From NCBI RefSeq assembly GCF_007004095.1, contig NZ_VHJK01000001.1:1058501-1122500 (forward strand): a stretch of 64,000 nt of DNA, in the 5' to 3' direction. Shown here in pieces: positions 1-64,000 of this stretch. Made by a program: the position numbers and the translations under genes. The first letter of the stretch is position 1. Every line of letters starts with the position of its first letter. Source of the DNA: Erythrobacter insulae. Lineage in GTDB: Bacteria; Pseudomonadota; Alphaproteobacteria; Sphingomonadales; Sphingomonadaceae. The notes under the pieces are model-generated. The model saw only the letters and a program-made list of their open reading frames with translations. It had not been told where the DNA came from and did no database searches.

Positions 1-557
1 GGCGCAATCGACATGTCATTGTCATTGAGGATCACAACCAACCGGTTGCCCGCCTGCGCCGCGTTGTTCATCGCTTCGTAAGCCATGCCCGCGCTCATCG
101 CGCCATCGCCGATCACGGCAATACCGCGGCCCGGTTTGTCATTCATCTTGTTCGCCATGGCAAAGCCAAGCGCGGCAGAAATCGAGGTAGAGGAGTGCGC
201 GGCGCCGAACGGATCGTATTCGCTTTCGCTGCGCTTGGTAAAGCCGGACAGGCCGCCACCCTGGCGCAAGGTGCGGATGCGATCGCGCCGCCCGGTCAGG
301 ATTTTGTGCGGGTAACACTGGTGGCCAACATCCCACACGAGTTTATCGTCGGGAGTGTTGAACACATAATGGATCGCCACGGTCAATTCGACCACGCCCA
401 ACCCAGAGCCAAGATGGCCGCCAGACGTGCTGACAGCATCGATCATTTCAGTGCGAAGTTCGTCTGCGAGTTGACGCAGTTGCTCGGGCTTTAATTCACG
501 GAGCTCATCCGGCGTCGGCACTTGATCGAGAAGCGGAGTTTTAGGCGATTCAGTCAT
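1..557 (-). CDS. dxs: 1-deoxy-D-xylulose-5-phosphate synthase, N-terminal part (cut by window start)
   Basis: Thiamine-diphosphate enzyme that condenses pyruvate and glyceraldehyde 3-phosphate in the first step of the MEP isoprenoid pathway (cytosol). The 185 visible codons start at the ATG at 557 and read [16 protein letters not shown]..., followed by the family's [20 protein letters not shown] segment, the [16 protein letters not shown] segment and the cofactor-binding stretch [16 protein letters not shown] (about residues 150-165). The reading frame is still open at base 1, so roughly two thirds of the usual ~640 residues lie outside. Nothing odd is seen in the part present. Isoprenoid supply would fit a carotenoid-making organism, but that link is inference. 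Confidence 0.95.
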
Positions 558-698
558 AGAATTCGCCTTACACCCTCAAAACCGAACTGTCGATAAACGC
601 TTTGTCGCCCGCAGAGAACGCCCTGCCGCCGAAGTGTCCATTTTTGACGAATTCCCTAGCGTCAACCGCGCGCGACAAACCGATTCTCGCACCTGCGC

Positions 699-1160
699 TT
701 ATGCGCAAGCTTGGCACAGGCCGCGAATCTCGAGCACGGGACGTTCCGGTTTAAAGTTCTTGGCGGCGGCCAGAGAGCGTACCGTGCGGCTGACTTCCTC
801 ATCATCAATATGCGTGGCGTCGCCGCATTCATCGCAGACCAGAAAGATGCAATCATGCTCGCAGCCCGGGTGGGTGTTGGCGAGATAAGCATTTGAACTT
901 TCCACCCGCAGCGCCAGATTGTTGGTCACAAACAGGTCCAGAATTCGATAGACGCTGTTGGGCGCGACGCGTTTACCCCGAGCTGCAGAGAGATTGTCGG
1001 CAATGTCATAAGCGGAAACCGGGCGATCGTGCTTGGAAAGCTCGGAAAACACCGTTTCGCGCATCCCCGTCCATTGCTCGCCAGACGCGGTCAACGCATT
1101 GCGCGCCGCCTCGACAAGTGTTTCGCCGCTATGTTCGTGATGCGAATGATCGTGTGCCAT
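699..1160 (-). CDS. Fur-family metal-dependent repressor, probably zinc-type (Zur)
   Basis: Cytosolic winged-helix repressor of about 153 residues. The helix-turn-helix part runs roughly over residues 12-90 (MRETVFSELSKHDRPVSAYD then VAPNSVYRILDLF), followed by the dimerisation domain with the metal-binding CDEC and C-terminal CQAC pairs that form the structural zinc site of Fur proteins. The N-terminus after the chosen ATG at 1160 is rich in His (MAHDHSHHEHSG), which is common in zinc-type members. A longer in-frame start at 1196 would add 12 residues with no family match. It stands alone, facing the same way as msrA. Zur is favoured over Fur because of the His-rich start and the two CxxC pairs; the regulated metal cannot be proven from sequence. 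Confidence 0.85.
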   Translation of the reverse strand: MAHDHSHHEHSGETLVEAARNALTASGEQWTGMRETVFSELSKHDRPVSAYDIADNLSAARGKRVAPNSVYRILDLFVTNNLALRVESSNAYLANTHPGCEHDCIFLVCDECGDATHIDDEEVSRTVRSLAAAKNFKPERPVLEIRGLCQACA

Positions 1161-1208
1161 ATTCGCCAATATAGGCGCGGTTGCCCGTGTCGCCAAGGCG
1201 CGGCTGCG

Positions 1209-1895
1209 TCAGCTTGCGTCGCGCAGGAAATTGGCGCGGTAATCGCTTGGGAACATGACTTTTAACGCGCGCACTTTGGGCGCATCCCACCGCACGATAT
1301 AACCGTGGCTGGGGTTCTTCGCCATAAAGTCCTGATGGTATTGTTCTGCAGCGTAGAATTTGCGATGCTTTTCAATCCGCGTGACAATCGGGCTCTTCCA
1401 CACATTCGAAGCACCCATCTGCTTCAGATAAGCCTGCGCAACCGCGCGTTGTTCGGCGTTCATGGGCACAAGGGCGCTGCGATAATGCGCGCCGACATCG
1501 GGGCCCTGCCGGTTTTTCAACGTCGGGTCGGTAACGACGGAAAAGAATATCCGCAGCAGCTCATCATAACGGACTACGTAAGGATCATAGGTGATCATCA
1601 CCGCTTCGGCGTGGTTTGTGCCGCCTGTCACAATCCGATTGTAACTCGCGGTACCAGCAGCGCCGCCATGAAAGCCCGAAACCGCCGATTTCACGCCTTT
1701 GACATGGCTGAAGACCCCTTCGACACCCCAGAAACAGCCGCCGGCAAAGATTGCTGTTTTAAGGCCGGCGCCTTCTTTGGCGATCCGCTTTGGCGCGGGC
1801 GCATTGACGGGTTCTTCCAGTGCGAAGGCAGGCGAAGAGCAGGCCGACAGGCTGAGAGCAGCAGCGGCGAGCGAAAGGGCAAGAGCGCGTTTCAT
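1209..1895 (-). CDS. msrA: Peptide methionine sulfoxide reductase MsrA, lipoprotein form
   Basis: Reduces the S-epimer of methionine sulfoxide in oxidised proteins. The catalytic cysteine is Cys54 in the family signature AGGCFWGVEGVF. Residues 1-18 are a hydrophobic signal ending in the lipobox LSAC (Cys19), so this copy is predicted to be a lipoprotein acting in the periplasm rather than in the cytosol. The family segments GTNHAEAV and YHQDFM are present. Its start codon overlaps the stop of the small upstream membrane-protein gene by ATGA, so the two are probably co-translated. Length (228 aa) is normal once the signal peptide is counted. Confidence 0.93.
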   Translation of the reverse strand: MKRALALSLAAAALSLSACSSPAFALEEPVNAPAPKRIAKEGAGLKTAIFAGGCFWGVEGVFSHVKGVKSAVSGFHGGAAGTASYNRIVTGGTNHAEAVMITYDPYVVRYDELLRIFFSVVTDPTLKNRQGPDVGAHYRSALVPMNAEQRAVAQAYLKQMGASNVWKSPIVTRIEKHRKFYAAEQYHQDFMAKNPSHGYIVRWDAPKVRALKVMFPSDYRANFLRDAS

Positions 1896-2071
1896 TCGGC
1901 AATACTCCAGAAATCATCCGAAGGTTGCGGAGCCTCCAACGGAGCAGCAGCCTGAGCCGGGGGAGCGATCTGATCCGACCATTGATCTATCGTCGCCGCT
2001 CCGACGATCACTGCGCCGACGGCAAAGCCGACAACAAAGTTGCGAAACAGATCAGGGGTAAAAAGGCTCAT
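1892..2071 (-). CDS. Small single-span membrane protein coupled to msrA
   Basis: A 59-residue protein starting at the ATG at 2071 (MSLFTPDLFRNFVVGF...). It has one predicted membrane helix (about residues 9-27, FVVGFAVGAVIVGAATI) and an Ala/Pro-rich tail ending DDFWSIAE. The stop codon overlaps the msrA start by four bases, which suggests translational coupling. I do not recognise the family. A longer start at 2110 would add a basic extension without supporting features. A role as a membrane anchor or partner of the periplasmic MsrA is only a guess from position. Confidence 0.6.
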   Translation of the reverse strand: MSLFTPDLFRNFVVGFAVGAVIVGAATIDQWSDQIAPPAQAAAPLEAPQPSDDFWSIAE

Positions 2072-2310
2072 GGTTGTTCTCTGGCGTCTGGCGTGTCTCA
2101 ATCGGCCCATTGCACCCCGCGAACTTTCGCGAGGATGAATGCAGCTGTCATGCGGGCTATTCGCCGCGCAGTCGGATTTAGTTACGTCTGGAACCAGGGA
2201 AAGTTGCGTTTATCAAAGCGCACCGCATCCGCGATGCGATTTCCTCGCGCCTTACAGCGCTTCGGGCGGGCGGGCGCCCTTGCGGCCCGGCGCATGAGGG
2301 CGCAACGATA

Positions 2311-3933
2311 TCAATGTCTGAAATGCCGCATCCCGGTAAACACCATCGCAAGGCCCGCTTCATCAGCGGCCGCGATCACTTCATCATCGCGGATTGACCC
2401 GCCCGGCTGAATAACCGCTGTCGCGCCTGCTTCCGCAGCCGAAATCAGGCCATCTGCAAACGGAAAAAATGCATCTGATGCGACCGCGCTGCCCACGGTA
2501 CGGGCGCTCGGCCAATCATAGGTCTCGGCCGCTTCCTTTGCCTTGATCGCGGCAATTCGCGCGGAATCGCGGCGGTTCATCTGGCCTGCGCCAATCCCTG
2601 CAGTTGCGCCGTCTTTGGCATAAACAATCGCGTTCGATTTGACATGCCGCGCCACGGTCCAGGCAAACAGGCAGTCTTTCAATTCCTGCGCTGTCGGTTC
2701 GCGCTTGGTTACAACCTTCAAATCGTCCATCGATACCGCGCCGTTGTCGCGGCTCTGGATCAGCATACCCCCGGCGATGGTTTTCATTGCAAAACCATCC
2801 CTGCGCGGATCGGGAAGCGTTCCGCATTCAAGGATGCGCAAATTCTTTTTCTTGGCAAAAACCGCCCGCGCTTCGGCGCTGACTTTAGGCGCGATCACGA
2901 CTTCGGTGAAAATGCTGGCAATCGCCTCGGCGGTGGCTCCGTCCAGCTCCGTATTCACGGCCACAATCCCACCAAATGCCGAAACGCTGTCGCATTGAAG
3001 CGCACCATTCCATGCCTCGATGAGCGAAACGCCTTGCGCAACACCGCAAGGGTTTGCGTGTTTGACGATCACAACGGCAGGCTCTCCGCCGGCAAACTCC
3101 GCCACGAGCTCAAGCGCGGCATCCGCATCATTGAGATTGTTGTAGCTGAGCGCTTTGCCCTGCAATTGGGCTGCCTGCGCAACGCCGCGTGTGCCGGTGA
3201 CTTGGGGAACATAGATCGCTGCGGACTGATGCGGGTTCTCGCCATAGCGCAGCTCGTCCTCGCGTTTGAACGCCATCGGCATCGTATCAGGGAACGGTGT
3301 CGCTTTCAGCGCATCGGCGCCGAGCGGATTGGTGAACGCATCGCCAAAGGCAAACCAGCTCGCAATCGCGCTGTCATACGCGGCCGTGCGCGCATAGGCT
3401 TTGCCTGCCATGCGGATACGAAACGCATCCGACGTTGCGCCGTCATGCGCGTCAAGCTCTTGGAGCAGCTCGGCGTAATCGGCGGCGTCCGTCATGATCG
3501 TGACAAAACCGTGGTTCTTGGCAGCGGAACGCACCATGCTTGGTCCGCCGATATCGATATTCTCGATGATCTCGGCGCGCTCTGCGCCTTTCGCAACGGT
3601 GGCTTCAAACGGATACAGATTGACCACAACCAGATCGATCGCGCCGATATCGTGTTCTTTCATCGCCGCGACGTGTTCATCATTATCGCGCAGCGCCAGC
3701 AGCCCGCCATGGACTGTGGGATGCAGCGTTTTGACGCGGCCATCCATCATCTCTGGAAACCCGGTGAGGTCAGACACATCGCGCACCTCGAGACCGGCAT
3801 CACGCAATGCCCGTGCCGTTCCGCCGGTGCTTATCAGTTCCACACCGCGCGCGGCCAATGCCTTGCCCAGATCCGCAAGTCCGCTTTTGTCGGACACTGA
3901 AAGCAGTGCCCGCTTGATTACCGTTTGTGCCAA
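2311..3933 (-). CDS. purH: Bifunctional AICAR formyltransferase / IMP cyclohydrolase
   Basis: Catalyses the last two steps of de novo IMP synthesis: formylation of AICAR by 10-formyl-tetrahydrofolate, then ring closure. The N-terminal cyclohydrolase (MGS-like) domain begins [15 protein letters not shown] and includes STGGTARAL and HPTVHGG. The transformylase domain holds the catalytic KHANPCG motif (about residue 292). No ATG fits the family start: a TTG at 3933 preceded by AAGGGAA at suitable spacing places the N-terminus where homologues start, so I chose it; the open frame extends to 4062 without family similarity. It lies 20 bases after the heparinase-like gene and is the third gene of an rpe - heparinase - purH operon. 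Confidence 0.93.
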
Positions 3934-3953
3934 TGTTCCATTCCCTTGGGGGA

Positions 3954-5858
3954 TTACCCCATTTTCTTGAGCAGCCAGGAGAACTGGCCTCCGCCGCGTG
4001 ATGTCAAACCTTCGATCACCAATTGTTCGGTCGGGTGCGGACGGCCATCGCCATCGACCCACAAACTGTCTTCACAGCGCAGCGCGACATCGCCCGCGCC
4101 CGCCGCATCGCCGCGCAGGCGGAATTGCCACAGGCGACCATCGGGCGTCAGCAGGCTCGCCCCGCGACCATCGCCCGAAATATGCGCCTCGACCCCGCGC
4201 CCGAGGTGGAACCGGATCGCAAATCCGACTTTGCCGCGCTTTCCTTTGCGCGACACCGGCAAAAGAATGTCTTCGCCTGCCAGCTCGCTGCCGTCTCCGC
4301 GCAGCGACAGCACGCGTTTATGCGTCAGGCCAAAGCGCGCGCCGTATCCATCATGGCTGGCCTCGACCCGCATCGCTTCGCGGCCATGTTTGCGCAGAAC
4401 CTGATTTTCGACTTCGACCGTTTCGGCGCCGCGGCCAAGCTTTCCGTGAAGCAGAACCGCGGTAGAATTGGCATTATCCAAGACCAGCGATGAATGCGCC
4501 GCGGTGGCGCGCAGCCCTTGGCCGATCCGCGCAGGTACCTGCCCCCCGGCCAATGCCGAACCACCGCAATTGACGATCAACCGCGCAGGTCCATCAGACA
4601 TTTCAAACGCCAGCGTTGATGCGCAGCCTGTGCGAACATGACGTGCGCGAGGCGGCGGACCGGCATCAAATTGCACCACAGTTTTGCCGCCGCGAAGCCG
4701 GTGAAACCCCCAATGCGCCACATTTTTGAGCGGGCGCGTGCGGATCCCCGTCGCCGCGAGCAATGACGCCACGCGGTCAGCCGAAATTGCGCCTTGCCCC
4801 TGCCAGCTACCCAATCCGCCATCGCCGTGGCGCAGCACCAATAGCGGCGGGACCAACAATTCCCGCATCACGATAAAGGCCTGCGGCACCTCAACCTCTG
4901 CCGCTTCGTAGCAAGCGATCAGATTGGTAAGCACCGCAATCGCATCCATCTGCGCTTTGGGACATCGGGCTAGCACACCGCCATCCTCGCCCACCAAATC
5001 ACCCAGAGCGCGGATCAACGCAGCTTCGCCGTAAAGCCGGCGCGGCTTTCCTTCTGGCAACAGCAAACCCGCCGCCGTGACCGCCGCCAATCCGGCAATC
5101 TGGCCAAGGCCCGCACCCGTATGGACCGCTTTACGATCAAGCCAGCTGGCAGTTTCCTGAATCGCGGAAAGCAAACGCGGGCGCAGATCGCCGCCCTTTG
5201 TACCAAGCACGAAAGGCGCATGCACAAGCCAGGCGAGCAGACGCTGCCCAGTGTATTCAATCTCCCACGCCGGACCTTTGACAGGCTGTGCATTGGCATC
5301 GAGCCAGCGCGCGGTGATGCGCTCTGCGACAGTCACGCAGTCTTCACGCGGTGCGCTGGCCGCCAGATCGGCCAGCCAGGAAAACGAATGCAAGGTGCGC
5401 TCGACGCCGGGCGCAAGACGCGCAGAGCTATCAAAATCGACCTGCGCAATCGGCAGCTTGACCCCGTCGATCAGGAAATGCCCCGCTCTTAACGCGGTGC
5501 CAGCCGCGCGGTCGCCGATCGGCGGATTTTCAACCGTCGCCAGCACGCGCACCGGCGCAGGCCGCCGGAATGGCGCCGCCAAAGCATGGCCTGGCACACC
5601 AAGACGGTAAGCCATCCGGATCAATGCATTGCCCGCGCTGGACCGCGGCGCAATGACATCGGTCAGCGCGAGTGCGCGCGACGTCTCGATTTCAGGCGGA
5701 ACTTCTGTTTCCGCATCACTGTCATTGGCGCCGCCGCCCGTGCTGCGCGCGCCCTCGCTGTGGGCACGGCTGCCACCTCTGTCATCCAGAGGCAATGCGG
5801 CTGTTTGCTGGGCGTCCTCGATCTCTTTTTCGGGAGTATCGCGGAACAGGGTGGCCAT
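3954..5858 (-). CDS. Heparinase II/III family protein
   Basis: A 634-residue protein of the heparinase II/III-like group: an alpha-helical toroid-like N-terminal half (segments such as SWLADLAA and [13 protein letters not shown]) followed by a beta-rich C-terminal half ([19 protein letters not shown] onward). The family includes polysaccharide lyases, but the substrate here is unknown and no signal peptide is visible, so a cytosolic or membrane-peripheral role is possible. The start ATG overlaps the rpe stop (TAATG) and purH follows after 20 bases, so the three genes are almost certainly one transcript. An acidic, low-complexity N-terminal stretch of about 60 residues precedes the conserved part. 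Confidence 0.8.
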
Positions 5859-6520
5859 TATCCCTCACCCTTAAGCGCGGCGATATTGGCCGCGTATTGA
5901 CCCGGTCCGCCTTTGAATGTCGCAGATCCGGCAACCAAAACATCAGCGCCCGCCTCAACACACAGCCGCGCGGTTTCGGGATTGACGCCGCCATCAACCT
6001 CCAGATGGATCGGGCGGCCTTGCGCTTCGATCATCGCGCGAATGCGGCGGACCTTTTCCAACTGGGATGGGATAAAACTCTGCCCGCCAAAGCCGGGGTT
6101 CACGCTCATCACCAAAACCAGATCGGCAAGATCGATCAAATTGTCGAGCACCTCGACCGGCGTTCCCGGATTGAGAACGACTCCGGCTTTTTTGCCCAAC
6201 GCGCGGATCGCCTGAAGCGTGCGGTGGCAATGCGGCCCGGATTCGGGATGCACCGTGATAATATCTGCGCCCACTTCGGCAAAAGCCTCAAGATACGGAT
6301 CAACCGGCGCAATCATCAAATGAACGTCGAACACTTTGTCTGTGTGCGGGCGGAGCGCCTTGACCACGTCGGGACCAATGGTGATGTTGGGCACATAATG
6401 ACCGTCCATGACATCGATATGGACCCAATCGGCGCCTGCGGCATCAATCGCGCGCACTTCTTCTCCCAACTTGGAAAAGTCGGCGGATAGAATGGATGGC
6501 GAGATTAAAGGTGCTGGCAT
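5858..6520 (-). CDS. rpe: Ribulose-phosphate 3-epimerase
   Basis: Interconverts ribulose 5-phosphate and xylulose 5-phosphate in the pentose phosphate pathway. It is a TIM-barrel protein of 220 residues. Family motifs are [17 protein letters not shown] at the start, [17 protein letters not shown], the HLMI metal-binding strand, [11 protein letters not shown], and LEVDGGVN near the end, with AGSATF in the phosphate-binding loop. The ATG at 6520 gives the normal start; a longer frame to 6589 has no similarity. First gene of the rpe - heparinase - purH operon, with a one-base overlap into the next gene. Confidence 0.96.
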
Positions 6521-6733
6521 ATTTTGGTTCCGGGCACGCGGCCCGCTCTTTTTTTGGCGCTGCCCTGCCATACGGCACGCACGAATCACCTCACAAGCGG
6601 GGGCTTAACCCTTTTCCACCGGTGTAATCGCCGTATTCGTGTCAATTCAGCTGTAATTCAGCGCCGATGCGTCAGGTGTGTGAGCATATTCGGTGCGCGA
6701 TCCGCGCTGCCGTGCAAAAAATGAATTTGGGCA

Positions 6734-7258
6734 ATGACTATGAAACTACTGGCAAAAACCGCCAGCGCGCTTGCGCTGACTGCTTCGTTTGGAGCCGCGC
6801 TGGCTATCGCGCCTGCGGCCTCTGCGCAGTCGGGATATGCGCAGGTCATCGGCAATGATCTGGCCAAGTGCACGGCGGGCAAAGGCCCTGCCGTGAGCCT
6901 GCGCATCGACGGTTTGAAATCATCCGGCGGCAATCTGTTTGTGCGCACCTATTACGCGAAACGCGGCGATTGGTTGAAAAGCAAACGCTATTTGACGCGT
7001 ATTGATGCCAAACCGCGCAAGGGTTCCATGACGGTGTGCGTACCGGTGCCGAGCAAGGGCGATTATGCCATCGCTGTCCAGCACGATACCAATGGCAATC
7101 GTGAAATGGATTTTTCCGAAGATGGCGCTGGCATGTCGAACAATCCGAAAATCGGATCCTTTCTCGGCATCCCGCGTCCGCCTTCGGTCAATCAGGTCGC
7201 GTTTCGCGTGGGCAACGGCATCAAACCGATGAGCATCACGGTTCGCTATCGTAATTGA
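6734..7258 (+). CDS. Secreted DUF2141 protein
   Basis: A 174-residue exported protein: Sec signal peptide over about residues 1-31 ending ASA-QSG, followed by a beta-sandwich DUF2141 domain with the typical GNLFVRTYY start, VPSKGDYAIAVQHDTNGN calcium-like loop and a closing FRVGNG strand. The family's function is unknown. A second ATG two codons in (6740) is an alternative start. It is a lone gene, divergent from rpe. A second DUF2141 protein is encoded at 26515-26964 in this window; the two share the overall domain and loop but are otherwise diverged. Confidence 0.8.
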   Translation: MTMKLLAKTASALALTASFGAALAIAPAASAQSGYAQVIGNDLAKCTAGKGPAVSLRIDGLKSSGGNLFVRTYYAKRGDWLKSKRYLTRIDAKPRKGSMTVCVPVPSKGDYAIAVQHDTNGNREMDFSEDGAGMSNNPKIGSFLGIPRPPSVNQVAFRVGNGIKPMSITVRYRN

Positions 7259-7303
7259 CGATATCGGCTAGGCGGCACGCTTTTGCCGCGCTAACCTGCG
7301 GCT

Positions 7304-8509
7304 ATGCTTACCGATACACTGATTGAATCTGCCCGCGCTTTAGCGCCTGATATTGTCGCGCTTCGCCGGGCCATTCATGCCGAACCCGAATTGGGCCTGC
7401 ACACCCCGCTGACCATGGCGAAAGTGCGCGAGGCGCTGGCCGATCTGCCGCTGGAATGGAAAAGCGGGCCGTCCACCACCGGAGCAATCGCCACCCTTAA
7501 AGGCGGCAAAGCTGGTGCAGGCAGACCGCGCGTCTTGCTGCGCGGAGACATGGACGCGCTGCCGATGGACGAAAAAACCGATCTTGAATTTGCATCGACC
7601 ATTGCAGGCCGGATGCACGCCTGCGGGCACGATACGCACACCGCCATGCTGACCGGCGCAGCGCGCATCCTCGCCGCGCGGCAAAGCGAGCTGGCAGGAA
7701 CGGTCGATTTTATGTTCCAACCGGGAGAAGAGGGCTATCACGGAGCCCGCTTTATGCTCGATGATGGCCTGATCGATCCGCTGCCCGATGCGGCCTTTGC
7801 TTTGCATATCATGCCCAATGCCGCCTTTGGCGTTCTGGCCGGACGCGCAGGACCATTAATGGCGGCGGCTGACCAGTTTACGATTACGGTAAAGGGTAAA
7901 GGGGGCCATGCCTCGATGCCGCATGATTGCGCCGATCCGGTCCCCGCCGCCGCCGCGATTATCAGCGCGGTACAGGCCATGGTGACGCGCCGGTTCAAAG
8001 CGACAAACGCTGTCGTGGTGACCGTCACCCAAATCCACGCAGGCACCGCGCACAATGTGATCCCTGATGATTGCGTGCTGGGCGGGACTATCCGCACGCT
8101 ATCGGCCGATCACCGCGAAAAAGTGCACGGCCTGATCGCGGAAACCGCGCGGCAGACCGCGGCGGCTTACGGTGTCGAGGCCGAATGCGAATTGGAGTTC
8201 GGCTTTCCAGTGACAATCTGTGATGCACAGGCTGTGGCTTTGGGTGAGAAAGTCGCCAAACAGATCGGCGGCGCAGACGGCTGGCGCGATCTGCCCGATC
8301 CGATCATGGGTGCAGAGGATTTCTCCTACCTGCTCGAAAAAGTGCCCGGCGCGATGTTCTTTCTCGGCGTGGCTCCGGATGGAGAAGATTGGACGCAATG
8401 CTGCGCCATTCACTCACCGCGTATGCACGTCGATGAAACCGCTTTACCAAATGGCGCAGCGATGTTGGCCGGATGCGCGCTTGAATTTATCAAAAACGGC
8501 TTCGCCTGA
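7304..8509 (+). CDS. M20-family amidohydrolase (hippurate hydrolase type)
   Basis: A 401-residue cytosolic metal-dependent amidohydrolase of the M20D group, which removes acyl groups from amino acids or similar amides. Visible motifs are LRRAIHAEPELGLHT at the N-terminus, RGDMDALPMDE, the metal-binding HACGHDTHTAML, FQPGEEGYHGARFMLDDG, the lid-domain KGKGGHASMPH, and MGAEDFSYLLEKVPGAMFFL near the end. All metal ligands seem present. It starts at the ATG at 7304, 45 bases after the DUF2141 gene, and converges on the exporter gene at 8544. The exact substrate cannot be told. Confidence 0.9.
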   Translation: MLTDTLIESARALAPDIVALRRAIHAEPELGLHTPLTMAKVREALADLPLEWKSGPSTTGAIATLKGGKAGAGRPRVLLRGDMDALPMDEKTDLEFASTIAGRMHACGHDTHTAMLTGAARILAARQSELAGTVDFMFQPGEEGYHGARFMLDDGLIDPLPDAAFALHIMPNAAFGVLAGRAGPLMAAADQFTITVKGKGGHASMPHDCADPVPAAAAIISAVQAMVTRRFKATNAVVVTVTQIHAGTAHNVIPDDCVLGGTIRTLSADHREKVHGLIAETARQTAAAYGVEAECELEFGFPVTICDAQAVALGEKVAKQIGGADGWRDLPDPIMGAEDFSYLLEKVPGAMFFLGVAPDGEDWTQCCAIHSPRMHVDETALPNGAAMLAGCALEFIKNGFA

Positions 8510-8543
8510 CGGCTTCGTCGGACGGCGGGCGGGCCGCCCCGGA

Positions 8544-10682
8544 TTACGCGGGGACGGTAGTGTAGGCGGGATCAGGCGGGGTTGCTGTGTCGCTGTGCAA
8601 TTTGCCGTCCTGCATCACCAATATCCGGTCAGCGGCCGCAATCGTTTCCTGCCGGTGGGCAATGATAATGCGGGTGATGCCCATTGCCCCGATCGCAGCA
8701 TTAACCACCGCTTCGTGTTTCACATCGAGGTGCGCAGTGCCTTCATCCATCAGCAAGACCTTGGGCGCGCGATACAGCGCACGGGCCAGCAAGACGCGCT
8801 GTTTTTGGCCGCCTGACAGGGTCGATCCCATGTCTCCGATCAGCGATTCGTACTGCATCGGCATCCGCGCAATATCTTCGTGGATGGAAGCCGCCACGGC
8901 TGCGCGCACCACGCGCTCCATATCGACTTCGTCATCGAACAGCGCGATATTATCCGCCAGCGATCCGGCAAACAGGCTGTCTTCCTGAAGCACTGCCGCG
9001 ATCTGACGATGAAAACTCTTATAGCCAAAACGGTGCAGCGGGATGCCATCGATCAGGATTTCGCCCGCCTCGGGCTCGACTAGGCCCAGCATAATTTTAA
9101 GCAAGGTCGATTTGCCGCCGCCAGATGGCCCGGTGATGGCCACGTGCTCGCCCGCCTCGATGGACAGATCGACACCATTGAGAACCATCGGATCGCTGGG
9201 TGAATAGCGGTAATACACGTCTTTCAAGGCGATCTTTCCGGTCAGCTCGGTCGCGGCGTCGCTGCCGACGGTAAAGCTGCGATCTTCATCGGTCAGAGCA
9301 ATGTCGGACAAACGCTCCAGATGCAGGCTCAACATTTTGAACTGGATTGCCTGATCGATCAGCGCCGCCGATTTGCCGATAAACTGATTTTTATACGCCA
9401 TGTAGGCGAACACCATGCCGACGCTGAAACCGGCACCCTCAATCACAAAACCGATCGCGAGCCAGATCGCGATGATATTTTCAAGACCGAAAATGAGCAG
9501 GTTGGCGGTGTTCTGCCAGATCCCGATGCGTGACAGGCGAACATTGGCGTTGACCGAATCCGTCAGCCGGGTCTGCCACAGGGCATGGCGCAGGGATTCC
9601 CGCCCGAACAACCGCAAAGTGACCATGCCGCGCAGCGATTCGATCAGCGTGGTCTGCTCTTTACCGCTGGTGATAATGCTCGCTTCTTGCGCTTCGCGTT
9701 GGAACGAGAAGGTGACGAAGCGGGCCACCGCATACAAAGCAAAGGCGATGATTGCGATAAAGGCCAAAAGCGCGCTGTAATAAAACATCACGGCAAGCGT
9801 GAAGATCGCCATGATCCCGTCCACCAAGGCCGCAACGGCGCCTTGAGTCAGCAGGTTCTGAATCGGAACAATCGATTGAAACCGCGACAGAATATCACCG
9901 GTATGGCGTTTTTCGAACCATTCGATCGGCAAACGGAACAAACGCCGCGCAATATTGGTCGCGAGCGCATATCCGACACTGGTCCCGGCATTCAGCAAGA
10001 CAAAAGATCGCAGCAGGCTGGCAACGACATTGATGGCCGTAAACAGGCCAAAACCAAGCGCCAGCACCGTCAGCAAATCACCATCAAGCGCGGGCAGCGC
10101 GCTATCGATGGCGACCTGCATATAATACGGGGAAGCGAGCACGAACGCCTGAAGCACCACGCTGAGCAGGAGGACCTGCGCCAGCGCCCGTTTGAGACCG
10201 GTCATGCTTTGCCACAATTGCGACAGGTGCAACCGTTCGCGCAGCGATTGACGGTTGAAATCGTTGCTGGGCCGCAATTCCAGCGCGACACCGGTAAAAT
10301 GGTCCGACACTTCCGACAGGCTGAGCCAGTTTGATCGCCCGTCAGGATTATGGATCAAGGCCTTGCCGCCTTTGATCGCTTCGATCACGACATAATGGTT
10401 CATGTCCCAGTGCAGAACCGCCGGCATGTGCAGATTGCCGAGCTCTTCCAGCGGCAGTTTGACCGCGCGCGGGGTCAGGCCAATTTGATCAGCAAGGTTG
10501 ATGAGCGCCCGTAAAGGAGCACCGCGCATGGATGGAGAATACCGCCGCCGCATAGTCCCCAGATCGACGTCAAAGCCGTAGAAATTGGCCACCATCGTAA
10601 GGCTGGCGAGACCACATTCTGCCACTTCGGTCTGGCGCACCAGACGCACCCGGCTGCGGGTCATGAAACCTAGATCAAGCAC
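8544..10682 (-). CDS. Peptidase-containing ABC exporter (C39, bacteriocin/microcin type)
   Basis: Inner-membrane exporter that cleaves double-glycine leaders and exports the peptide. N-terminal C39 peptidase: Gln17, Cys23 in EVAECGLASL, His96 in DMNHYVVIE and Asp114 in HNPDG, so the catalytic set is intact. A six-helix ABC membrane domain follows (about residues 160-440), then the ATPase with Walker A GPSGGGKSTLL (near 520), signature LSGGQKQRVLL (near 622) and Walker B LLMDEGTAHLD (near 642). A GTG at 10682 is six bases after the HlyD-type gene; an ATG at codon 7 also works. Six small leader-peptide genes upstream on the same strand are its obvious substrates. The outer-membrane TolC-like channel is not encoded here. 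Confidence 0.93.
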   Translation of the reverse strand: MLDLGFMTRSRVRLVRQTEVAECGLASLTMVANFYGFDVDLGTMRRRYSPSMRGAPLRALINLADQIGLTPRAVKLPLEELGNLHMPAVLHWDMNHYVVIEAIKGGKALIHNPDGRSNWLSLSEVSDHFTGVALELRPSNDFNRQSLRERLHLSQLWQSMTGLKRALAQVLLLSVVLQAFVLASPYYMQVAIDSALPALDGDLLTVLALGFGLFTAINVVASLLRSFVLLNAGTSVGYALATNIARRLFRLPIEWFEKRHTGDILSRFQSIVPIQNLLTQGAVAALVDGIMAIFTLAVMFYYSALLAFIAIIAFALYAVARFVTFSFQREAQEASIITSGKEQTTLIESLRGMVTLRLFGRESLRHALWQTRLTDSVNANVRLSRIGIWQNTANLLIFGLENIIAIWLAIGFVIEGAGFSVGMVFAYMAYKNQFIGKSAALIDQAIQFKMLSLHLERLSDIALTDEDRSFTVGSDAATELTGKIALKDVYYRYSPSDPMVLNGVDLSIEAGEHVAITGPSGGGKSTLLKIMLGLVEPEAGEILIDGIPLHRFGYKSFHRQIAAVLQEDSLFAGSLADNIALFDDEVDMERVVRAAVAASIHEDIARMPMQYESLIGDMGSTLSGGQKQRVLLARALYRAPKVLLMDEGTAHLDVKHEAVVNAAIGAMGITRIIIAHRQETIAAADRILVMQDGKLHSDTATPPDPAYTTVPA

Positions 10683-10688
10683 TGTGTG

Positions 10689-11921
10689 TTACCGCTTTCG
10701 TACTGCGAAGAGCGGCTCAAACAGCCACTCAATCAGGGTTTGGTCTTCGGTGATAATCCGGGCAGTCAGGCTCATGCCGGAAACCAGTTTTTCCTCGCGG
10801 CCAAATGCGGAAATCTGCGTTTCCTGCAGCTCCACGACGACCGGATATACCGAAATGATTGCGCCATTGGCCGCCTGCTGGCTGATCGCGCTGGCCGCCA
10901 CTGTCTGAATGGTGCCGGTGACTGTACCAAACCGCTGATAGGGGAAGGCATCAATCGCCAGGCGCACTTCCTGTCCGACTTTCACAAACCCGATCGCCTG
11001 GCTCGGCACGTTAAGCTCCGCGCGCAATTTCGCCCCTGCGGGAATGACTGTCATTACCTGAGTTTGCGGATTCACGCGCTGGCCGCTGCGGATGGTGAGC
11101 GCGGTGACGGTGCCTGCGGTCGGCGCGCTCAATGCATAAGAACGCGCACCGGCATTACCAGCCGCTTGCTGCGCCACTTGCGCGCGGGTGGCGGCGATAT
11201 TGGCCGCATCACTTTGCGCCTGCGCGGTGACACTGGCGGCGCTGTTCGACAATTCGGCCAACGTTGCGCGGCGCGCGGTGAGCGCTTGCTGCAACTGGGA
11301 AAGCTGTTGCTGGCGTGAGACCAGAACATCTTCGCGCCCTCGCAGATCCTGTTTGCTGATAAATCCGCGCTCGGCGACTTCGCGCGCGCGGCCAAGATCC
11401 TGATTGGCGGAGCTGACCAGATTGCGCTGCAACGAAATCTGCGACTGCAATTGGGAAATTTCCGAACGCAGTCCCGCTGCCTGCACGGTAATCTGGCTGC
11501 GCTGAGCCGCGGCGGATTGCTGTGCGGCGGTCAATTGCGCCGCGAGGCTGGCGTCCTGCTGCGCGATGGCCTGCTGTGTCAGCGCGGCGGCAGATGGCCC
11601 GGTGACACTGGATTCTTCGGCCCGGACGCTAACAAGCGTAGCCCCCTCTTCGACCTGCTCGCCTTCCTCGACAAACACTTCGGTGATGACCCCGCCGCGG
11701 GTCGGGATAATCGCCGCCACGCCTTTGTCCGGCACAATCGTACCCGTCACGGTTTCCACTCGGGAATAGGTCGCCAGCGAAAGGAATACGCCTGCGATAA
11801 GCAGGGTCGCAAAAAGCAGATAGCCGATCACCTGCCACGGCATCGGGATCGCAATCGCCACCTCACCGGAAAGGCGATCTTTTTTCTGATTTAGAACTTC
11901 TGATCGAAACAGCTGCGTCAT
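10689..11921 (-). CDS. HlyD/CvaA-type membrane fusion protein
   Basis: Periplasmic adaptor that links the C39 ABC exporter to an outer-membrane channel. A short cytosolic start (MTQLFRSEVLNQKKDRLSG) is followed by one membrane helix (about residues 31-50, VIGYLLFATLLIAGVFLSL), a biotinyl-lipoyl half-motif, a long Ala/Gln-rich coiled-coil hairpin (about 115-250), then the second lipoyl half (SAPTAGTVTALTIRSGQRV) and a beta-barrel domain ending AVRKR. The order matches microcin exporters such as colicin V CvaA. It precedes the ABC gene by six bases and follows the peptide genes, so it probably belongs to the same unit. Confidence 0.9.
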   Translation of the reverse strand: MTQLFRSEVLNQKKDRLSGEVAIAIPMPWQVIGYLLFATLLIAGVFLSLATYSRVETVTGTIVPDKGVAAIIPTRGGVITEVFVEEGEQVEEGATLVSVRAEESSVTGPSAAALTQQAIAQQDASLAAQLTAAQQSAAAQRSQITVQAAGLRSEISQLQSQISLQRNLVSSANQDLGRAREVAERGFISKQDLRGREDVLVSRQQQLSQLQQALTARRATLAELSNSAASVTAQAQSDAANIAATRAQVAQQAAGNAGARSYALSAPTAGTVTALTIRSGQRVNPQTQVMTVIPAGAKLRAELNVPSQAIGFVKVGQEVRLAIDAFPYQRFGTVTGTIQTVAASAISQQAANGAIISVYPVVVELQETQISAFGREEKLVSGMSLTARIITEDQTLIEWLFEPLFAVRKR

Positions 11922-12066
11922 GCGGCTTTCGATACCTCCCCGATTGATCGTTCAACGCGCCGATAAGCGCGCTCTAGACCGTCATTTAGTCAGGGTCTGC
12001 ATTGAATAGGAATAGTGCAAGTGAGTTAGGCAAGCTCGCTGTTTGATCATCATTTTTACCAGCAGG

Positions 12067-12243
12067 TCAATTTGGTCGGTTCTGCTTTTTCAAGGTTGCG
12101 GCGATATATCCCACAACCGCGCCAACAACGCAGCCAACGATCAAAGGCAGCGGGAGGTCGATACCTGTCGACAAAGAAATCAGAGCCAGGGCTAAGCTGG
12201 TAACAAAGCCTATAAATGCGCACGATAATATCTGCGTTTTCAT
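12067..12243 (-). CDS. Small two-helix membrane protein, possible immunity protein
   Basis: A 58-residue protein starting at the ATG at 12243 with GAGG nine bases before it. It consists almost entirely of two hydrophobic segments (about residues 4-23 and 30-49, the second being GCVVGAVVGYIAATL) followed by a basic KKQNRP tail. It has no double-glycine leader. It lies directly after the glycine-zipper peptide gene and before the HlyD gene, on the same strand. Bacteriocin immunity proteins are often this size and topology, so that role is plausible but only inferred. I do not recognise the family. Confidence 0.55.
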   Translation of the reverse strand: MKTQILSCAFIGFVTSLALALISLSTGIDLPLPLIVGCVVGAVVGYIAATLKKQNRPN

Positions 12244-12263
12244 CTGTAATACCTCAATTTGGC

Positions 12264-12301
12264 TCTCTGCCATAAGGCCGTCTAAAGCCTTATGGCAGAG
12301 A
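12264..12301 (-). terminator. 15-bp perfect hairpin after the glycine-zipper peptide gene
   Basis: Arms 12264-12278 and 12287-12301 (CTCTGCCATAAGGC and its complement, plus one A-T pair) pair perfectly around an 8-base loop. It begins 9 bases after the stop of the 12310 peptide gene. No T-run follows on either strand, so it could be a factor-dependent terminator, a mRNA stabiliser or a processing site rather than a simple intrinsic terminator. Confidence 0.6.
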
Positions 12302-12309
12302 AGATCCGA

Positions 12310-12579
12310 TTAGTCGTTCCAGGTGGTGATAATAGCAGTCACCGCGCCGCCTACTGCGCCGCCAACTGCGCCTGCGGCTGCACCGATCCCTGCGCCAGCT
12401 GGCCCACCAGTCAATCCACCGCCGATTGCGCCGCCGACTGCGCCGCCAACAGCACCGCCAACAGCTGCTGCGCCAACTTCACCCCAGTCTACCGCGCCAT
12501 TGACGAGGTCGATGTCGCTGAACGTCAGTTCTTGGATGTTGCCTTCGAGTGCAAAATCAGTTTGGTTAAGATAAGACAT
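12310..12579 (-). CDS. Double-glycine-leader precursor with glycine-zipper core (peptide E)
   Basis: An 89-residue precursor starting at the ATG at 12579, behind AAAGGAG at good spacing. The leader ends ELTFSDIDLVNGA (residue 29), matching the pattern shared by the six precursors in this island. The predicted mature part of 60 residues starts VDWGEVGAAAVGGAVGG and is a run of GxxxG/AxxxG small-residue motifs to near the C-terminal TTWND. Such glycine zippers are typical of membrane-inserting class II bacteriocins. It is followed by a perfect hairpin and by the possible immunity gene. The longer frame to 12612 ignores the strong ribosome site. Not a modified peptide as far as can be seen, since no modifying enzyme is near. 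Confidence 0.75.
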   Translation of the reverse strand: MSYLNQTDFALEGNIQELTFSDIDLVNGAVDWGEVGAAAVGGAVGGAVGGAIGGGLTGGPAGAGIGAAAGAVGGAVGGAVTAIITTWND

Positions 12580-12724
12580 TGTAGTTCTCCTTTGAAAAGC
12601 CGGCGCGGGCAACCGGCATGATCTTTCCCGCCTTCAAAAGCGCAGGGTTGCCCCCTCGAAAATTCTTGACCTTGCGCGCAGCCTCGTAAGGCTTCGGCGC
12701 AGGCTAATTTTTGCTTGTTTTGCT

Positions 12725-12761
12725 GATGTTCTGGCAGCACCGATTGTGCGGCCAGAACATC
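12725..12761 (-). terminator. Long hairpin between peptide genes D and E
   Basis: Arms GATGTTCTGGC (12725-12735) and GCCAGAACATC (12751-12761) are a perfect 11-bp inverted repeat; four more pairs (GCAC 12737-12740 with GTGC 12746-12749) extend the stem past one mismatch. It lies 56 bases after the stop of the Pro-rich peptide gene. No T-run follows on the minus strand, so termination is uncertain; a processing or stability element is also possible. Confidence 0.5.
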
Positions 12762-12816
12762 GAGCTCACCCCAACTCAGTTACGACACATTGATCGATCG
12801 AGCTGGTGTTCCCTTG

Positions 12817-13005
12817 TTACCAAGGCAGCGGCATCGGATAGGGCTGCGGGATCGGATAAGGGCTCGGGAACGGTGAGGGTTCCGGAAACGGGCTGGGCTG
12901 CGGGTATGGGAAGGGCAGCGGATATGGTCCTGGGATGGGATCAGGGAAAGGGTACGCTATCGCACCGCTTACAGTATCGAGTTCGTGATCAGTTAAAGCT
13001 TTCAT
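12817..13005 (-). CDS. Double-glycine-leader precursor with strictly alternating X-Pro core (peptide D)
   Basis: A 62-residue precursor starting at the ATG at 13005 behind GGAG. Its leader MKALTDHELDTVSGA fits the shared pattern, so C39 cleavage after Gly14-Ala15 is predicted. The mature part is Ile-Ala, then 22 consecutive X-Pro dipeptides (X = Y F D I G Y L F Y Q S F E S F S Y I Q Y M L), then a final Trp. It carries no Lys or Arg, unlike known proline-rich antimicrobial peptides. Such a chain should form a stiff polyproline-II rod. It sits in line with the other precursor genes and the exporter. I know no described family of this type; the reading frame is supported by leader, ribosome site and repeat periodicity together. 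Confidence 0.75.
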   Translation of the reverse strand: MKALTDHELDTVSGAIAYPFPDPIPGPYPLPFPYPQPSPFPEPSPFPSPYPIPQPYPMPLPW

Positions 13006-13047
13006 GATGTGTCTCCATTGTGTGTGCAGCAGGGTTATCGTCCTGCC

Positions 13048-13075
13048 TTTCGGCGCACGCGACGCGCCGCCGAAA
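13048..13075 (-). terminator. Hairpin after peptide gene C
   Basis: Arms TTTCGGCG (13048-13055) and CGCCGAAA (13068-13075) pair perfectly around a GC-rich 12-base loop. It starts 18 bases after the stop codon of the 13094 peptide gene and lies before the Pro-rich peptide gene. There is no clear T-run on the minus strand. Confidence 0.4.
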
Positions 13076-13093
13076 TCTTGAGAAAATCGGGGC

Positions 13094-13267
13094 TTATTCG
13101 CCCATCATAGTGTCAACGGCGTCTTCGATCGCGCTGCCGACAATGCCTGCGGCAGCGGCCACAGTGTCGCTCGCACCGAGGGCTTTTGCGACTGTGTAGC
13201 CAATGACGAATCCATCTTCGCCAGCGCCGCTCACTTCGGTAATTTCTTCTGTATTCAGAGTTTTCAT
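13094..13267 (-). CDS. Double-glycine-leader precursor, helical small-residue core (peptide C)
   Basis: A 57-residue precursor. Of the two nearby ATGs, 13267 is chosen because GGAG lies seven bases before it; the one at 13273 would leave only one base. The leader MKTLNTEEITEVSGA fits the shared pattern. The 42-residue mature part starts GEDGFVIGYTVAKAL, contains the small-residue stretch TVAAAAGIVGSAIEDAV and ends DTMMGE; it has the look of an amphipathic or membrane-seeking helix with a net negative charge. It may pair with the glycine-zipper peptide E, as in two-peptide bacteriocins, but that is a guess. Confidence 0.7.
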   Translation of the reverse strand: MKTLNTEEITEVSGAGEDGFVIGYTVAKALGASDTVAAAAGIVGSAIEDAVDTMMGE

Positions 13268-13310
13268 CGTCATTCTCCACTTTGGTTTGGACGGGCACAT
13301 CTCGCCCGCT

Positions 13311-13339
13311 TTCCGAAGCGCTGTATTGCGCTTGCGGAA
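13311..13339 (-). other. Hairpin in the 325-base gap upstream of peptide gene C
   Basis: TTCCGAAGCGC (13311-13321) pairs with GCGCTTGCGGAA (13328-13339) with one bulged G and a 6-base loop, giving 11 pairs. The gap 13268-13592 also holds the hairpin at 13549-13573 and no supported gene: a 34-codon basic frame on the minus strand lacks a ribosome site and a leader motif. The element lies about 45-70 bases before the start of peptide gene C, so it would sit in its 5' leader or promoter region. Confidence 0.4.
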
Positions 13340-13548
13340 TTCCTGGTTGTGATCTGCGCACAGCGTGCGAGACCGCGAAAATCGTGGGTGAGACCAGTGC
13401 GATAAAAGCTCTTTTGGCTTTACCGCCTCGCTCTCGCGTCAACTCCACCGCCGCGCCGGGTATGCTTGGACATGGACAAAGGATTAGCCCGCGGGCGAAC
13501 CACTCCAGTGCGAATGGAAACCATGCGCGCTGTGCTGTTCTTGTGCAG

Positions 13549-13573
13549 GCTGCGACCCTTTTCCCGTCGCAGC
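13549..13573 (-). terminator. Hairpin after peptide gene B
   Basis: GCTGCGAC (13549-13556) and GTCGCAGC (13566-13573) pair perfectly around a 9-base loop. It starts about 20 bases after the stop codon of peptide gene B. No T-run follows on the minus strand. Confidence 0.4.
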
Positions 13574-13592
13574 GATGGAGCGGCGCTGCCGG

Positions 13593-13775
13593 TTAGATTG
13601 ACATATCAATCTCAATGGTTGGGCCGGCAGGACCAAGATCGAGAAGGTCTGGCAAGCCGCTGGTGCCGGGCATGTCGCCATGTTCGGTGCAGCCCTTGCC
13701 ATCAGGACCTTCGGTTACGCCGCCACAGGCGAGCGCGATTTCATATGTGTTCAAGTTACGGATTGACTGGGTCAT
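13593..13775 (-). CDS. Double-glycine-leader precursor (peptide B)
   Basis: A 60-residue precursor with an AAAGGAAG ribosome site before the ATG at 13775. The leader MTQSIRNLNTYEIALACGG ends in a true Gly-Gly. The 41-residue mature part starts VTEGPDGKGCTEHGDMPG, holds one Cys and a SGLPDLLDLGPAGP segment, and is clearly acidic. The GLPD segment is also seen in peptide A, which hints at common origin of the two. It is the second gene of the row, 83 bases after peptide gene A on the same strand. Confidence 0.7.
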   Translation of the reverse strand: MTQSIRNLNTYEIALACGGVTEGPDGKGCTEHGDMPGTSGLPDLLDLGPAGPTIEIDMSI

Positions 13776-13858
13776 ATTCGGCTTCCTTTGGATTGAGCCT
13801 GGATTGATGAGACCTCGGCACTTGATCTTGTGATCGCCTGCAAAGGCTCGAATTCATC

Positions 13859-14029
13859 TCACGGCTGGTTATGCTGATTGCGCATCAGACGTTCGAGCGT
13901 GTCGGCATTGGTTTGCTCCGCCAGATCGATCAGATCCTGAAACGTCGGCTCATCAGGCAAGCCGCCAACGGCGCCGCACACTTGTTCGATTTCACTAAGC
14001 GCGAGCGCTTTCACCTGTGCATCGTTCAT
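13859..14029 (-). CDS. Double-glycine-leader precursor, 56 codons (peptide A)
   Basis: A 56-residue precursor, easily missed because it is so short. The ATG at 14029 is preceded by GGAGAAGACAG. The leader MNDAQVKALALSEIEQVCGA fits the shared pattern with the predicted cut after Gly19-Ala20. The 36-residue mature part starts VGGLPDEPTFQDLIDLAEQ and ends RNQHNQP; it reads as an acidic amphipathic helix. It is the first gene of the row that leads to the exporter, and a predicted promoter and the CTAG array lie just upstream, so it is probably the promoter-proximal gene of the operon. Confidence 0.7.
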   Translation of the reverse strand: MNDAQVKALALSEIEQVCGAVGGLPDEPTFQDLIDLAEQTNADTLERLMRNQHNQP

Positions 14030-14093
14030 CTGTCTTCTCCTACAATCAGATACCAGCCGCTTGCTGATGCATTGAATGTCGACGATTCAGAAA

Positions 14094-14122
14094 TTTATAC
14101 AATAGATACAATGCTCTAGGAC
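14094..14122 (-). promoter_or_regulatory. Predicted promoter of the peptide operon
   Basis: On the minus strand a TATAAA box (14094-14099) lies in a locally AT-rich stretch. With a 17-base spacer, the -35 position falls at 14117-14122 (GTCCTA), a poor match to the sigma-70 -35 box that overlaps the first CTAG of the array. A poor -35 box beside an array is what an activator-dependent promoter would look like. The predicted start is near 14087, giving a leader of about 58 bases before peptide gene A. Confidence 0.45.
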
Positions 14123-14189
14123 GCATAACCTAGACGGATCAAGCTAGTCGGATCGCGCTAGACCGGGCGGGCTAGTGCGCGCGTGCTAG
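14116..14189. repeat. Array of six CTAG tetramers at exact 14-bp spacing
   Basis: CTAG occurs at 14116, 14130, 14144, 14158, 14172 and 14186, each exactly 14 bases from the next, with G just before it in the last four. The ten bases between them are not conserved. CTAG is normally rare in bacterial DNA, so six in fixed phase cannot easily be chance. The array lies in the gap between the peptide row (minus strand) and the response regulator gene (plus strand). It most likely binds a protein cooperatively; the NarL-type regulator encoded next to it is the obvious candidate, but this is inference. Confidence 0.8.
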
Positions 14190-14270
14190 AACAGGGTAAT
14201 AGTGTCGATGTGCTATGGCCTGATCGCCGCAACAGGTTCAGGATTGTGACAATTGCAGGAGTTGCACGAT

Positions 14271-14915
14271 TTGAGAGTTCAGCAGCAAAATACCAAAGCC
14301 CCGACCAGGATGCTGGTGGCCGACGATCATCCCATTTTTCGGGATGGCGTGGCGGCTATTATAAAGCAGATCGATGATGGCATCATGATCGAACACGCTG
14401 GTACCTATGACGAGCTGATCGAAGTGGCGCGGAGTGGGAGCGATCCTCAGCTTTTCCTGCTCGATTTGCGGTTCCCTGGGATGGATATTGAACGCGCAGT
14501 TCCCGAACTGCGCCACAAATATCCGCTGTCATCGATCGTCATTATTTCAATGGCAGATGATCGGCGCTCGACCGAGCACATCATGTCCACCGGCGTTGAC
14601 GGGTTTATCAGCAAGGCTGCCAGCCCGGATCAGATTCGCGAAGGGATCGCTTCTGTAATGGAGGGCGACTTTGTGAATGTCAGCGCGGCGGGCGGATTGG
14701 AAAATGCGCAATCCGTTTCGCAGTTCTCACGGCTCACACCGCGACAGGTCGATGTGCTGCGCGGCATTGCCGAAGGCCATTCCAACAAGCAGATTGCCAA
14801 GGACCTTGGCATTTCACCCTTCACAGTGCGGATCCATGTGTCGGCCTTGCTGCGCGAGTTGAAAGTGGAATCGCGCACGGCCGCTGCCTCGATGGCGACC
14901 AAATACGGTCTTTAA
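14271..14915 (+). CDS. NarL/FixJ-type response regulator
   Basis: Cytosolic DNA-binding regulator of about 214 residues. The receiver domain has the acidic pair in [14 protein letters not shown], the phospho-acceptor Asp near residue 64 in [12 protein letters not shown], and a Lys in ISKAASP. The C-terminal LuxR-type helix-turn-helix starts [20 protein letters not shown] and continues [16 protein letters not shown]. No ATG fits well: a TTG at 14271 lies nine bases after AGGAG and gives a short extension before the receiver; an ATG at 14310 would cut into the first strand. It is flanked by precursor genes on both sides and by the CTAG array, so it probably controls the peptide system together with the kinase at 15303. 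Confidence 0.88.
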
Positions 14916-14940
14916 AAAAAGTCTTGCTCCCACACAAAAA

Positions 14941-14970
14941 AAGGGCCGCTCGAAAGCGGCCCTTCTTTTT
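14941..14970. terminator. Bidirectional intrinsic terminator
   Basis: AAGGGCCGCT (14941-14950) pairs with AGCGGCCCTT (14955-14964) around a CGAA loop, followed by CTTTTT on the plus strand. A run of seven A bases before the stem gives a T-run on the minus strand as well. It can therefore end both the response regulator transcript and the transcript of the converging peptide gene F. Confidence 0.9.
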
Positions 14971-14985
14971 AGGTGCCTGTACGCT

Positions 14986-15153
14986 TTATGGGATTTGCGT
15001 ATGATCAGGCTCGCCAAACTGGGGAGGCTCATCGCCGAGGGAAATGGGCCGGCGCAGCGGGCACCAAATGTCCCACCAAGGGCATGCGCCACCGCCTGCA
15101 ATTTCTTCGATTTCAGAAGTGTTCAACGGTACAATTTTACCGGAAGCAATCAT
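14986..15153 (-). CDS. Double-glycine-leader precursor with Trp-rich two-cysteine core (peptide F)
   Basis: A 55-residue precursor. The ATG at 15153 is chosen because GGAG lies six bases before it; three earlier in-frame starts (15159, 15165, 15204) lack this. The leader ends PLNTSEIEEIAGG. The 34-residue mature part starts GACPWWDIWCPLRRP, so two cysteines enclose a PWWDIW hexapeptide, and it continues with an acidic Pro-rich tail ending HTQIP. A disulfide ring of eight residues is plausible. It is separated from the other five precursor genes by the response regulator gene, so it is probably transcribed separately, and it ends at the bidirectional terminator. Longer-frame residues upstream show no leader features. 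Confidence 0.72.
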   Translation of the reverse strand: MIASGKIVPLNTSEIEEIAGGGACPWWDIWCPLRRPISLGDEPPQFGEPDHTQIP

Positions 15154-15175
15154 TATCATCTCCATGTCCAAAATT

Positions 15176-15205
15176 ATTGGCTCTCCATGATCCGATTGAG
15201 CCAAT
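15176..15205. promoter_or_regulatory. Inverted repeat upstream of peptide gene F, possible operator
   Basis: ATTGGCTC (15176-15183) and GAGCCAAT (15198-15205) form a perfect 8-bp inverted repeat with 14 bases between. It starts 23 bases upstream of the peptide F start codon, where a promoter or operator would be expected. No clear -10/-35 pair is recognised. Confidence 0.35.
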
Positions 15206-15257
15206 GATCACAACCTGACCTAAAATGATGGGCTACGCACTAGCTCCCTTGCACTAT

Positions 15258-15294
15258 TCGGAAGAAAAATTGTGGGTCGGAAGAAAATTGTGGG
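15258..15294. repeat. Tandem direct repeat of 18-19 bp
   Basis: TCGGAAGAAAAATTGTGGG (15258-15276) is followed at once by TCGGAAGAAAATTGTGGG (15277-15294), differing only by one A. It lies between the peptide F promoter region and the stop codon of the sensor kinase gene. Its role is unknown; a slippage duplication or paired protein-binding sites are both possible. Confidence 0.7.
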
Positions 15295-15302
15295 ATTTTC
15301 GA

Positions 15303-17507
15303 TTAACGCTCGCCAACCCGCAGAGACATAATGGCAGAACGCAGCTCGGCTGCGCGCACTGGCTTGGACAGGACGAGATCGGGGATGTTTGGCAAACTGT
15401 CGCGGATCACGTCGGAGGGATGACCCGAAACAATAATCAGGCGCTTTCTGCTGCTTTTGACCCGCTTCAATTCTTCGTGACGGCCGGCAAGCGTATCTCC
15501 GTTCCCGAAGTCAAAATCGCTCAGGAAGATATCGCACTCTGGCAGCTCAGTTGGGAAATGGCCAAAGGAGGTAACAGCGCATCCCCATTGCTCCAGCAAC
15601 CTCGCGGTTGATTTTAGCGTCTCGACATCATCATCGGCCAGTACGACGCGCAGGCCAGAAAGCGGCAGGCGACGAACCTTTGGCTCTTCGCTGCTCTCCC
15701 GCGTGGTATCAACCGTTCGCAGGCCCTTGATCGAAGTGACGGTCCCTTTTCCCTCTTGCGAACTCAGCACGAATTCCAGATCGAGCATTCGCACCAGCCG
15801 ATTCACAATCGCCAGGCCCAGACCTTTATTGTCCGTGGCAAGGCTCGATTTATTGGACGCACGGTAGAACTCTGTTTGAACGTGCTTGAGATCAGACCGG
15901 GAAATGCCCTTGCCATTGTCGATCACATAAAGCGCAGCGCGCGCGCCCTGCCGGCGACAACCGACTACAACTTTGCCGCCCGGCGAATACTTGATCGCAT
16001 TGGACACAAGGTTTTGAAGCATCGTCCCGATCAGCGCTCGGTCCGTCTTAATCACAAGGTCGCACGGGACCAGCCGCAGATCGACCCCGGTTTGTTCTGC
16101 AACGAGCCCATTCTGACCATCAATTTCTGCCAACAGCTCGTTTACGGAAACTGGGCCGATATGCTTCTGCAACGTCCCGCTCTCAATCGCGGCGACATCC
16201 AGCAAGGTGCGGAACATGCGGCTCGCATTGTCAACCGACCATGTAATTTTGGAGACGATCTCCGATTGATCGGCTGAAAGCCCGGTTTGCGAAAGCCGTT
16301 CAGATAGCAAACCAATGGCATGGATGGGTTGACGCAAATCGTGACTTGCCTGCGCCAGAAAGCGGGATTTTGTCTCTGCGGCGCTGCGATAGGTCTTTAC
16401 GATTTCGCGTCCGCGCATCCACACTTTGCCAAACGCCAGTATAACAATCAGGAACACACCTTGTGATGTAAACTGGAATATCAGTTCTGGCTCCAGCAAC
16501 GCAGTGCTGACCAACAACAACGCAAAGCTGCCCATGGCAAACCAGCGTCCCAAAGGCCGGCGTATGAACGTCCACGCAAATACGCCCGCCAACCCGACCA
16601 GGAACGCAGGAAACCAGCCGATATTGACAGGAGGACCGCGATTGAGGGTTTGCGCCGCCATCAAATTGGCGACCCCGCGTGACGTGTAGGGATTGCCTGG
16701 CGTCGCAAGAGTATCACGCGCCAGGTTATCCATGAACGATATGATGACCGATTTTCCCTTCAAATCTATCGCATCAAAATCGCCAGCTACAATCTGAGCC
16801 GCGTTCAATGTAGGGATCGAAGCAGGGTCGTATCCAAGATCAACATTGAAGCGATTGGATAAAGGGGCAGCGCCTTTAGACAAAACCTGGGCGGCAGACG
16901 GCAACAGATCACCGTCGACTGGAACAGAATACCAAGATTCCAACGGTGCACCCATGGGCGTCGGGATCAATACCATTGCAACCGGCTTGACGAGGCCTCG
17001 CACGCCTTGGTCCAATTGATCGGATCGCTCGGTATAATCGCCTGCGACACGATTGGGGTCGCTAAATGTCAAGTCGATCATTTCGGCTTCATTGAGCGGG
17101 ACCTCCCAATAAACAGGCAAAGAGGTTTCGATCAAAGCTTGCCGAAGCTGTGCAGCGTCTTTCTCGCTATCGTTCCCGAAATACTGCCTCGCGATCACGA
17201 TGGTGCGGGGTTTAGATCTGGCCGCCGCCGTGATGACCTTAGCCAGATCTGCTTTGGTCCACGAATTGCGGCCAAGTGTAGCAAAAGTCTCGTCATTGAT
17301 GGTGATGACGACACCATCTCCATCATAAGGTTTTTCGGTAAATTGGGCCGAGACACTCTGATGAAACCAGTCGAATGGCGCGAATAAGAGGTTATGACCG
17401 CTCAGACCGCCGGTGATGCCGAAAAACGCAACGAGCAGACCCAGAAACAGAAGCTCGCCCTTAGAGGGGCGCCTGAGCAATGATGGTTTGGTCGTAATTT
17501 CCTGCAT
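15303..17507 (-). CDS. CHASE2-domain hybrid sensor histidine kinase with C-terminal receiver
   Basis: A 734-residue inner-membrane sensor. One membrane helix (about residues 19-38) precedes an extracytoplasmic CHASE2 domain (about 45-285), followed by three closely spaced helices (about 297-375). Then come a HisKA domain with His near 390 in SHDLRQPIHAIGLL, an HATPase domain (LQNLVSNAIKYSPGG, DNGKGIS, GLGLAIVNRL) and, from about residue 617, a receiver domain with LADDD, the acceptor Asp in FLSDFDFGNGD and Lys in LSKPV. The partner NarL-type regulator is the next gene but one. The gene ends only 150 bases from peptide gene F. CHASE2 ligands are mostly unknown. Alternative: it could serve other regulators too. 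Confidence 0.9.
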   Translation of the reverse strand: MQEITTKPSLLRRPSKGELLFLGLLVAFFGITGGLSGHNLLFAPFDWFHQSVSAQFTEKPYDGDGVVITINDETFATLGRNSWTKADLAKVITAAARSKPRTIVIARQYFGNDSEKDAAQLRQALIETSLPVYWEVPLNEAEMIDLTFSDPNRVAGDYTERSDQLDQGVRGLVKPVAMVLIPTPMGAPLESWYSVPVDGDLLPSAAQVLSKGAAPLSNRFNVDLGYDPASIPTLNAAQIVAGDFDAIDLKGKSVIISFMDNLARDTLATPGNPYTSRGVANLMAAQTLNRGPPVNIGWFPAFLVGLAGVFAWTFIRRPLGRWFAMGSFALLLVSTALLEPELIFQFTSQGVFLIVILAFGKVWMRGREIVKTYRSAAETKSRFLAQASHDLRQPIHAIGLLSERLSQTGLSADQSEIVSKITWSVDNASRMFRTLLDVAAIESGTLQKHIGPVSVNELLAEIDGQNGLVAEQTGVDLRLVPCDLVIKTDRALIGTMLQNLVSNAIKYSPGGKVVVGCRRQGARAALYVIDNGKGISRSDLKHVQTEFYRASNKSSLATDNKGLGLAIVNRLVRMLDLEFVLSSQEGKGTVTSIKGLRTVDTTRESSEEPKVRRLPLSGLRVVLADDDVETLKSTARLLEQWGCAVTSFGHFPTELPECDIFLSDFDFGNGDTLAGRHEELKRVKSSRKRLIIVSGHPSDVIRDSLPNIPDLVLSKPVRAAELRSAIMSLRVGER

Positions 17508-18059
17508 CAGACGTCGTCGCCCTCACACCATTTGATTTGTTCGGTTCGCTCGCCGGTCCGCTAGCAGATAAGCGCGCTGGCGATCAAAATCTGGACGACT
17601 CGCAAGGCCCTGTCATGCGGTCAGGACGCAGGGCCGCTCCCCTGTGTGCAAAGCAGGGCCGGTGCAAAATCGCCATAGGTCAGATGAACTATTGGCTGGC
17701 TGGCGAGCGCAATGTCGGCCGCAGATGCTTTTGTCGAAGGGCTTGAGAGTTCCGTCGGGCCGCGGCGCAATCGAGGTAGGGTAAGCTAACCCATTGTGCC
17801 AAATTGGGCCGACTCCCCCCGGTGTCGCGAAACCACTTCCATAAAGTAAATTTTACGTTAACTTACATCTTTGGGTGATCAGGTGATTCGCTAGAAAGTG
17901 AACGTCCTGGTTTTTTGGGGGGATTAGAGAAAAGTCCTGAAAAGGGGTTCAAACCCCCAAATCATCCACGCTCCTTAAATGGAGCGTACAGCGAGGTCGC
18001 ATTCGTGCGCTGACGGAAACGTCGGCAAAGACTTGCTAAGAATGAATAAGGACTACATC
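17508..18059. other. 552-base gene-free region upstream of the pilin gene
   Basis: No supported gene. It holds an AT-rich block with short palindromes (GTAAATTTTAC and GTTAAC, about 17846-17862) and, further on, a GGGG/CCCC hairpin (17944-17957) and a perfect 7-bp hairpin ACGCTCC/GGAGCGT with a TTAAAT loop (17968-17987). The last two would lie in the 5' leader of the pilin transcript. The kinase promoter should also lie here, on the other strand. No confident sigma-70 boxes were recognised. Confidence 0.5.
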
Positions 18060-18605
18060 ATGAAAAAGATTGTAATTGCAGCTGCTGCAACAGGCCTAAT
18101 CGCGTCTCCGGCATTTGCCGATGACAACGACAGCCAAGACTTCGAGATCACCGCAAACATTCAGCAAGAATGCAGCGTTGAAGATCCCGACAATGTCAAT
18201 TTTGGCACAATCTCGATCGACGAAGCTCCTGGTGCAGGCGCGCTTCAGGTAACCCAGGGCCGCACCACTCTGCGTCAAGATGTATGGATCAGCTGCAACT
18301 ACGGTGCAGACATGGCCATGACCAGCGGCCCGATGACCACAGCTGAAATCAATGACGGACCAGATGCCGGCGATTTCACCGATACCATTCACCTGCGTAT
18401 GGGCATCACCGCATCTGACGGCACAGCATTCAACAGAATGTTCTTCGACACCAAAACCAAAACTGGTGATTCCAAGACAAATGCCGATGCATTCCATGAT
18501 AATGCGGAAATCGCGGTTGTGTTCAACAAAGACGATCTGGACGGCAAGCGTCCACTCGCCGGTGACTACTCCGCTGTTGCAACTCTCTCGGTTGGTCCTG
18601 TTTAA
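18060..18605 (+). CDS. Major pilin-like protein, spore coat U / Csu type
   Basis: A 181-residue exported subunit. The ATG at 18060 follows AAGGA eight bases before it. Signal peptide about residues 1-20 (MKKIVIAAAATGLIASPAFA). The mature part has the spore-coat-U pattern: an early FEITANIQQECSVEDPDNVNFGT strand with a first Cys, a second Cys in WISCNYG, and a closing SAVATLSVGPV strand that would serve as pilus donor or groove edge. It is the first gene of a pilin - chaperone - usher - tip row and is followed by a strong terminator, which would give excess pilin transcript over the assembly genes. A longer frame to 17979 has no signal peptide. Confidence 0.85.
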   Translation: MKKIVIAAAATGLIASPAFADDNDSQDFEITANIQQECSVEDPDNVNFGTISIDEAPGAGALQVTQGRTTLRQDVWISCNYGADMAMTSGPMTTAEINDGPDAGDFTDTIHLRMGITASDGTAFNRMFFDTKTKTGDSKTNADAFHDNAEIAVVFNKDDLDGKRPLAGDYSAVATLSVGPV

Positions 18606-18632
18606 TCGGACTTAATTGAAAGCAGAATCAGA

Positions 18633-18663
18633 AAGGGGAGGGGGAGGCCTCTCTCCCCTTTTT
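18633..18663 (+). terminator. Intrinsic terminator after the pilin gene
   Basis: AAGGGGAG (18633-18640) pairs with CTCCCCTT (18653-18660), with further G-C and G-T pairs inside, and a run of T bases follows (18659-18663). Partial read-through would lower expression of the chaperone and usher genes relative to pilin. Confidence 0.8.
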
Positions 18664-18765
18664 GTTCGGCGGCCGCAATCCGCCAAGGTTTTGTTGTCAT
18701 TTTCTGTTGTCTTGAGCAGCAGCATCGACACGAATTCCTGCGTCATATGGGCTGGGGGGCCACAC

Positions 18766-19500
18766 ATGATACGTTTTATTTCGGTTTTACTGGCTGCGCT
18801 AGCGCTCTTGCTCAATCCGACTGTTTCGCAGGCGGCACGCGTGTCTCCTATGATTGTCGAACTCGAGCCTATGGGCCGAAGCTCTGTCGCCCGGATAGAA
18901 TTATCCAACGATGGCGATCGCGACATTCCTTACGAAGTGCGCATGATGCTCGGCGAAATCAGTGAAGATGGCGAGCTGACCTTCACTCCCGCTGATGACA
19001 AATTTCTGGTTTTCCCCGCGCAAGCGATTGTCGAGGCAAAATCCCAACAAGTTTTCCGCATTCAATATGTGGGCGAGCCCGAGCTCGCTCAGTCTGAAGT
19101 CTACTACATGTCGATTCAGCAGGTACCGGTCGCTTTCGAGGGATCGGGATCTCAGGTTCAGGTGGTCGTCAATTACAATGTTCTGGTCAACGTTGTGCCT
19201 GAAGGCACCTCTGCGCAAGCAGACGTGGAGGATATCCGCGTTGCCATTGAAGAGGGCGTCCCGGGGATCAAGCTCAGCCTGAGCAACACCGGCTCACGCT
19301 ATTTCCTTGCAGGGATGGCAGATTGGAAAATTACGGCCACCGCAGAAGATGGCACCCCATTCCTGATCGACTACAAAAAGGATGAAATGACGCGCAAAAT
19401 CGGCGTTGGGGTGGTTGGCCCCGGCCGCGCGCGCAATCTTTTCATTCCCACAGACGTAACGCTCGTCGAAGATAGTATTCGTATCGAAGTAGAGCCCTGA
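18766..19500 (+). CDS. Periplasmic pilus chaperone (PapD-like)
   Basis: A 244-residue periplasmic chaperone that holds pilin subunits by donating a strand until they reach the usher. Signal peptide about 1-23 ending SQAARV. Typical chaperone features are RVSPMIVELEP at the mature N-terminus, an IPYEVRMMLGEIS strand, the FLVFPAQAIVEAKSQQVFRIQY segment with the conserved Pro-containing loop, and a smaller second Ig-like domain (GIKLSLSNTGSRYFL). The ATG at 18766 is chosen because the signal peptide starts there. It is the second gene of the row and lies 3 bases before the usher gene. Confidence 0.9.
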   Translation: MIRFISVLLAALALLLNPTVSQAARVSPMIVELEPMGRSSVARIELSNDGDRDIPYEVRMMLGEISEDGELTFTPADDKFLVFPAQAIVEAKSQQVFRIQYVGEPELAQSEVYYMSIQQVPVAFEGSGSQVQVVVNYNVLVNVVPEGTSAQADVEDIRVAIEEGVPGIKLSLSNTGSRYFLAGMADWKITATAEDGTPFLIDYKKDEMTRKIGVGVVGPGRARNLFIPTDVTLVEDSIRIEVEP

Positions 19501-19503
19501 TCG

Positions 19504-22119
19504 ATGCAACCGGGGGGCAAGACAAAATTTCTGAGCCAGTGCAGCGCCGTTTCCTTGGGCTGCATCCTTAGCCAGATCTACGTGATGCCAGTGCAGGCGC
19601 AAATCACGACGGCAGATCTCAATCGGGCAAGCTTGGCCGCGATCAAGAGTGGGCGGCCGCTCGAGGTATTCCCCGCCTCGAACACGGAACGAGCGAGCAA
19701 CCTCAAGAGTTTGCAAGAGATCCAGGATCTGGCTGATCAGACCGGTGCTGCGGGACAAAGAGAAACGCCGCGCACACTCAATTTCTCGGTTCCATTGGTG
19801 TTCAATGGCCGCGTCCTGGGTGACGTGATGATAGAAATCATCCCCGGCGAGCCTGCATCTTTTGAGACAGTTTCCCTTAGATCCGAATTGATCCCGCTGT
19901 TGAATGATCGAGGCATTGATAAGCTCGATCAGACAATCTCGGGCCGCCAATACATCTCCGGAACCGAATTGTCAGAGGCGGGGTTCCAGATCAGTTTTGA
20001 TGAAAGCAGGCTGGAAGTAGCCGTCACTTTCATTGCGGGCGAATACAGGCCGGTATCATCATTGGGGCGCGAAGATTACGAAAGCGCGCAGCAGACCCTG
20101 CCATCGATCCAGCCAGCCGAATTCAGCGCCTATCTCAATCTCAATACGAACTTCGATTATTCCAGCCAGGAAGGTCTTCTCACACCTGAAATATTCCTGC
20201 TTGGCGCAGCACGTTTCAAAGATGTGGTCGTGGAACTCGATGGTGCTTTTACCGAACAATTCGGAGACGGTTATCGCTTTTATCGCAGAAGTCTGCGGGC
20301 GATTTACGATCAACCTGAACATGATCGACGCTTCACAGCCGGTGATCTCAGATTGACCACCATCCCGTTGCTGCAGACCCCTTTTGTAGGCGGTGTCGCA
20401 GTCGAAAAACGGCGGCAGATATTCAACCCGTTTCAGCCGGTTTCCCGGCTTGGCGGTCAGGAAGTGTTTTTGGACAGCCGATCAACGGTTGATGTGCTGA
20501 TCAATGGCGCGCAGTACCAGACGTTCCAATTGGATGCCGGGCGCTATGATCTCGCGAACCTTCCGCTGCAAGCCGGCTCGAACAATGTCGAGCTAAGGAT
20601 CAGAGACTCGGCTGGTCGCCAACAGATTGTGGACCTGAACTATTTTTTTGAGCCACTCGGCCTTCCGGCTGGCGAAGAAGAATACGCTTTAAGCGCTGGC
20701 TTTATCGCTAGAGATTTGAACTTTGAGCCTGAGTATACCGGAGATCCGGTGGCCGTCGGATATTACCGCCGTGCCCTCTCTGAAAACTTGATCCTGGGCG
20801 GGGCTTTTCAGGTATCGCAGGACACTCAAACCTTCGCCGCTGAGGCCTCTTTTGTCCCTCAAGTCATCCCCGGCGCATTCGATGTCCAAGTCGCGACGAG
20901 TACGGGCGCCGGAACCGGGCTGGCTGCGCGAGCAAGCTATCGTCTCAGAAGCGGCGACAGTTTCGCAAACCGCAAACAGCTCAGCCTCACTATTGATTAT
21001 GAAAGCGCGAGCTTCAGATCCGTCGGAGAGATTTTTCAAACCAATTTCGACCTTCTGAATCTGACCGCGAGCTACACTCAGGGCTTTTCGGAAAGGACTT
21101 TCGCAAGTGCCGGAGCATCCTACACCAGGCGTGGAGGAGGGCAGACAGATAGATCCCAGATATTCGTTGATGTCGCACACAGGCTTGATGATCGTTTAAG
21201 ACTCACTGCCGGCGTGGAGTATGGCGACGACGGGTTCTCCAGACAGAAATTTGGCGCGCGCTTGGGAGTGGTCATGTTGTTTGGCGGGCGGAACCGTTTG
21301 AACGCCGATTACCGCAGCCGGACCGCCACAACCCGCGCGACATTCTCACGCGGAAGCGAGGACCGGGTCGGATCTTTTGGCTACGATATCGGCTTTAACG
21401 ATAGCCGCGGTTCAACCGGAGTTGACGCCAATGTCGACTATGTCAGCAACAGGTTCGACGCACGGGCCTCTGTTTTCAGTGAAGGAAACGGCTTCGGCAA
21501 CATCACGAATAGTCAAAGAGCCCGTTTGCAAGTCGGCACATCAATCGCATTTGCGGATGGCGTATTCGGCATTGGGCGCCCGATTTCAGATTCATTTGCG
21601 GTCGTGGCGCCGCACTCATCCTTAAAAGATCGGAACGTCATTTCAGGGCGCAACCTCAGCCGTAATGACTATTACGCCCGCAGCGGCTTGTTTGGCGGCG
21701 CAGTTCAGGCCGATCTCAGCTCATATACGGTTCAAGACATCCAATACGATGTCGACGGCCTGAATCCGGGCTATGATATTGGCGATGGCCTTGCCCGTGT
21801 CGATCCCCCATTCCGCAGCGGTTACAAAATTGTTGTCGGAAATGATCGTTTCGTAAGCACCTTGGGCACGCTGTTTTTGGGCGACAAGCCCGCCAAACTT
21901 GTCTCCGGCACAATTACCGCGATCGACGACGAAGGCTTTGAACCCCTGCCCTTCTTCACCAATTCAGTAGGCCGGTTTGGCGCCATCGGTTTGGCTCCGG
22001 GTAAAAATTATCTCGTTTCAATTCCGGCTCTGGAACGGGAATTCACCATAGCAGTGCCCGCCGACAACACTGGCCTCTACCGGCTTGGCGAGGTAGTTAT
22101 ACCTGCCGTTAGCGATTAG
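19504..22119 (+). CDS. Outer-membrane pilus usher (FimD/Csu-type)
   Basis: An 871-residue outer-membrane channel that receives chaperone-subunit complexes and secretes the growing pilus. A signal sequence (about residues 1-33, ending VQAQ) is followed by an N-terminal domain, a long beta-barrel region of alternating strands (about 150-750, for example LRLTAGVEYGDDGFSRQKF), a plug segment near GAQYQTFQLDAGRYDLANLP, and a C-terminal domain ending RLGEVVIPAVSD. The length is in the usual range. The segment DVLINGAQYQTFQLDAGRYD is the typical usher strand motif. It follows the chaperone at once and precedes the putative tip protein by nine bases. Confidence 0.9.
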   Translation: MQPGGKTKFLSQCSAVSLGCILSQIYVMPVQAQITTADLNRASLAAIKSGRPLEVFPASNTERASNLKSLQEIQDLADQTGAAGQRETPRTLNFSVPLVFNGRVLGDVMIEIIPGEPASFETVSLRSELIPLLNDRGIDKLDQTISGRQYISGTELSEAGFQISFDESRLEVAVTFIAGEYRPVSSLGREDYESAQQTLPSIQPAEFSAYLNLNTNFDYSSQEGLLTPEIFLLGAARFKDVVVELDGAFTEQFGDGYRFYRRSLRAIYDQPEHDRRFTAGDLRLTTIPLLQTPFVGGVAVEKRRQIFNPFQPVSRLGGQEVFLDSRSTVDVLINGAQYQTFQLDAGRYDLANLPLQAGSNNVELRIRDSAGRQQIVDLNYFFEPLGLPAGEEEYALSAGFIARDLNFEPEYTGDPVAVGYYRRALSENLILGGAFQVSQDTQTFAAEASFVPQVIPGAFDVQVATSTGAGTGLAARASYRLRSGDSFANRKQLSLTIDYESASFRSVGEIFQTNFDLLNLTASYTQGFSERTFASAGASYTRRGGGQTDRSQIFVDVAHRLDDRLRLTAGVEYGDDGFSRQKFGARLGVVMLFGGRNRLNADYRSRTATTRATFSRGSEDRVGSFGYDIGFNDSRGSTGVDANVDYVSNRFDARASVFSEGNGFGNITNSQRARLQVGTSIAFADGVFGIGRPISDSFAVVAPHSSLKDRNVISGRNLSRNDYYARSGLFGGAVQADLSSYTVQDIQYDVDGLNPGYDIGDGLARVDPPFRSGYKIVVGNDRFVSTLGTLFLGDKPAKLVSGTITAIDDEGFEPLPFFTNSVGRFGAIGLAPGKNYLVSIPALEREFTIAVPADNTGLYRLGEVVIPAVSD

Positions 22120-22128
22120 GAGATTTCG

Positions 22129-23007
22129 ATGCGTATTTTCGCAACACTGGCCATTGCTGCCGCGATGGGTTCGACACCCGTCTTCGCACAGGAATGCGAT
22201 CCTCGGTTTGTAGAGAACACGCAAACTGTAACCGTTGGCAATGTGGAAATCGGCGCAAACCAGGTTTCGCGTACCAATTTCGGGGTCAGGGTTGTTAATG
22301 AAGGGAGCGGAGCATGTTCTGCTCAGGTTCGCTTCTCACGGATCAACGGCACAGCGATATCGACCGGACTTTCCTACAGCCTGCGGTCTGAATCCAGTAT
22401 TCTGGAAATACTGCCAGACGAAGCGGCCACCGGCACATCACAAAGCGATCTCTTTATCGCAGGCATTCCCGGCGGCGAAAATGGCCGTGCGGTGCCGTTT
22501 CTTCTTTCAGTACCAACCGAATGGGGCATCGAAGCCGGTTTCTACAGCGAACAGGTTCAGATGAGCCTGCTGGACGAAACAGGCCAGGTCATCGACACGT
22601 TGATCGTGACGATAAATGTCGACGTTCCGCCGTCTGCCAGTCTCAGGATCGTCGGCGCGACTGGCTCGGAAGGGGTCGCCAGAGTCAATCTTGGCAACAT
22701 TACCCCGCGCGATATCGCTCTCTCGGACCCGTTTGGCATCCGTGTTTGGAGCTCGTCATCATACCTGGTGTCGTTCGCCTCGGAGAATAATGGCAATTTG
22801 AGGCATGACAATGGCTCTGACCTTATCCCTTACGAGCTTCGTATGGACGAGCGGCTTGTGAATTTAAGTGGCAGCGGTGAATTTGTCTTCCCCGACAAAA
22901 CGTCCTCGCTTGGCCGGGTCCACCGACTTAGAGTCCGCGCAGGCCCAGCCGTTGGCCGTGCCGGTGACTATTCAGATCGCGTGACAGTGACCGTCACGGC
23001 AGTGTGA
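22129..23007 (+). CDS. Putative pilus tip or minor subunit
   Basis: A 292-residue exported protein with a signal peptide (about residues 1-20, ending VFAQE). Two beta-rich domains are suggested: one with Cys near the start (ECDPRFVEN) and in GACSAQVRFSR, and a second starting near SASLRIVGATG and ending SDRVTVTVTAV, which resembles the closing strand of spore-coat-U subunits. As the last gene of the row it is well placed to encode a tip adhesin or minor pilin. Family assignment is tentative. It ends tail to tail with the minus-strand pilin-like gene, with no gap. Confidence 0.6.
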   Translation: MRIFATLAIAAAMGSTPVFAQECDPRFVENTQTVTVGNVEIGANQVSRTNFGVRVVNEGSGACSAQVRFSRINGTAISTGLSYSLRSESSILEILPDEAATGTSQSDLFIAGIPGGENGRAVPFLLSVPTEWGIEAGFYSEQVQMSLLDETGQVIDTLIVTINVDVPPSASLRIVGATGSEGVARVNLGNITPRDIALSDPFGIRVWSSSSYLVSFASENNGNLRHDNGSDLIPYELRMDERLVNLSGSGEFVFPDKTSSLGRVHRLRVRAGPAVGRAGDYSDRVTVTVTAV

Positions 23008-23424
23008 TCACACCGGCGTAACGGCGAAGCTCAAAGCCAGATCTTTGCTTAAGTCAGGCGAGCTGATGATCACAGGCACAATGCTTGACCGTGCACCAGC
23101 GCGAAAAGCAACATTCGATACGCCAGACATATTCAGTTCGGTGACTGAGCCATCGTAATTGATGTCGACCTGCTCGCCGCTTTCAAGCGGGCGATGCGCC
23201 GCGATAATCTGAAACCCTCGCGAACTGTTGCAATATTCGTTTACCGTACCGGCAACGACTGATCGATCGGCACTCAGTACAAAATCCGAAGCCTGGATAT
23301 CGCAAACCACAGGAACGCTCATGGAAATTGAAAAGCTTCCCGGCGCCTCTTGCGCAGCGTGCGCAGGCGTAACAGCAAGAAACGCACCCATCATTGAGGC
23401 GGTGCACAGAATAAGATTTTTCAT
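23008..23424 (-). CDS. Second pilin-like secreted protein
   Basis: A 138-residue exported protein with a signal peptide (about residues 1-23, ending AHAAQ). The mature part resembles the other subunits: SFSISMSVPVVCDIQASDFVL, a second Cys in NEYCNSSRGF (a likely disulfide), and the closing strand LALSFAVTPV. The ATG at 23424 is chosen because the signal peptide begins there; an ATG at 23442 adds six residues. It is encoded on the opposite strand to the pilus row and meets it stop to stop, so it is regulated separately. It could be an alternative subunit; the call rests on the overall pattern only. Confidence 0.6.
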   Translation of the reverse strand: MKNLILCTASMMGAFLAVTPAHAAQEAPGSFSISMSVPVVCDIQASDFVLSADRSVVAGTVNEYCNSSRGFQIIAAHRPLESGEQVDINYDGSVTELNMSGVSNVAFRAGARSSIVPVIISSPDLSKDLALSFAVTPV

Positions 23425-23557
23425 CGCAAAAACTCCAATCAAACGCGGAATAGCGATGAAAAATTAAAATTCGGTTTGATGTTTAATGCTGGAGCATTCA
23501 GCAATGGCTGCGCGAACGATTGTCGCCCCGGCATCCGAATAGCGAGAGAGTGCAGCC

Positions 23558-24394
23558 ATGCCCGAAGGCAGAAAGGGTTCAATCGCAGTACTGGGAGGTG
23601 GGCTTTATGCGAGTCTCACCGCGCTTGCTCTGGCACATTGCCGCCCGGACCATAGGATCTATCTTGTCACGGACACGACGCCTCTTGAACGCGATGTCAT
23701 TTCTCCGGTGCTCCGGTCATCTTTAAATCATTCAGCACAAGAATTGCTTGAACCTTTTATCGTCTCGAAGTGGCCCGGATATTTCATATCCCGCAACGGC
23801 GAGCCGCAATTTCACGAGGGCGAAGTTTTATTGCTCGCAAAGGAGCAAATCCAAGCTGAAATCGCGATCCAATCACCCCGGCTTGAGGTTGTCCATTCAT
23901 CAAAGAAGCTCGAGATTCAGCCCAATCTGGTTGAGCTGCCGACAGGAAGAGCGCTGGCGGTTGACCATATCATCGACCTGAGAGAAGAACTTGCAGATCC
24001 CGAAAATGGCATGGCGTTCAACAAAGTGCTGCAAACCGATTATGTTTTTGATGCGCCGCACGGGCTGCCACATCCGGTGATGTATCTGGCGTCGCCGGAG
24101 GCCGAGGCATCGAACGAAAAGTATTCCCAGCTCATCCCATTCAGTGAAACGCACCTGCGCGTTGTTACAATCGCTCGCGGCCAGATAAAGAGTGATCCGA
24201 ACCTGCCGATTTCTGAACTACACCGCGTATCCGCCGTCACGGTGGGCCGATGCTTTGGCGAACTGACATCTCCGCCGCTTTGGACCGCTAGAATGCCCTA
24301 CCTCCAACCGTGTGAAAGCGTTGACGATTGGCGCATTCTGGACGCGGTGTGGCTGGCATTAGCGATAAGAGAGGGATACCGCGCTAACCCTTGA
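23558..24394 (+). CDS. Divergent, shortened lycopene-cyclase-like flavoprotein
   Basis: A 278-residue protein. It starts with a Rossmann dinucleotide motif, VLGGGLYASLTALALAHC, and the middle segment FNKVLQTDYVFDAPHGLPHP then SQLIPFSETHLRVV lines up with the conserved block of CrtY-type lycopene cyclases (FQKFxG...APHGLxRP...LPFxPxxLLxE). CrtY proteins are about 390 residues; this one lacks much of the C-terminal membrane-near part and the later conserved motif of that family. Function as an active cyclase is therefore doubtful; a changed substrate or a decayed copy is possible. It stands between the pilus genes and the tRNA gene. No other carotenoid gene lies in the window. Confidence 0.6.
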   Translation: MPEGRKGSIAVLGGGLYASLTALALAHCRPDHRIYLVTDTTPLERDVISPVLRSSLNHSAQELLEPFIVSKWPGYFISRNGEPQFHEGEVLLLAKEQIQAEIAIQSPRLEVVHSSKKLEIQPNLVELPTGRALAVDHIIDLREELADPENGMAFNKVLQTDYVFDAPHGLPHPVMYLASPEAEASNEKYSQLIPFSETHLRVVTIARGQIKSDPNLPISELHRVSAVTVGRCFGELTSPPLWTARMPYLQPCESVDDWRILDAVWLALAIREGYRANP

Positions 24395-24520
24395 AATCGC
24401 CAGCTAAAGCGAATGGCGCTCAGTCTAAACCGCCACGCTCGTGATCAAGAATAAACCGGATCGCGCATGTCCGCAGTTGATCAAACAGCCGCTTGGCGCT
24501 CGAGTCAGTCATTGAAATAA

Positions 24521-24597
<77 letters not shown>

Positions 24598-24751
24598 CTG
24601 AAGCCTTGCGCATTCATTGCGCCGGCCGCGCCGATTAGCAAGGGTTGCGTTGCTTCGCCAGCCATTAATCGCGCAAAATCGTGTCGCGGTCGTTTGCGGC
24701 AAATCGCAGGCTTAACCAAAAAGCAACGACCCGCGCTGTATCTCGCCTTTC

Positions 24752-25153
24752 ATGTCAGCACTTCCACCAGAACAGATGCGCGCCATGCGTAAGTCTTCGG
24801 AACAGGCCAAGCGCCCGCTGGGATCGCTTGCGCAAAGATGGGAGGCACTGCACGAACAGGCGGCAGAGCTGGCCGGTCTGGCTCAGCTTGCACCCGAGGC
24901 GCTTTCCAGCGACCGCGATAGCTTTGCCAGTGTGCTCGGCAATTCAGACGAATGGCAGCGTGAACTGGCGTGGCAGAGCATTGAAGACATTGATGCAATG
25001 ATGCGGCCGGGTTTGACCGCTTTGAAAGTCATCACGTCGCGCGGCATGGATGCCGGCGCGCCCGCGCAGGCGCTTTGGCGTGAATTTCATTCCGCACGCG
25101 AAGGCGTGATTCGGATGCTCCAAACAGAAAGACGGGCGCAGCCCCGTACCTGA
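24752..25153 (+). CDS. Conserved-looking protein of unknown function (133 aa)
   Basis: A 133-residue protein starting at the ATG at 24752, without a signal peptide or membrane segment. Predicted mostly helical, with an Ala/Leu/Glu-rich first half ([20 protein letters not shown]) and a Trp-containing segment ([21 protein letters not shown]). Alternative ATGs exist at codons 9 and 12. It precedes the mmcB gene on the same strand by 28 bases and might be co-transcribed. I do not recognise the family. Confidence 0.6.
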
Positions 25154-25180
25154 TCCGATTGGCTTGACTGTGTTCGCGGT

Positions 25181-25708
25181 ATGTTCCAACCATGCCTGAT
25201 GAACTCTGCACCCCCCGATACACTTGATTCGTCTGCGACCGCTGATTCGCCCGCCACCGCCCGCGATGTGGCACGCGGCATTATGCGTTTGTTTGCCCGC
25301 AACGACATCTGGTGCCTGCCAGAGGTTGCCCTGCCCAATGGCAGACGCGCCGATTTGATGGGTGTCGATGCCAAAGGGCTGATTGTGATTGTCGAGATCA
25401 AAGTCGCACGCGGGGACTTGCTTGGCGATTCCAAATGGCCCGATTATCTCGATTATTGCGACCGGTTTTTCTGGGGCGTCTCCCCCGCTCTGGATCGCGG
25501 CCCTCTGAATGGGGAGGCTTACAAGCCGGATAGCTGCGGCGTGATTGTGGGCGATGGCTATGATGCTGAAATTCTGCGCCATGCGCCGCTGGATCCGCTC
25601 GCCCCGGCGCGCCGCAAGGCCCAGATGGAACGCCTCGCGCGAATGGCGATGCGGCGGCACACCGCAACGCTCGATCCGCATTGCAATGATCCGGTAAATG
25701 CGGGTTAG
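25181..25708 (+). CDS. mmcB: MmcB-family DNA repair protein
   Basis: A 175-residue cytosolic protein of the MmcB group, linked in alphaproteobacteria to survival after mitomycin C damage. Its core has the restriction-nuclease-like arrangement: ARDVARGIMRLFAR, then RADLMGVDAKGLIVIVEIKV, in which Asp (RADLMG) and Glu-x-Lys (VEIK) fit a PD-(D/E)xK site, followed by DSKWPDYLDYCDRFFWGVS. The start is uncertain: ATG 25181 gives the full frame, and ATG 25199 is also possible; the conserved part begins about residue 28. It follows the 24752 gene closely. Confidence 0.85.
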   Translation: MFQPCLMNSAPPDTLDSSATADSPATARDVARGIMRLFARNDIWCLPEVALPNGRRADLMGVDAKGLIVIVEIKVARGDLLGDSKWPDYLDYCDRFFWGVSPALDRGPLNGEAYKPDSCGVIVGDGYDAEILRHAPLDPLAPARRKAQMERLARMAMRRHTATLDPHCNDPVNAG

Positions 25709-25747
25709 GGCTATGTCAGGCGGCGCTTCTAAGTCATAGTCGGTGAT

Positions 25748-26518
25748 ATGCTGCCTGCCGACACGCCCGTTTTGCTTGCTCTACTGATCGTAAGCATCGC
25801 CACATCGGGGATCGTCGCGCTTCGGTATTTTGCATCAAGCGGACTGTTCGCATGGCTGACGCGCCACGTGCGACCCGGCCTGTATGATGGACAGCGCGCG
25901 CAAATTGCCCGCGAAATCCGTTGGTCATTGATCGCCACGCTTATTTACGGCGCGCCCGCAGGCATTGTCCTTTGGGGGTGGAATCATTGGGGCTGGACGC
26001 AGATTTATGCCGATTTTGGCGCCTATCCGCTGTGGTATCTGCCGCTATCCGTGCTCATCTACCTGTTTGTTCAGGACACCTGGTTTTACTGGACCCACCG
26101 CGCGATGCACGCGCCGAAGCTATTTCGCATCCTTCACAAGGTTCATCACAACAGCCGCCCGCCGACAGCGTGGACAGCGATGAGCTTTCATTGGTCCGAA
26201 TCCCTGATCGGTGCAGTTCTGATCCCGGCTGCGGTGTTTTTCATTCCTATCCACCTGTCGATGCTGGCCGCAGTGGTGACGATTGCGACGATAATGGGTG
26301 TGACCAACCATATGGGGTGGGAGATCTTTCCGCGCATTCTTGTTCATTCTGCGTTGGGTCGCTGGGTGATAACTGCCAGTCATCATGAAAAGCATCACGA
26401 GGAGTTTCGATGCAATTTCGGCCTATATTTTCGATTTTGGGATCGCCTTTGCGGGACCGATCGCGGCCTCTCCGCGCGTCTCGCACGCAGCGCGGCGCAG
26501 GGAAACGTTCCGGCATGA
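25748..26518 (+). CDS. Sterol desaturase / fatty acid hydroxylase family membrane protein
   Basis: A 256-residue integral membrane di-iron enzyme. Hydrophobic helices (about residues 5-23, 58-77, 96-112, 155-178) surround three His clusters typical of the family: HRAMH, HKVHHNSRPP and HHEKHHEEFRCNFG. The C-terminal Asn/Phe run after the last cluster is also standard. Members hydroxylate or desaturate sterols, fatty acids or carotenoids; the substrate here is open. Its stop codon overlaps the start of the DUF2141 gene by ATGA. Confidence 0.88.
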   Translation: MLPADTPVLLALLIVSIATSGIVALRYFASSGLFAWLTRHVRPGLYDGQRAQIAREIRWSLIATLIYGAPAGIVLWGWNHWGWTQIYADFGAYPLWYLPLSVLIYLFVQDTWFYWTHRAMHAPKLFRILHKVHHNSRPPTAWTAMSFHWSESLIGAVLIPAAVFFIPIHLSMLAAVVTIATIMGVTNHMGWEIFPRILVHSALGRWVITASHHEKHHEEFRCNFGLYFRFWDRLCGTDRGLSARLARSAAQGNVPA

Positions 26519-26964
26519 TGCGCGGTTTCAGACGCGCCCTGATACTGGGCGGCGGCGCTGCTGTCACAGCCATGGCGGCCCCTGCCGCTGCGAATGAAGT
26601 CACCATCACCGTGACTGATCTGCGTTCCAGCGAAGGGGTAGTGCGGGCCTGCATGACCACGGTCGAAAAGATATTCCCCAAATGCATCAAGGATCCCGAT
26701 TCGCACCGCACTGTCGTGCCTGCAAACGGCACGGTCACGATCCGGTTCAAGGGCGTAAAACCGGGCAAATATGCGATCGCGCTGCTCCATGATGAAAACA
26801 ACAATGGCAAAGCGGACCGTGCGCTCGGCATGATGCCGAAAGAGGGGTACGGTTTTTCACGTGACGCCAAAGTGCGTATGAGCCCGCCCAAATTCGAAGA
26901 CGCCGTGTTCGAGTTAGGCCAGCAGCCGAAAACCCTTACCATCAAAATGCGGTATTTCCTGTAA
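26515..26964 (+). CDS. Secreted DUF2141 protein, second copy
   Basis: A 149-residue exported protein. The ATG at 26515 overlaps the preceding stop codon (ATGA), and a second ATG follows at once; the frame upstream is shadow of the desaturase gene. A signal peptide of about 26 residues (ending APAAANE) precedes one DUF2141 domain with EVTITVTDLRSSEGVVRACM, the loop ALLHDENNNGKAD and the end GFSRDAKVRMSPPKFEDAVF. Function unknown. The coupling to the desaturase-family gene suggests a related role, for instance in envelope lipid or pigment handling, but this is inference. Confidence 0.8.
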   Translation: MMRGFRRALILGGGAAVTAMAAPAAANEVTITVTDLRSSEGVVRACMTTVEKIFPKCIKDPDSHRTVVPANGTVTIRFKGVKPGKYAIALLHDENNNGKADRALGMMPKEGYGFSRDAKVRMSPPKFEDAVFELGQQPKTLTIKMRYFL

Positions 26965-27196
26965 TCACCCGGGCGTGCAGGCGGCACTGCGCCTGAATGA
27001 CGCCGCCGCGCAAACCGGGCGGTGTCACCCGATTGGCGGCATGCACTCTCACCGCAAATAGGGTGACGCCGATCAGGCAGGCCCGCTGGATGAACGAGCC
27101 GGAACGGCACTTTTCCGCCAAGCACTTAACGGGATGTTTACCACACAGCGCCACAACCCGTCCTCGTAACCGTTAAATAAGGGGCGTGTTAGGGCT

Positions 27197-29161
27197 ATGG
27201 ATAATCTGCGGGGCACTTTTGATTCCAGTAATCCGGTCGGTGACGATCAGGACTGGGACGCCCACGACGAAGACGTAGCGCGTGAATTGCCGCCTCAAGC
27301 AATTGGCCAGGATGAACGCCGCATGCAGGTGCGCGCCTACAATCACTGGGCCAGCCTGCTGGGCGACAACACATTCCCGTCAATTGAGGATCTCGAGCCG
27401 CACAATCTTGATGATTTCGGCCCCAACAGCGTGCTGCTGGATTTTTCGGTCGGGATCGAAGATCCGGCTGTGCAATTCCTGGGGCATACGCTGGCGCAGG
27501 AATGCGGCACTGACGGTTCCATCAAACAGCTTTCAGACGTGCCGCCGCGCTCGCTTTTGAGCCGGATCACCGATCATTACATGCAAATTCTCGCCAATCA
27601 GGCGCCAATCGGTTTCGAAGCCGAATTTGTAAACCAGCGCGGATCCTCGATCATGTATCGCGGGATCCTGTTGCCGTTTTCGAGCAATGATGAGACGATT
27701 GATTTCATCTACGGTGTCATCAATTGGAAAGAGATCGCCGATCAGGTGACCTCTGATGAGCTGCTGCTGGAAATTGACCAAGCGCTTGAGCTGGACGAAG
27801 AACCAGTCGAAGACGAAGACGAGCCTCAAAAGCATCACGCCGATCCCTTTGTTGCAGCCCCCAGCGCCGATATTTTCGAGCTTGGTGCGGATGCCGAAGT
27901 CGGCAAAGCCGATCCGGGTGAAACCGAAGGTCTCGAAGCCGGTTCTGACGACAATGTCGCATCACTCGGTTCCGATCAGGACGCGGGATATTCAAGCCCG
28001 ACCGATGAAAACGATCTGCCGGTGCCCGATTTCGGTCAGTATTCGCTCGACGATCCTGACGAAGACGAGGAAGACGAAGACGAGGAAGAACTTGGCGCGG
28101 GCTACAGTTTTGCATCGCTATCTGATTACCTTGAAACGCCCGTCAAAAAGGCAATCGACCTGGACGCAGAGCATTTTGATGCCTCGGATTATCAGGCCGA
28201 ATACCGCGAAGACCAACCGGAAAACGCCAATCCCGAAGCCGCGTATTATTCGGCGCTTTCGGATGAGCCCGTTGATGAAGACATGCCGGCAGAGCCAAAG
28301 GCAAAGCAGCCGCTCGATCTGAGCCGCTTTGCCGAACCGCAAGACATCGCAGAGCCAGATGAAGGCCCCGTCGAACATGACGTAAACACCGAAAATGAAG
28401 AGGCCGCGCAGCAACCAGCCGAAGAGCCAGCCGAAGAAACGGCTCCGCAGCCCGCAACCGAAGATGCTGTGCCAGAAGAGCCGGTTGCCGAGCTTCAGGT
28501 TCCCATTGCCGCTGCATCAGACGATTTTGTCCCGGACCACGTCATGGATGACGACACGGCCGGACTGTATGACTTCCTCGCCTCTGCGCGCGAACTTGCG
28601 CAAGCCGCGAATGTCACCGAAGATCGCAGCCGCGCCGCGCTTTATGCCGCTGTTGGCCGCGCTTATGATTTCTCACTCGCTGCAAAGGCATCGCCGCAGG
28701 AATACAGCGAACTGTTGGAGGATAGCGGGCTAAGCGTTCAGGAACGCGCCCCTATGACCCCGGTGGTCAAACTCGTTTTTGGCAGCAATTACGACAAAAC
28801 CCGCCTGACCGAATATGCCGCCGTTCTGGCGCATGCGCACCGCATCGATCTGGACCGCGGCGCGCTGGCGGAATTCCTCGAAGACGCCGATGGCGGTCTG
28901 AAAGGCGTAGTCGCAGCAGAGCGCCGCTTGCGCCGCGAGGAATCGGGCAAATCGGTTGAGCCGGCTGATGAAGTTCGCCGTGCCCTCGCTAAAAAGCTGC
29001 GGGAACTGGAAGAGCTGACGTTCGAAGCGCTTTCAGGTGACGGCGCGGAATTTTCGCTGGTCGTGGTCCGCCGCGATGGCGATGGCGGCGTTGCGATGAT
29101 CGGCGAGATTGACGATGATATTCCGATGATCGAACGCGCTGCGAAAAAGCTGGTCGGGTAG
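27197..29161 (+). CDS. PAS-like domain protein with long acidic middle region
   Basis: A 654-residue cytosolic protein in three parts. Residues about 45-185 resemble the PAS_5-like fold of alphaproteobacterial proteins (NHWASLLGDNTFPSIEDLEP; LLPFSSNDETIDFIYGVINW). The middle (about 195-445) is low complexity and strongly acidic, with a DPDEDEEDEDEEELG stretch and many Pro-Ala-Glu repeats. The last 200 residues form an ordered domain starting DTAGLYDFLASARELAQAAN and ending IPMIERAAKKLVG. No signal peptide or membrane segment. It stands alone. I cannot assign a function; a scaffold or signalling role is only suggested by the layout. Confidence 0.65.
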   Translation: MDNLRGTFDSSNPVGDDQDWDAHDEDVARELPPQAIGQDERRMQVRAYNHWASLLGDNTFPSIEDLEPHNLDDFGPNSVLLDFSVGIEDPAVQFLGHTLAQECGTDGSIKQLSDVPPRSLLSRITDHYMQILANQAPIGFEAEFVNQRGSSIMYRGILLPFSSNDETIDFIYGVINWKEIADQVTSDELLLEIDQALELDEEPVEDEDEPQKHHADPFVAAPSADIFELGADAEVGKADPGETEGLEAGSDDNVASLGSDQDAGYSSPTDENDLPVPDFGQYSLDDPDEDEEDEDEEELGAGYSFASLSDYLETPVKKAIDLDAEHFDASDYQAEYREDQPENANPEAAYYSALSDEPVDEDMPAEPKAKQPLDLSRFAEPQDIAEPDEGPVEHDVNTENEEAAQQPAEEPAEETAPQPATEDAVPEEPVAELQVPIAAASDDFVPDHVMDDDTAGLYDFLASARELAQAANVTEDRSRAALYAAVGRAYDFSLAAKASPQEYSELLEDSGLSVQERAPMTPVVKLVFGSNYDKTRLTEYAAVLAHAHRIDLDRGALAEFLEDADGGLKGVVAAERRLRREESGKSVEPADEVRRALAKKLRELEELTFEALSGDGAEFSLVVVRRDGDGGVAMIGEIDDDIPMIERAAKKLVG

Positions 29162-29272
29162 ACTGTCACGCTTTTTCCTCAGGCAAAGATCCGATTTTGC
29201 CCATTGCATTGTTCCCCCGAACGCGAGAACGGATGATACCGCCGCGCGTACGGTTCGGTGAAAGGCAGCACA

Positions 29273-30232
29273 ATGACAGCGAAAAGGATGCGCCGGATGG
29301 CTTTATGGACGCTCGGCACACTCGTTCTGGTCGGAATAATCGGCGCGTTGGCGCTGCAATATGCGATTTCACAGAATGGCCCCGCCGTGCTTAGCGCGGT
29401 TGACCGGATCACCGGAGGCGAAAGCGGCGCAAAACAACTGGCGCTGGTTTCGACCGGCGATCACCCGCAGCAAAAACTGGTGGTCTGGGGCCCCGAAACA
29501 CACAGCCCCGGCAACGCTGCGCGTCCGGTCATGGTGTTTGTTCATGGCGGCAGCTGGCGATCAGGCGATCCCGAAGACTATGACTTCGTCGGTCGGGCTT
29601 TCGCCCGCCTCGGCTATATCGTCGTGCTTGGTGGTTACCGGCTCGAAGAGGCAGGCAAATATCCCGCAATGCTGACCGATACGGCCAGCGTCATCGGCTG
29701 GACCCACCGCACAATCACGCAATATGGCGGCGATCCCCAACGCATTGTGATTACAGGGCATTCTGCCGGTGCCTATAATGTCGTGATGACCGCGCTGCGC
29801 GATCAATGGCTCGCAGGCGAAGGCCTGTCGGCGCGCGACATTTCCGGCGTTATCGGCCTGTCGGGGCCGTACGATTTTTATCCATTCGACAGCGATTCCA
29901 CTATCGCGGCCTTTGGCGAGGCTGCGGATGCAGAGGCCACTCAGCCGATCAACCATTTGCGCGCCGATGCGCCGCCCATGTTGTTCATTCACGGCGAGAA
30001 AGACACTTTGGTCAAACCCCGCAACAGCCGCATTCTGGCTACACAGCTGACTGCGGCCAACGGTATTGCCGACACGCGTTTGTATCCCGACATGGAGCAC
30101 AATGATCCGCTTATCTCGCTTGCCGCGCCATGGCGATCGCGCCGCGATGTGGCGAGGCAGATGGACGAATTCGCTGCCAAAGTGACTTCGGCGGACACGG
30201 TTTCAGTTCCCGTTCAGGCGCGAACGCGTTAG
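29273..30232 (+). CDS. Membrane-anchored alpha/beta hydrolase (esterase-like)
   Basis: A 319-residue protein with one N-terminal membrane helix (about residues 9-29) and an alpha/beta hydrolase domain facing the periplasm. The oxyanion motif is VMVFVHGGSW and the nucleophile elbow GHSAGAYN; acid and base residues are likely in HGEKDTLV and MEHNDPL. Esterases of the HGG type match this pattern. The ATG at 29273 has AAAGG eight bases before it and is preferred to 29258. It ends eight bases before the likely start of the M48 peptidase gene. Substrate unknown. Confidence 0.8.
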   Translation: MTAKRMRRMALWTLGTLVLVGIIGALALQYAISQNGPAVLSAVDRITGGESGAKQLALVSTGDHPQQKLVVWGPETHSPGNAARPVMVFVHGGSWRSGDPEDYDFVGRAFARLGYIVVLGGYRLEEAGKYPAMLTDTASVIGWTHRTITQYGGDPQRIVITGHSAGAYNVVMTALRDQWLAGEGLSARDISGVIGLSGPYDFYPFDSDSTIAAFGEAADAEATQPINHLRADAPPMLFIHGEKDTLVKPRNSRILATQLTAANGIADTRLYPDMEHNDPLISLAAPWRSRRDVARQMDEFAAKVTSADTVSVPVQARTR

Positions 30233-30240
30233 CACGCTGT

Positions 30241-31623
30241 ATGATGCGACCGCTCCAACATATCTCGTTCCCGCGCTTTTGCGCGTATTGCCTGGCGCTT
30301 CTCGCCAGCAGCCTGATCACGCTCAATCCGGCGGCGGCGCAATCCATCTTGCGCGATGCCGAGACAGAGGCATTGTTGCGCGACATGACAGCGCCCCTGG
30401 TCGAGGCGTCCGAGCTGGAGCCGGGCAATGTCGATATCGTTCTTATCAATGACCCCTCGATCAACGCTTTCGTTGCGGGCGGTCAGGTTGTGTATGTGCA
30501 CGCCGGACTGATCAACGCGGCGGAAACGGCCAACGAAGTTCAAGGCGTCATCGCCCACGAACTTGGCCATATCACCGCCGGTCACGTTGTGCGTTTTGGT
30601 GAACGGACCACGGCCGCAAACGGGATCAGCATCCTTTCGCTTTTGATTGGCGTGGGCGCGGCCCTTGCCGGAGCAGGCGATGCCGCCATTGGCGCGCTTA
30701 TGGCCGGTCAACGCGCCGCGCTGGGCAGCTTCCTTGCGTTTAACCGTAATCAGGAAGCCTCCACCGACCTTGCCGGCGCGCGGTATCTATCCGGTGCAGG
30801 AATTTCCGGTCGCGGGATGCTGACATTTTTTGATCGTCTGCGCGATCTTGAGATTCGCCGCGGTTACAGTCAGGGCGATGATGCGGCATATACGCGGACC
30901 CACCCGCTTTCAGGGGATCGGATCCAGACGCTGCGCGGCCTGTTGCAGGAAGACCCATCGTGGTCGAAACCCGATGATGCCGAATTGCAGGAGCGATTCC
31001 TGCGGGTGCGCGCGAAATTGTATGGCTATCTGGCAGAGCCGCAGCGCACTTTGAATGCCTATCCCGAAACAGATACCAGCGATCCGGCGCGCTATGCGCG
31101 GGCCTATGCCTATCACAAGGATGCGCAGATAGATAAAGCGCTGGCAGAGGCCGAGACATTACTCGCGGGCGAACCTGAAAATCCGTATTACCTCGAAGTG
31201 AAAGGGCAGATCCTGTTGGAATCGGGCCGTCCAGAGGACGCTCTTGTCCCTCTGCGCAGAGCGACCGATCTGACGCTGAACCAGCCGCTGATCGCGGGGA
31301 TGTTTGGACATGCCCTGATCGCGACAGAGGATAAGGAAAACTATGCCGAGGCGGAAAGAGTGCTGCGCGCTGCCGTGGCCAAAGACCGCTTCAATCCGTT
31401 TGCATGGTATCAACTGGGCGTGGTCTACGCCGCGAAAGGCGATATTCCGCGCGCCAAATTGGCCAGCGCGGAACAACAGGTGATGAACCGCAATTATCCT
31501 CAGGCGCTGCGCAACGCACAAGCCGCCGAAGCCGCGCTGCCAGTGGGATCGCCCGATTGGCTACGCGCTCAGGATGTTGCCTTACAGGCGCGATCAGAGC
31601 TGGAGCAGCTGCGGGATCGGTAA
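30241..31623 (+). CDS. Periplasmic M48 metalloprotease with TPR repeats (BepA-like)
   Basis: A 460-residue exported zinc protease. Signal peptide about residues 1-33 (ending AAAQS). The catalytic motif HELGH lies near residue 105 and the third ligand is in the EASTDLAGARYL segment. The second half holds TPR-like helices (ALAEAETLLAGEPENPYYLE onward). BepA-type proteins degrade or assist misassembled outer-membrane proteins, so a similar quality-control job is likely. Starts at ATG 30241 (or the next codon, 30244). The stop codon lies inside the first unit of a 14-bp tandem repeat. Confidence 0.88.
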   Translation: MMRPLQHISFPRFCAYCLALLASSLITLNPAAAQSILRDAETEALLRDMTAPLVEASELEPGNVDIVLINDPSINAFVAGGQVVYVHAGLINAAETANEVQGVIAHELGHITAGHVVRFGERTTAANGISILSLLIGVGAALAGAGDAAIGALMAGQRAALGSFLAFNRNQEASTDLAGARYLSGAGISGRGMLTFFDRLRDLEIRRGYSQGDDAAYTRTHPLSGDRIQTLRGLLQEDPSWSKPDDAELQERFLRVRAKLYGYLAEPQRTLNAYPETDTSDPARYARAYAYHKDAQIDKALAEAETLLAGEPENPYYLEVKGQILLESGRPEDALVPLRRATDLTLNQPLIAGMFGHALIATEDKENYAEAERVLRAAVAKDRFNPFAWYQLGVVYAAKGDIPRAKLASAEQQVMNRNYPQALRNAQAAEAALPVGSPDWLRAQDVALQARSELEQLRDR

Positions 31624-31659
31624 TGCGATCACGGTAATGCGGTCACGGTAATGCAATCA
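31618..31659. repeat. Three tandem copies of a 14-bp unit
   Basis: CGGTAATGCGATCA (31618-31631), CGGTAATGCGGTCA (31632-31645) and CGGTAATGCAATCA (31646-31659) follow each other without gaps, with a degenerate CGATGAGG after them. The unit overlaps the stop codon of the M48 gene. Copy-number variation by slippage is likely. Confidence 0.9.
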
Positions 31660-31706
31660 CGATGAGGCGCTGGCATTTTGAATAGGCCGCGTTAGTACTC
31701 AATTTC

Positions 31707-32408
31707 ATGGAAAACAGTTTGCGAAATTCGCTTCTCACCGCGCTTTTGGCGCTCGTATTTGGCTTTCTGGGCGCTGCGGCTTGGTCCTATTCCGGGCTGG
31801 CTGACAATCGCACGCGAACATACCTGCTGGATAATCCTGCAATTCTCGAAGATATGGCGATGGCCTTGCAAGACGAGCAAGCGCGCGATCGCATCTCTCA
31901 AGCCGGCGAAGACATTTATGCGGCATTTCCCGGCGCGGTCATGGGCAATCCCGCAGGATCGAAAACTCTGGTCGAGTTCACCGATTACAATTGCCCCTAT
32001 TGCGAAGCGAGCCTGGCCGATGTGAACCGTTTGATCGCGGAAGACCCCGATCTGAAGGTTGTGATGCGCGAATGGCCCATCTTCGAAGGCAGCGACGGCG
32101 CCGCCCGCATGGCGCTCGCCGCAGGAATGCAAGGCAAATACACCGCGTTTCACGAAGCCATGTTCAAACTTGGCCCGACCACTCCCGAAGCCATCGAAGC
32201 CGCCGCGATTGAGGCCGGATTGGACATCGAACGCGCACGCAGCGATGCCGCATCGGATGCGGTATCGATCGAGATCGCCAAAAATCTCAGCCTCGCCCAG
32301 GCGCTCGGCTTTAGCGGAACCCCCGCCTGGGTCGCCGGAGACAAAGCAATCGGCGGAATGGTTGGATATGACGCGCTGAAAGAGGCGCTCGACGAAATCG
32401 GCAGCTGA
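31707..32408 (+). CDS. DsbA-family thiol-disulfide protein
   Basis: A 233-residue protein with an N-terminal membrane anchor or uncleaved signal (about residues 8-28), and a thioredoxin-fold domain in the periplasm. The active site is NCPYCEAS (first Cys near residue 96), and the cis-Pro loop is FSGTPAWV. A helical insertion lies between, as in DsbA/ScsC. It should oxidise or reshuffle cysteines, for example in exported proteins, including the Cys-containing pilins or peptide F, although that link is inference. Its stop overlaps the start of the next gene (TGATG). Confidence 0.88.
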   Translation: MENSLRNSLLTALLALVFGFLGAAAWSYSGLADNRTRTYLLDNPAILEDMAMALQDEQARDRISQAGEDIYAAFPGAVMGNPAGSKTLVEFTDYNCPYCEASLADVNRLIAEDPDLKVVMREWPIFEGSDGAARMALAAGMQGKYTAFHEAMFKLGPTTPEAIEAAAIEAGLDIERARSDAASDAVSIEIAKNLSLAQALGFSGTPAWVAGDKAIGGMVGYDALKEALDEIGS

Positions 32409-33427
32409 TGGCTCGGCGTGTGCTTGACGCTTGGCGATGGCTGACCGGGTGCGCTCTTGCCGCGATGTTGGCCAGCCCGGCTGCTGCTTCAGCGCCTGAT
32501 CCCGCCGATGTCGATTTGTCCGCCGAACGCGCGGCCATCGCCAGATTTCAAGACGCGGACCAACTGCTTCAGGATATTGGCTGGCGGCTGGTGCGCGGCA
32601 ATGCCGATTTCTGCCCTGACCCGCGCCCTTCGATCGGGCTGCAATTGCAGGATCTGGCCAGTTACGGAGAGCCCGATATCGCCCGCGCGGCTTTGGGTTT
32701 GGAGCGTGATTTTGCCGTGCAGACCGCGGCACGCGGTTCGCCCGCCGCACTCGAAGGCGCATTTGCACGTAATCGAGAGATCACACGCATTGGCGATACA
32801 GACCCGAATGCATTGAAAGCAGGCGCGCGGCTCGAATGGAAACGTCTGGTACAGGTGCATGATGCGATTGACGGCGCATTGAAAGCGGATGGCAGCACGC
32901 GCTTTACGTTCGGCGATGGCAGCACAGCCGCGCCGCAAGCCGTAAGCGTTTGCCAGACCCGTTTTGAACTCTCCAACGAAGGCGAACGCGCGGTCGCCGA
33001 TGGCAAACGCGTGGTGATTGGCGCTCGGTTCGATGGTTTTGCGCTTGGCGAAGGCTTGCTTGCAGCGGCAATTGCGCATGAACTTGCACACAATCTGCTT
33101 GCGCATCGCGATTGGCTGGATCGCAATGGCAGAAAACGCCGCAATATTCGCGCAACCGAGCGCGAAGCGGACCGCCTGATGCCGTGGCTGCTCGCCAATG
33201 CCGGATATGACCCGGCCGCAGCCGCGCAGTTTTTTCGCGAGTACAAACCCCAGAATGGCGGCGCATTCCTGCTGCGCGGTTCGCACGACCAATGGCAAGA
33301 CCGCGCAGAGGCTGTCGAAACGCAATCGGAGCGGATTTCCGCTTTGCGCAAAGCCGGTGAGCGGCCCGATTGGTCGGTGCATGTTGGCCGCCTGATCGAC
33401 CCGGATAAAGGCCGCGCCAAACCGTAA
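32408..33427 (+). CDS. Exported M48-like metallopeptidase with HELAH motif
   Basis: A 339-residue protein with a signal peptide (about residues 1-28, ending AAASA). The zinc motif is AIAHELAHNLLAH near residue 223, and EREADRLMPWLL downstream gives a third ligand, as in M48-type peptidases. The first 200 residues, with two Cys, match no motif I know. The gene overlaps the end of the DsbA-family gene by one base, so the two are probably translated together; disulfide formation in this protein by its neighbour is possible. Confidence 0.7.
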   Translation: MARRVLDAWRWLTGCALAAMLASPAAASAPDPADVDLSAERAAIARFQDADQLLQDIGWRLVRGNADFCPDPRPSIGLQLQDLASYGEPDIARAALGLERDFAVQTAARGSPAALEGAFARNREITRIGDTDPNALKAGARLEWKRLVQVHDAIDGALKADGSTRFTFGDGSTAAPQAVSVCQTRFELSNEGERAVADGKRVVIGARFDGFALGEGLLAAAIAHELAHNLLAHRDWLDRNGRKRRNIRATEREADRLMPWLLANAGYDPAAAAQFFREYKPQNGGAFLLRGSHDQWQDRAEAVETQSERISALRKAGERPDWSVHVGRLIDPDKGRAKP

Positions 33428-33511
33428 TCCTGCGCCAAAACGGTGCGGGAATACGCCGACATCCGTAAAATCCGCTGCTAAGCTTGCAAAATTGGGCTAT
33501 GGCATAATCAT

Positions 33512-34729
33512 ATGGCAGTGCTTCAGATCCAGCCCGCGCCGTTTTTCGCGAGCAAGAACCGGGCTTTTTGGAACCTCCAGCTGGCAGGCTGGGGCGGAGC
33601 ATTCCTGCTGCGCGCGGTCAACGCAGCGGCCAATGGATTGCCGCTAAATCTGCTCGCATTGATCCTTGTCACAACCATAACTGGTTTTTCGATTAGCCTC
33701 GTTTTGTCAGTGATCTATCGCCAGTTGATCGACCGCAAACCGATCGTGACATGGGGCGGCACCGCTCTGGTCCTGTTCGGAGCGGTCATTGTCTACGCCT
33801 CGATCGATGCATGGGTTCAGGGTATCTATTACGGCGGCACCCGCGATACGACTTTTGCGCAGCGCTTTATCGGCCTTACCTACATCCCGCTCACAATCCT
33901 CGGCGGGTGGAGCGCGTTGTATTACGCGATCAATTTCTTCCTGACGGTTGAGAAACAGGCGGACCGGCTGGAACGGCTGGAGGCGCAGACCACTGCGGCG
34001 CAACTGGCGATGCTGCGTTATCAGCTGAACCCGCACTTCCTATTCAACACGCTCAATTCCATCAGCACGCTGGTGCTGCTCAAACAGACTGAGCCGGCCA
34101 ATGCGATGTTGACACGGCTGTCGAGCTTTTTGCGGCACACATTGATCGCAGAGCCGGGCAGTCAGGTCACACTGGAGCAGGAGATTGAAACGCTCGGCCT
34201 ATATCTTGATATTGAGCGGATGCGGTTTGAAGAACGGCTGCGCACGCATTTCGAGATCGAGGATAAAGCCCGGATCGCCTGCCTGCCCTCCATGCTGCTG
34301 CAACCGCTGGTCGAAAACGCGATCAAATATGCGGTGAGCCCGCAAGAGGAAGGCGCGCGGATATCGGTTACCGCGCGTGTTATTGGTGACCGGTTGCGAA
34401 TGACGGTGGAAGACAGCGGCCCCGGGATCGATAGCCCGATGGATCACGCCATTATCGATCATCTGGGCAATCCCGCGCCCAGCCAGACCGTATCGACCGG
34501 CGTCGGGCTGGCCAATATCCGCAATCGCCTGATGCAGGCATACGGCGACAGTCACCTGTTCGAAACCCGCTCCGAACCGGGCGGAGGCTTCACAGTGATG
34601 ATTGAAATCCCATATGAGCCTTTGGAAGAGGCGCCCGTGGAAACCCCCGATAAACCTGATGATGCTGGCTCAACCCCCGATGCCACCAACGTCATAACGT
34701 TAAACCCCCAACGCGCCACTGGATCATAA
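33512..34729 (+). CDS. LytS-like sensor histidine kinase
   Basis: A 405-residue inner-membrane kinase of the His_kinase (PF06580) type. About four hydrophobic helices lie in residues 18-150 (for example LNLLALILVTTITGFSISL). The phospho-acceptor His is near residue 174 in YQLNPHFLFNTLNSISTLVL. The ATPase domain shows LVENAIKYAVSP and VGLANIRNRL. No large sensory domain is seen, so the membrane part probably senses. The next gene, two bases on, is its LytTR regulator. Confidence 0.9.
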   Translation: MAVLQIQPAPFFASKNRAFWNLQLAGWGGAFLLRAVNAAANGLPLNLLALILVTTITGFSISLVLSVIYRQLIDRKPIVTWGGTALVLFGAVIVYASIDAWVQGIYYGGTRDTTFAQRFIGLTYIPLTILGGWSALYYAINFFLTVEKQADRLERLEAQTTAAQLAMLRYQLNPHFLFNTLNSISTLVLLKQTEPANAMLTRLSSFLRHTLIAEPGSQVTLEQEIETLGLYLDIERMRFEERLRTHFEIEDKARIACLPSMLLQPLVENAIKYAVSPQEEGARISVTARVIGDRLRMTVEDSGPGIDSPMDHAIIDHLGNPAPSQTVSTGVGLANIRNRLMQAYGDSHLFETRSEPGGGFTVMIEIPYEPLEEAPVETPDKPDDAGSTPDATNVITLNPQRATGS

Positions 34730-34731
34730 TT

Positions 34732-35529
34732 ATGACTATTCGCACCATACTCGTTGATGATGAGAAACTCGCCATTCAAGGCCTGCAAGTGCGGCTTGAG
34801 CCGTTTGAAGACGTCGAAGTCATCGACACCTGCTCCAACGGACGCGAGGCTATTCGCAAGATCAAAACGGAAAAGCCCGATCTTGTTTTCCTCGACATTC
34901 AGATGCCCGGTTTTGACGGGTTTTCCGTGGTCAAAGGCGTGATGGAGATTGAACCGCCGCTGTTCGTGTTCGTCACCGCCTATGAAGAACACGCAATCCG
35001 CGCGTTTGAAGCCAATGCCGTCAATTACCTGATGAAGCCGGTCGATGAAGACAAGCTGGCCGACACGATCGAGCGTGTACGCCAGCGGATCGCAGAAAAG
35101 AAATCCGCTGAAGATGCCGAGCAATTGCTGGATGTGCTGGCCGAGGTCGCCCCGGAGCGCGCCGCCAATTTCAGCGAAGCCGAAGACGCCGGTTCGGATC
35201 GCTTCGAAAAGCTTATCAATGTGAAGGATCGCGGCCAGATTTTCCGCGTCGAGGTTGACTCGATCGAACATATCGAGGCTGCGGGCGATTACATGTGCAT
35301 CTATACCGGCGACAATTCGCTGATCCTGCGCGAAACGATGAAAGATCTGGAACGCCGTCTCGACCCGCGCAAATTTCAACGCGTACACCGCTCCACGATC
35401 GTCAATCTCGATCAGGTGCGTCAGGTGAAACCGCATACCAATGGCGAATGCTTCCTGGTGCTGGATAGCGGCGCCGAAGTGAAAGTTTCGCGGTCATATC
35501 GCGATGTCGTTGCTCGGTTCGTGCATTGA
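34732..35529 (+). CDS. LytTR-type response regulator
   Basis: A 265-residue regulator: receiver domain (about residues 1-125) with DDEKLA, acceptor Asp near residue 53 in LVFLDIQMPGFDGFS and Lys in LMKPVDED; then a LytTR DNA-binding domain (about 160-262) with EVDSIEHIEAAGDYMCIYTG and FQRVHRSTIVNLDQVRQV. It follows the LytS-like kinase by two bases, so they form one two-component unit. Targets cannot be told from sequence. Confidence 0.92.
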   Translation: MTIRTILVDDEKLAIQGLQVRLEPFEDVEVIDTCSNGREAIRKIKTEKPDLVFLDIQMPGFDGFSVVKGVMEIEPPLFVFVTAYEEHAIRAFEANAVNYLMKPVDEDKLADTIERVRQRIAEKKSAEDAEQLLDVLAEVAPERAANFSEAEDAGSDRFEKLINVKDRGQIFRVEVDSIEHIEAAGDYMCIYTGDNSLILRETMKDLERRLDPRKFQRVHRSTIVNLDQVRQVKPHTNGECFLVLDSGAEVKVSRSYRDVVARFVH

Positions 35530-35702
35530 TCTAGGCGCGCTTCGAGGCGGAGCTCTGCAGCTAATTCTTCAAGCAGGCCAGTTTCAACGGCGCAGGCATC
35601 GCAAGGTTGGCCGGCTGGGGTGCCTTGTGGCGGGGAGCCAAGTGAGCGAATGCGAACGCCAGCGCTTGAGGCGCAAAGAAAAAAACGCCACAGACACAAA
35701 CT

Positions 35703-36566
35703 ATGGCTCACTTCACACTCCCCGGTTTCGACCTCACCCGCTTTGTGCGCGGCACCCTTGATGAAGATCTCGGCATAGGTTTCGATGGCGGGGGTGCAGA
35801 TGTCACCTCGACCAGCGTAATTCCCGCCGATGCGCGCTTTTCTGGCGTGATGGACAGCCGCGATCCGATTGTGGTCGCGGGACTTCCGTTGGCCGAAGCG
35901 TTCTTTCGCGCGCTTGACCCTGATGTCGAGATCGAGGCGCTGGTTGCCGATGGTGACGGAGTGAACGCCGGGACCGATCTGATGCGGCTGAAAGGCAATG
36001 CGCGGGCGCTGCTGACGGCGGAGCGCAGCGCGCTTAATATTGTTCAGCACCTCTCCGGCATTGCGACCATGGCGCGCGCCTATGTCGATGCGATGGACAA
36101 TCCGAACTGCACCCTGCTCGATACGCGCAAGACCCTGCCCGGTCTGCGGGTGTTGGAAAAATACGCGGTCCGCATGGGCGGGGCACAGAATCACCGCATG
36201 GGCCTGTGGGATGCAGCGATGATCAAAGACAATCATGTTGCAGTTGCAGGCAGCGTAGGAGAAGCAGTGCGCCGCGCGCGCGATGCCGGCGTCAAACCGA
36301 TCATTTGCGAAGTTGACCGGCTCGACCAGATCGAACCGGCAATCGCAGCAGGCGCGCATCATCTGCTGCTCGACAATATGTCGCCCGATGTCCTCGAACA
36401 AGCCGTCGCCATCGTCGCCGGACGCACGGCAACCGAGGCAAGCGGCGGGATCAACCTCGATACGATCAAGGCCAAGGCAGCGAGCGGTGTCGATTATTGC
36501 TCGGTCGGACGCCTCACCCAAAGCGCACCTGCCGCCGATGTGGGTCTTGATTTTACGCCTCTATGA
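35703..36566 (+). CDS. nadC: Nicotinate-nucleotide diphosphorylase (quinolinate phosphoribosyltransferase)
   Basis: Converts quinolinate and PRPP to nicotinate mononucleotide in NAD synthesis. The 287-residue protein carries LNIVQHLSGIATMARAYVDA, the catalytic LDTRKTLPGLRVLEKYAV, the NHRMGLWDAAMIKDNH block, LLLDNMSPDVLEQAV and the final SGGINLDTIKAKAASGVDY. All family substrate-binding residues are present. Its stop overlaps the following membrane protein gene (ATGA). Confidence 0.95.
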   Translation: MAHFTLPGFDLTRFVRGTLDEDLGIGFDGGGADVTSTSVIPADARFSGVMDSRDPIVVAGLPLAEAFFRALDPDVEIEALVADGDGVNAGTDLMRLKGNARALLTAERSALNIVQHLSGIATMARAYVDAMDNPNCTLLDTRKTLPGLRVLEKYAVRMGGAQNHRMGLWDAAMIKDNHVAVAGSVGEAVRRARDAGVKPIICEVDRLDQIEPAIAAGAHHLLLDNMSPDVLEQAVAIVAGRTATEASGGINLDTIKAKAASGVDYCSVGRLTQSAPAADVGLDFTPL

Positions 36567-36994
36567 AGTTCGCAAAGGGTCCCAGACCGTGGTCGATCAA
36601 TCTGTTCGCAGGCGTGTTGTTGATCCTTGCCATCTGGAACCTCGCGGTCGCGCTGTTCGATTTGCCCGCTCAGGAGGAATTCCTGCGCTCGCTCGGTCTT
36701 GGCCTGGACTGGAACCGCGACTGGACCATCGTATCCAGCTCCGCGTGGTTCACTGTAGAGCTGATCCCGATTGCTCTGGTGTGGATCGCGGCCAGCCGGT
36801 TTGCGCGCATGTTCATTACCGGCATGGCAGGGGTCAAAGCCGTGCTGCTCGTCGCCAATTTCCCCGTGCTATACGCCCTGCCCGGGATTCTCGCCGGTCA
36901 ATGCATTGCGCTTGCAGCGGTCGCGCTGCTGTATACACGCGGTTCGCAGGAATGGTTTGCGATCAAGGAGATTGACCCTGCGACATTCGATTAG
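36563..36994 (+). CDS. Small multi-span membrane protein
   Basis: A 143-residue protein with four predicted membrane helices (about residues 13-32, 58-79, 84-100, 105-125) and a short tail. It overlaps the nadC stop by four bases, so the two are likely translated together. The final 23 bases overlap the start region of the RNase T2 gene. I do not recognise the family. Confidence 0.6.
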   Translation: MKFAKGPRPWSINLFAGVLLILAIWNLAVALFDLPAQEEFLRSLGLGLDWNRDWTIVSSSAWFTVELIPIALVWIAASRFARMFITGMAGVKAVLLVANFPVLYALPGILAGQCIALAAVALLYTRGSQEWFAIKEIDPATFD

Positions 36995-37685
36995 CCTCGG
37001 CCTGGCTCTTGCCAGTCTGGCCGTTCCCGCCGCCGTCCAAGCGCAGGCATACCAATGCCGAATGCCAAGCATTTCCAGCGTGCCGCAAATATCGCCGGAC
37101 AGCCGCCCTCGTGCCTTGCCGGTGACGGGCTATACAATGGCGCTCAGCTGGTCGCCCGAGTTCTGCAAGCCGCGCGAAGACAGCCGCGCCCATCGCACGC
37201 AATGTTCGGGCGATAATGGCCGATTTGGCCTCGTGGTTCATGGGTTCTGGCCCGAAAGTTCAGGCAGCTGGCCGCAATGGTGCCCGGCACCGGTCAAGCT
37301 GACGCCGAAGGAGATGCGCCGCAATCTGTGCATGATGCCATCTGCGCGGTTGGTGGCGCGGCAATGGGCAAAGCATGGCAGCTGCATGACAAAACGGCCC
37401 GAAACCTATTTCAAGGTTACGCGCATTCTGTGGGACAGTTATCGCATCCCCGATTTTGATCGAATCAGCCGCGAAGACGGCCTGACCGCAGGCCGCATCC
37501 GCAAAGCCTTTGCCGATGCCAATACCGGCATTCCAGCGAGCGCGGTGGGTGTGAAACTCAACCAGCGCGGATGGCTTCAGGAACTGCGGATTTGTTACGG
37601 CAAACGCTTCCGCCCGGTTCGGTGTGACGCGAACAGATTTGGCGCGCGCGACACGGCCAGAGCAAAAATCTGGCGGGGATTGTGA
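36972..37685 (+). CDS. Exported ribonuclease T2
   Basis: A roughly 237-residue secreted endoribonuclease. The two catalytic segments are present: HGFWPES (near residue 89) and WAKHGSC (near 132). The mature protein starts about AQAYQCRMPS after a signal sequence (SISLGLALASLAVPAAVQA). No ATG or GTG precedes the signal sequence in frame: a TTG at 36972 and a CTG at 36978 follow AAGGAG, which lies 1-2 or 7 bases before them. So the start is a non-ATG codon, and the exact one is uncertain. It overlaps the end of the preceding membrane protein gene. Confidence 0.8.
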   Translation: MTLRHSISLGLALASLAVPAAVQAQAYQCRMPSISSVPQISPDSRPRALPVTGYTMALSWSPEFCKPREDSRAHRTQCSGDNGRFGLVVHGFWPESSGSWPQWCPAPVKLTPKEMRRNLCMMPSARLVARQWAKHGSCMTKRPETYFKVTRILWDSYRIPDFDRISREDGLTAGRIRKAFADANTGIPASAVGVKLNQRGWLQELRICYGKRFRPVRCDANRFGARDTARAKIWRGL

Positions 37686-37740
37686 TAATTCTTTGATCTT
37701 GATCAATGCGGGGCAATCGCTGGCCGCGTATATTTGCAAC

Positions 37741-38490
37741 ATGATCAACATCCAGCAGATATCAGACACCGCGCATCGCATGGTTGTGATGGGCGAATTC
37801 CTTCAGGCTGACGCCGAAAAACTCGTCGAATTTGCGCGTGAGCGCAACAAGGCGGGCGGTGGAGGCAACATCCTGATCGATGTGACGGCAGTCACCGATT
37901 TCTCGTTCTCGGCGGTGGCAATCGAATTGGCGCACATGCCCACTTTGTTCAAATGGATTTATGGCCTGGGCCGTATAGCGGTGGTGTCAGACAATGATTG
38001 GGTTCGAACGGGGGCACGGCTCGAAAGCGCGCTGCTGCCCGGCGTGGTCTATGAAGTGTATGACGAGGATGAAGCCGATGCGGCGCTCGCATGGGTGCTG
38101 GGAAAGACGGACGGCGCCCATCGCGGTGCAGTGCACGAATTGGATATCGGCAAGCCGGACATCGCCGCATACGAGATCACAGGCAGGCTCGATCGCGAAG
38201 AGTCCGAACGCGGAACAGCGATGTTGCGCGCCCGCTTTGGTGATTCCGATTGCTCGCGCCTGATGCTCGTCATTCGCAATTGGCACGGCTTTGATGCCGA
38301 CACGATGTTCAGCAGCGAAGTTTTCTCCGGTAAGCTTGAGCTTATGGGCAAGCTGGATCGTTATGCCATTGTCGGGGGGCCCGCCTGGATCAAAAGCATG
38401 GCGGGGTTGATGGACCCGCTGATCAAGCCGAAATTGCGCTGTTTCGATCTGGACAAGCAGGATGAAGCGATTGCATGGCTGGAGGGCTAA
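37741..38490 (+). CDS. Protein with two SpoIIAA-like (STAS-related) domains
   Basis: A 249-residue cytosolic protein. The ATG at 37741 starts MINIQQISDTAHRMVVMGEF; a longer frame to 37624 has no match. Two similar halves (about residues 1-120 and 135-249) each follow the SpoIIAA-like pattern: a first strand, an acidic helix after an ILIDVTAVTDFSFSAV-like segment, and an AIVGGPAWIKSMAG-type ending. Members of this family are mostly of unknown function; some bind lipids or act in stress. It lies alone, converging on tadA. Confidence 0.7.
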   Translation: MINIQQISDTAHRMVVMGEFLQADAEKLVEFARERNKAGGGGNILIDVTAVTDFSFSAVAIELAHMPTLFKWIYGLGRIAVVSDNDWVRTGARLESALLPGVVYEVYDEDEADAALAWVLGKTDGAHRGAVHELDIGKPDIAAYEITGRLDREESERGTAMLRARFGDSDCSRLMLVIRNWHGFDADTMFSSEVFSGKLELMGKLDRYAIVGGPAWIKSMAGLMDPLIKPKLRCFDLDKQDEAIAWLEG

Positions 38491-38499
38491 AACACAGCC

Positions 38500-38955
38500 T
38501 CAGCGCCGGTCTTTGAAGAACGTCCGCAACAGTTTGGCGGCCTCTTCCTCTCCCATCCCGGCATACACTTCGGGCCGGTGCAGGCATTGCTTGTGCTCAA
38601 ACACCCTTGTGCCGTGCTCGACCGCGCCGCCTTTCGGATCGCTCGCGGCGTAATATAGCCGCGCAATACGGGCATGAGAGATAGCCCCGGCGCACATCGC
38701 GCAGGGTTCCAGCGTGACGTAAAGATCGCATCCGGTCAGGCGTTCATCGCCGAGCTTTGCCGCCGCATCGCGCAGGGCGCGAATTTCAGCATGGCCGGTT
38801 GGATCGGGCGGGACGCGGGTCGCATTGGCAGCCACCGCGATTACGGTGTCACCCTTCACAACGACCGCGCCGACAGGGACCTCGCCTGCGCCCGCCGCCG
38901 CTTGGGCGGCTTCAAGAGCCTGCTTCATTGCTTGCGGTATTGGCCATCTGGTCAT
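38500..38955 (-). CDS. tadA: tRNA-specific adenosine(34) deaminase
   Basis: Deaminates A34 to inosine in tRNA-Arg(ACG), allowing it to read three codons. The 151-residue zinc enzyme has the catalytic His55 and Glu57 in TGHAEIRAL and Cys85/Cys88 in LEPCAMC, and the standard AISHARIARLYYAASDPKGG segment. The ATG at 38955 gives the usual family length; the frame to 38991 is longer without support. It ends in KDRR. Confidence 0.95.
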   Translation of the reverse strand: MTRWPIPQAMKQALEAAQAAAGAGEVPVGAVVVKGDTVIAVAANATRVPPDPTGHAEIRALRDAAAKLGDERLTGCDLYVTLEPCAMCAGAISHARIARLYYAASDPKGGAVEHGTRVFEHKQCLHRPEVYAGMGEEEAAKLLRTFFKDRR

Positions 38956-39107
38956 AGGAAGGGCGGTAGCGGCGCACGGGCAACCACGCAACTTTGCTTG
39001 ACGATTCGCCAGTGCCCGGCTATGCGCGCCGCTTTCCGGGATAACCCGATTTTCTGGTCCGCCGAATCGTTCGTGCGGCCCGTAACCGTGAATAGATGAG
39101 AGATATC

Positions 39108-39395
39108 ATGTCGCGTATTTGCGAACTGACCGGCAAAGGTCGCCAGGTGGGCAACAATGTTAGCCACGCCAACAACAAGACCAAGCGCGTTTTCCTGCCG
39201 AACTTGCAGAACGTTACGCTGCTGAGCGATAAGCTCGAGCGTAGCTTTAAATTCCGCGTTTCGACACACGGCCTGCGCTCGGTTGAGCACAATGGCGGTC
39301 TCGACAATTGGTTGCTGAAAACCAAGGATGACAAACTTTCATCGCGCGCTTTGAAAGTTAAGCGTGAACTTAAAAAAGCTGCTGCTGCCGCTTAA
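39108..39395 (+). CDS. rpmB: 50S ribosomal protein L28
   Basis: A 95-residue large-subunit ribosomal protein. It starts [20 protein letters not shown] and continues [13 protein letters not shown], both diagnostic for L28. The usual start ATG is at 39108. It is a single gene with an intrinsic terminator beginning 27 bases after its stop. Confidence 0.97.
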
Positions 39396-39421
39396 CGCAT
39401 TCGGGTAAAGGCGTGACGCTG

Positions 39422-39456
39422 AAAAGGCGTGCGGAGCTTGGCTCTGCGCGCCTTTT
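39422..39456 (+). terminator. Intrinsic terminator after rpmB
   Basis: A 16-bp stem (39422-39437 with 39441-39456) with two G-T wobbles and a 3-base loop ends in TTTT. It lies between rpmB and the converging phytase-like gene. Confidence 0.8.
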
Positions 39457-39468
39457 GCGTTTGCGCGC

Positions 39469-40455
39469 TTACTCCGGCGGTGCTGCTTCCGCTGGATCAA
39501 AGATCAGCTTGGCCAGCAAAGTCCGCTGCATCACCGACAGATTATCATCCGAAATCAGCCAGACTGCAACGCGGCCGTCGGCCATTTCGCGCAGCGCGAT
39601 CCCTTCGTAATTCTCGCGCGGGATGACGCCGGCCAGATCAAGAGTGATTTGCGGCGCCCATGGCAGATCACCATCAGCGTCCGGCGCGGGGCCGACCGCG
39701 AGTTTGCTTTCAAACACCGGAATTCCGCCTGACGGGTCCAGATTGCGCAGCAACAACAGCACACGGCCATCGGGCAATTGCGCCATGTCGGTCGCGGCAT
39801 GGCCGGGAATGGGCGGCAAATATGCGAATGTTTTGAACACGCGCGTTTCGATTGGATCACCGGCAAAGATCAAACCGATCCGGCGGCCCTCGGGCAGGAT
39901 CGCAAAGCGCCCGTCCTGCAACCGCGCCATCGCTTCGGCGCCCGTGTTGTTCGTCCAGCCCAATGCAGCTGCATGCAGCTTTATCGAGCCGCTGGCGGTA
40001 TTATCGCGGTCAAACCTGTAAATGCCGTGGGCATTTTCCAACGCGAGCCAATATTGCGCGCCATCGGAATCTATCGCGGCGGCCTCTGCATCGGGGATCG
40101 CAGTCGCCAGCGGCAAATCGAATTTCTGCCGGTCGATGCTCCACTGGGATATGCCCGTATCCGGCTGTGACAGCGTGAACCGTGCGCCGCGATCCGAAAA
40201 TGCCATCAATCGCTGATCCGGCAAAGCCGCCAAAGCCGAAAATCCGCCGAACAGCAGGCTTTGCCCGCTATAATGCCACACGCCCGCAACGCTCCAGCCG
40301 GGCCAGGCCGAAACACCGGTATCTCCGGCCTGCTGGACCTGTTCGATTTTGAGTGTGGCAGGCGGATCCCACGACACCGGCGTGCGCAGCCATGTTCCCG
40401 GCGCGCAAAGGCATGCAACCGTGATCGCCGCGATCACGCGGCGCGCGCTTTTCAT
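39469..40455 (-). CDS. Exported phytase-like esterase family protein
   Basis: A 328-residue exported protein of the esterase-like/phytase-like beta-propeller group. An N-terminal signal sequence (about residues 1-20) is followed by GGFSALAALPDQRLMAFSDRG, AAAIDSDGAQYWLALEN and GAEAMARLQDGRFAILPEG, with NYEGIALREMADGRVAVWLISDDN near the end, typical for the group. Function in vivo unknown. It starts one base after the M23 peptidase stop codon, so it belongs to the xseA - DUF2093 - M23 - phytase-like unit. Confidence 0.8.
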   Translation of the reverse strand: MKSARRVIAAITVACLCAPGTWLRTPVSWDPPATLKIEQVQQAGDTGVSAWPGWSVAGVWHYSGQSLLFGGFSALAALPDQRLMAFSDRGARFTLSQPDTGISQWSIDRQKFDLPLATAIPDAEAAAIDSDGAQYWLALENAHGIYRFDRDNTASGSIKLHAAALGWTNNTGAEAMARLQDGRFAILPEGRRIGLIFAGDPIETRVFKTFAYLPPIPGHAATDMAQLPDGRVLLLLRNLDPSGGIPVFESKLAVGPAPDADGDLPWAPQITLDLAGVIPRENYEGIALREMADGRVAVWLISDDNLSVMQRTLLAKLIFDPAEAAPPE

Positions 40456-40456
40456 G

Positions 40457-41374
40457 TCAGTTCATCGGACCCGTCAAAAGCAGCGGATCAAGCCGTGCAT
40501 CGTTCCATTTGAGGCTCCAGTGCAGGTGCGGCCCGGTTGCCCGGCCTGTCGCGCCAACATTGCCGATATGATCGCCTTGGCGCACGCTTTGCCCCTCTTT
40601 CACCGCAATCTTGGACGCGTGGAGAAATGCGCTGTTAAGCCCGGCGCCGTGATCGATCATGATGATATTGCCCTCAAGGCTGAAGCCTGTCCGCGCAAGC
40701 ACCACCACACCGTCAGCCGGAGCGACAAACGGCACGCCATTTCCCGGCGCAATGTCGATGCCCGAATGATAGCTGCCCGGTTCGCCGCGATAGATTCGCT
40801 GGCGGCCAAACTGGCCCGAAATGCGCCCCTTTACCGGCCAGATAAAATCCTGCTGCCAGCCAGCCGCGCCAGTGATTTTTTCCCGCGCGCCTTTGATCGC
40901 CAGCCATTCCGGCTCGCGCTTTTTCCACCATGCCTCGCTGCTGCCGCCACCGCGCTTGGCCACGTTCACACGCTGGATATTCCATTTGCGCGGGGAGATG
41001 GTCAGCTCTTCGGAATAGGTTGCACCATTGGCTAGCTTTGCGGTGAGGGTAAGACTGCCCGCGCTGTCGCGGTCAAAAGCGGCGAAAAATTCGCGGTCCT
41101 TGTCGCCGAGTTCCAGCGGCTGTCCCCCAAGCGTAGCCGATACGGTGCCATACGGCACAGAACCTTTGATCCACCCGCCTTGAGTGAGTTCACCGGCATA
41201 TTCGAAGTCAGGCGGGGAAATCTGGCCTTGAATTACGATTGGCGCTGGCTCGCCTGCTTCTACCGGATTGGCGGCGACAACCGGCTCCGGACCCTCGGCT
41301 TCGGCACCTGCACAGCTCATCAGGCCGGCAAAGGCAGCTCCGGCAACGCTTAGGGGTATCCAGCCTTTCGCCAT
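40457..41374 (-). CDS. M23 metallopeptidase lipoprotein (murein-acting)
   Basis: A 305-residue lipoprotein with lipobox GLMSC near residue 21. The C-terminal M23 (LytM) domain has the zinc site HSGIDIAPGNGVPFVAPADG and the HLHWSLKW motif, and IDHGAGLNSAFLHAS between. M23 enzymes cut peptide cross-links in peptidoglycan; all ligands seem present, so activity is likely. An N-terminal beta-rich region (about residues 45-180) may control it. Second or third gene of the xseA unit. Confidence 0.88.
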   Translation of the reverse strand: MAKGWIPLSVAGAAFAGLMSCAGAEAEGPEPVVAANPVEAGEPAPIVIQGQISPPDFEYAGELTQGGWIKGSVPYGTVSATLGGQPLELGDKDREFFAAFDRDSAGSLTLTAKLANGATYSEELTISPRKWNIQRVNVAKRGGGSSEAWWKKREPEWLAIKGAREKITGAAGWQQDFIWPVKGRISGQFGRQRIYRGEPGSYHSGIDIAPGNGVPFVAPADGVVVLARTGFSLEGNIIMIDHGAGLNSAFLHASKIAVKEGQSVRQGDHIGNVGATGRATGPHLHWSLKWNDARLDPLLLTGPMN

Positions 41375-41377
41375 CGG

Positions 41378-41581
41378 TTAAACCTCGCCAAGCAGGCGCT
41401 TGGTCGCGATTTCCGGCGAGGCATAGGCCTCTTGATGCTGGGCGCTCCAATAGCGCAATTCTTCGAGCAGGATGACCTCTCCCGACACAGCACAGAATAC
41501 ATGCTGCCCCGGCCGCAAAACGCGGAAAGTGGAAGGGCCATAATGGAGTTTGGCGGCTTTATCGCCGGATGACATCAACAT
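41378..41581 (-). CDS. DUF2093 protein
   Basis: A 67-residue protein of the DUF2093 family, function unknown. It contains YGPSTFRVLRPGQHVFCAVS and IPLEELRYWS-like features (here LLEELRYWSAQHQEAYASPE). A second ATG at 41575 is possible. It lies three bases before the M23 gene and 24 after xseA, on the same strand. The family is usually found next to xseA in alphaproteobacteria. Confidence 0.85.
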   Translation of the reverse strand: MLMSSGDKAAKLHYGPSTFRVLRPGQHVFCAVSGEVILLEELRYWSAQHQEAYASPEIATKRLLGEV

Positions 41582-41605
41582 GGGTTTCGCTCTAGCATTG
41601 CAAAG

Positions 41606-43123
41606 TTAGTCAAACAAATCGTTCTGGCGCGGCGGGGTTCCGGATGCGGGCTCCCGAGTGGCCTTTGGTTTCGGTGTGCGCTTGGGCTTGGCCGGTGAAG
41701 TGACAGATGGCGGGGCCGCGCCTGAAGCGCCCGTCGTCACTTCAAGCACATCGTCCTTGAATTGGAGCTTAAGCGCCGCCTCACGCTCCGCCTGAGCCTT
41801 GCTGGTCAGCGCCGCTCCATTGGCATCGCGGACAATCGCATAGCCGCGCTCCAGCGGTTTTTCGGGGTGCAATTGCTCGGCAATCCGGGCCAGCGCCGCC
41901 AAAGCATCGCGCTTCGCGGCCAGTGGCCGTTCGATCAATGCAGGCACGAGCCGCATATTATCCAGCCGCCGCTGCGCATCGCCATGCGCCCGTTTCAGCG
42001 CATTGGGCGAAAGGCGCGATGCCACCCCGGCGAGCCGTTCCCGCCCCTGCCCGGCCCGGTCCATCAATCCGCGCCGCAACCGCTCGGCAAGATCATCGAG
42101 GCGCTGTGTCTGCGTCTGCACGATCTGTTCGGGCTTGGGCATCCGCCGCACGCGGGCCTCCAACCGTTCCCGGCCCAGCTCAACCGGACGATACACCGCC
42201 CGGCGCTGGCGAGCGGCAAAATCGGCCAGCGTTGCTTCCAGATCGACCCGCACTGGCACCGCCATTTCCGCCGCCGCCGTGGGGGTCGGGGCGCGCCGGT
42301 CCGCAGCGTAATCCGCCAGCGTCGTATCGGTCTCATGACCGACAGCAGAAATAACCGGAATGGTACATTCGGCGATGGCGCGAACCACGGCCTCTTCGTT
42401 GAAACTCCACAAATCCTCGATCGACCCGCCGCCGCGCGCGACAATCACAATATCGGGGCGCGCAACAGGGCCATCTGCCGGGAGGGCTGAAAAGCCGCGA
42501 ATTGCGCCGGATACCTGCTCAGCTGCGCCTTTACCCTGAACCAGAACAGGCCAAACGATAACATGGCTCGGGAAACGATCTGCCAACCGGTGGAGGATAT
42601 CGCGAATAACCGATCCGGTTGGTGATGTGACCACGCCAATTGTTCGGGGCAGATAGGGCAGAGCGCGTTTGCGGTCCCGAGAAAACAGGCCCTCTGCCTC
42701 TAACCGGGCGCGGGTTTTTTCGAGCAGAGCCAGCAGAGCGCCCTCGCCCGCCAGTTCAAGCGAATCGATCACGATCTGATATTTTGACCGCCCCGCATAG
42801 GTCGTCAATTTGCCGGTCGCGATCACCTCAAGCCCGTCTTCGGGTGCAAAGGAGAGCCGCCCGGCATTGCCGCGCCACATCACTCCGTCGAGCACGGCCT
42901 TATCATCCTTGAGCGCGCAATAAAGGTGGCCGGATGCCGCCCGTTTCACGCCCGACATTTCGCCGCGCAGGCGCACATGACCGAACTGATCTTCGACCGT
43001 CCGTTTGAGCAGGCCCGAAATCTCGGTGATCGACAGCGGTGGGGCGTTGTCGCCCTGACGCTCGCGCGCTACCAAACCGCCAGATTCGGAACTGTCATCA
43101 TATTGTGAGGGGGCGCGAGCCAT
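41606..43123 (-). CDS. xseA: Exodeoxyribonuclease VII large subunit
   Basis: Large subunit of a single-strand-specific nuclease in DNA repair and turnover. The 505-residue protein has the OB-fold domain ([20 protein letters not shown]), the [19 protein letters not shown] and [14 protein letters not shown] nuclease segments and [18 protein letters not shown]. The ATG at 43123 is preceded by AAGGA at six bases and gives a short N-terminal extension usual in sphingomonads; the frame to 43465 is a shadow of purD. The start codon overlaps that of purD on the other strand. The small subunit is not in the window. Confidence 0.95.
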
Positions 43124-44411
43124 GAATATCCTTTTGCTTGGATCGGGTGGGCGCGAACATGCGCTGGCGTGGAAGCTGGCGCAATCCCCAAGTGTCGAGC
43201 GTTTGCTGGCTGCCCCCGGAAATCCGGGAATCGAAGAATGTGCCGAGCTCATCGGGCTGAACGCCAGCGACCATGCCGCCTGTGTCCGGTTTTGCCAGGA
43301 GCACAGCATTGATCTGGTCGTCATCGGGCCAGAGGCACCTTTGGTGGACGGTTTGGGCGATAGCCTGCGTGCAGCCAACATTCCTGTGTTCGGGCCGGAT
43401 AAAGCCGCCGCCCAACTCGAAGGGTCAAAGGGATTTACCAAAGATCTGTGCCAGCGCGCCGGCATCCCGACCGGCGGCTATATCCGCACAACGTCGCTGG
43501 ATCAGGCTCGCGGAGCGCTGGACAAATTCGATGCGCCCTATGTTTTGAAAGCGGACGGATTGGCAGCGGGCAAAGGCGTGGTGATCGCGCCAAACCGCAC
43601 CGAGGCAGAGGCCGCGCTGGCCGATATGTTCGGCGGTCAATTCGGCGAGGCTGGCGCTGAAGTGGTGATCGAGGAGTTCCTTGATGGGGAAGAGGCCAGT
43701 TTCTTTGCAATCACCGATGGCACCCACATTGTTCCGTTTGGCACCGCGCAGGATCACAAACGCGTTGGCGAAGGCGATACCGGACCGAACACCGGCGGCA
43801 TGGGCGCCTATTCGCCCGCGCCGGTTCTGACGCCGGATTTGCAACAGCGCGCGATGGATGAAATTCTCCGCCCGACGGTTGATACGATGCGCGCCGAGGG
43901 CATGCCCTATTCCGGGGTTCTGTATCTGGGTCTGATGCTCACCGAAAGCGGCCCGCAATTGATCGAATACAATTGCCGTTTTGGCGACCCGGAATGTCAG
44001 GTGTTGATGATGCGGCTGCAAAGCGATCTTGCCGCGCTCATGCTCGCCTGTGCAAAGGGAGAACTGGAAAGCGCCGAGGCGAATTTTGCCGATGAAACCG
44101 CGCTAACGGTTGTGATGGCGGCAGAGGGTTATCCCGCCAGCGCCCAGAAAGGCGGCGCGATTGATCTGGGATCGGCCGAAACGGGCGGCGCGAAAGTCTT
44201 TCACGCCGGCACCGCGATCAAAGACGGGACCTTGATCGCAAACGGAGGCCGCGTGCTGAATGTCACCGCCACCGGTGCGAACGTTACCGAAGCACAAAAA
44301 GCAGCCTATAAAGCGGTCGATGCGATCCGCTTTGAAAGCGGGTTCTGCCGGAGGGACATCGGTCACAGGGAAATCGCGCGCGAGATGGAGCAAAAAGCCG
44401 CGCAAAATTGA
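43122..44411 (+). CDS. purD: Phosphoribosylamine-glycine ligase
   Basis: ATP-grasp enzyme that joins phosphoribosylamine and glycine in purine synthesis. The 429-residue protein shows [48 protein letters not shown] and [12 protein letters not shown], and the usual [11 protein letters not shown]. The ATG at 43122 follows GAGGGGG at suitable spacing. It begins head to head with xseA: the two start codons share CATG. The C-terminal tail is slightly divergent (EQKAAQN) but normal. Confidence 0.96.
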
Positions 44412-44455
44412 TCCAGATCAAGGTTTAGCGGCCGAATTGGTGCTTAAAAGGGTGC

Positions 44456-44821
44456 ATGATGAACCCAACAATCGCTCGCTTTATCGCTTTAACCGGCTGC
44501 GTTTTCCTTGTGCCTGCATGTCAGACAGGAATGCGCCCGCAATTGCCCGCATCCGCGCAAACCCCGCCGTCGCTGATTGCAGGGGTATGCGGCGATTGCC
44601 ACGCGGTTGAGGAACCCTTTGAATCGCCCAATCCGAAAGCGCCTACCTTCGCCTCTATCGCCAATCGTGAAGGGTTAACGCGCGAAACGCTGGCGCCGTG
44701 GCTGCTGGATGCGCATAATTATCCCGAGCAGATGGATTTCGAACTCTCACCCGGCGAAGCAAAGCAGATCGCGGATTACATGCTGACCCTGCAGAGTGAG
44801 GATTACCGGCCCCAGCCCTAA
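44456..44821 (+). CDS. Lipoprotein c-type cytochrome
   Basis: A 121-residue exported haem protein. Signal with lipobox LVPAC; the haem motif GVCGDCHAVEEP lies near residue 44. A Met in the QMDFELSPGEAKQIADYMLTL segment may serve as the second ligand. Small monohaem lipoproteins of this kind pass electrons in the periplasm; its partners cannot be told. An alternative start one codon in (44459) exists. It lies 44 bases after purD. Confidence 0.8.
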   Translation: MMNPTIARFIALTGCVFLVPACQTGMRPQLPASAQTPPSLIAGVCGDCHAVEEPFESPNPKAPTFASIANREGLTRETLAPWLLDAHNYPEQMDFELSPGEAKQIADYMLTLQSEDYRPQP

Positions 44822-44960
44822 TTTTCCTACACCCACGCTCTGCGTTACACAGCAAGTGGTTCTTTCACATCGTCAGCACTCTGAACGCGGCCCATCATTG
44901 TTGGGCAAGTGTCACCCGAGGCCTACACTGGCAAGCATTTGATTTTGCGAAATTAAACCG

Positions 44961-45007
44961 TGTAGGCACCGCATGACACATCGCGGATTTGTCATGCGGT
45001 GCCTACA
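44961..45007. repeat. Perfect 18-bp inverted repeat between converging genes
   Basis: Arms 44961-44978 and 44990-45007 (GTAGGCACCGCATGACA and its complement, plus one T-A pair) pair perfectly around an 11-base spacer. It lies in the 190-base gap between the cytochrome gene and the adenosine kinase gene, 5 bases from the latter's stop. No T-run follows it on either strand, so a classic terminator is not clear; a palindromic repeat element or RNA-stabilising stem is an alternative. Confidence 0.85.
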
Positions 45008-45011
45008 ATCT

Positions 45012-46007
45012 TTACGACAATTTATCAGCCATAAGAGCCTGCATATCCGTTTCCGGGCGCGGGCCATAATGTGAGATCACTTCGGCCGCAGCGATTGCAC
45101 CGCGTTTCAGGCACACCTCAAGCGGTGCGTCTTTGACAAAGCCCGACAGGAAGCCTGCGGCAAACTGATCGCCTGCGCCGGTTGTGTCGATCACCTTGGC
45201 GATCGGTTCCGCCGCAACTTCAGCGCGCATGCCGTGGGCAATGGCGACCGCGCCCTTCTCACTGCGCGTGGCAACCAGAACCGGAACTTTGCCCGCGACC
45301 GATGCGAGGCCCGCTTCAAAATCATCTTCGCCGGTGAGCGTAGCGAGCTCGCTTTCATTGACGAACAGGATGTCGATCACGCCGTCTTCGATCATGCTGC
45401 GGAAATCATCGCCGTGGCGATCAATCACAAAGCTTTCGCTGGCGGTAAAGGCGACCTTGCGGCCCGCGCTTTTGGCGACATCAATGGCGCGGCGCATAGC
45501 GCGGCGGGGTTCTTCGGGATCCCACAGATAGCCTTCGAGATACAAAATGCTCGCGCTGGTAATCAGATCCTCGTCGAGAGCCGCCGCTGGCAGGAATTGC
45601 CCAGCACCCAGGAAAGTGTTCATCGTCCGCTCGCCATCGGGCGTCACCAGGATAAGCACACGGCCCGTCGCAGGTTCACCGCTACGTGCTAGCGTATCAA
45701 AGTCGATGCCGGTTGCCCGCATATCATGGCGGAACACTTTGCCCAGCTGGTCATCCGCGACCTGCCCGATAAAGGCACATTGCAAGCCAAGGGTAGAAAG
45801 CCCCGCAAGCGTATTGGCCGCCGATCCGCCCGACAGCTCGCGCGCAGGCGGCATTGCGGCGTACAATTCATCGGCGCGCGCTTCGTCAATCAAGGTCATG
45901 CCGCCGCGATTAAGCTGGAGCTCTTCGATCAGCTCCTCTTCACATGAGGCAATTACATCGACCACGGCATTACCGATGGCGATCACGTCATAGCGGGGGT
46001 CTGTCAC
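45012..46007 (-). CDS. Adenosine kinase-like PfkB-family kinase
   Basis: A 331-residue sugar-kinase-fold enzyme (adenosine kinase type). It starts at a GTG (VTDPRYDVIAIGNAVVDVIA) preceded by AGGA about 10 bases away; the longer frame to 46217 has no match. The substrate motif GGSAANTLAG, the catalytic VIDTTGAGDQFAAGFLSG and the adenosine-kinase-like ESFVIDRHGDDFR are visible. It should phosphorylate adenosine or a related nucleoside in the cytosol. The opposite flank is the EI24 gene, divergently arranged. Confidence 0.85.
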   Translation of the reverse strand: MTDPRYDVIAIGNAVVDVIASCEEELIEELQLNRGGMTLIDEARADELYAAMPPARELSGGSAANTLAGLSTLGLQCAFIGQVADDQLGKVFRHDMRATGIDFDTLARSGEPATGRVLILVTPDGERTMNTFLGAGQFLPAAALDEDLITSASILYLEGYLWDPEEPRRAMRRAIDVAKSAGRKVAFTASESFVIDRHGDDFRSMIEDGVIDILFVNESELATLTGEDDFEAGLASVAGKVPVLVATRSEKGAVAIAHGMRAEVAAEPIAKVIDTTGAGDQFAAGFLSGFVKDAPLEVCLKRGAIAAAEVISHYGPRPETDMQALMADKLS

Positions 46008-46141
46008 AAGAATTCGTCCTGATATTTTGCAAAGCGTTTGAAGGTGGCGCCCGCCTAGCGGGAACCGGTCAATACGCCAAGGGGTGGATGAACGGTAGAT
46101 TGGCATTTGACTTCGGACAGAGCCCGCATCATCGCTGAGGC

Positions 46142-46840
46142 ATGAACGCGGTGCTCTCATCCTTGTCCAAAGCCTTTGGCCAGCTGGGCGATCCGGCGAT
46201 CCTGCGCGTGGCGGCAAAAAGCATTGCGATTACGCTGCTGTTGTTCGTGGGCGCCGGTGTTGGATTGTATTTCGGGCTGGAATGGCTGTTCGCCCGGGCG
46301 GGCTGGGAAACGGGCGGCCTGGCGCAGGCTGCGGCTGCGGCAATTATCGCGGTCATCGCCTTTTGGTTTTTGTTTCGGATCGTAGCGCTCGCCGTTTTGC
46401 AGTTTTTCGCTGATAAAATCGTCGCCGCGGTCGAGGCCAAACACTATCCCGATCTGGCCGACAAGGCGAAGCCGCTGCCGCTGCCACAAGATATCGCCAA
46501 TTCGCTCAGAGGATTGGGCCGCGCATTGGGTTTCAATCTGCTGGCGCTGCCGCTGGCTGCGGTGCTGGTTTTCACAGCTTTTGGTCCTGCAATTGTTTTT
46601 CTGGCGGTCAATGCGGTGTTGTTGGGCCGCGAACTCACCGATATGGGCTGGCTCAGGCATACCGATGGCAAACCCCTGCCCACCCCCGTGCCCAGCGGGC
46701 AACGATTGATGCTTGGCGGCGCGATTGCGGCGATGATGCTCGTGCCGTTTCTCAATTTGATTGCTCCTGTGATAGGGGCAGCGGCTGGCACGCATCTGGC
46801 CCATGATGCGATGCGCCGATTGGAGACATACGATGCGTAA
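46142..46840 (+). CDS. EI24-domain membrane protein
   Basis: A 232-residue inner-membrane protein of the EI24/CysZ-like group with about four hydrophobic helices (residues 23-48, 64-90, 132-160, 198-222). The IVAAVEAKHYPDLADKAKPL linker and the FNLLALPLAAVLVFTAFGPA helix are typical. In other bacteria the family includes sulfate uptake proteins, but in sphingomonads the role is unknown. The stop overlaps the next gene by eight bases. Confidence 0.8.
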   Translation: MNAVLSSLSKAFGQLGDPAILRVAAKSIAITLLLFVGAGVGLYFGLEWLFARAGWETGGLAQAAAAAIIAVIAFWFLFRIVALAVLQFFADKIVAAVEAKHYPDLADKAKPLPLPQDIANSLRGLGRALGFNLLALPLAAVLVFTAFGPAIVFLAVNAVLLGRELTDMGWLRHTDGKPLPTPVPSGQRLMLGGAIAAMMLVPFLNLIAPVIGAAAGTHLAHDAMRRLETYDA

Positions 46841-47240
46841 GGCAGTGTTGCTGGCTATGATCATGCTGTTGCCTGCCTGCGCAGGGGGATCGGCCGCAAC
46901 GTACACATCTTCGGGCAGCTCTGCTGGTGTTGGCTCCAAAGCCGCGCCGCAAAGTTCGGGTTTTCGCGCGCCATCAATTCAGCGTGAGGCGGGCCTCGAA
47001 GGGATCACTGGGGTCCGCGCGTCGGCGCTGCTCGACCGGCTTGGCGAGCCGCGGATCGACCTGACCGAGGGGGACTCCCGGAAACTGCAATTCGCAGGCG
47101 AGACCTGCGTCCTCGATATATACCTTTACCCCCTCAATGCTGGCGCAGAGCCCATTTCAACCCATATCGAGGCCCGTCTGCGCGAAGGCGGTGGACCTGT
47201 GAACAGAAGCCAGTGCCTTGCCGAGGTTGCGCAGCGGTAA
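46833..47240 (+). CDS. Small lipoprotein of unknown function
   Basis: A 135-residue lipoprotein with lipobox MLLPAC (Cys16). The ATG at 46833 is chosen since the signal starts there and it lies within the last codons of the EI24 gene. The mature part holds REAGLEGITGVRASALLDRL and two Cys residues (GETCVLDIYLYP and NRSQCLAEV) that may form a disulfide. No family was recognised. Coupling to the EI24 gene suggests a shared function. Confidence 0.7.
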   Translation: MRKAVLLAMIMLLPACAGGSAATYTSSGSSAGVGSKAAPQSSGFRAPSIQREAGLEGITGVRASALLDRLGEPRIDLTEGDSRKLQFAGETCVLDIYLYPLNAGAEPISTHIEARLREGGGPVNRSQCLAEVAQR

Positions 47241-47304
47241 CCCCGTCTTAAGCACATTCGCGGTATAGCGCCGCGTGATTGTTTAAAGAGGTTTTACGCA
47301 GGCT

Positions 47305-48264
47305 ATGACCACACATTTTACCGAGCTCGCCCACCGCGCCGCAGCCGATGGCGTGGTATCGCCCGAAGAATTGCTGGGCCTGCGCCGTCAGGGATGGGGT
47401 GATGGCATCATCACCCGCGAGGAGGCCGAGGCGCTGTTTGCGATCAACAATGTTCTTTCCGATCGCGACCCGGCATGGTGCGATTTCTTTGTCGAGGCGA
47501 TCGGGGAATATGTCCTCAACGCCGCGCAGCCGCGCCTGCAATGCAGCCCCGAAGAGGCAGAGTGGCTGATTGCACAGGTCGATCATGACGGTGTGGTAGA
47601 AAGCATGGTCGAACTGGAAACGCTCGTTCGGATCGTCGAACGCGCTGAAAATGTGCCGGACGCACTCAAGAATTATGTGCTGGGTCAGATCGAAAATGAA
47701 GTTTTGACGGGGACCGGCCCCACCCGCTGCGGCGGGGAGCTGTCTTCGGTACATATCAGCGAAGCCGAGGTTAAAATCCTGCGCCGCGTGATTTTCTCAA
47801 GCGGCGGGTATGGTCCGGCGGCGGTAAGCAGGTTCGATGCAGAGCTGCTATTGCGGTTAAAAAATGCCACGTTGGCCAATGATAATGATCCAAGTTGGGG
47901 TGATCTGTTCGTCGATGGGATTACCAATCATCTGCGCGGATTTTCGCTCGACAACGCCCAGCTTAGCCATGAACGCAAATTGGAATTGATCCGCACAATC
48001 GAAGACAATTCCGCCAACATCGGGCGCTTTTTCTCGCAAATGGCAAAAAGCGATGCGAGCCTGCCAACCCGCATCCGTTGGTTGGCCGAACACCTTGCTG
48101 GAACAGATGGGCCGCAAAACGACTATTCCGGCGATGCCGATGCCGGTCATGCGGTCACCGCAGCGGAAAAAGACTGGCTTGATGTCGCGCTGGACGATGA
48201 TGGCCAGATCGACGCGCTCGAAAAGCGTTTGCTCCGGCGGCTGGCCGACGACGAACTGATCTGA
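47305..48264 (+). CDS. Protein of unknown function with an internal duplication
   Basis: A 319-residue cytosolic protein with no signal. Its two halves look like a duplication: EAEALFAINNVLSDRDPAWC with DFFVEAIGEYVLN in the first half, and DAELLLRLKNATLANDNDPS with WGDLFVDGITNHLRGF in the second. Both continue with an L/I-rich helical segment (residues about 60-130 and 200-280). A third shorter unit (VTAAEKDWLDVALDDDGQID) resembles the start of the repeat. Acidic and helical throughout. I do not recognise the family; EF-hand-like calcium binding is possible from the D-rich loops but unproven. Confidence 0.65.
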   Translation: MTTHFTELAHRAAADGVVSPEELLGLRRQGWGDGIITREEAEALFAINNVLSDRDPAWCDFFVEAIGEYVLNAAQPRLQCSPEEAEWLIAQVDHDGVVESMVELETLVRIVERAENVPDALKNYVLGQIENEVLTGTGPTRCGGELSSVHISEAEVKILRRVIFSSGGYGPAAVSRFDAELLLRLKNATLANDNDPSWGDLFVDGITNHLRGFSLDNAQLSHERKLELIRTIEDNSANIGRFFSQMAKSDASLPTRIRWLAEHLAGTDGPQNDYSGDADAGHAVTAAEKDWLDVALDDDGQIDALEKRLLRRLADDELI

Positions 48265-48305
48265 AGGCGATTTAGCGCTCTATCCCGGCGATCATCGCGC
48301 CGGGA

Positions 48306-48665
48306 TCAAACCATAAAGCTTTCGCCGCAACCGCATGCGCCTTTGGCGTTGGGGTTTTCAAAGGTAAAACCGGCGGTGAAATCGTCTTCAACCCAGTCCA
48401 TGATCGACCCGACAAGATACAGGACGCTCGCACCGTCAATGTAGAAAGTGCCGCCGGGGGTTTCGATTTTCTCGTCGAATTTTGCCTCTTCGGTGACGTA
48501 ATCGACCGAATAGGCAAGACCCGAACATCCGCGCCGCGGAGTGGATAGCTTTACACCGATCGCGTCGTCCGGGGCTTGACCCATCAAATGCGCGATGCGT
48601 TCTTCCGCACCTTTGGTAAGCGTGACTGCTGCCGGCAATTTGCGCGTTTTCACATCAGCCATCAC
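48306..48665 (-). CDS. sufA: Iron-sulfur insertion protein (SufA/ErpA type)
   Basis: An A-type Fe-S carrier of 119 residues, last gene of the SUF operon. The three cluster-binding cysteines are in STPRRGCSGLAYSVDYV and the C-terminal KGACGCGESF. It passes clusters to target enzymes. It overlaps the DUF59 gene by four bases (ATGA). SufA is named for its place in the operon; ErpA is the alternative. Confidence 0.92.
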   Translation of the reverse strand: MMADVKTRKLPAAVTLTKGAEERIAHLMGQAPDDAIGVKLSTPRRGCSGLAYSVDYVTEEAKFDEKIETPGGTFYIDGASVLYLVGSIMDWVEDDFTAGFTFENPNAKGACGCGESFMV

Positions 48666-49156
48666 AGCATCCCCAGCTCGAGGCGCGCTTCATCAGACAT
48701 CTTTTCCGGGCTCCATGGCGGATCCCAGACCAGATTGACCTCGGCATCGCGGATACCGGGGACAGACGAAGCCCGCAGCTCCACTTCGCCCGGCATGGTT
48801 TCGGCAACCGGGCAATGCGGCGTGGTTAAAGTCATGGTGACGGTCGCATCGGCCTGATCATCAACCTCAACCCCGTAGATCAGACCAAGATCATAGATGT
48901 TTACCGGAATTTCAGGATCGAAAATTTCCTTGAGCGCTTCGACAACGGCGGCCTGCAAATCGCTGCCTGCGCCGCCCACAGCGCCTTCTGCCGGTTGCTG
49001 GTTCACAAATCCATCGAGGTAATCGCGTTTGCGCGGCTGCGCAGAAACATCGGGATCAACCGCATCAGACACACGGGCCCGCGGCGGCTTTTCTACCTGT
49101 TGTTCGTTCGGCGCAGGTGCGGCGACGAATTCTTTTTCGTCCTGAGGCTTGTTCAT
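48662..49156 (-). CDS. sufT: SUF-associated DUF59 (MIP18-type) protein, SufT-like
   Basis: A 164-residue Fe-S assembly factor. A variable N-terminal region (about residues 1-65) precedes a DUF59 domain: ALKEIFDPEIPVNIYDLGLIYGVEV, with TMTLTTPHCPVAETMPGEVE and VWDPPWSPEKMSDEARLELG. SufT-type proteins help maturation of Fe-S targets. It lies between sufS and sufA, overlapping both by four bases. The N-terminal region is low complexity. The symbol is by operon position and domain. Confidence 0.85.
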   Translation of the reverse strand: MNKPQDEKEFVAAPAPNEQQVEKPPRARVSDAVDPDVSAQPRKRDYLDGFVNQQPAEGAVGGAGSDLQAAVVEALKEIFDPEIPVNIYDLGLIYGVEVDDQADATVTMTLTTPHCPVAETMPGEVELRASSVPGIRDAEVNLVWDPPWSPEKMSDEARLELGML

Positions 49157-50394
49157 GAGCCTGTCCCTTTTCCAAAAATTCGGCGTGTGCGGGCAATCCC
49201 TTCCAGCAACGCGTCGATGTCGTCATGAGTTGAGTAGAGGCCAAAGCTGGCCCGCGCGGTCGCCGGAACTTCAAGATAATCCATCAAAGGCTGCGCGCAA
49301 TGGTGACCGGCACGGATCGCGACATTGCCCTCGTCAAGGATCGTGCCGAGATCGTGCGGGTGAATATCGTCGATCGCGAAACTGACAATGCCCGCGCTGT
49401 TGGCGGGGCCGAACAGCGTCACATCGTTCATCGCGCCAAGTTCCCGGCGCAAGCGGGCGACCAATTCGGCTTCGGATGCGTGCACCCGGTCAATTCCCAC
49501 AGCGCTGACATAATCGGCGGCTGCGGCAAACGCGATGGCTTCGGTAATGGCCGGTGTGCCCGCTTCAAACCGCTGTGGCGCCGGAGCGTAGGTGGTCTTT
49601 TCAAAGGTCACCCGGTCGATCATCGCCCCGCCGCCTTCCCATGGCTGCATCGCATCGAGGATTTCGCTACGCGCCCATAATGCGCCGATCCCGGTGGGGC
49701 CATAAAGCTTATGCGCGCTGAACACGTAAAAATCGCAATCCAGCACCGCCATGTCCACCGCCATATGCGGAGCCGACTGACAGCCATCGAGCAGGATTTT
49801 TGCGCCGACTTTATGCGCAAGCCGCGCCGCGCGCGGGGCATCCAGCACGCTGCCAAGCACGTTGGAAACGTGGCACAGCGCGACCAGCTTGTGCCGATCG
49901 GTCAGCATCGCTTCTGCCGCGTCCAGATCAATGCAATGATCATCGGTTAACGGGCACACGTCGATTTGCGCACCTGTGGCCTCTGCGATCATCTGCCACG
50001 GGACAATGTTGGAATGATGTTCAAGCTGGGAAAGCAGAATTCGATCACCGGGTGCCAAGTTTGCCTTGCCCCAGCTGTTGGCCACCAGATTGATGGCCTC
50101 GGTTGCGCCGCGCGTGAACACGATCTCTTCCTCGTTCCCGCCAAGGAACGTCGCAATCGTCCGGCGTGCAGCCTCGTAGGCGGACGTCATTTCGGCTGAG
50201 CGCGAATACACACCGCGGTGCACAGTCGCGTAATCCGGTCCCAAAGCGCGCGCCATCGCGTCAATCACCGCGCGCGGTTTCTGCGCGGTCGCGCCGGTGT
50301 CGAGATAATGCCACGGCGCTCCGTCACGGGTCACCATCCCCGGAAAGTCGCTGCGGAGGTCCGGCAGAGCGTTTATGGCTGCTGGCGCGTTCAA
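49153..50394 (-). CDS. sufS: Cysteine desulfurase SufS
   Basis: PLP enzyme that takes sulfur from cysteine for Fe-S cluster building. The 413-residue protein has the PLP lysine near residue 228 in FSAHKLYGPTG and the persulfide-forming Cys near 366 in RAGHHCAQPLMD. Other family segments are DTGATAQKPRAVIDAM and TRGATEAINLVANSWG. It is followed by a DUF59 gene and preceded by sufD, both with four-base overlap. Confidence 0.95.
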   Translation of the reverse strand: MNAPAAINALPDLRSDFPGMVTRDGAPWHYLDTGATAQKPRAVIDAMARALGPDYATVHRGVYSRSAEMTSAYEAARRTIATFLGGNEEEIVFTRGATEAINLVANSWGKANLAPGDRILLSQLEHHSNIVPWQMIAEATGAQIDVCPLTDDHCIDLDAAEAMLTDRHKLVALCHVSNVLGSVLDAPRAARLAHKVGAKILLDGCQSAPHMAVDMAVLDCDFYVFSAHKLYGPTGIGALWARSEILDAMQPWEGGGAMIDRVTFEKTTYAPAPQRFEAGTPAITEAIAFAAAADYVSAVGIDRVHASEAELVARLRRELGAMNDVTLFGPANSAGIVSFAIDDIHPHDLGTILDEGNVAIRAGHHCAQPLMDYLEVPATARASFGLYSTHDDIDALLEGIARTRRIFGKGTGS

Positions 50395-51152
50395 AGGGTC
50401 ACCCGTTCAAGCGCGGTCAGCGCCGCGCCCAAAAGCGTCTCGCGCTCGGCTTCGTCTTCGAGTTCGACAAACGCATCGCCGATAAACGCCTGAACCAGCA
50501 AACGCTGGGCCTGCGCGGGAGAAAGCCCGCGCGATGCCATGTAATACCGCGCCGCTTCATCCAGCTGGCCGACCGTTGCACCGTGGGCGCATTTGACATC
50601 GTCAGCAAAAATTTCGAGCTGCGGCACGGCATTGGCGCTGGCACCCGCTTCGAGCAGCAAGCCTTTGAAATCCTGTGCAGCGTCGGTTTTTTGGGCACCG
50701 CGCGCGACTTTGATTTCGCCCATGAAATTTCCGGTGCCGGTGCCCCAATGGACACTACGCACGGTCTGGTTACTGGTTGCGTTCGGCTGTGCGTGGATCG
50801 TGGTGGTCACAAATTCGCGCACCGCATCGCCGCCGCCGATTGTCACGCCGCCAAATTCAAAATGCGCACCTGTTCCCAGTGTGACTTCCACTTCGACCCG
50901 AGTGAAATCGCCGCCTATATTGGTCGCAAACAATTCTGCGCGCGCGCCAGCGCCAAGGACAATGCGAAACCGGTGCAATTCGGGGCTGTCAGATCCGACG
51001 ACCATGGTGTGGTGCCACGTATCGCCATCGGCAACATTGATTTCGTCCCACGCATCAAGCGCCCCTGCGCCCAGCCGCTGAACTGCATCGATATCGGCAT
51101 AGCGCCAGGCTTCATCGCGCCGCGTTGGTAAGGTTGCGTTCTGCGTCATCAC
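50391..51152 (-). CDS. sufD: SUF scaffold subunit SufD
   Basis: A 253-residue partner of SufB and SufC in the cluster-building scaffold. It shows the beta-helix pattern of SufD with FEFGGVTIGGGDAVREFVTT, VHWGTGTGNFMGEIKVARGA and CAHGATVGQLDEAARYYMASRG near the end, where the last conserved His is found. Shorter than E. coli SufD, as is common in alphaproteobacteria. It overlaps sufC and sufS by four bases. Confidence 0.92.
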   Translation of the reverse strand: MMTQNATLPTRRDEAWRYADIDAVQRLGAGALDAWDEINVADGDTWHHTMVVGSDSPELHRFRIVLGAGARAELFATNIGGDFTRVEVEVTLGTGAHFEFGGVTIGGGDAVREFVTTTIHAQPNATSNQTVRSVHWGTGTGNFMGEIKVARGAQKTDAAQDFKGLLLEAGASANAVPQLEIFADDVKCAHGATVGQLDEAARYYMASRGLSPAQAQRLLVQAFIGDAFVELEDEAERETLLGAALTALERVTL

Positions 51153-51916
51153 GCGGCCGCTTCTGCCATTACGGCGTCATAGCCTTCAGCTTCGAGGCGC
51201 AGCGCCAGTTCCGGTCCGCCGGTTTGCACGATCCGGCCATCGGCCAAAACGCTGACCCGATCCGGCTTCACCACATCAAGCAAGCGTTGATAGTGGGTGA
51301 TCAGCAGCACGGCTTTATCGGGCGCACGCATGATCGAGTTGATCCCTTCACCCACAATCCGCAAAGCATCGATATCGAGCCCGCTATCGGTTTCATCGAG
51401 GACGGCAAAGGCGGGGTCAAGGATACCCATCTGGACCATTTCGGCGCGCTTCTTCTCACCGCCGGAAAAACCCACATTCACCTGCCGTTTGAGCATTTCC
51501 ATGTCCATCTTCAGCAGTCCTGCCTTTGCTTTGGCAAGTTTCAGGAATTCGCCGCCCGAAAGTGGCTCTTCCCCGCGATATTTGCGCTGTGAATTGAGCG
51601 CTTCGCGAAGGAATTGAACATTCGATACGCCGGGAATTTCAACCGGATATTGAAAGCCGAGAAACAGACCGGTGGCCGCGCGTTCATGCGGATCAAGGCC
51701 GAACAGATCCTGACCCTTGAACGTCACCGACCCGCCGGTCACTTCGTAACCGGGCTTTCCGCCCAGCACATTGGCGAGCGTGGATTTTCCCGCGCCATTC
51801 GGGCCCATAATCGCGTGGACTTGTCCCGCAGGCACTTCCAGCGAAAGGCCTTTGAGGATGGCTTTCTTGCCTTGGGCGCCGTCAACTTCGGCGTGGAGGT
51901 TTTCAATTTTCAACAT
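51149..51916 (-). CDS. sufC: SUF ATPase SufC
   Basis: ABC-type ATPase of the scaffold, 255 residues. Walker A is GPNGAGKSTLANVLGG, the signature is NVGFSGGEKKRAEMVQM, and Walker B is FAVLDETDSGLDIDALRI. The typical SufC segment FLGFQYPVEIPGVSN is present. It lies 41 bases after the DUF559 gene and overlaps sufD by four bases. Confidence 0.95.
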   Translation of the reverse strand: MLKIENLHAEVDGAQGKKAILKGLSLEVPAGQVHAIMGPNGAGKSTLANVLGGKPGYEVTGGSVTFKGQDLFGLDPHERAATGLFLGFQYPVEIPGVSNVQFLREALNSQRKYRGEEPLSGGEFLKLAKAKAGLLKMDMEMLKRQVNVGFSGGEKKRAEMVQMGILDPAFAVLDETDSGLDIDALRIVGEGINSIMRAPDKAVLLITHYQRLLDVVKPDRVSVLADGRIVQTGGPELALRLEAEGYDAVMAEAAA

Positions 51917-51957
51917 GCGAACAATCTCATCAAATTCTGTTGGTTTGGCGTCGCTGC

Positions 51958-52470
51958 TTAATCGCGGCGGCTGTAATAATCTTGCTTCGGATTCGCCTCG
52001 CGGTGCGCGCGGGCGGCATCGCGCTTGTCGCCGATACGGGCGCGCATACCGTGCGTGATCCGCTCCAGCACTTTGTCCATATCATCAAGGATATCCGAGG
52101 CACGGATGCGCATCACCTTGATGCCGACCGCCTCAAGGCTTTTGTCGCGGCGCGTGGCGAGCGTTTCGTTGTCGTCATCTTCAAAAATGTCGATGGCCAT
52201 GCCGAGGCTGTGGCAATTGAAATCGACAATCGCACTGCCAACCACGGCAAAACGTTTGAACGTGTGGCGGCCCAGATCAGCGGTCGCGAACCGCGCAGCC
52301 AGCGCCTTGTGCGCAGGCGTAGCAAACCGCTTCATTTCGCGGGCGCGGTCATGCAGCTCGTCGAGCCGCTTGTCCGAAATCTTCCAACCGCGACCCTTTT
52401 TGTTGAGGTTCTCGGTGACGTCGCCTTGTTCGGAGGCAGGCTTGAGGGCGAGCTTCTTGCGGTCGGTCAC
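51958..52470 (-). CDS. DUF559 (nuclease-fold) protein inside the SUF operon
   Basis: A 170-residue protein with the restriction-endonuclease-like DUF559 fold: a basic N-terminal region ending [20 protein letters not shown], then [29 protein letters not shown], in which VDF and IDIF hold the acidic positions, and [16 protein letters not shown]. It sits between sufB (overlap of four bases) and sufC. Function unknown; the typical active-site Lys after the second acid is not clearly seen. The location suggests that it travels with the SUF genes rather than being a random insertion. Confidence 0.75.
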
Positions 52471-53969
52471 CCCACGCTCCCCTCGAGAGAAATCGCCAGC
52501 AATTTCTGCGCTTCGACGGCGAACTCCATCGGCAGTTCCTTCAGCACATCCTTGGCAAAACCGTTGACGATCAGCGCCACAGCCTCTTCCTCGTCCAGCC
52601 CGCGTTGCTGCGCGTAGAACATCTGTTCGTCGCTGATTTTCGAGGTGGTGGCCTCATGCTCGATCTGCGCGCCGGGGTTTTTCACTTCGATGTAGGGCAC
52701 GGTGTGCGCACCGCTTTTATCGCCGAGCAGCAGACTGTCACACTGGGTGAAATTGCGGACACCTTCGGCCTTCGGACCCACGCGAACGAGGCCGCGATAG
52801 GTGTTGTTCGAATGCCCGGCGCTGATCCCTTTGGAGATAATCGTCGAGCGTGAACCCTTGCCATTATGGATCATCTTGGTGCCGGTGTCGGCCTGTTGGT
52901 AATTGTTGGTCACAGCGACCGAATAAAACTCGCCAACGCTGTTTTCGCCGTTGAGAACGCAGGACGGATATTTCCATGTCACCGCGCTGCCGGTTTCCAC
53001 CTGCGTCCAGCTGATTTTGGAGCGGTCGCCCTGACACAGCCCGCGCTTGGTCACAAAATTGTAGATCCCGCCCACGCCTTCGCTGTTGCCGGGATACCAA
53101 TTCTGAACGGTTGAATATTTGATCTCGGCATCTTCCATCGCAACCAATTCGACCACGGCGGCGTGCAGCTGGTTTTCATCGCGCATCGGCGCGGTGCAAC
53201 CTTCGAGATAGGACACGTAAGCGCCCTTTTCGGCGATGATCAGCGTGCGTTCAAACTGACCGGTGTTTTCGGCGTTGATGCGGAAATAGGTGCTGAGCTC
53301 CATCGGACAGCGCACGCCTTCGGGCACATAAACAAAAGTGCCATCGGAAAAGACCGCTGCGTTGAGACAGGCAAAATAATTGTCGCGCGTCGGCACAACC
53401 CGGCCCAGCCACTTCTTCACGAGCTCGGGATATTCTTTGATTGCTTCTGAGATCGAGCGGAAGATCACACCCGCCCGCATTAACTCCTCGCGAAAAGACG
53501 TCGCAACGCTGACACTGTCGAACACAGCGTCCACGGCGACTTTCTTTGCGCCTTTCACCCCGGCGAGAACTTCCTGTTCGCCCAAAGGAATGCCGAGTTT
53601 ATCGTAGACGCGCTTTATTTCGGGATCGAGATCGTCAAGCGAGTCCAGCTCGATCTTTTTGGTGGGCGCGGCGTAATAATACGCATCCTGATAATCGATT
53701 TTCGGATAGCCGACCTTGGCCCAATCCGGCTCTTCCATTTCCTGCCACAGGCGGAATGCTTTCAGGCGCCAGTCGAGCATCCACTCCGGCTCGCCTTTTT
53801 TGCCGGAGATGAACCGAACGGTGTCTTCGTTCAGCCCTTTTTCCGCAAATTCGGTTTCAATGTCCGAAGACCAGCCGTGCTCGTATTCTCCGGCGTTCGC
53901 CGCAGCCGCCGCTTTGGCATCGGCATCAATTTCATCTTCATGGGTTTTGAGATCGACGTTTTCGGTCAT
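52467..53969 (-). CDS. sufB: SUF scaffold subunit SufB
   Basis: Main scaffold protein of the SUF system, 500 residues. Conserved segments include [47 protein letters not shown]-type strands ([20 protein letters not shown]) and [20 protein letters not shown] near the end. A conserved Cys for sulfur transfer is present in the C-terminal half ([20 protein letters not shown]). It overlaps the regulator and DUF559 genes by four bases. Confidence 0.95.
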
Positions 53970-54394
53970 GCCAGTTCTTTTTCAATTGAGAGAGGTTGGG
54001 GTCGCAGCTGGGTCAGGCTGATATTCGCCAGCGCGCTGCGCAGCGCGTCATTAATTACAGGCCAATGCGGCTTCATCGTACAGCGTGCCTCGTGATCGCA
54101 ATCGCCAGTCGCCTCGATACAGGCCGTCAGCGCAATGGGCCCTTCGACCGCTTCGACAATATCCGCGACTGTGATTGCGGCGGCTGGCCGCGCGAGTTGC
54201 ATACCGCCATTCGCGCCGCGTTCTGACCGCAGCAAACCGGCAGCAGTCAATTTGCTGACGAGTTTTTGCACGGTCGGTTTCGGCAGGCCGGTTTCAGCCG
54301 CGAGCTCGCTCGCACTGATCCGGCTTCCGCCGCAATGGCCGGCGGCCGCGCTCATCGTGATGACAGCGTAATCTGCGAGATTGGAAAGGCGCAT
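53966..54394 (-). CDS. Rrf2-family regulator of the SUF operon
   Basis: A 142-residue helix-turn-helix repressor of the Rrf2/IscR/SufR type. It starts [20 protein letters not shown], has a winged-helix part with [19 protein letters not shown], and three cysteines ([13 protein letters not shown] and the Cys in LTACIEATG) near residues 92-107 that could bind an Fe-S cluster, so it would sense cluster supply. It is the first gene of the operon, overlapping sufB by four bases. No ribosome site is seen before the ATG, so a leaderless transcript is possible. A palindrome lies eight bases upstream. Confidence 0.9.
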
Positions 54395-54401
54395 GATGTT
54401 T

Positions 54402-54426
54402 AATTCGGACTGTTTTGATCCGAATT
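54402..54426. promoter_or_regulatory. Candidate SUF operator palindrome
   Basis: AATTCGGA (54402-54409) and TCCGAATT (54419-54426) form a perfect 8-bp inverted repeat with a 9-base spacer. It begins eight bases upstream of the regulator start codon, where an autoregulating Rrf2 protein would bind. The 25-base size fits Rrf2-type operators. Confidence 0.6.
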
Positions 54427-54509
54427 CAAGCCAAAACCCCTTGTTGCGAGTCGTTAGCGGTTTGAAAAGACTGGTCGATCACTCTCGCAAAGCCAGCGCG
54501 CAGGGTGCA

Positions 54510-55400
54510 TCAGTCTTGCGGATTGGGTGCCGAACCGATGCTTCTGAATTGCTTTAGCCGATCGAGATTTTTCAAACGCAGCATGGTTTGAAACAGCGGC
54601 TCTTGCGGCCCGCCAAGCCGGGTTGGTGTGTAACCGCAATATCGCCGGATCTCGCGGATCATATGCGGTTGATCATAAAAAGCATCCGCAATTTCTGCTT
54701 CGGCTTCGTCGGTCAATTCAGGCTGCGCCAAAAGGCTGGCGGCTCTGACGGCGCGATATTTCCGCGCGAGCGCTCTGGGCGAAAGGCCAAAATATCGTGT
54801 GACCAATCGTTCACCTTGCCGGCGCGAATAATTCAGATTTCCAAACAGCGTCTCAACATCAGGATTGAGCGATGTGCCGAGCCACGCGACGCCTTGTTCG
54901 ATCAACTTTTTGTGCGCAGCAGGGATCGGCTGAAGGCGCGGAGCGATCCAATCCGCCAGCAGCCTGCACCCCTCTTCGCCGGTGATCTGCCCTGACCGGT
55001 AAAGGTCATTGGTGGCTTTGGCGAAATCGTCAATTTCCGGTCCCAGCAATTCCGTAGCAGGCATGAAGCGATTGAAATTTTCATTCGCTGCGGATTGCGT
55101 AAGGGCGGCCCAGCCCAGCGGTGACAACGATGCGCCAATCGCGTGCCACGGGCCGGTCATTTTGAACGGGGCCGCAACATCGAAACCTGCGAGCAAATGG
55201 CCTTCACCCACCAGCGGATCGACCCGCCCCGATATATTGAGTTCTCCCGAGCCATACGGGAACAACACAAGCTGCGATAAAGCTCCGGGATGCCGGTCTT
55301 CAACCTCGCGCTCGTCCCAGGCAAAATGGAAAAGCGCCAGGACATGTTCGGCCAGGTCAGCCGGCGGGTTGTAATATTCAAGATGGAAAGGGGACGGCAT
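54510..55400 (-). CDS. AraC-family regulator
   Basis: A 296-residue transcription regulator. The first 190 residues are a variable effector domain (start MPSPFHLEYYNPPADLAEHV), and the C-terminal AraC domain shows RRQGERLVTRYFGLSPRALA then HMIREIRRYCGYTPTRLGGP. A similar protein is encoded just upstream on the same strand at 55597-56490; the shared segments YFG(L/V)SP and RDIRRYxGxTPT suggest an old duplication. Targets unknown. Confidence 0.85.
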   Translation of the reverse strand: MPSPFHLEYYNPPADLAEHVLALFHFAWDEREVEDRHPGALSQLVLFPYGSGELNISGRVDPLVGEGHLLAGFDVAAPFKMTGPWHAIGASLSPLGWAALTQSAANENFNRFMPATELLGPEIDDFAKATNDLYRSGQITGEEGCRLLADWIAPRLQPIPAAHKKLIEQGVAWLGTSLNPDVETLFGNLNYSRRQGERLVTRYFGLSPRALARKYRAVRAASLLAQPELTDEAEAEIADAFYDQPHMIREIRRYCGYTPTRLGGPQEPLFQTMLRLKNLDRLKQFRSIGSAPNPQD

Positions 55401-55596
55401 GGCGGCTTATTGCGACCCGCCGCCGCACCGTCCCGATAGCCGGCATTCCGGGATGCTCTGATCCAGTGAAGGCCGGCTGGGCGCGAGGGTTAGATCGAAG
55501 TGCTTCATAGGTATTGTATGGCAGCGACATAAGAATGCGCAGCGGCATATCTAGAGCAGGTATCGGTATTTTTCGATGGCGTCACGCCCATTCGCC

Positions 55597-56490
55597 TCAA
55601 CGCAGGATCTTGGCACTTTCGCCGTGCGCTTCCGGGTCAAGCGTATCCTGCATCAGGGACGCATTTTTGAAAGCGGTCGGCGTTCGCCCGGTGTATCGGC
55701 GGATATCCCGGATCAAATGTGCCTGATCAAAATAAATGCTGAGAATTTCAGCCCGCAATTCGTCGGACAAGTCAGGATTGGCGAGGAACATTGCAGCGCG
55801 GATCGCGCGATATCGCTTTAGCAAGCGCGAAGGCGACACGCCAAAGTAACGTTTGCAAAGACGCTGGGCCGACCGTGTCGATACGCCCACCTGCGCATAC
55901 AATTCCTCAAGCGGCGGGTTCAGCGCGCTCGATAACCACGCATTCACCGCGCCGACAAAACGGGCATGCTCGGCGTTGATCGCACCAGACCGCTGTCTCA
56001 CAGCTTCTGACATTACAGTGCATATCTTTCCGACGGATCCATCACCGGCTGCGAATTGCTGTGCCAGATCGCGCAACTGTTCAATCTCGTGCTGCGCGAA
56101 AATCTGGCTTGCAGGAACCATGCAATCGTTCACATCATCCGCGGCCAATCCCGAAAGACAATGCCAGCCAAGCGGCGTGAGCGACGCGCCAACAATCTTT
56201 AAAGGGCCATGCAGCGTAATTGGCGCTGCGCTCATCAGAGGTGCGGTGCAAGTGACCTGTTCGGACCGGTGAACCCCTTTGCCATCAGGCCGCAGATTAG
56301 AGTGGCCCTCGACATAGACCATCAGCTGCGCAGAATAGGCCGGCATCACCTCATCCAAAACGGCAGCATCGCTTGTTACGACAAAAAACGTATTGATCAG
56401 ATCAGACAGGTCAGCCGGCGCCGCAATCAGCTCAAAACCGAAGGGTATCGGATCAGTAAGATCAAATTGGCTTAGCTGGGTCTGAGGCAT
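55597..56490 (-). CDS. AraC-family regulator, paralogue of the 54510 gene
   Basis: A 297-residue regulator with an N-terminal effector-like domain and a C-terminal AraC domain: RSAQRLCKRYFGVSPSRLLK and AHLIRDIRRYTGRTPTAFKN. Its layout matches the neighbour at 54510-55400. Upstream of it lies the DUF885 gene on the same strand, whose stop is seven bases away, so read-through from that gene is likely. Both regulators may act on the same or related targets. Confidence 0.85.
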   Translation of the reverse strand: MPQTQLSQFDLTDPIPFGFELIAAPADLSDLINTFFVVTSDAAVLDEVMPAYSAQLMVYVEGHSNLRPDGKGVHRSEQVTCTAPLMSAAPITLHGPLKIVGASLTPLGWHCLSGLAADDVNDCMVPASQIFAQHEIEQLRDLAQQFAAGDGSVGKICTVMSEAVRQRSGAINAEHARFVGAVNAWLSSALNPPLEELYAQVGVSTRSAQRLCKRYFGVSPSRLLKRYRAIRAAMFLANPDLSDELRAEILSIYFDQAHLIRDIRRYTGRTPTAFKNASLMQDTLDPEAHGESAKILR

Positions 56491-56496
56491 CTCAAC

Positions 56497-58317
56497 CTAT
56501 TCGTTGCGCTGGCTTTCGATCCACTTGACCACGTTTTCATCGAGAATGTCCAGCGGCACCGGCCCGCTCAGCAGGACTGCATCGTGAAAACCGCCCCAAT
56601 CAAAATCATCGCCGAGCTCTTTTTGCGCTTTACCGCGCAGCTCCATAATCTTGAGCTTGCCGATCATGTAGGCTGTGGCCTGGCCCGGTGTGGTGATGTA
56701 GCGTTCGATCGCTTTTACAACATCCCCTTCAGGATTGGGGGTATTGTCTTTAAGATATTGGATTGCCTCTTCGCGGGTCCAGCGTTTGGAATGCAGGCCG
56801 GTATCAACCACCAGACGACACGCCCGCCAAAGCTCCATGCCGAGCCGCCCGAAATCAGAATAGGAGTCTTGGTAAAAACCCATATCCTTGCCGAGTTCCT
56901 CTGTGTAGAGGCCCCAGCCTTCGGTGTAGGCTGTGACCCCGCCAAACCGGCGAAACGGCGGCACATTACCGAGCTCTGTCTGCAATGCGCGCTGCAAATG
57001 GTGGCCCGGAAAGCCTTCGTGATAGGCGAGCGCTTCAAGCTCGTTCTTTGACATATCCTGCAAACGATAAAGGTTCACGTAATAGGTGCCCGGGCGTGAT
57101 CCGTCCGCCGCCGGGCTTTGATAAAATGCCTTGCCTGCGCTTTTTTCACGGAATGCCTCGACTGGCTTGATGATCATCGAAGCCTTTGGCAGCGTGCCGA
57201 AATAATCCGGCAACTTCTGCTCCATCGCATCAAGCTTTTCCTGAGCATCGGCCAGATAGGCCTCGCGCGTGGTGTAATAGAAACGTTCATCGGTCCGAGT
57301 GAATTCAAAGAAATCCTGCAGCGATCCTGCAAACCCGACTTCGCCCATGATTACGCGCATTTCACCATGGATGCGCTCGACCTCGCGCAGACCGATATTG
57401 TGAATTTCGTCCGCAGTCAGGTCCGTAGTCGTGTAGCTTTTGAGGCGCGCGGCATAGTATTCTTCGCCCTGCGGCAAGCGCCAGATCCCGTCGTCGGTCG
57501 GTGCAATTTTCTGTTGGCGCCGCATTTCGGCCAGCAGCCGCCTATAACCGGGAAGGGCGGATTGAGCCCAAGCTTGCTCTGCGTCTTCGATCATCCCTTC
57601 GGAATCGTCAGATGACAGTTCCAGCTTTGCCACTTTGGCGGAAAAATCCTCAAGCACGGCGTTTTCATCACCCGCAGCGATCAGGCTTTCGAGATCGGCG
57701 ATGACATAGGGGTAAACCCAGTCGGGCGGCATGATGCCGGCCGCGGCCCGCTTGCGCGCCTGATCTGTCAGCATTTCCAGCTGCGGCCCGATACCCGCGA
57801 TCCGTTCAACATAGGCGAGCGCGTCCTGCTCGCTGCCAACGCGGTGGATGTTGATCAAAAATGCCGGAATACCGGTATGCGCGCCGCGGCGATGATCGAA
57901 TAGGAAATCATATTCGCGATAGGGGTACAACGAGGCGCTGCGCTCAGCCATCATTTCGAACAGGCGGAATGACAGCGCATCCCCCTCTGACAGGGCGGCG
58001 CGATCGTATTCGGCGCGCATTTCGGCAACGGCATCCTGAGTCGCTCTGTAATCGGCCGCAGCCGCTTCATCCGAGGGATCATCCCATTTGCCATAATCAG
58101 CGTCGCGGATACCGCGATAGGCTTTGCTCTGCGGTGATCGCTTTAATCCGGCTGCATCGTAATTTTCGAAAAACGCCGCCAGGTTTACGGAATTCTGTGC
58201 GCCAGCTTTTACGGCTGACGCCTGAGAAACGCTGTCCAAGGGCGCATTTGAGGATGGCGTACAGGCGGATGCAGCCAGAGCGACCAGCGAGATACCGGCA
58301 AATGCGAAACGACCCAT
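56497..58317 (-). CDS. DUF885 lipoprotein (putative metallopeptidase-like)
   Basis: A 606-residue lipoprotein with lipobox ALAASAC near residue 19. It belongs to the DUF885 family. A conserved core has ALAYHEGFPGHHLQRALQTEL, with adjacent His residues like a metal-binding site, followed by RFGGVTAYTEGWGLYTEELG and TPGQATAYMIGKLKIMELRG. Family members are thought to be metal-dependent peptidases, but the substrate is not known. Its gene ends seven bases before the second AraC gene. Confidence 0.8.
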   Translation of the reverse strand: MGRFAFAGISLVALAASACTPSSNAPLDSVSQASAVKAGAQNSVNLAAFFENYDAAGLKRSPQSKAYRGIRDADYGKWDDPSDEAAAADYRATQDAVAEMRAEYDRAALSEGDALSFRLFEMMAERSASLYPYREYDFLFDHRRGAHTGIPAFLINIHRVGSEQDALAYVERIAGIGPQLEMLTDQARKRAAAGIMPPDWVYPYVIADLESLIAAGDENAVLEDFSAKVAKLELSSDDSEGMIEDAEQAWAQSALPGYRRLLAEMRRQQKIAPTDDGIWRLPQGEEYYAARLKSYTTTDLTADEIHNIGLREVERIHGEMRVIMGEVGFAGSLQDFFEFTRTDERFYYTTREAYLADAQEKLDAMEQKLPDYFGTLPKASMIIKPVEAFREKSAGKAFYQSPAADGSRPGTYYVNLYRLQDMSKNELEALAYHEGFPGHHLQRALQTELGNVPPFRRFGGVTAYTEGWGLYTEELGKDMGFYQDSYSDFGRLGMELWRACRLVVDTGLHSKRWTREEAIQYLKDNTPNPEGDVVKAIERYITTPGQATAYMIGKLKIMELRGKAQKELGDDFDWGGFHDAVLLSGPVPLDILDENVVKWIESQRNE

Positions 58318-58460
58318 GATGACCCCTAATTTTTGGTTATGTGTTAGCGCTACCGCTCGTCAATGCGGGTTTACAAGTCAAGCCATCTCTTGCGTTGCCG
58401 CATCGGCGAGATGGTGCGTCAGGTGCAACGTCATGGGCAAAGCACCTTTCATCGATTGAC

Positions 58461-58570
58461 AAAAAAAGGGCGGCCCCGACGAACGGAACCGCCCATTTAA
58501 GTTGAGGAACTCTTCACATTGCTGCTCCGAGCCCTTCGGGTCGCGTGATGTTTTTACGAGATGAGCGCGC
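58461..58570 (-). ncRNA. Candidate small RNA with its own promoter and terminator
   Basis: A predicted transcript of about 110 bases on the minus strand. A sigma-70-like promoter (TTGAGA at 58601-58606, 18-base spacer, TACAAT at 58577-58582) would start it near 58570, and it ends at a strong intrinsic terminator: 10-bp stem (58468-58477 with 58485-58494), 7-base loop, then seven T bases (58461-58467). It contains a CCCGAAGGG stem. No ATG frame of any length lies in it (an overlapping frame starting with TTG lacks a ribosome site). It lies upstream of pyrD, antisense to nothing known. Confidence 0.55.
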
Positions 58571-58576
58571 CTTTTA

Positions 58577-58606
58577 ATTGTATGCAAACGACAAGGGCTG
58601 TCTCAA
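58577..58606 (-). promoter_or_regulatory. Promoter of the candidate small RNA
   Basis: TTGAGA (58601-58606) and TACAAT (58577-58582) with an 18-base spacer match the sigma-70 consensus at four of six and five of six positions. The first transcribed base would be near 58570. Confidence 0.5.
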
Positions 58607-58671
58607 AATTGCACATTTTTCAACGTTCTGCCCCCTCGACAGCTGCACAAAACCTGAGATAGGCGCGCTGA

Positions 58672-59724
58672 ATGCTGTTTCGTCTTTTAAAGCCCGCCAT
58701 TTTCGCGCTCGATTCGGAAACCGGGCATCGCCTCGCGATCAGCGGACTAAAAGCCATGCCGTCGCGCGGGGCGCGGTCATCACTCGCACAAGCGGGCAAG
58801 CTGGCAGTTGAAGTCGCCGGCCTGCGCTTTCCCAATCCTGTGGGTGTCGCCGCGGGCTTCGACAAAGACGCAGAGGTCCCAGACCCTTTATTGGGGCTGG
58901 GTTTCGGCTTTACCGAAGTCGGCTCAATCACGCCGCGCCCGCAAGCAGGCAATCCGAAACCCCGCTTGTTCCGGCTGGTGGAAGACAACGCAGTCATCAA
59001 CAGAATGGGATTCAACAATGCCGGAGCGGATGCGGCCTTAGCCAGATTGAAAGCGCGCGCCGGTCGCCCGGGCATCGTCGGGATCAATATCGGGGCAAAC
59101 AAGGATTCCGAAGACCGGATCGCCGACTACGCGGAAATGGCCCGTCTGATGGCCCCCTATGCCAGCTATCTTGCGGTCAATGTTTCCAGTCCGAATACGC
59201 CGGGTCTGCGTGCGTTGCAGGATGAAGCCGCGCTGGCCGATTTGATCGACGGTGTCATTGCCGCGCGCGATAAAGCCGCTGAAGGATCGCTGCCACCGGT
59301 CTTTCTGAAAGTGGCCCCTGATCTTGAACCGTCCGATATCGACGCGATTTCCCGCATCGCGATCGACAAGAAACTCGGCGCACTCATCGTATCCAACACG
59401 ACCATTTCACGGCCGCCGCTGCGATCGCATCATGCCGACGAAACCGGCGGACTTTCAGGCGCGCCCTTGCGCCGTCTCGCCTTGCAGAGAGTGCGCGATT
59501 TCCGGACTGCGACCGGCGGAGCAATGCCAATCGTAGGTGTAGGAGGGATCGCAACTGCGCAGGATGCCTGGGAACGGATCCGGGCTGGTGCCAGCCTGGT
59601 CCAGCTTTATTCGGCGATGGTTTATGAAGGGCCCGGCCTCGGCACCCGGATAGTCTCCGGTCTGGAACAGCTGATGCAGCGCGATGGTTTTACGAGCATT
59701 GCAGAGGCGGTCGGAACCGAATAG
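58672..59724 (+). CDS. pyrD: Dihydroorotate dehydrogenase (quinone), class 2
   Basis: Membrane-associated flavoenzyme that oxidises dihydroorotate in pyrimidine synthesis and passes electrons to quinone. The 350-residue TIM-barrel protein has the class 2 N-terminal helix (MLFRLLKPAIFALDSETGH), NPVGVAAGFDKDAE, and VNVSSPNTPGLR with the catalytic Ser near residue 170. LIVSNTTISRPPLRS and GASLVQLYSAMVYEGPGL are also typical. The next gene starts ten bases after its stop. Confidence 0.95.
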   Translation: MLFRLLKPAIFALDSETGHRLAISGLKAMPSRGARSSLAQAGKLAVEVAGLRFPNPVGVAAGFDKDAEVPDPLLGLGFGFTEVGSITPRPQAGNPKPRLFRLVEDNAVINRMGFNNAGADAALARLKARAGRPGIVGINIGANKDSEDRIADYAEMARLMAPYASYLAVNVSSPNTPGLRALQDEAALADLIDGVIAARDKAAEGSLPPVFLKVAPDLEPSDIDAISRIAIDKKLGALIVSNTTISRPPLRSHHADETGGLSGAPLRRLALQRVRDFRTATGGAMPIVGVGGIATAQDAWERIRAGASLVQLYSAMVYEGPGLGTRIVSGLEQLMQRDGFTSIAEAVGTE

Positions 59725-59734
59725 CGAGGGACGC

Positions 59735-61483
59735 ATGTTGAAACGCACCTTTGCCAGCATCGCCCTTGCGCTCACCCTGTCGGGCTGCGCTTCGTACTCC
59801 GCTCCGCTTCAAACCTCCGCCCCGCCAGCCATCGAAGCCGCTGGCGCCCGTGGAGGTGCAGGTACAGGTGTGCTTGCAGGTGCAGTGAGCGCCGCCGATC
59901 CACGCGCGACTGCGGCAGGCGAGGCAATTTTGGCAAAAGGCGGCTCTGCAACAGATGCCGCGATTGCCGTGATGCTGGCTCTGACCGTGGTCGAACCGCA
60001 AAGCTCGGGCATCGGCGGCGGCGGCTTTATGATCCACGCAGGCAGCGACGGTGTTGTCAGCTTTGATGGCCGCGAAACCGCACCCGCCAGCGCAACCGGA
60101 AAACGTTTCCTCAACGCCGAAGGCGAGCGCCTGCCCAGTTCATCGCGGACCCTTTCCGGTTTGAGCGTCGGCGTACCCGGCAATCTCGCACTCGCGGCCA
60201 AAGCGCATGAGCAATATGGCAAACTGGAATGGGCGCAATTGTTTGAACCCGCCATCACCTTGGCGCGCGACGGGTTCCTGATGAATACGCGTTTGAACGG
60301 CTCGCTTTCGGGAAGCAAAGGCCGGGCCGACAAATCGCCGGCAGCGCGCGCCATCTTTTTCGGCGCTGATGGGGAGGCTTTGCCAGTCGGCACGCGCGTA
60401 CAGGTACCAAGCCTTGCTGAAACGCTGGAACGCGTGGCGCAAAACGGGCCGAAAGCCTTTTATGAAGACAGCGCGAGCGAACTCGCCGCCTATATCGCCG
60501 CGCAAACCCCGCAAGACGGCAAAATGGATGCTTCCGACATTGTCGGATACCGCGCGAAACAGCGCGATGCGGTTTGCGGCCCTTACCGGACCTTTACCAT
60601 ATGCGGGATGGGCCCACCGTCTTCGGGCGGTGTTGCCGTGATCCAGATGCTGGGGCAGCTGGAGCGGTTCGATATCGCCGCAATGGGACCAGACAGCCTG
60701 ACATTCTGGCACGTTTTTCTGGAATCCCAACGCCTCGCCTATGCCGACCGCGAGCTTTACATTGGCGATGCGGATTTTGTTGCGGTCCCTGTAACGGGCC
60801 TCATCAATCCAGATTATGTCGCCAGCCGCAGCGCGCTGATCAATCCGGTCAAAGCCCTTGCGTCGGTCGAAGCGGGCACCCCGCCCGGTGCGCCATTTGC
60901 ACGGGCAGACGGCGATGAACCGCCCGAAAACGGCACCACGCATTTCTCTGTCGTAGATGCCCAAGGCAATGCGGTAAGCTACACTTCGACCATCGAAGGC
61001 GCATTTGGATCGGGACTGCATTTCGGCGGTTTTTATCTCAACAACGAACTCACCGATTTCAGCTCCTCACCAGAAGTGGATGGCAAGCCAGTCGCAAACC
61101 GCGTCGAAGGCGGCAAACGTCCGCGATCATCCATGGCGCCGACCATTGTCTTTAATGCGACCGGCGATCCGATCCTGATAATCGGTGCGGCGGGCGGCCC
61201 CACCATTCCGGTTCAGGTGGCGCGTTCGATCATAGGCGTCCTCGATTTCCGGATGACTGCGAAAGAAGCGCTGGCGATGCCGCTTGTCATGGCGTTCGGT
61301 TCGACCGTGATTACAGAAGAGGGCGGCGCGGTTGCAAGCATGACTGCCGAGTTCGAGGCGTTAGGCCACGGTTCGGTTCGCGTTCTGACACCGCGCGGAA
61401 AAGCCAATGCCTTGCGCCGAACCGATACAGGTTGGGAAGCGGCAGGCGATCCGCGCATTGCCGATTTGCTGGGGTACGAGTGA
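59735..61483 (+). CDS. ggt: Gamma-glutamyltransferase, lipoprotein form
   Basis: Transfers the gamma-glutamyl group of glutathione and similar compounds. The 582-residue precursor starts at the ATG at 59735 with lipobox LTLSGC (Cys17-18 region). It has the GGxATDAAIAVM start of the large subunit (GGSATDAAIAVMLALTVVEP), the substrate segment GGGGFMIH, and the self-cleavage site with catalytic Thr near residue 400 in NGTTHFSVVDAQGNAVSYT. The final GAAGGPTIP segment is conserved. Located in the periplasm or outer membrane. It follows pyrD by ten bases, so co-transcription is likely. Confidence 0.92.
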   Translation: MLKRTFASIALALTLSGCASYSAPLQTSAPPAIEAAGARGGAGTGVLAGAVSAADPRATAAGEAILAKGGSATDAAIAVMLALTVVEPQSSGIGGGGFMIHAGSDGVVSFDGRETAPASATGKRFLNAEGERLPSSSRTLSGLSVGVPGNLALAAKAHEQYGKLEWAQLFEPAITLARDGFLMNTRLNGSLSGSKGRADKSPAARAIFFGADGEALPVGTRVQVPSLAETLERVAQNGPKAFYEDSASELAAYIAAQTPQDGKMDASDIVGYRAKQRDAVCGPYRTFTICGMGPPSSGGVAVIQMLGQLERFDIAAMGPDSLTFWHVFLESQRLAYADRELYIGDADFVAVPVTGLINPDYVASRSALINPVKALASVEAGTPPGAPFARADGDEPPENGTTHFSVVDAQGNAVSYTSTIEGAFGSGLHFGGFYLNNELTDFSSSPEVDGKPVANRVEGGKRPRSSMAPTIVFNATGDPILIIGAAGGPTIPVQVARSIIGVLDFRMTAKEALAMPLVMAFGSTVITEEGGAVASMTAEFEALGHGSVRVLTPRGKANALRRTDTGWEAAGDPRIADLLGYE

Positions 61484-61615
61484 ACCGCCATTGGGGCCGC
61501 TTGCTTGCCGCGACGGAATTGAAACTCTAACCAGACCTGCATACCTGTTATGTCAGACGGCCCGAACGGCCACCTGACCAAGACCAAGCCTTTTAAGGGC
61601 ATAGGAGAGAAATTG

Positions 61616-63484
61616 GTGAACGCCTCTGAGACACATGCTGACCATTCCGGTGAGCGACCGATAGTTGATCCCGGCGATGCACAGTGGCTTCAGGATATCG
61701 ACGGTGCCACCAACCTCGTTGAACTGTTCCTGATGCGCGCCGATCAAAAGGGCGATGCGCCGTTTCTGGGGCGCAAGCAGGATGGCAAGTGGGTTACGCA
61801 AAGCTGGGCCAAAACAGCTGAACAAGTGTGTTTGCTGGCTGAAAGCCTGCGCGGGCTGGGCCTTAACGAAGGCGACCGCGTCGCGATTGTCTCTGAAAAC
61901 CGTCCGGAATGGTGTGTTGCCGATATCGCGGTGATGGCTGCGGGCTGCATCTCTGTGCCAACCTACATCACCAATACAGAGCGCGATCATGCCCATATTC
62001 TCGACAATTCGGGAGCCCGCGCCGTTATTGTCTCGACCGAGAAACTGCTTGGGCCGGTTGTCGGCGCAATCGGACGCACCGGCATTGCCGATCACGTAAT
62101 CGGGATCGAAGACTTGCACCGCAAACAGTCTGGCAGTTTTGATTACCACAATTGGGCGGATTTGCTGACGGGTGATACAAAGGCTGCGCGCGCTGCGGTT
62201 GATGCGAGGATTGCCGGTATTGCGCGCGAAGACACCGCTTGCCTGATCTACACCAGCGGCACCGGCGGCGCGCCGCGCGGGGTGAAACAGCATCACGGAT
62301 CGATCCTGTGTAATATCGCCGGCGCTGCCGAGATTTTGATCACCGATTTCGGGATTGAGGACGAACGGTTCCTCTCTTTCCTCCCGCTAAGCCATGCGTA
62401 TGAGCATACGGGCGGACAATATCTGCCGATATCGGTCGGCGCGGAAATCTTTTATTCCGAAGGGTTGGAAAAACTCGCCAGCAATATCGAAGAAACCCGC
62501 CCGACTATCATGGTGGTCGTACCGCGCCTGTTCGAAGTGCTGCGCACCCGGATCATGAAACAGATCGAAAAGCAGGGTAAAGTCGCGAACTTCATGATGG
62601 ATAGCGCGCTTAAGATTAGCGAAAATTCCAAAGACGGAAAGAAACGCAAGCGCGATAGACCGCTCGATTTTCTGGTCGGAAAAACGCTGCGCCCCAAAAT
62701 CCGCCAGAAATTCGGCGGCCGCATCAAAGCGATGGTTTCGGGCGGCGCGCCGCTTAATCCCGAAGTCGGCAATTTCTTTGAAGCGATGGGCCTGACCATG
62801 CTGCAAGGGTATGGCCAAACAGAAGCCGGGCCTGTGATGAGCTGCAACCGGCCTGCGGCCGGGCTTAAGATGGACACTGTCGGCCCCCCCATGCGCGGCG
62901 TTGAAATCAAGATTGCAGAAGATGGCGAAATCCTGTGCCGCGGTGAGCTGGTGATGCACGGCTATTGGCGCAATGATGCCGAAACCGCGCGCACCATTCA
63001 GAATGGTTGGCTTCACACCGGCGATATTGGTCACCTTGACGAGGCAGGCCGGATTGTCATCACCGATCGTAAGAAAGACATGATCGTGAATGATAAAGGC
63101 GATAATGTCGCGCCGCAGAAAATCGAAGGCATGCTGACGCTTCAACCTGAAATTGCGCAAGCGATGGTGAGCGGTGACAAGCGCCCTTACGTTGTCGGGT
63201 TGATTGTGCCTGATGCCGAATGGGCGCTGGAATGGGCGCGGGCCAATGACGAGAAATACGACCTGCAAGCATTGCAGGATCTTCCGGCGTTCAAACAAGC
63301 CGTTCGTAAAGCGCTGGACCGGACCAATTCCGATCTTTCGGTCGTCGAAAAGGTGCGCAAATTCGAATTTGCTGATGAGGCATTCTCAATCGAAAACGAA
63401 GAAATGACGCCGAGTATGAAAATTCGTCGTCACAAGATCCGCGACCGGTATCAGGATCGGATAGACGGAATGTACCGCCCGTAA
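61616..63484 (+). CDS. Long-chain acyl-CoA synthetase (AMP-forming)
   Basis: Adenylates fatty acids and transfers them to CoA. The 622-residue protein has the P-loop YTSGTGGAPRGVKQHHGS near residue 211, the GYGQTEAGPVMSCN motif and the C-terminal DRKKDMIVNDKGDNVAPQ hinge. A GTG at 61616 with AGGAG eight bases before it is chosen; an ATG at 61550 would add 22 residues without a ribosome site or similarity. No membrane helix is obvious. It is the FadD/FAA1-like type rather than a short-chain acetyl-CoA synthetase. Lies 132 bases after ggt. Confidence 0.88.
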   Translation: MNASETHADHSGERPIVDPGDAQWLQDIDGATNLVELFLMRADQKGDAPFLGRKQDGKWVTQSWAKTAEQVCLLAESLRGLGLNEGDRVAIVSENRPEWCVADIAVMAAGCISVPTYITNTERDHAHILDNSGARAVIVSTEKLLGPVVGAIGRTGIADHVIGIEDLHRKQSGSFDYHNWADLLTGDTKAARAAVDARIAGIAREDTACLIYTSGTGGAPRGVKQHHGSILCNIAGAAEILITDFGIEDERFLSFLPLSHAYEHTGGQYLPISVGAEIFYSEGLEKLASNIEETRPTIMVVVPRLFEVLRTRIMKQIEKQGKVANFMMDSALKISENSKDGKKRKRDRPLDFLVGKTLRPKIRQKFGGRIKAMVSGGAPLNPEVGNFFEAMGLTMLQGYGQTEAGPVMSCNRPAAGLKMDTVGPPMRGVEIKIAEDGEILCRGELVMHGYWRNDAETARTIQNGWLHTGDIGHLDEAGRIVITDRKKDMIVNDKGDNVAPQKIEGMLTLQPEIAQAMVSGDKRPYVVGLIVPDAEWALEWARANDEKYDLQALQDLPAFKQAVRKALDRTNSDLSVVEKVRKFEFADEAFSIENEEMTPSMKIRRHKIRDRYQDRIDGMYRP

Positions 63485-63698
63485 TTTCTGCTGGTCACAG
63501 GCCCGTCAGTTCAGAATTCTTTAGGTCTATTCGCCGGTTGAAGGGACAAATGCGCCTTCGCGTTTGAACAATTTTCCGGTTGATGGCCGTTACACCCTCC
63601 CGTTCGGCGCAGAAGCCGGCAGCCTGAAGCTGGGCAGAGAATAAGCCGCGTTTTAGGAAATGCGAGATGTGATGGTTGAGCGGCCTGATCAAGACGCG

Positions 63699-64000
63699 TC
63701 AGGCCGCCTCAACATCATCGATGAATTCAGGATAAAACCGGGGCGCGGTATCTGACCATGCAGGCGCCGTTGCGGCCGCTTCGCTTAGCGACTGAAGCAG
63801 GGTTTTGCGGTGCTGCGGACGGATCTGCGGCAGTGCTGCGGCGGCGCAGAATGCCGCTGGCAGATACGGGCGCGCTTCTGGACCGAGCAAACGTTCGTAA
63901 AGAAACCGAAAGGCTGAAAAGCTCGAAAGTTTTTCCTGATCGAGATCGAAGACAGCCAGCCGGATCAGTTTACCGATCAAACGCTCGACTTCGCCGATAC
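63699..64000 (-). CDS. Partial gene running off the window end, unknown function
   Basis: The frame is open from 64000 down to a stop at 63699 (at least 99 codons visible, product ends FYPEFIDDVEAA), so the start lies outside. Visible residues are rich in Leu/Ala and include LIRLAVFDLDQEKLSSFSAF and RFLYERLLGPEARPYLPAAF. No family is recognised. The TTG at 63980 should not be taken as the start since the frame continues past it. Confidence 0.6.
   Translation of the reverse strand, partial: IGEVERLIGKLIRLAVFDLDQEKLSSFSAFRFLYERLLGPEARPYLPAAFCAAAALPQIRPQHRKTLLQSLSEAAATAPAWSDTAPRFYPEFIDDVEAA

Follow-up and report, generated by a model that had tools for sequence, protein, structure and literature searches.

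What does a bacterium gain from six unlike peptide precursors encoded beside one exporter and one two-component system, and which of the six are products of the system and which, if any, its signal? This question is raised by a peptide-export locus in the 2.99 Mb genome of Erythrobacter insulae, which we analysed within a window of 64 kb (the whole stretch of DNA considered here, 64,000 nucleotides). On the minus strand the genes run in the order kinase, P6, P5, P4, P3, P2, P1, a 58-aa protein, a HlyD-type adaptor and a C39 exporter; a NarL-type regulator lies on the plus strand between P6 and P5.

The C39 peptidase-containing ABC exporter (712 aa; 8544..10682, minus strand) carries C39, ABC_membrane and ABC_tran domains (Pfam), with the Walker A motif GPSGGGKS and an LSGGQ motif. 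It matches the solved bacteriocin transporter 4ry2 and ComA 8hf4 over almost its full length (phmmer), and Cys23, His96 and Asp114, named in an earlier sequence-only reading of this DNA, are present. Among 14 aligned exporters (locus L035 was left out, as a contig end cuts its exporter), Cys23 and His96 are unchanged in all; 12 have Asp at position 114 and two have Glu. The best NCBIfam match is TIGR03796 (NHLP/NHLM), but at 466.5 bits it falls below the cut-off of 853.3, and none of the six precursors matches an NHLP leader family (NCBIfam). A domain search identified the periplasmic adaptor (410 aa; 10689..11921, minus strand). The sequence supports the dedicated export proposed earlier for these peptides. 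No outer-membrane channel gene was seen in the core locus; eight OEP-domain matches fall in four open frames of the genome, all outside the window. The peptides had also been described as unmodified, and we found no modifying enzyme among the core genes (Pfam, NCBIfam; the wider flanks were read as open reading frames only).

The earlier count of six precursors with GG or GA leaders (55-89 aa) stands: a single rule for leader, start and ribosome site returned exactly six open reading frames in the window, all in the cluster. Each of P1-P6 follows a Shine-Dalgarno-like site, and the mature peptides predicted from them all have an acidic pI (4.1-4.4). Their calculated monoisotopic masses in reduced form are 4985.53 (P1), 5328.64 (P2), 4028.92 (P3), 4091.90 (P4), 4074.97 (P5) and 3912.85 Da (P6, which a disulphide would lower by about 2.02). 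Over-calling is common among small genes, and these might be chance reading frames or the remnants of a decayed locus. Against this, six such frames stand where 300 first-order Markov copies of the 3.3 kb region averaged 0.02 (maximum 1). The sequence-only reading had asked whether the leaders are conserved in relatives; they are, as are the positions of the genes. In addition, P1 has a dN of 0.13 against a dS of 1.5, P6 has a dN/dS of 0.13 in one clade of relatives (the L056 clade, below), and the catalytic residues of the exporter are intact. As far as sequence can refute it, the reading as chance or decay is already refuted, and we find it hardly credible.

To place the locus among its relatives, we scanned named genomes for the exporter, which gave 37 loci. 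Eight have orthologues of both kinase and NarL, 18 have no match to kinase or NarL in the stretch covered (their exporters are 63-79% identical, and 16 of these stretches reach 5.9 kb or more upstream of HlyD), and the remaining 11 are either truncated or distant. Another six loci with this module came from additional genomes. With L033 and L036 dropped as second copies of L058 and L055, the module loci number 15: this window, L035, L055-L059, L069, L071, L078 and L149-L153. L058 belongs to Porphyrobacter sp. TH134 and L055 to Qipengyuania sp. S6317L1, both culturable environmental bacteria. They represent about 12 lineages, since L056, L057, L071 and L150 form one clade, in which the three exporters compared are about 99% identical. 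Matches to a sensor profile with E below 1e-90 occur in 5 of the 114 genomes of the genus and in 7 of the 397 of the family (our own included in both), and among 385 genomes of the class the module was found in our own only at E 1e-45. A weak sensor-profile match in genome G022 belongs to a kinase cut by a contig end. We left aside the exporters of 44% identity (L040-L049); the gene that follows in L044 and L047 encodes instead a protein of roughly 300 aa with a GG-type leader. A search of open-licence full texts found, among the matches listed, no paper on GG-peptide loci of sphingomonads.

P1 (89-aa precursor; 12310..12579, minus strand) has a leader ending in NGA and a 60-aa mature part forming a double glycine zipper; read by eye, its two zipper runs are split by Pro, with Glu in front, and the end is TTWND. 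By the published criteria in the available text of PMC5380434, a Cdz-like bacteriocin is a secreted protein of 60-151 residues whose leader ends with G(G/A/S); it has one or two glycine zippers, with Pro or a charged residue beside but not inside them, and a C-terminus that is short and polar or charged. P1 has this size and leader (89 aa, NGA) and, by eye, zippers and a C-terminus of this kind. The two-helix small protein described earlier lies behind it (58 aa; 12067..12243, minus strand), with two hydrophobic stretches read by eye. L055 is the single other locus with P1 (77% identical), and there too a small protein, 36% identical to ours, directly follows; among the 397 family genomes searched, the only relative of the 58-aa protein is our own copy. 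Because the L055 genome is absent from the same-genus genomes of our sample, the pairing rests on two loci. These support reading P1 and the 58-aa protein as a Cdz-like toxin-immunity pair, so the immunity factor proposed earlier is plausible, but for P1 only.

The resemblance to Cdz goes beyond P1. In the available text of PMC5380434, the Cdz system of the alphaproteobacterium Caulobacter crescentus (CdzABCDI) likewise has a type I exporter, glycine-zipper proteins of similar size with GG/GA leaders, a small membrane immunity protein (a candidate here) and no modifying enzyme. Going by gene type, the adjacent C39 ABC and HlyD genes may correspond to CdzAB. That text, however, counts two toxins and a three-TM CdzI among the five genes of Cdz and lists no kinase (PMC5380434), whereas here one zipper peptide stands among six unlike precursors, together with a linked two-component system and an operator array. 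Class II microcins (MccV, MccE492) are similar in combining unmodified GG-leader peptides with C39 ABC and HlyD export genes. They differ in that P3 reaches their families only below the cut-offs (MccV, 18.4 bits against 27; E492, 13.7 against 50), that several unlike peptides are present and that a kinase is linked; no microcin family match at cut-off was obtained for P3 or the other precursors searched. The locus could be a multi-bacteriocin cluster, Cdz-like or class II microcin-like, whose two-component system responds to something other than a peptide, for instance envelope stress or starvation, with P6 as one more toxin that chanced to become fixed next to the kinase. The Cdz-like features of P1 and the small hydrophobic protein behind it favour this, and there is precedent for such cues in MccPDI, which is controlled by low osmolarity via EnvZ/OmpR and by AI-2 (PMC10233263, in its available text).

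The other peptides of the P5-P1 unit, all on the minus strand, are of different kinds. P2 (62-aa precursor; 12817..13005) has a mature part of PxP repeats rich in Pro, Tyr and Phe, and Pro-rich peptides resembling it occur in L055, L149 and L151. P3 (57 aa; 13094..13267) has a leader ending in SGA and an Ala/Gly-rich mature part, with relatives in L055, L059, L151 and L152 (tblastn). The mature part of P4 (60 aa; 13593..13775) starts VTEGPDGKGCTEH, and P4-like peptides are found in L035, L058, L059, L078, L152 and L153. P5 (56 aa; 13859..14029) has a leader ending in CGA and an acidic, hydrophilic mature part. P2, P4 and P5 have no bacteriocin family match (Pfam, NCBIfam). Between NarL and HlyD, the module loci encode from none to six peptides, with none in the four L056-type loci.

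The acidity of all six peptides, together with the lack of bacteriocin family matches for the Pro-rich P2 and the acidic P4 and P5, would also suit surface, adhesion or biofilm factors like EbfG of Synechococcus, run by the same circuit. There are GG proteins that biofilm formation requires (PMC4997328, in its available text), and a chaperone-usher pilus cluster adjoins the locus both here and in L056. However, pilus genes occur in only two of the 15 loci, within the stretches covered, and we rejected the cluster as a component of the system; moreover, P1 and its small protein look like toxin and immunity. We regard this explanation as rather improbable. Several GG peptides per C39 exporter have been reported in cyanobacteria (available text of PMC3140520), so the number of peptides, which the earlier reading did not know from sphingomonads, is not new in itself. 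The cyanobacterial clusters (PMC3140520; EbfG/PteB, PMC4997328; both in their available text) share with this locus GG peptides and C39 exporters in Gram-negatives and possible non-toxin roles.

The sixth peptide, P6 (55-aa precursor; 14986..15153, minus strand; mature GACPWWDIWCPLRRPISLGDEPPQFGEPDHTQIP, 34 residues), is our proposed pheromone. It lies outside the P5-P1 unit, beyond NarL and behind the kinase, with an operator-like dyad of its own. A terminator-like hairpin (14941..14964, plus strand) lies between the convergent NarL and P6 genes, found by a consensus scan that gave 8 such sites in 6.1 kb versus 7.1 in shuffles. Every one of the 15 module loci has a GG-leader P6 frame directly downstream of the kinase gene, on the same strand and convergent to NarL. 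L152 has two, giving 16 copies; the start codon is TTG in L055, L069, L149 and L151 and GTG in L058. The mature parts vary, yet all 16 contain Trp, which makes up 8.4% of their residues and recurs in cores such as WWDIWCPLRR, GIFDWWPFGKPPW, SIWDWWRRRPRPP and ILNWMPPWR. By the same script, Trp occurs in 9 of 41 peptides between NarL and HlyD, at 0.7% of residues, in a set that omits at least three more peptides (in L059, L069 and L153), one of them with Trp. A candidate peptide with at least two Trp was found in one of the 18 exporter relatives in which no kinase or NarL was detected.

By this comparison of loci, P6 goes with the kinase and not with the exporter. Together with the invariance of P6 among otherwise variable peptides, this argues against P6 being merely a further toxin, as does the lack of a recurrent second reading frame in the kinase-NarL gap that might be a P6 immunity gene; a dyad before P6 in 13 of the 15 loci points the same way. 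P6 is probably a signal rather than a product. The claim that six peptides are under one control holds in part: there are signs of common control, but the six are not equivalent, P6 being the invariant companion of the kinase.

Rates of evolution allow a closer look at P6. In the L056 clade, its dN/dS compares with 0.15 for the sensor, 0.18 for the receiver and 0.065 for the kinase core, and with 0.007, 0.022 and 0.020 for NarL, HlyD and exporter; by this measure P6 is a real gene whose rate is close to those of sensor and receiver. A test for co-divergence of P6 and sensor was negative, which favours a non-peptide cue for the kinase: among 11 non-redundant loci, the distances of mature P6 and sensor do not correlate (r 0.04, p 0.42). 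We rejected an initial r of 0.84 over 14 loci, which stems from one clade and is gone after dropping three of its four near-identical loci. The P6 leader does correlate with the sensor (r 0.45, p 0.007; 11 loci), but this reflects relatedness, since its correlations with kinase, NarL, exporter and HlyD are similar (r 0.36-0.42). Weighing these points, we consider the multi-bacteriocin explanation somewhat unlikely.

Both halves of the two-component control described earlier are present by domain matches. The hybrid histidine kinase (734 aa; 15303..17507, minus strand) has a CHASE2 sensor (40.2 bits, above the cut-off of 26.3), HisKA and HATPase_c domains with His389, and a receiver with Asp664; the NarL-type response regulator (14253..14915, plus strand) has a receiver and a GerE HTH. 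His389, Asp664 and the phospho-Asp of NarL are unchanged in 14 of 14 loci. Over the 36 pairs of nine module loci, mean identity is 40% for the sensor, 48% for the kinase's receiver and 67% for the kinase core, compared with 73% for NarL, 73% for HlyD and 83% for the exporter. Module sensors are more divergent than those of 49 other CHASE2 kinases in six of seven matched kinase-identity bins, those from 50 to 90%, where pairs are not independent and the 80-90 bin has one module pair; at 55-60% kinase identity, for example, sensor identity is 28% in the module and 39% in the controls. In the 90-100% bin, module sensors are not more divergent (85 vs 81). This divergence need not be driven by a ligand, as the cytoplasmic receiver of the kinase diverges almost as much. 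The predicted structure of the sensor (mean pLDDT 77.9) has no fold relative at E 0.001 or better, nor has its sequence a relative among solved structures at E up to 1, and peptide binding by CHASE2 is hence something we infer. A 2016 paper describes the ligands of CHASE2 as unknown (PMC5192318, in its available text), and among the matches listed from open-licence full texts we found no paper on a peptide pheromone of a CHASE2 kinase.

How might NarL be connected to these genes? Inverted half-sites at N10 spacing are typical of LuxR-type HTH dimers. A tandem array with CTAG every 14 bp (CTAG-N10-CTAG; 14102..14189) lies between NarL and the peptide operon, with five exact CTAG-N10-CTAG dyads against 0.07 expected in the window. 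A single dyad, ATAG-N10-CTAT (14199..14216), is found in the same divergent region; a further one, ATAG-N10-CTAG (15240..15257), precedes P6, and a third, ATAG-N10-CTAT (17675..17692), precedes the kinase gene. All nine TAG-N10-CTA dyads of the window are at this locus. Among the module loci, the NarL slot has a dyad in 15/15, the P6 slot in 13/15 (not in L035 and L151; 71-120 bp before P6) and the kinase slot in 9/14 testable loci, with five lacking it. The three intergenic slots together hold 74 dyads in 15,865 bp versus 6 in the other 282,303 bp of these loci, although the same loci, with the motif already noticed, supplied both the patterns and the slots, and overlapping array counts inflate the 74. 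For comparison, 28 control loci hold 14 dyads over 409,004 bp, and 17 exporter loci that lack the module hold 13 over 314,172 bp. A stricter dyad (ATAGYNCAN6CTAK) occurs at three places in the genome, the promoters of NarL, P6 and the kinase, a partly circular result as it was built from these three sites; the reversed pattern matches two places, on either strand. A triple CTAG array is present in 5 of 114 genus genomes, four times at this locus. The array in genome G077, an isolated intergenic match on an 8 kb contig with no leader peptide listed, was discounted. We infer that NarL is the protein that binds the dyad.

The dyad also led outside the locus. A looser form (HTAGYNCAN6CTAK) adds one site in the genome, on contig 2, which ends 74 bp before P7, an orphan GG precursor of 53 codons (GTG start as called; mature part NPEDGQSWYDYLNDRFPGGEWVGNSFFPNGAPEFP). 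P7, too, contains Trp, and it could share the signal role of P6. Relatives of P7 with the dyad at a comparable distance are found in genomes G478, G113 and G308, with 65-83 bp from dyad centre to start; we take a topA-like gene to be common to all four P7-bearing stretches, and an era-like gene to three. With at least one further GG peptide behind the same dyad on another contig, the system appears to extend past the compact locus that had been taken for the whole of it. We also dropped the idea that P6 is the sole cargo of the L056-type clade, because G478, which belongs to that clade, has P7 in trans. L057, of the same clade, has a leader-like 78-aa frame at 2327-2563, 3 kb before the kinase; given these two cases, P6 is not established as the only cargo anywhere.

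We also looked within 900 bp downstream of all 54 remote looser-dyad sites (53 from ten other module genomes and one from our own). A GG frame by the strict rule was found at 11, compared with 19 of 1680 random control positions. The sites were taken in three batches (20 chosen as near-palindromic, 20 more, and a last 14), which yielded 5, 5 and 1; one of the 11, L203, looks spurious. A relaxed rule gave 9/20 and 5/20 in the first two batches versus 82/1680 in the controls, and at another remote site, L200, a GG frame appears under a looser start rule. None of the four dyad sites of genome G136 has a GG frame. As 43 of the 54 sites lack a strict-rule GG frame, finding a dyad does not by itself prove that a gene is regulated. 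Counting palindromes twice and including the locus, strand matches to the looser dyad number 4-16 in ten module genomes and 0-3 in ten genomes without the module.

Such an arrangement is familiar from Gram-positive three-component bacteriocin loci (Pln, Com/Blp type), in which a GG-leader peptide lies beside a histidine kinase and a response regulator, one exporter serves both signal and products, and repeated operators stand at the promoters of the regulon. Similarly, in all 15 module loci a GG-leader precursor lies beside the kinase, and a putative shared operator is found at the promoters of signal, kinase or regulator, and products (the kinase slot in 9/14). Quorum sensing of the Gram-positive type uses an HPK10-type multi-TM kinase and a LytTR regulator; here, instead, there are a CHASE2 and HisKA hybrid kinase and a GerE/NarL regulator in a Gram-negative. 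We know of no linked kinase-pheromone-regulator module in the cyanobacterial GG/C39 clusters. By analogy, the locus would work like the Gram-positive signal-kinase-regulator bacteriocin loci, a streptococcal example of which is peptide-induced (PMC8545106, in its available text), while being built from other families.

Taken together, we favour self-regulated peptide secretion, in which the CHASE2 kinase would sense P6 as a pheromone and NarL would drive the peptides and the exporter, at a rough probability of 0.5. Cleavage at the GG leader would release mature P6, and the C39/HlyD machine would export it together with a TolC-type channel whose gene lies elsewhere in the genome. Building up outside the cell, P6 would be sensed by the CHASE2 domain, upon which the kinase would phosphorylate NarL. 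NarL would then bind the TAG-N10-CTA dyads and the CTAG array and would activate, rather than repress, P6, the kinase, its own gene, the peptide operon with the exporter, and some distant GG peptides. The remaining peptides would be the products, with killing or some other activity; P1 would most likely be a Cdz-like membrane-acting toxin and the 58-aa protein its immunity. The genes, leaders and synteny, the invariance of P6, and the dyads with their distribution can all be read from the genomes, and the regulatory wiring is well supported at that level. Whether P6 is the ligand of the CHASE2 kinase seems to us about an even call; the divergence of the receiver counts against the pheromone and the full set of remote sites for it. 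More tentatively, at slightly less than even odds, we propose that a secreted linear Trp-rich peptide is the CHASE2 ligand and, via NarL on 14-bp-phased CTAG arrays, commands dispersed GG peptides that share one exporter; the pheromone and its sensor would diversify from species to species.

Autoinduction of bacteriocins by peptides is textbook knowledge in Gram-positives, and Gram-negative quorum sensing relies mostly on small molecules. According to a microcin review, it still has to be explored if other microcins come under quorum-sensing control, and in what way (PMC10233263, in its available text). This locus gives a defined candidate signal, receptor, regulator, operator and regulon, through which both that question and the ligand of CHASE2 become testable. 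Its operator also serves as a probe for genome mining: it led to orphan GG peptides, P7 included, that an exporter-centred search would miss.

P7, an orphan GG-leader peptide on contig C2 of the same genome (locus L212:2092-2253), lies 74 bp from the end of an upstream dyad (258099-258116 on C2) that is the same TAG-N10-CTA inverted repeat as at the exporter locus. Related peptides, each with a dyad, are found in G478 (L226), G113 (L218) and G308 (L224), and P7 is probably a seventh exported peptide. Another orphan GG-peptide family recurs in relatives at L193, L197, L198 and L201, with a dyad ~530-630 bp upstream and a long, Lys-rich leader (~42-44 aa); a gene resembling succinate dehydrogenase flavoprotein adjoins the peptide in L198 and L201.

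Peptides of Pro-rich PxP repeats behind a GG/GA leader also form a family, present at four loci: the window (P2, 12817-13005, reverse strand), L055:7676-7879, L149:9655-9858 and L151 6030-6236 (reverse complement). They may resemble proline-rich antimicrobial peptides.

In the window, an SCPU/chaperone/usher pilus cluster (17979-22119) adjoins the CHASE2 kinase gene. Related pilus genes likewise neighbour the kinase in L056, and were not found in the covered stretches of the remaining loci with kinase and NarL orthologues.

The Altericroceibacterium locus L079 is a further CHASE2-exporter link: its C39 exporter (48% identity to the window exporter) is directly followed by a protein with CHASE2 and EAL Pfam domains (L079:3927-6212). 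Two other C39 exporters (~44% identity to the window exporter) are followed by ~300-aa proteins with GG-type leaders (L044:16198-17109 and L047:16878-17768), a different kind of predicted C39 cargo.
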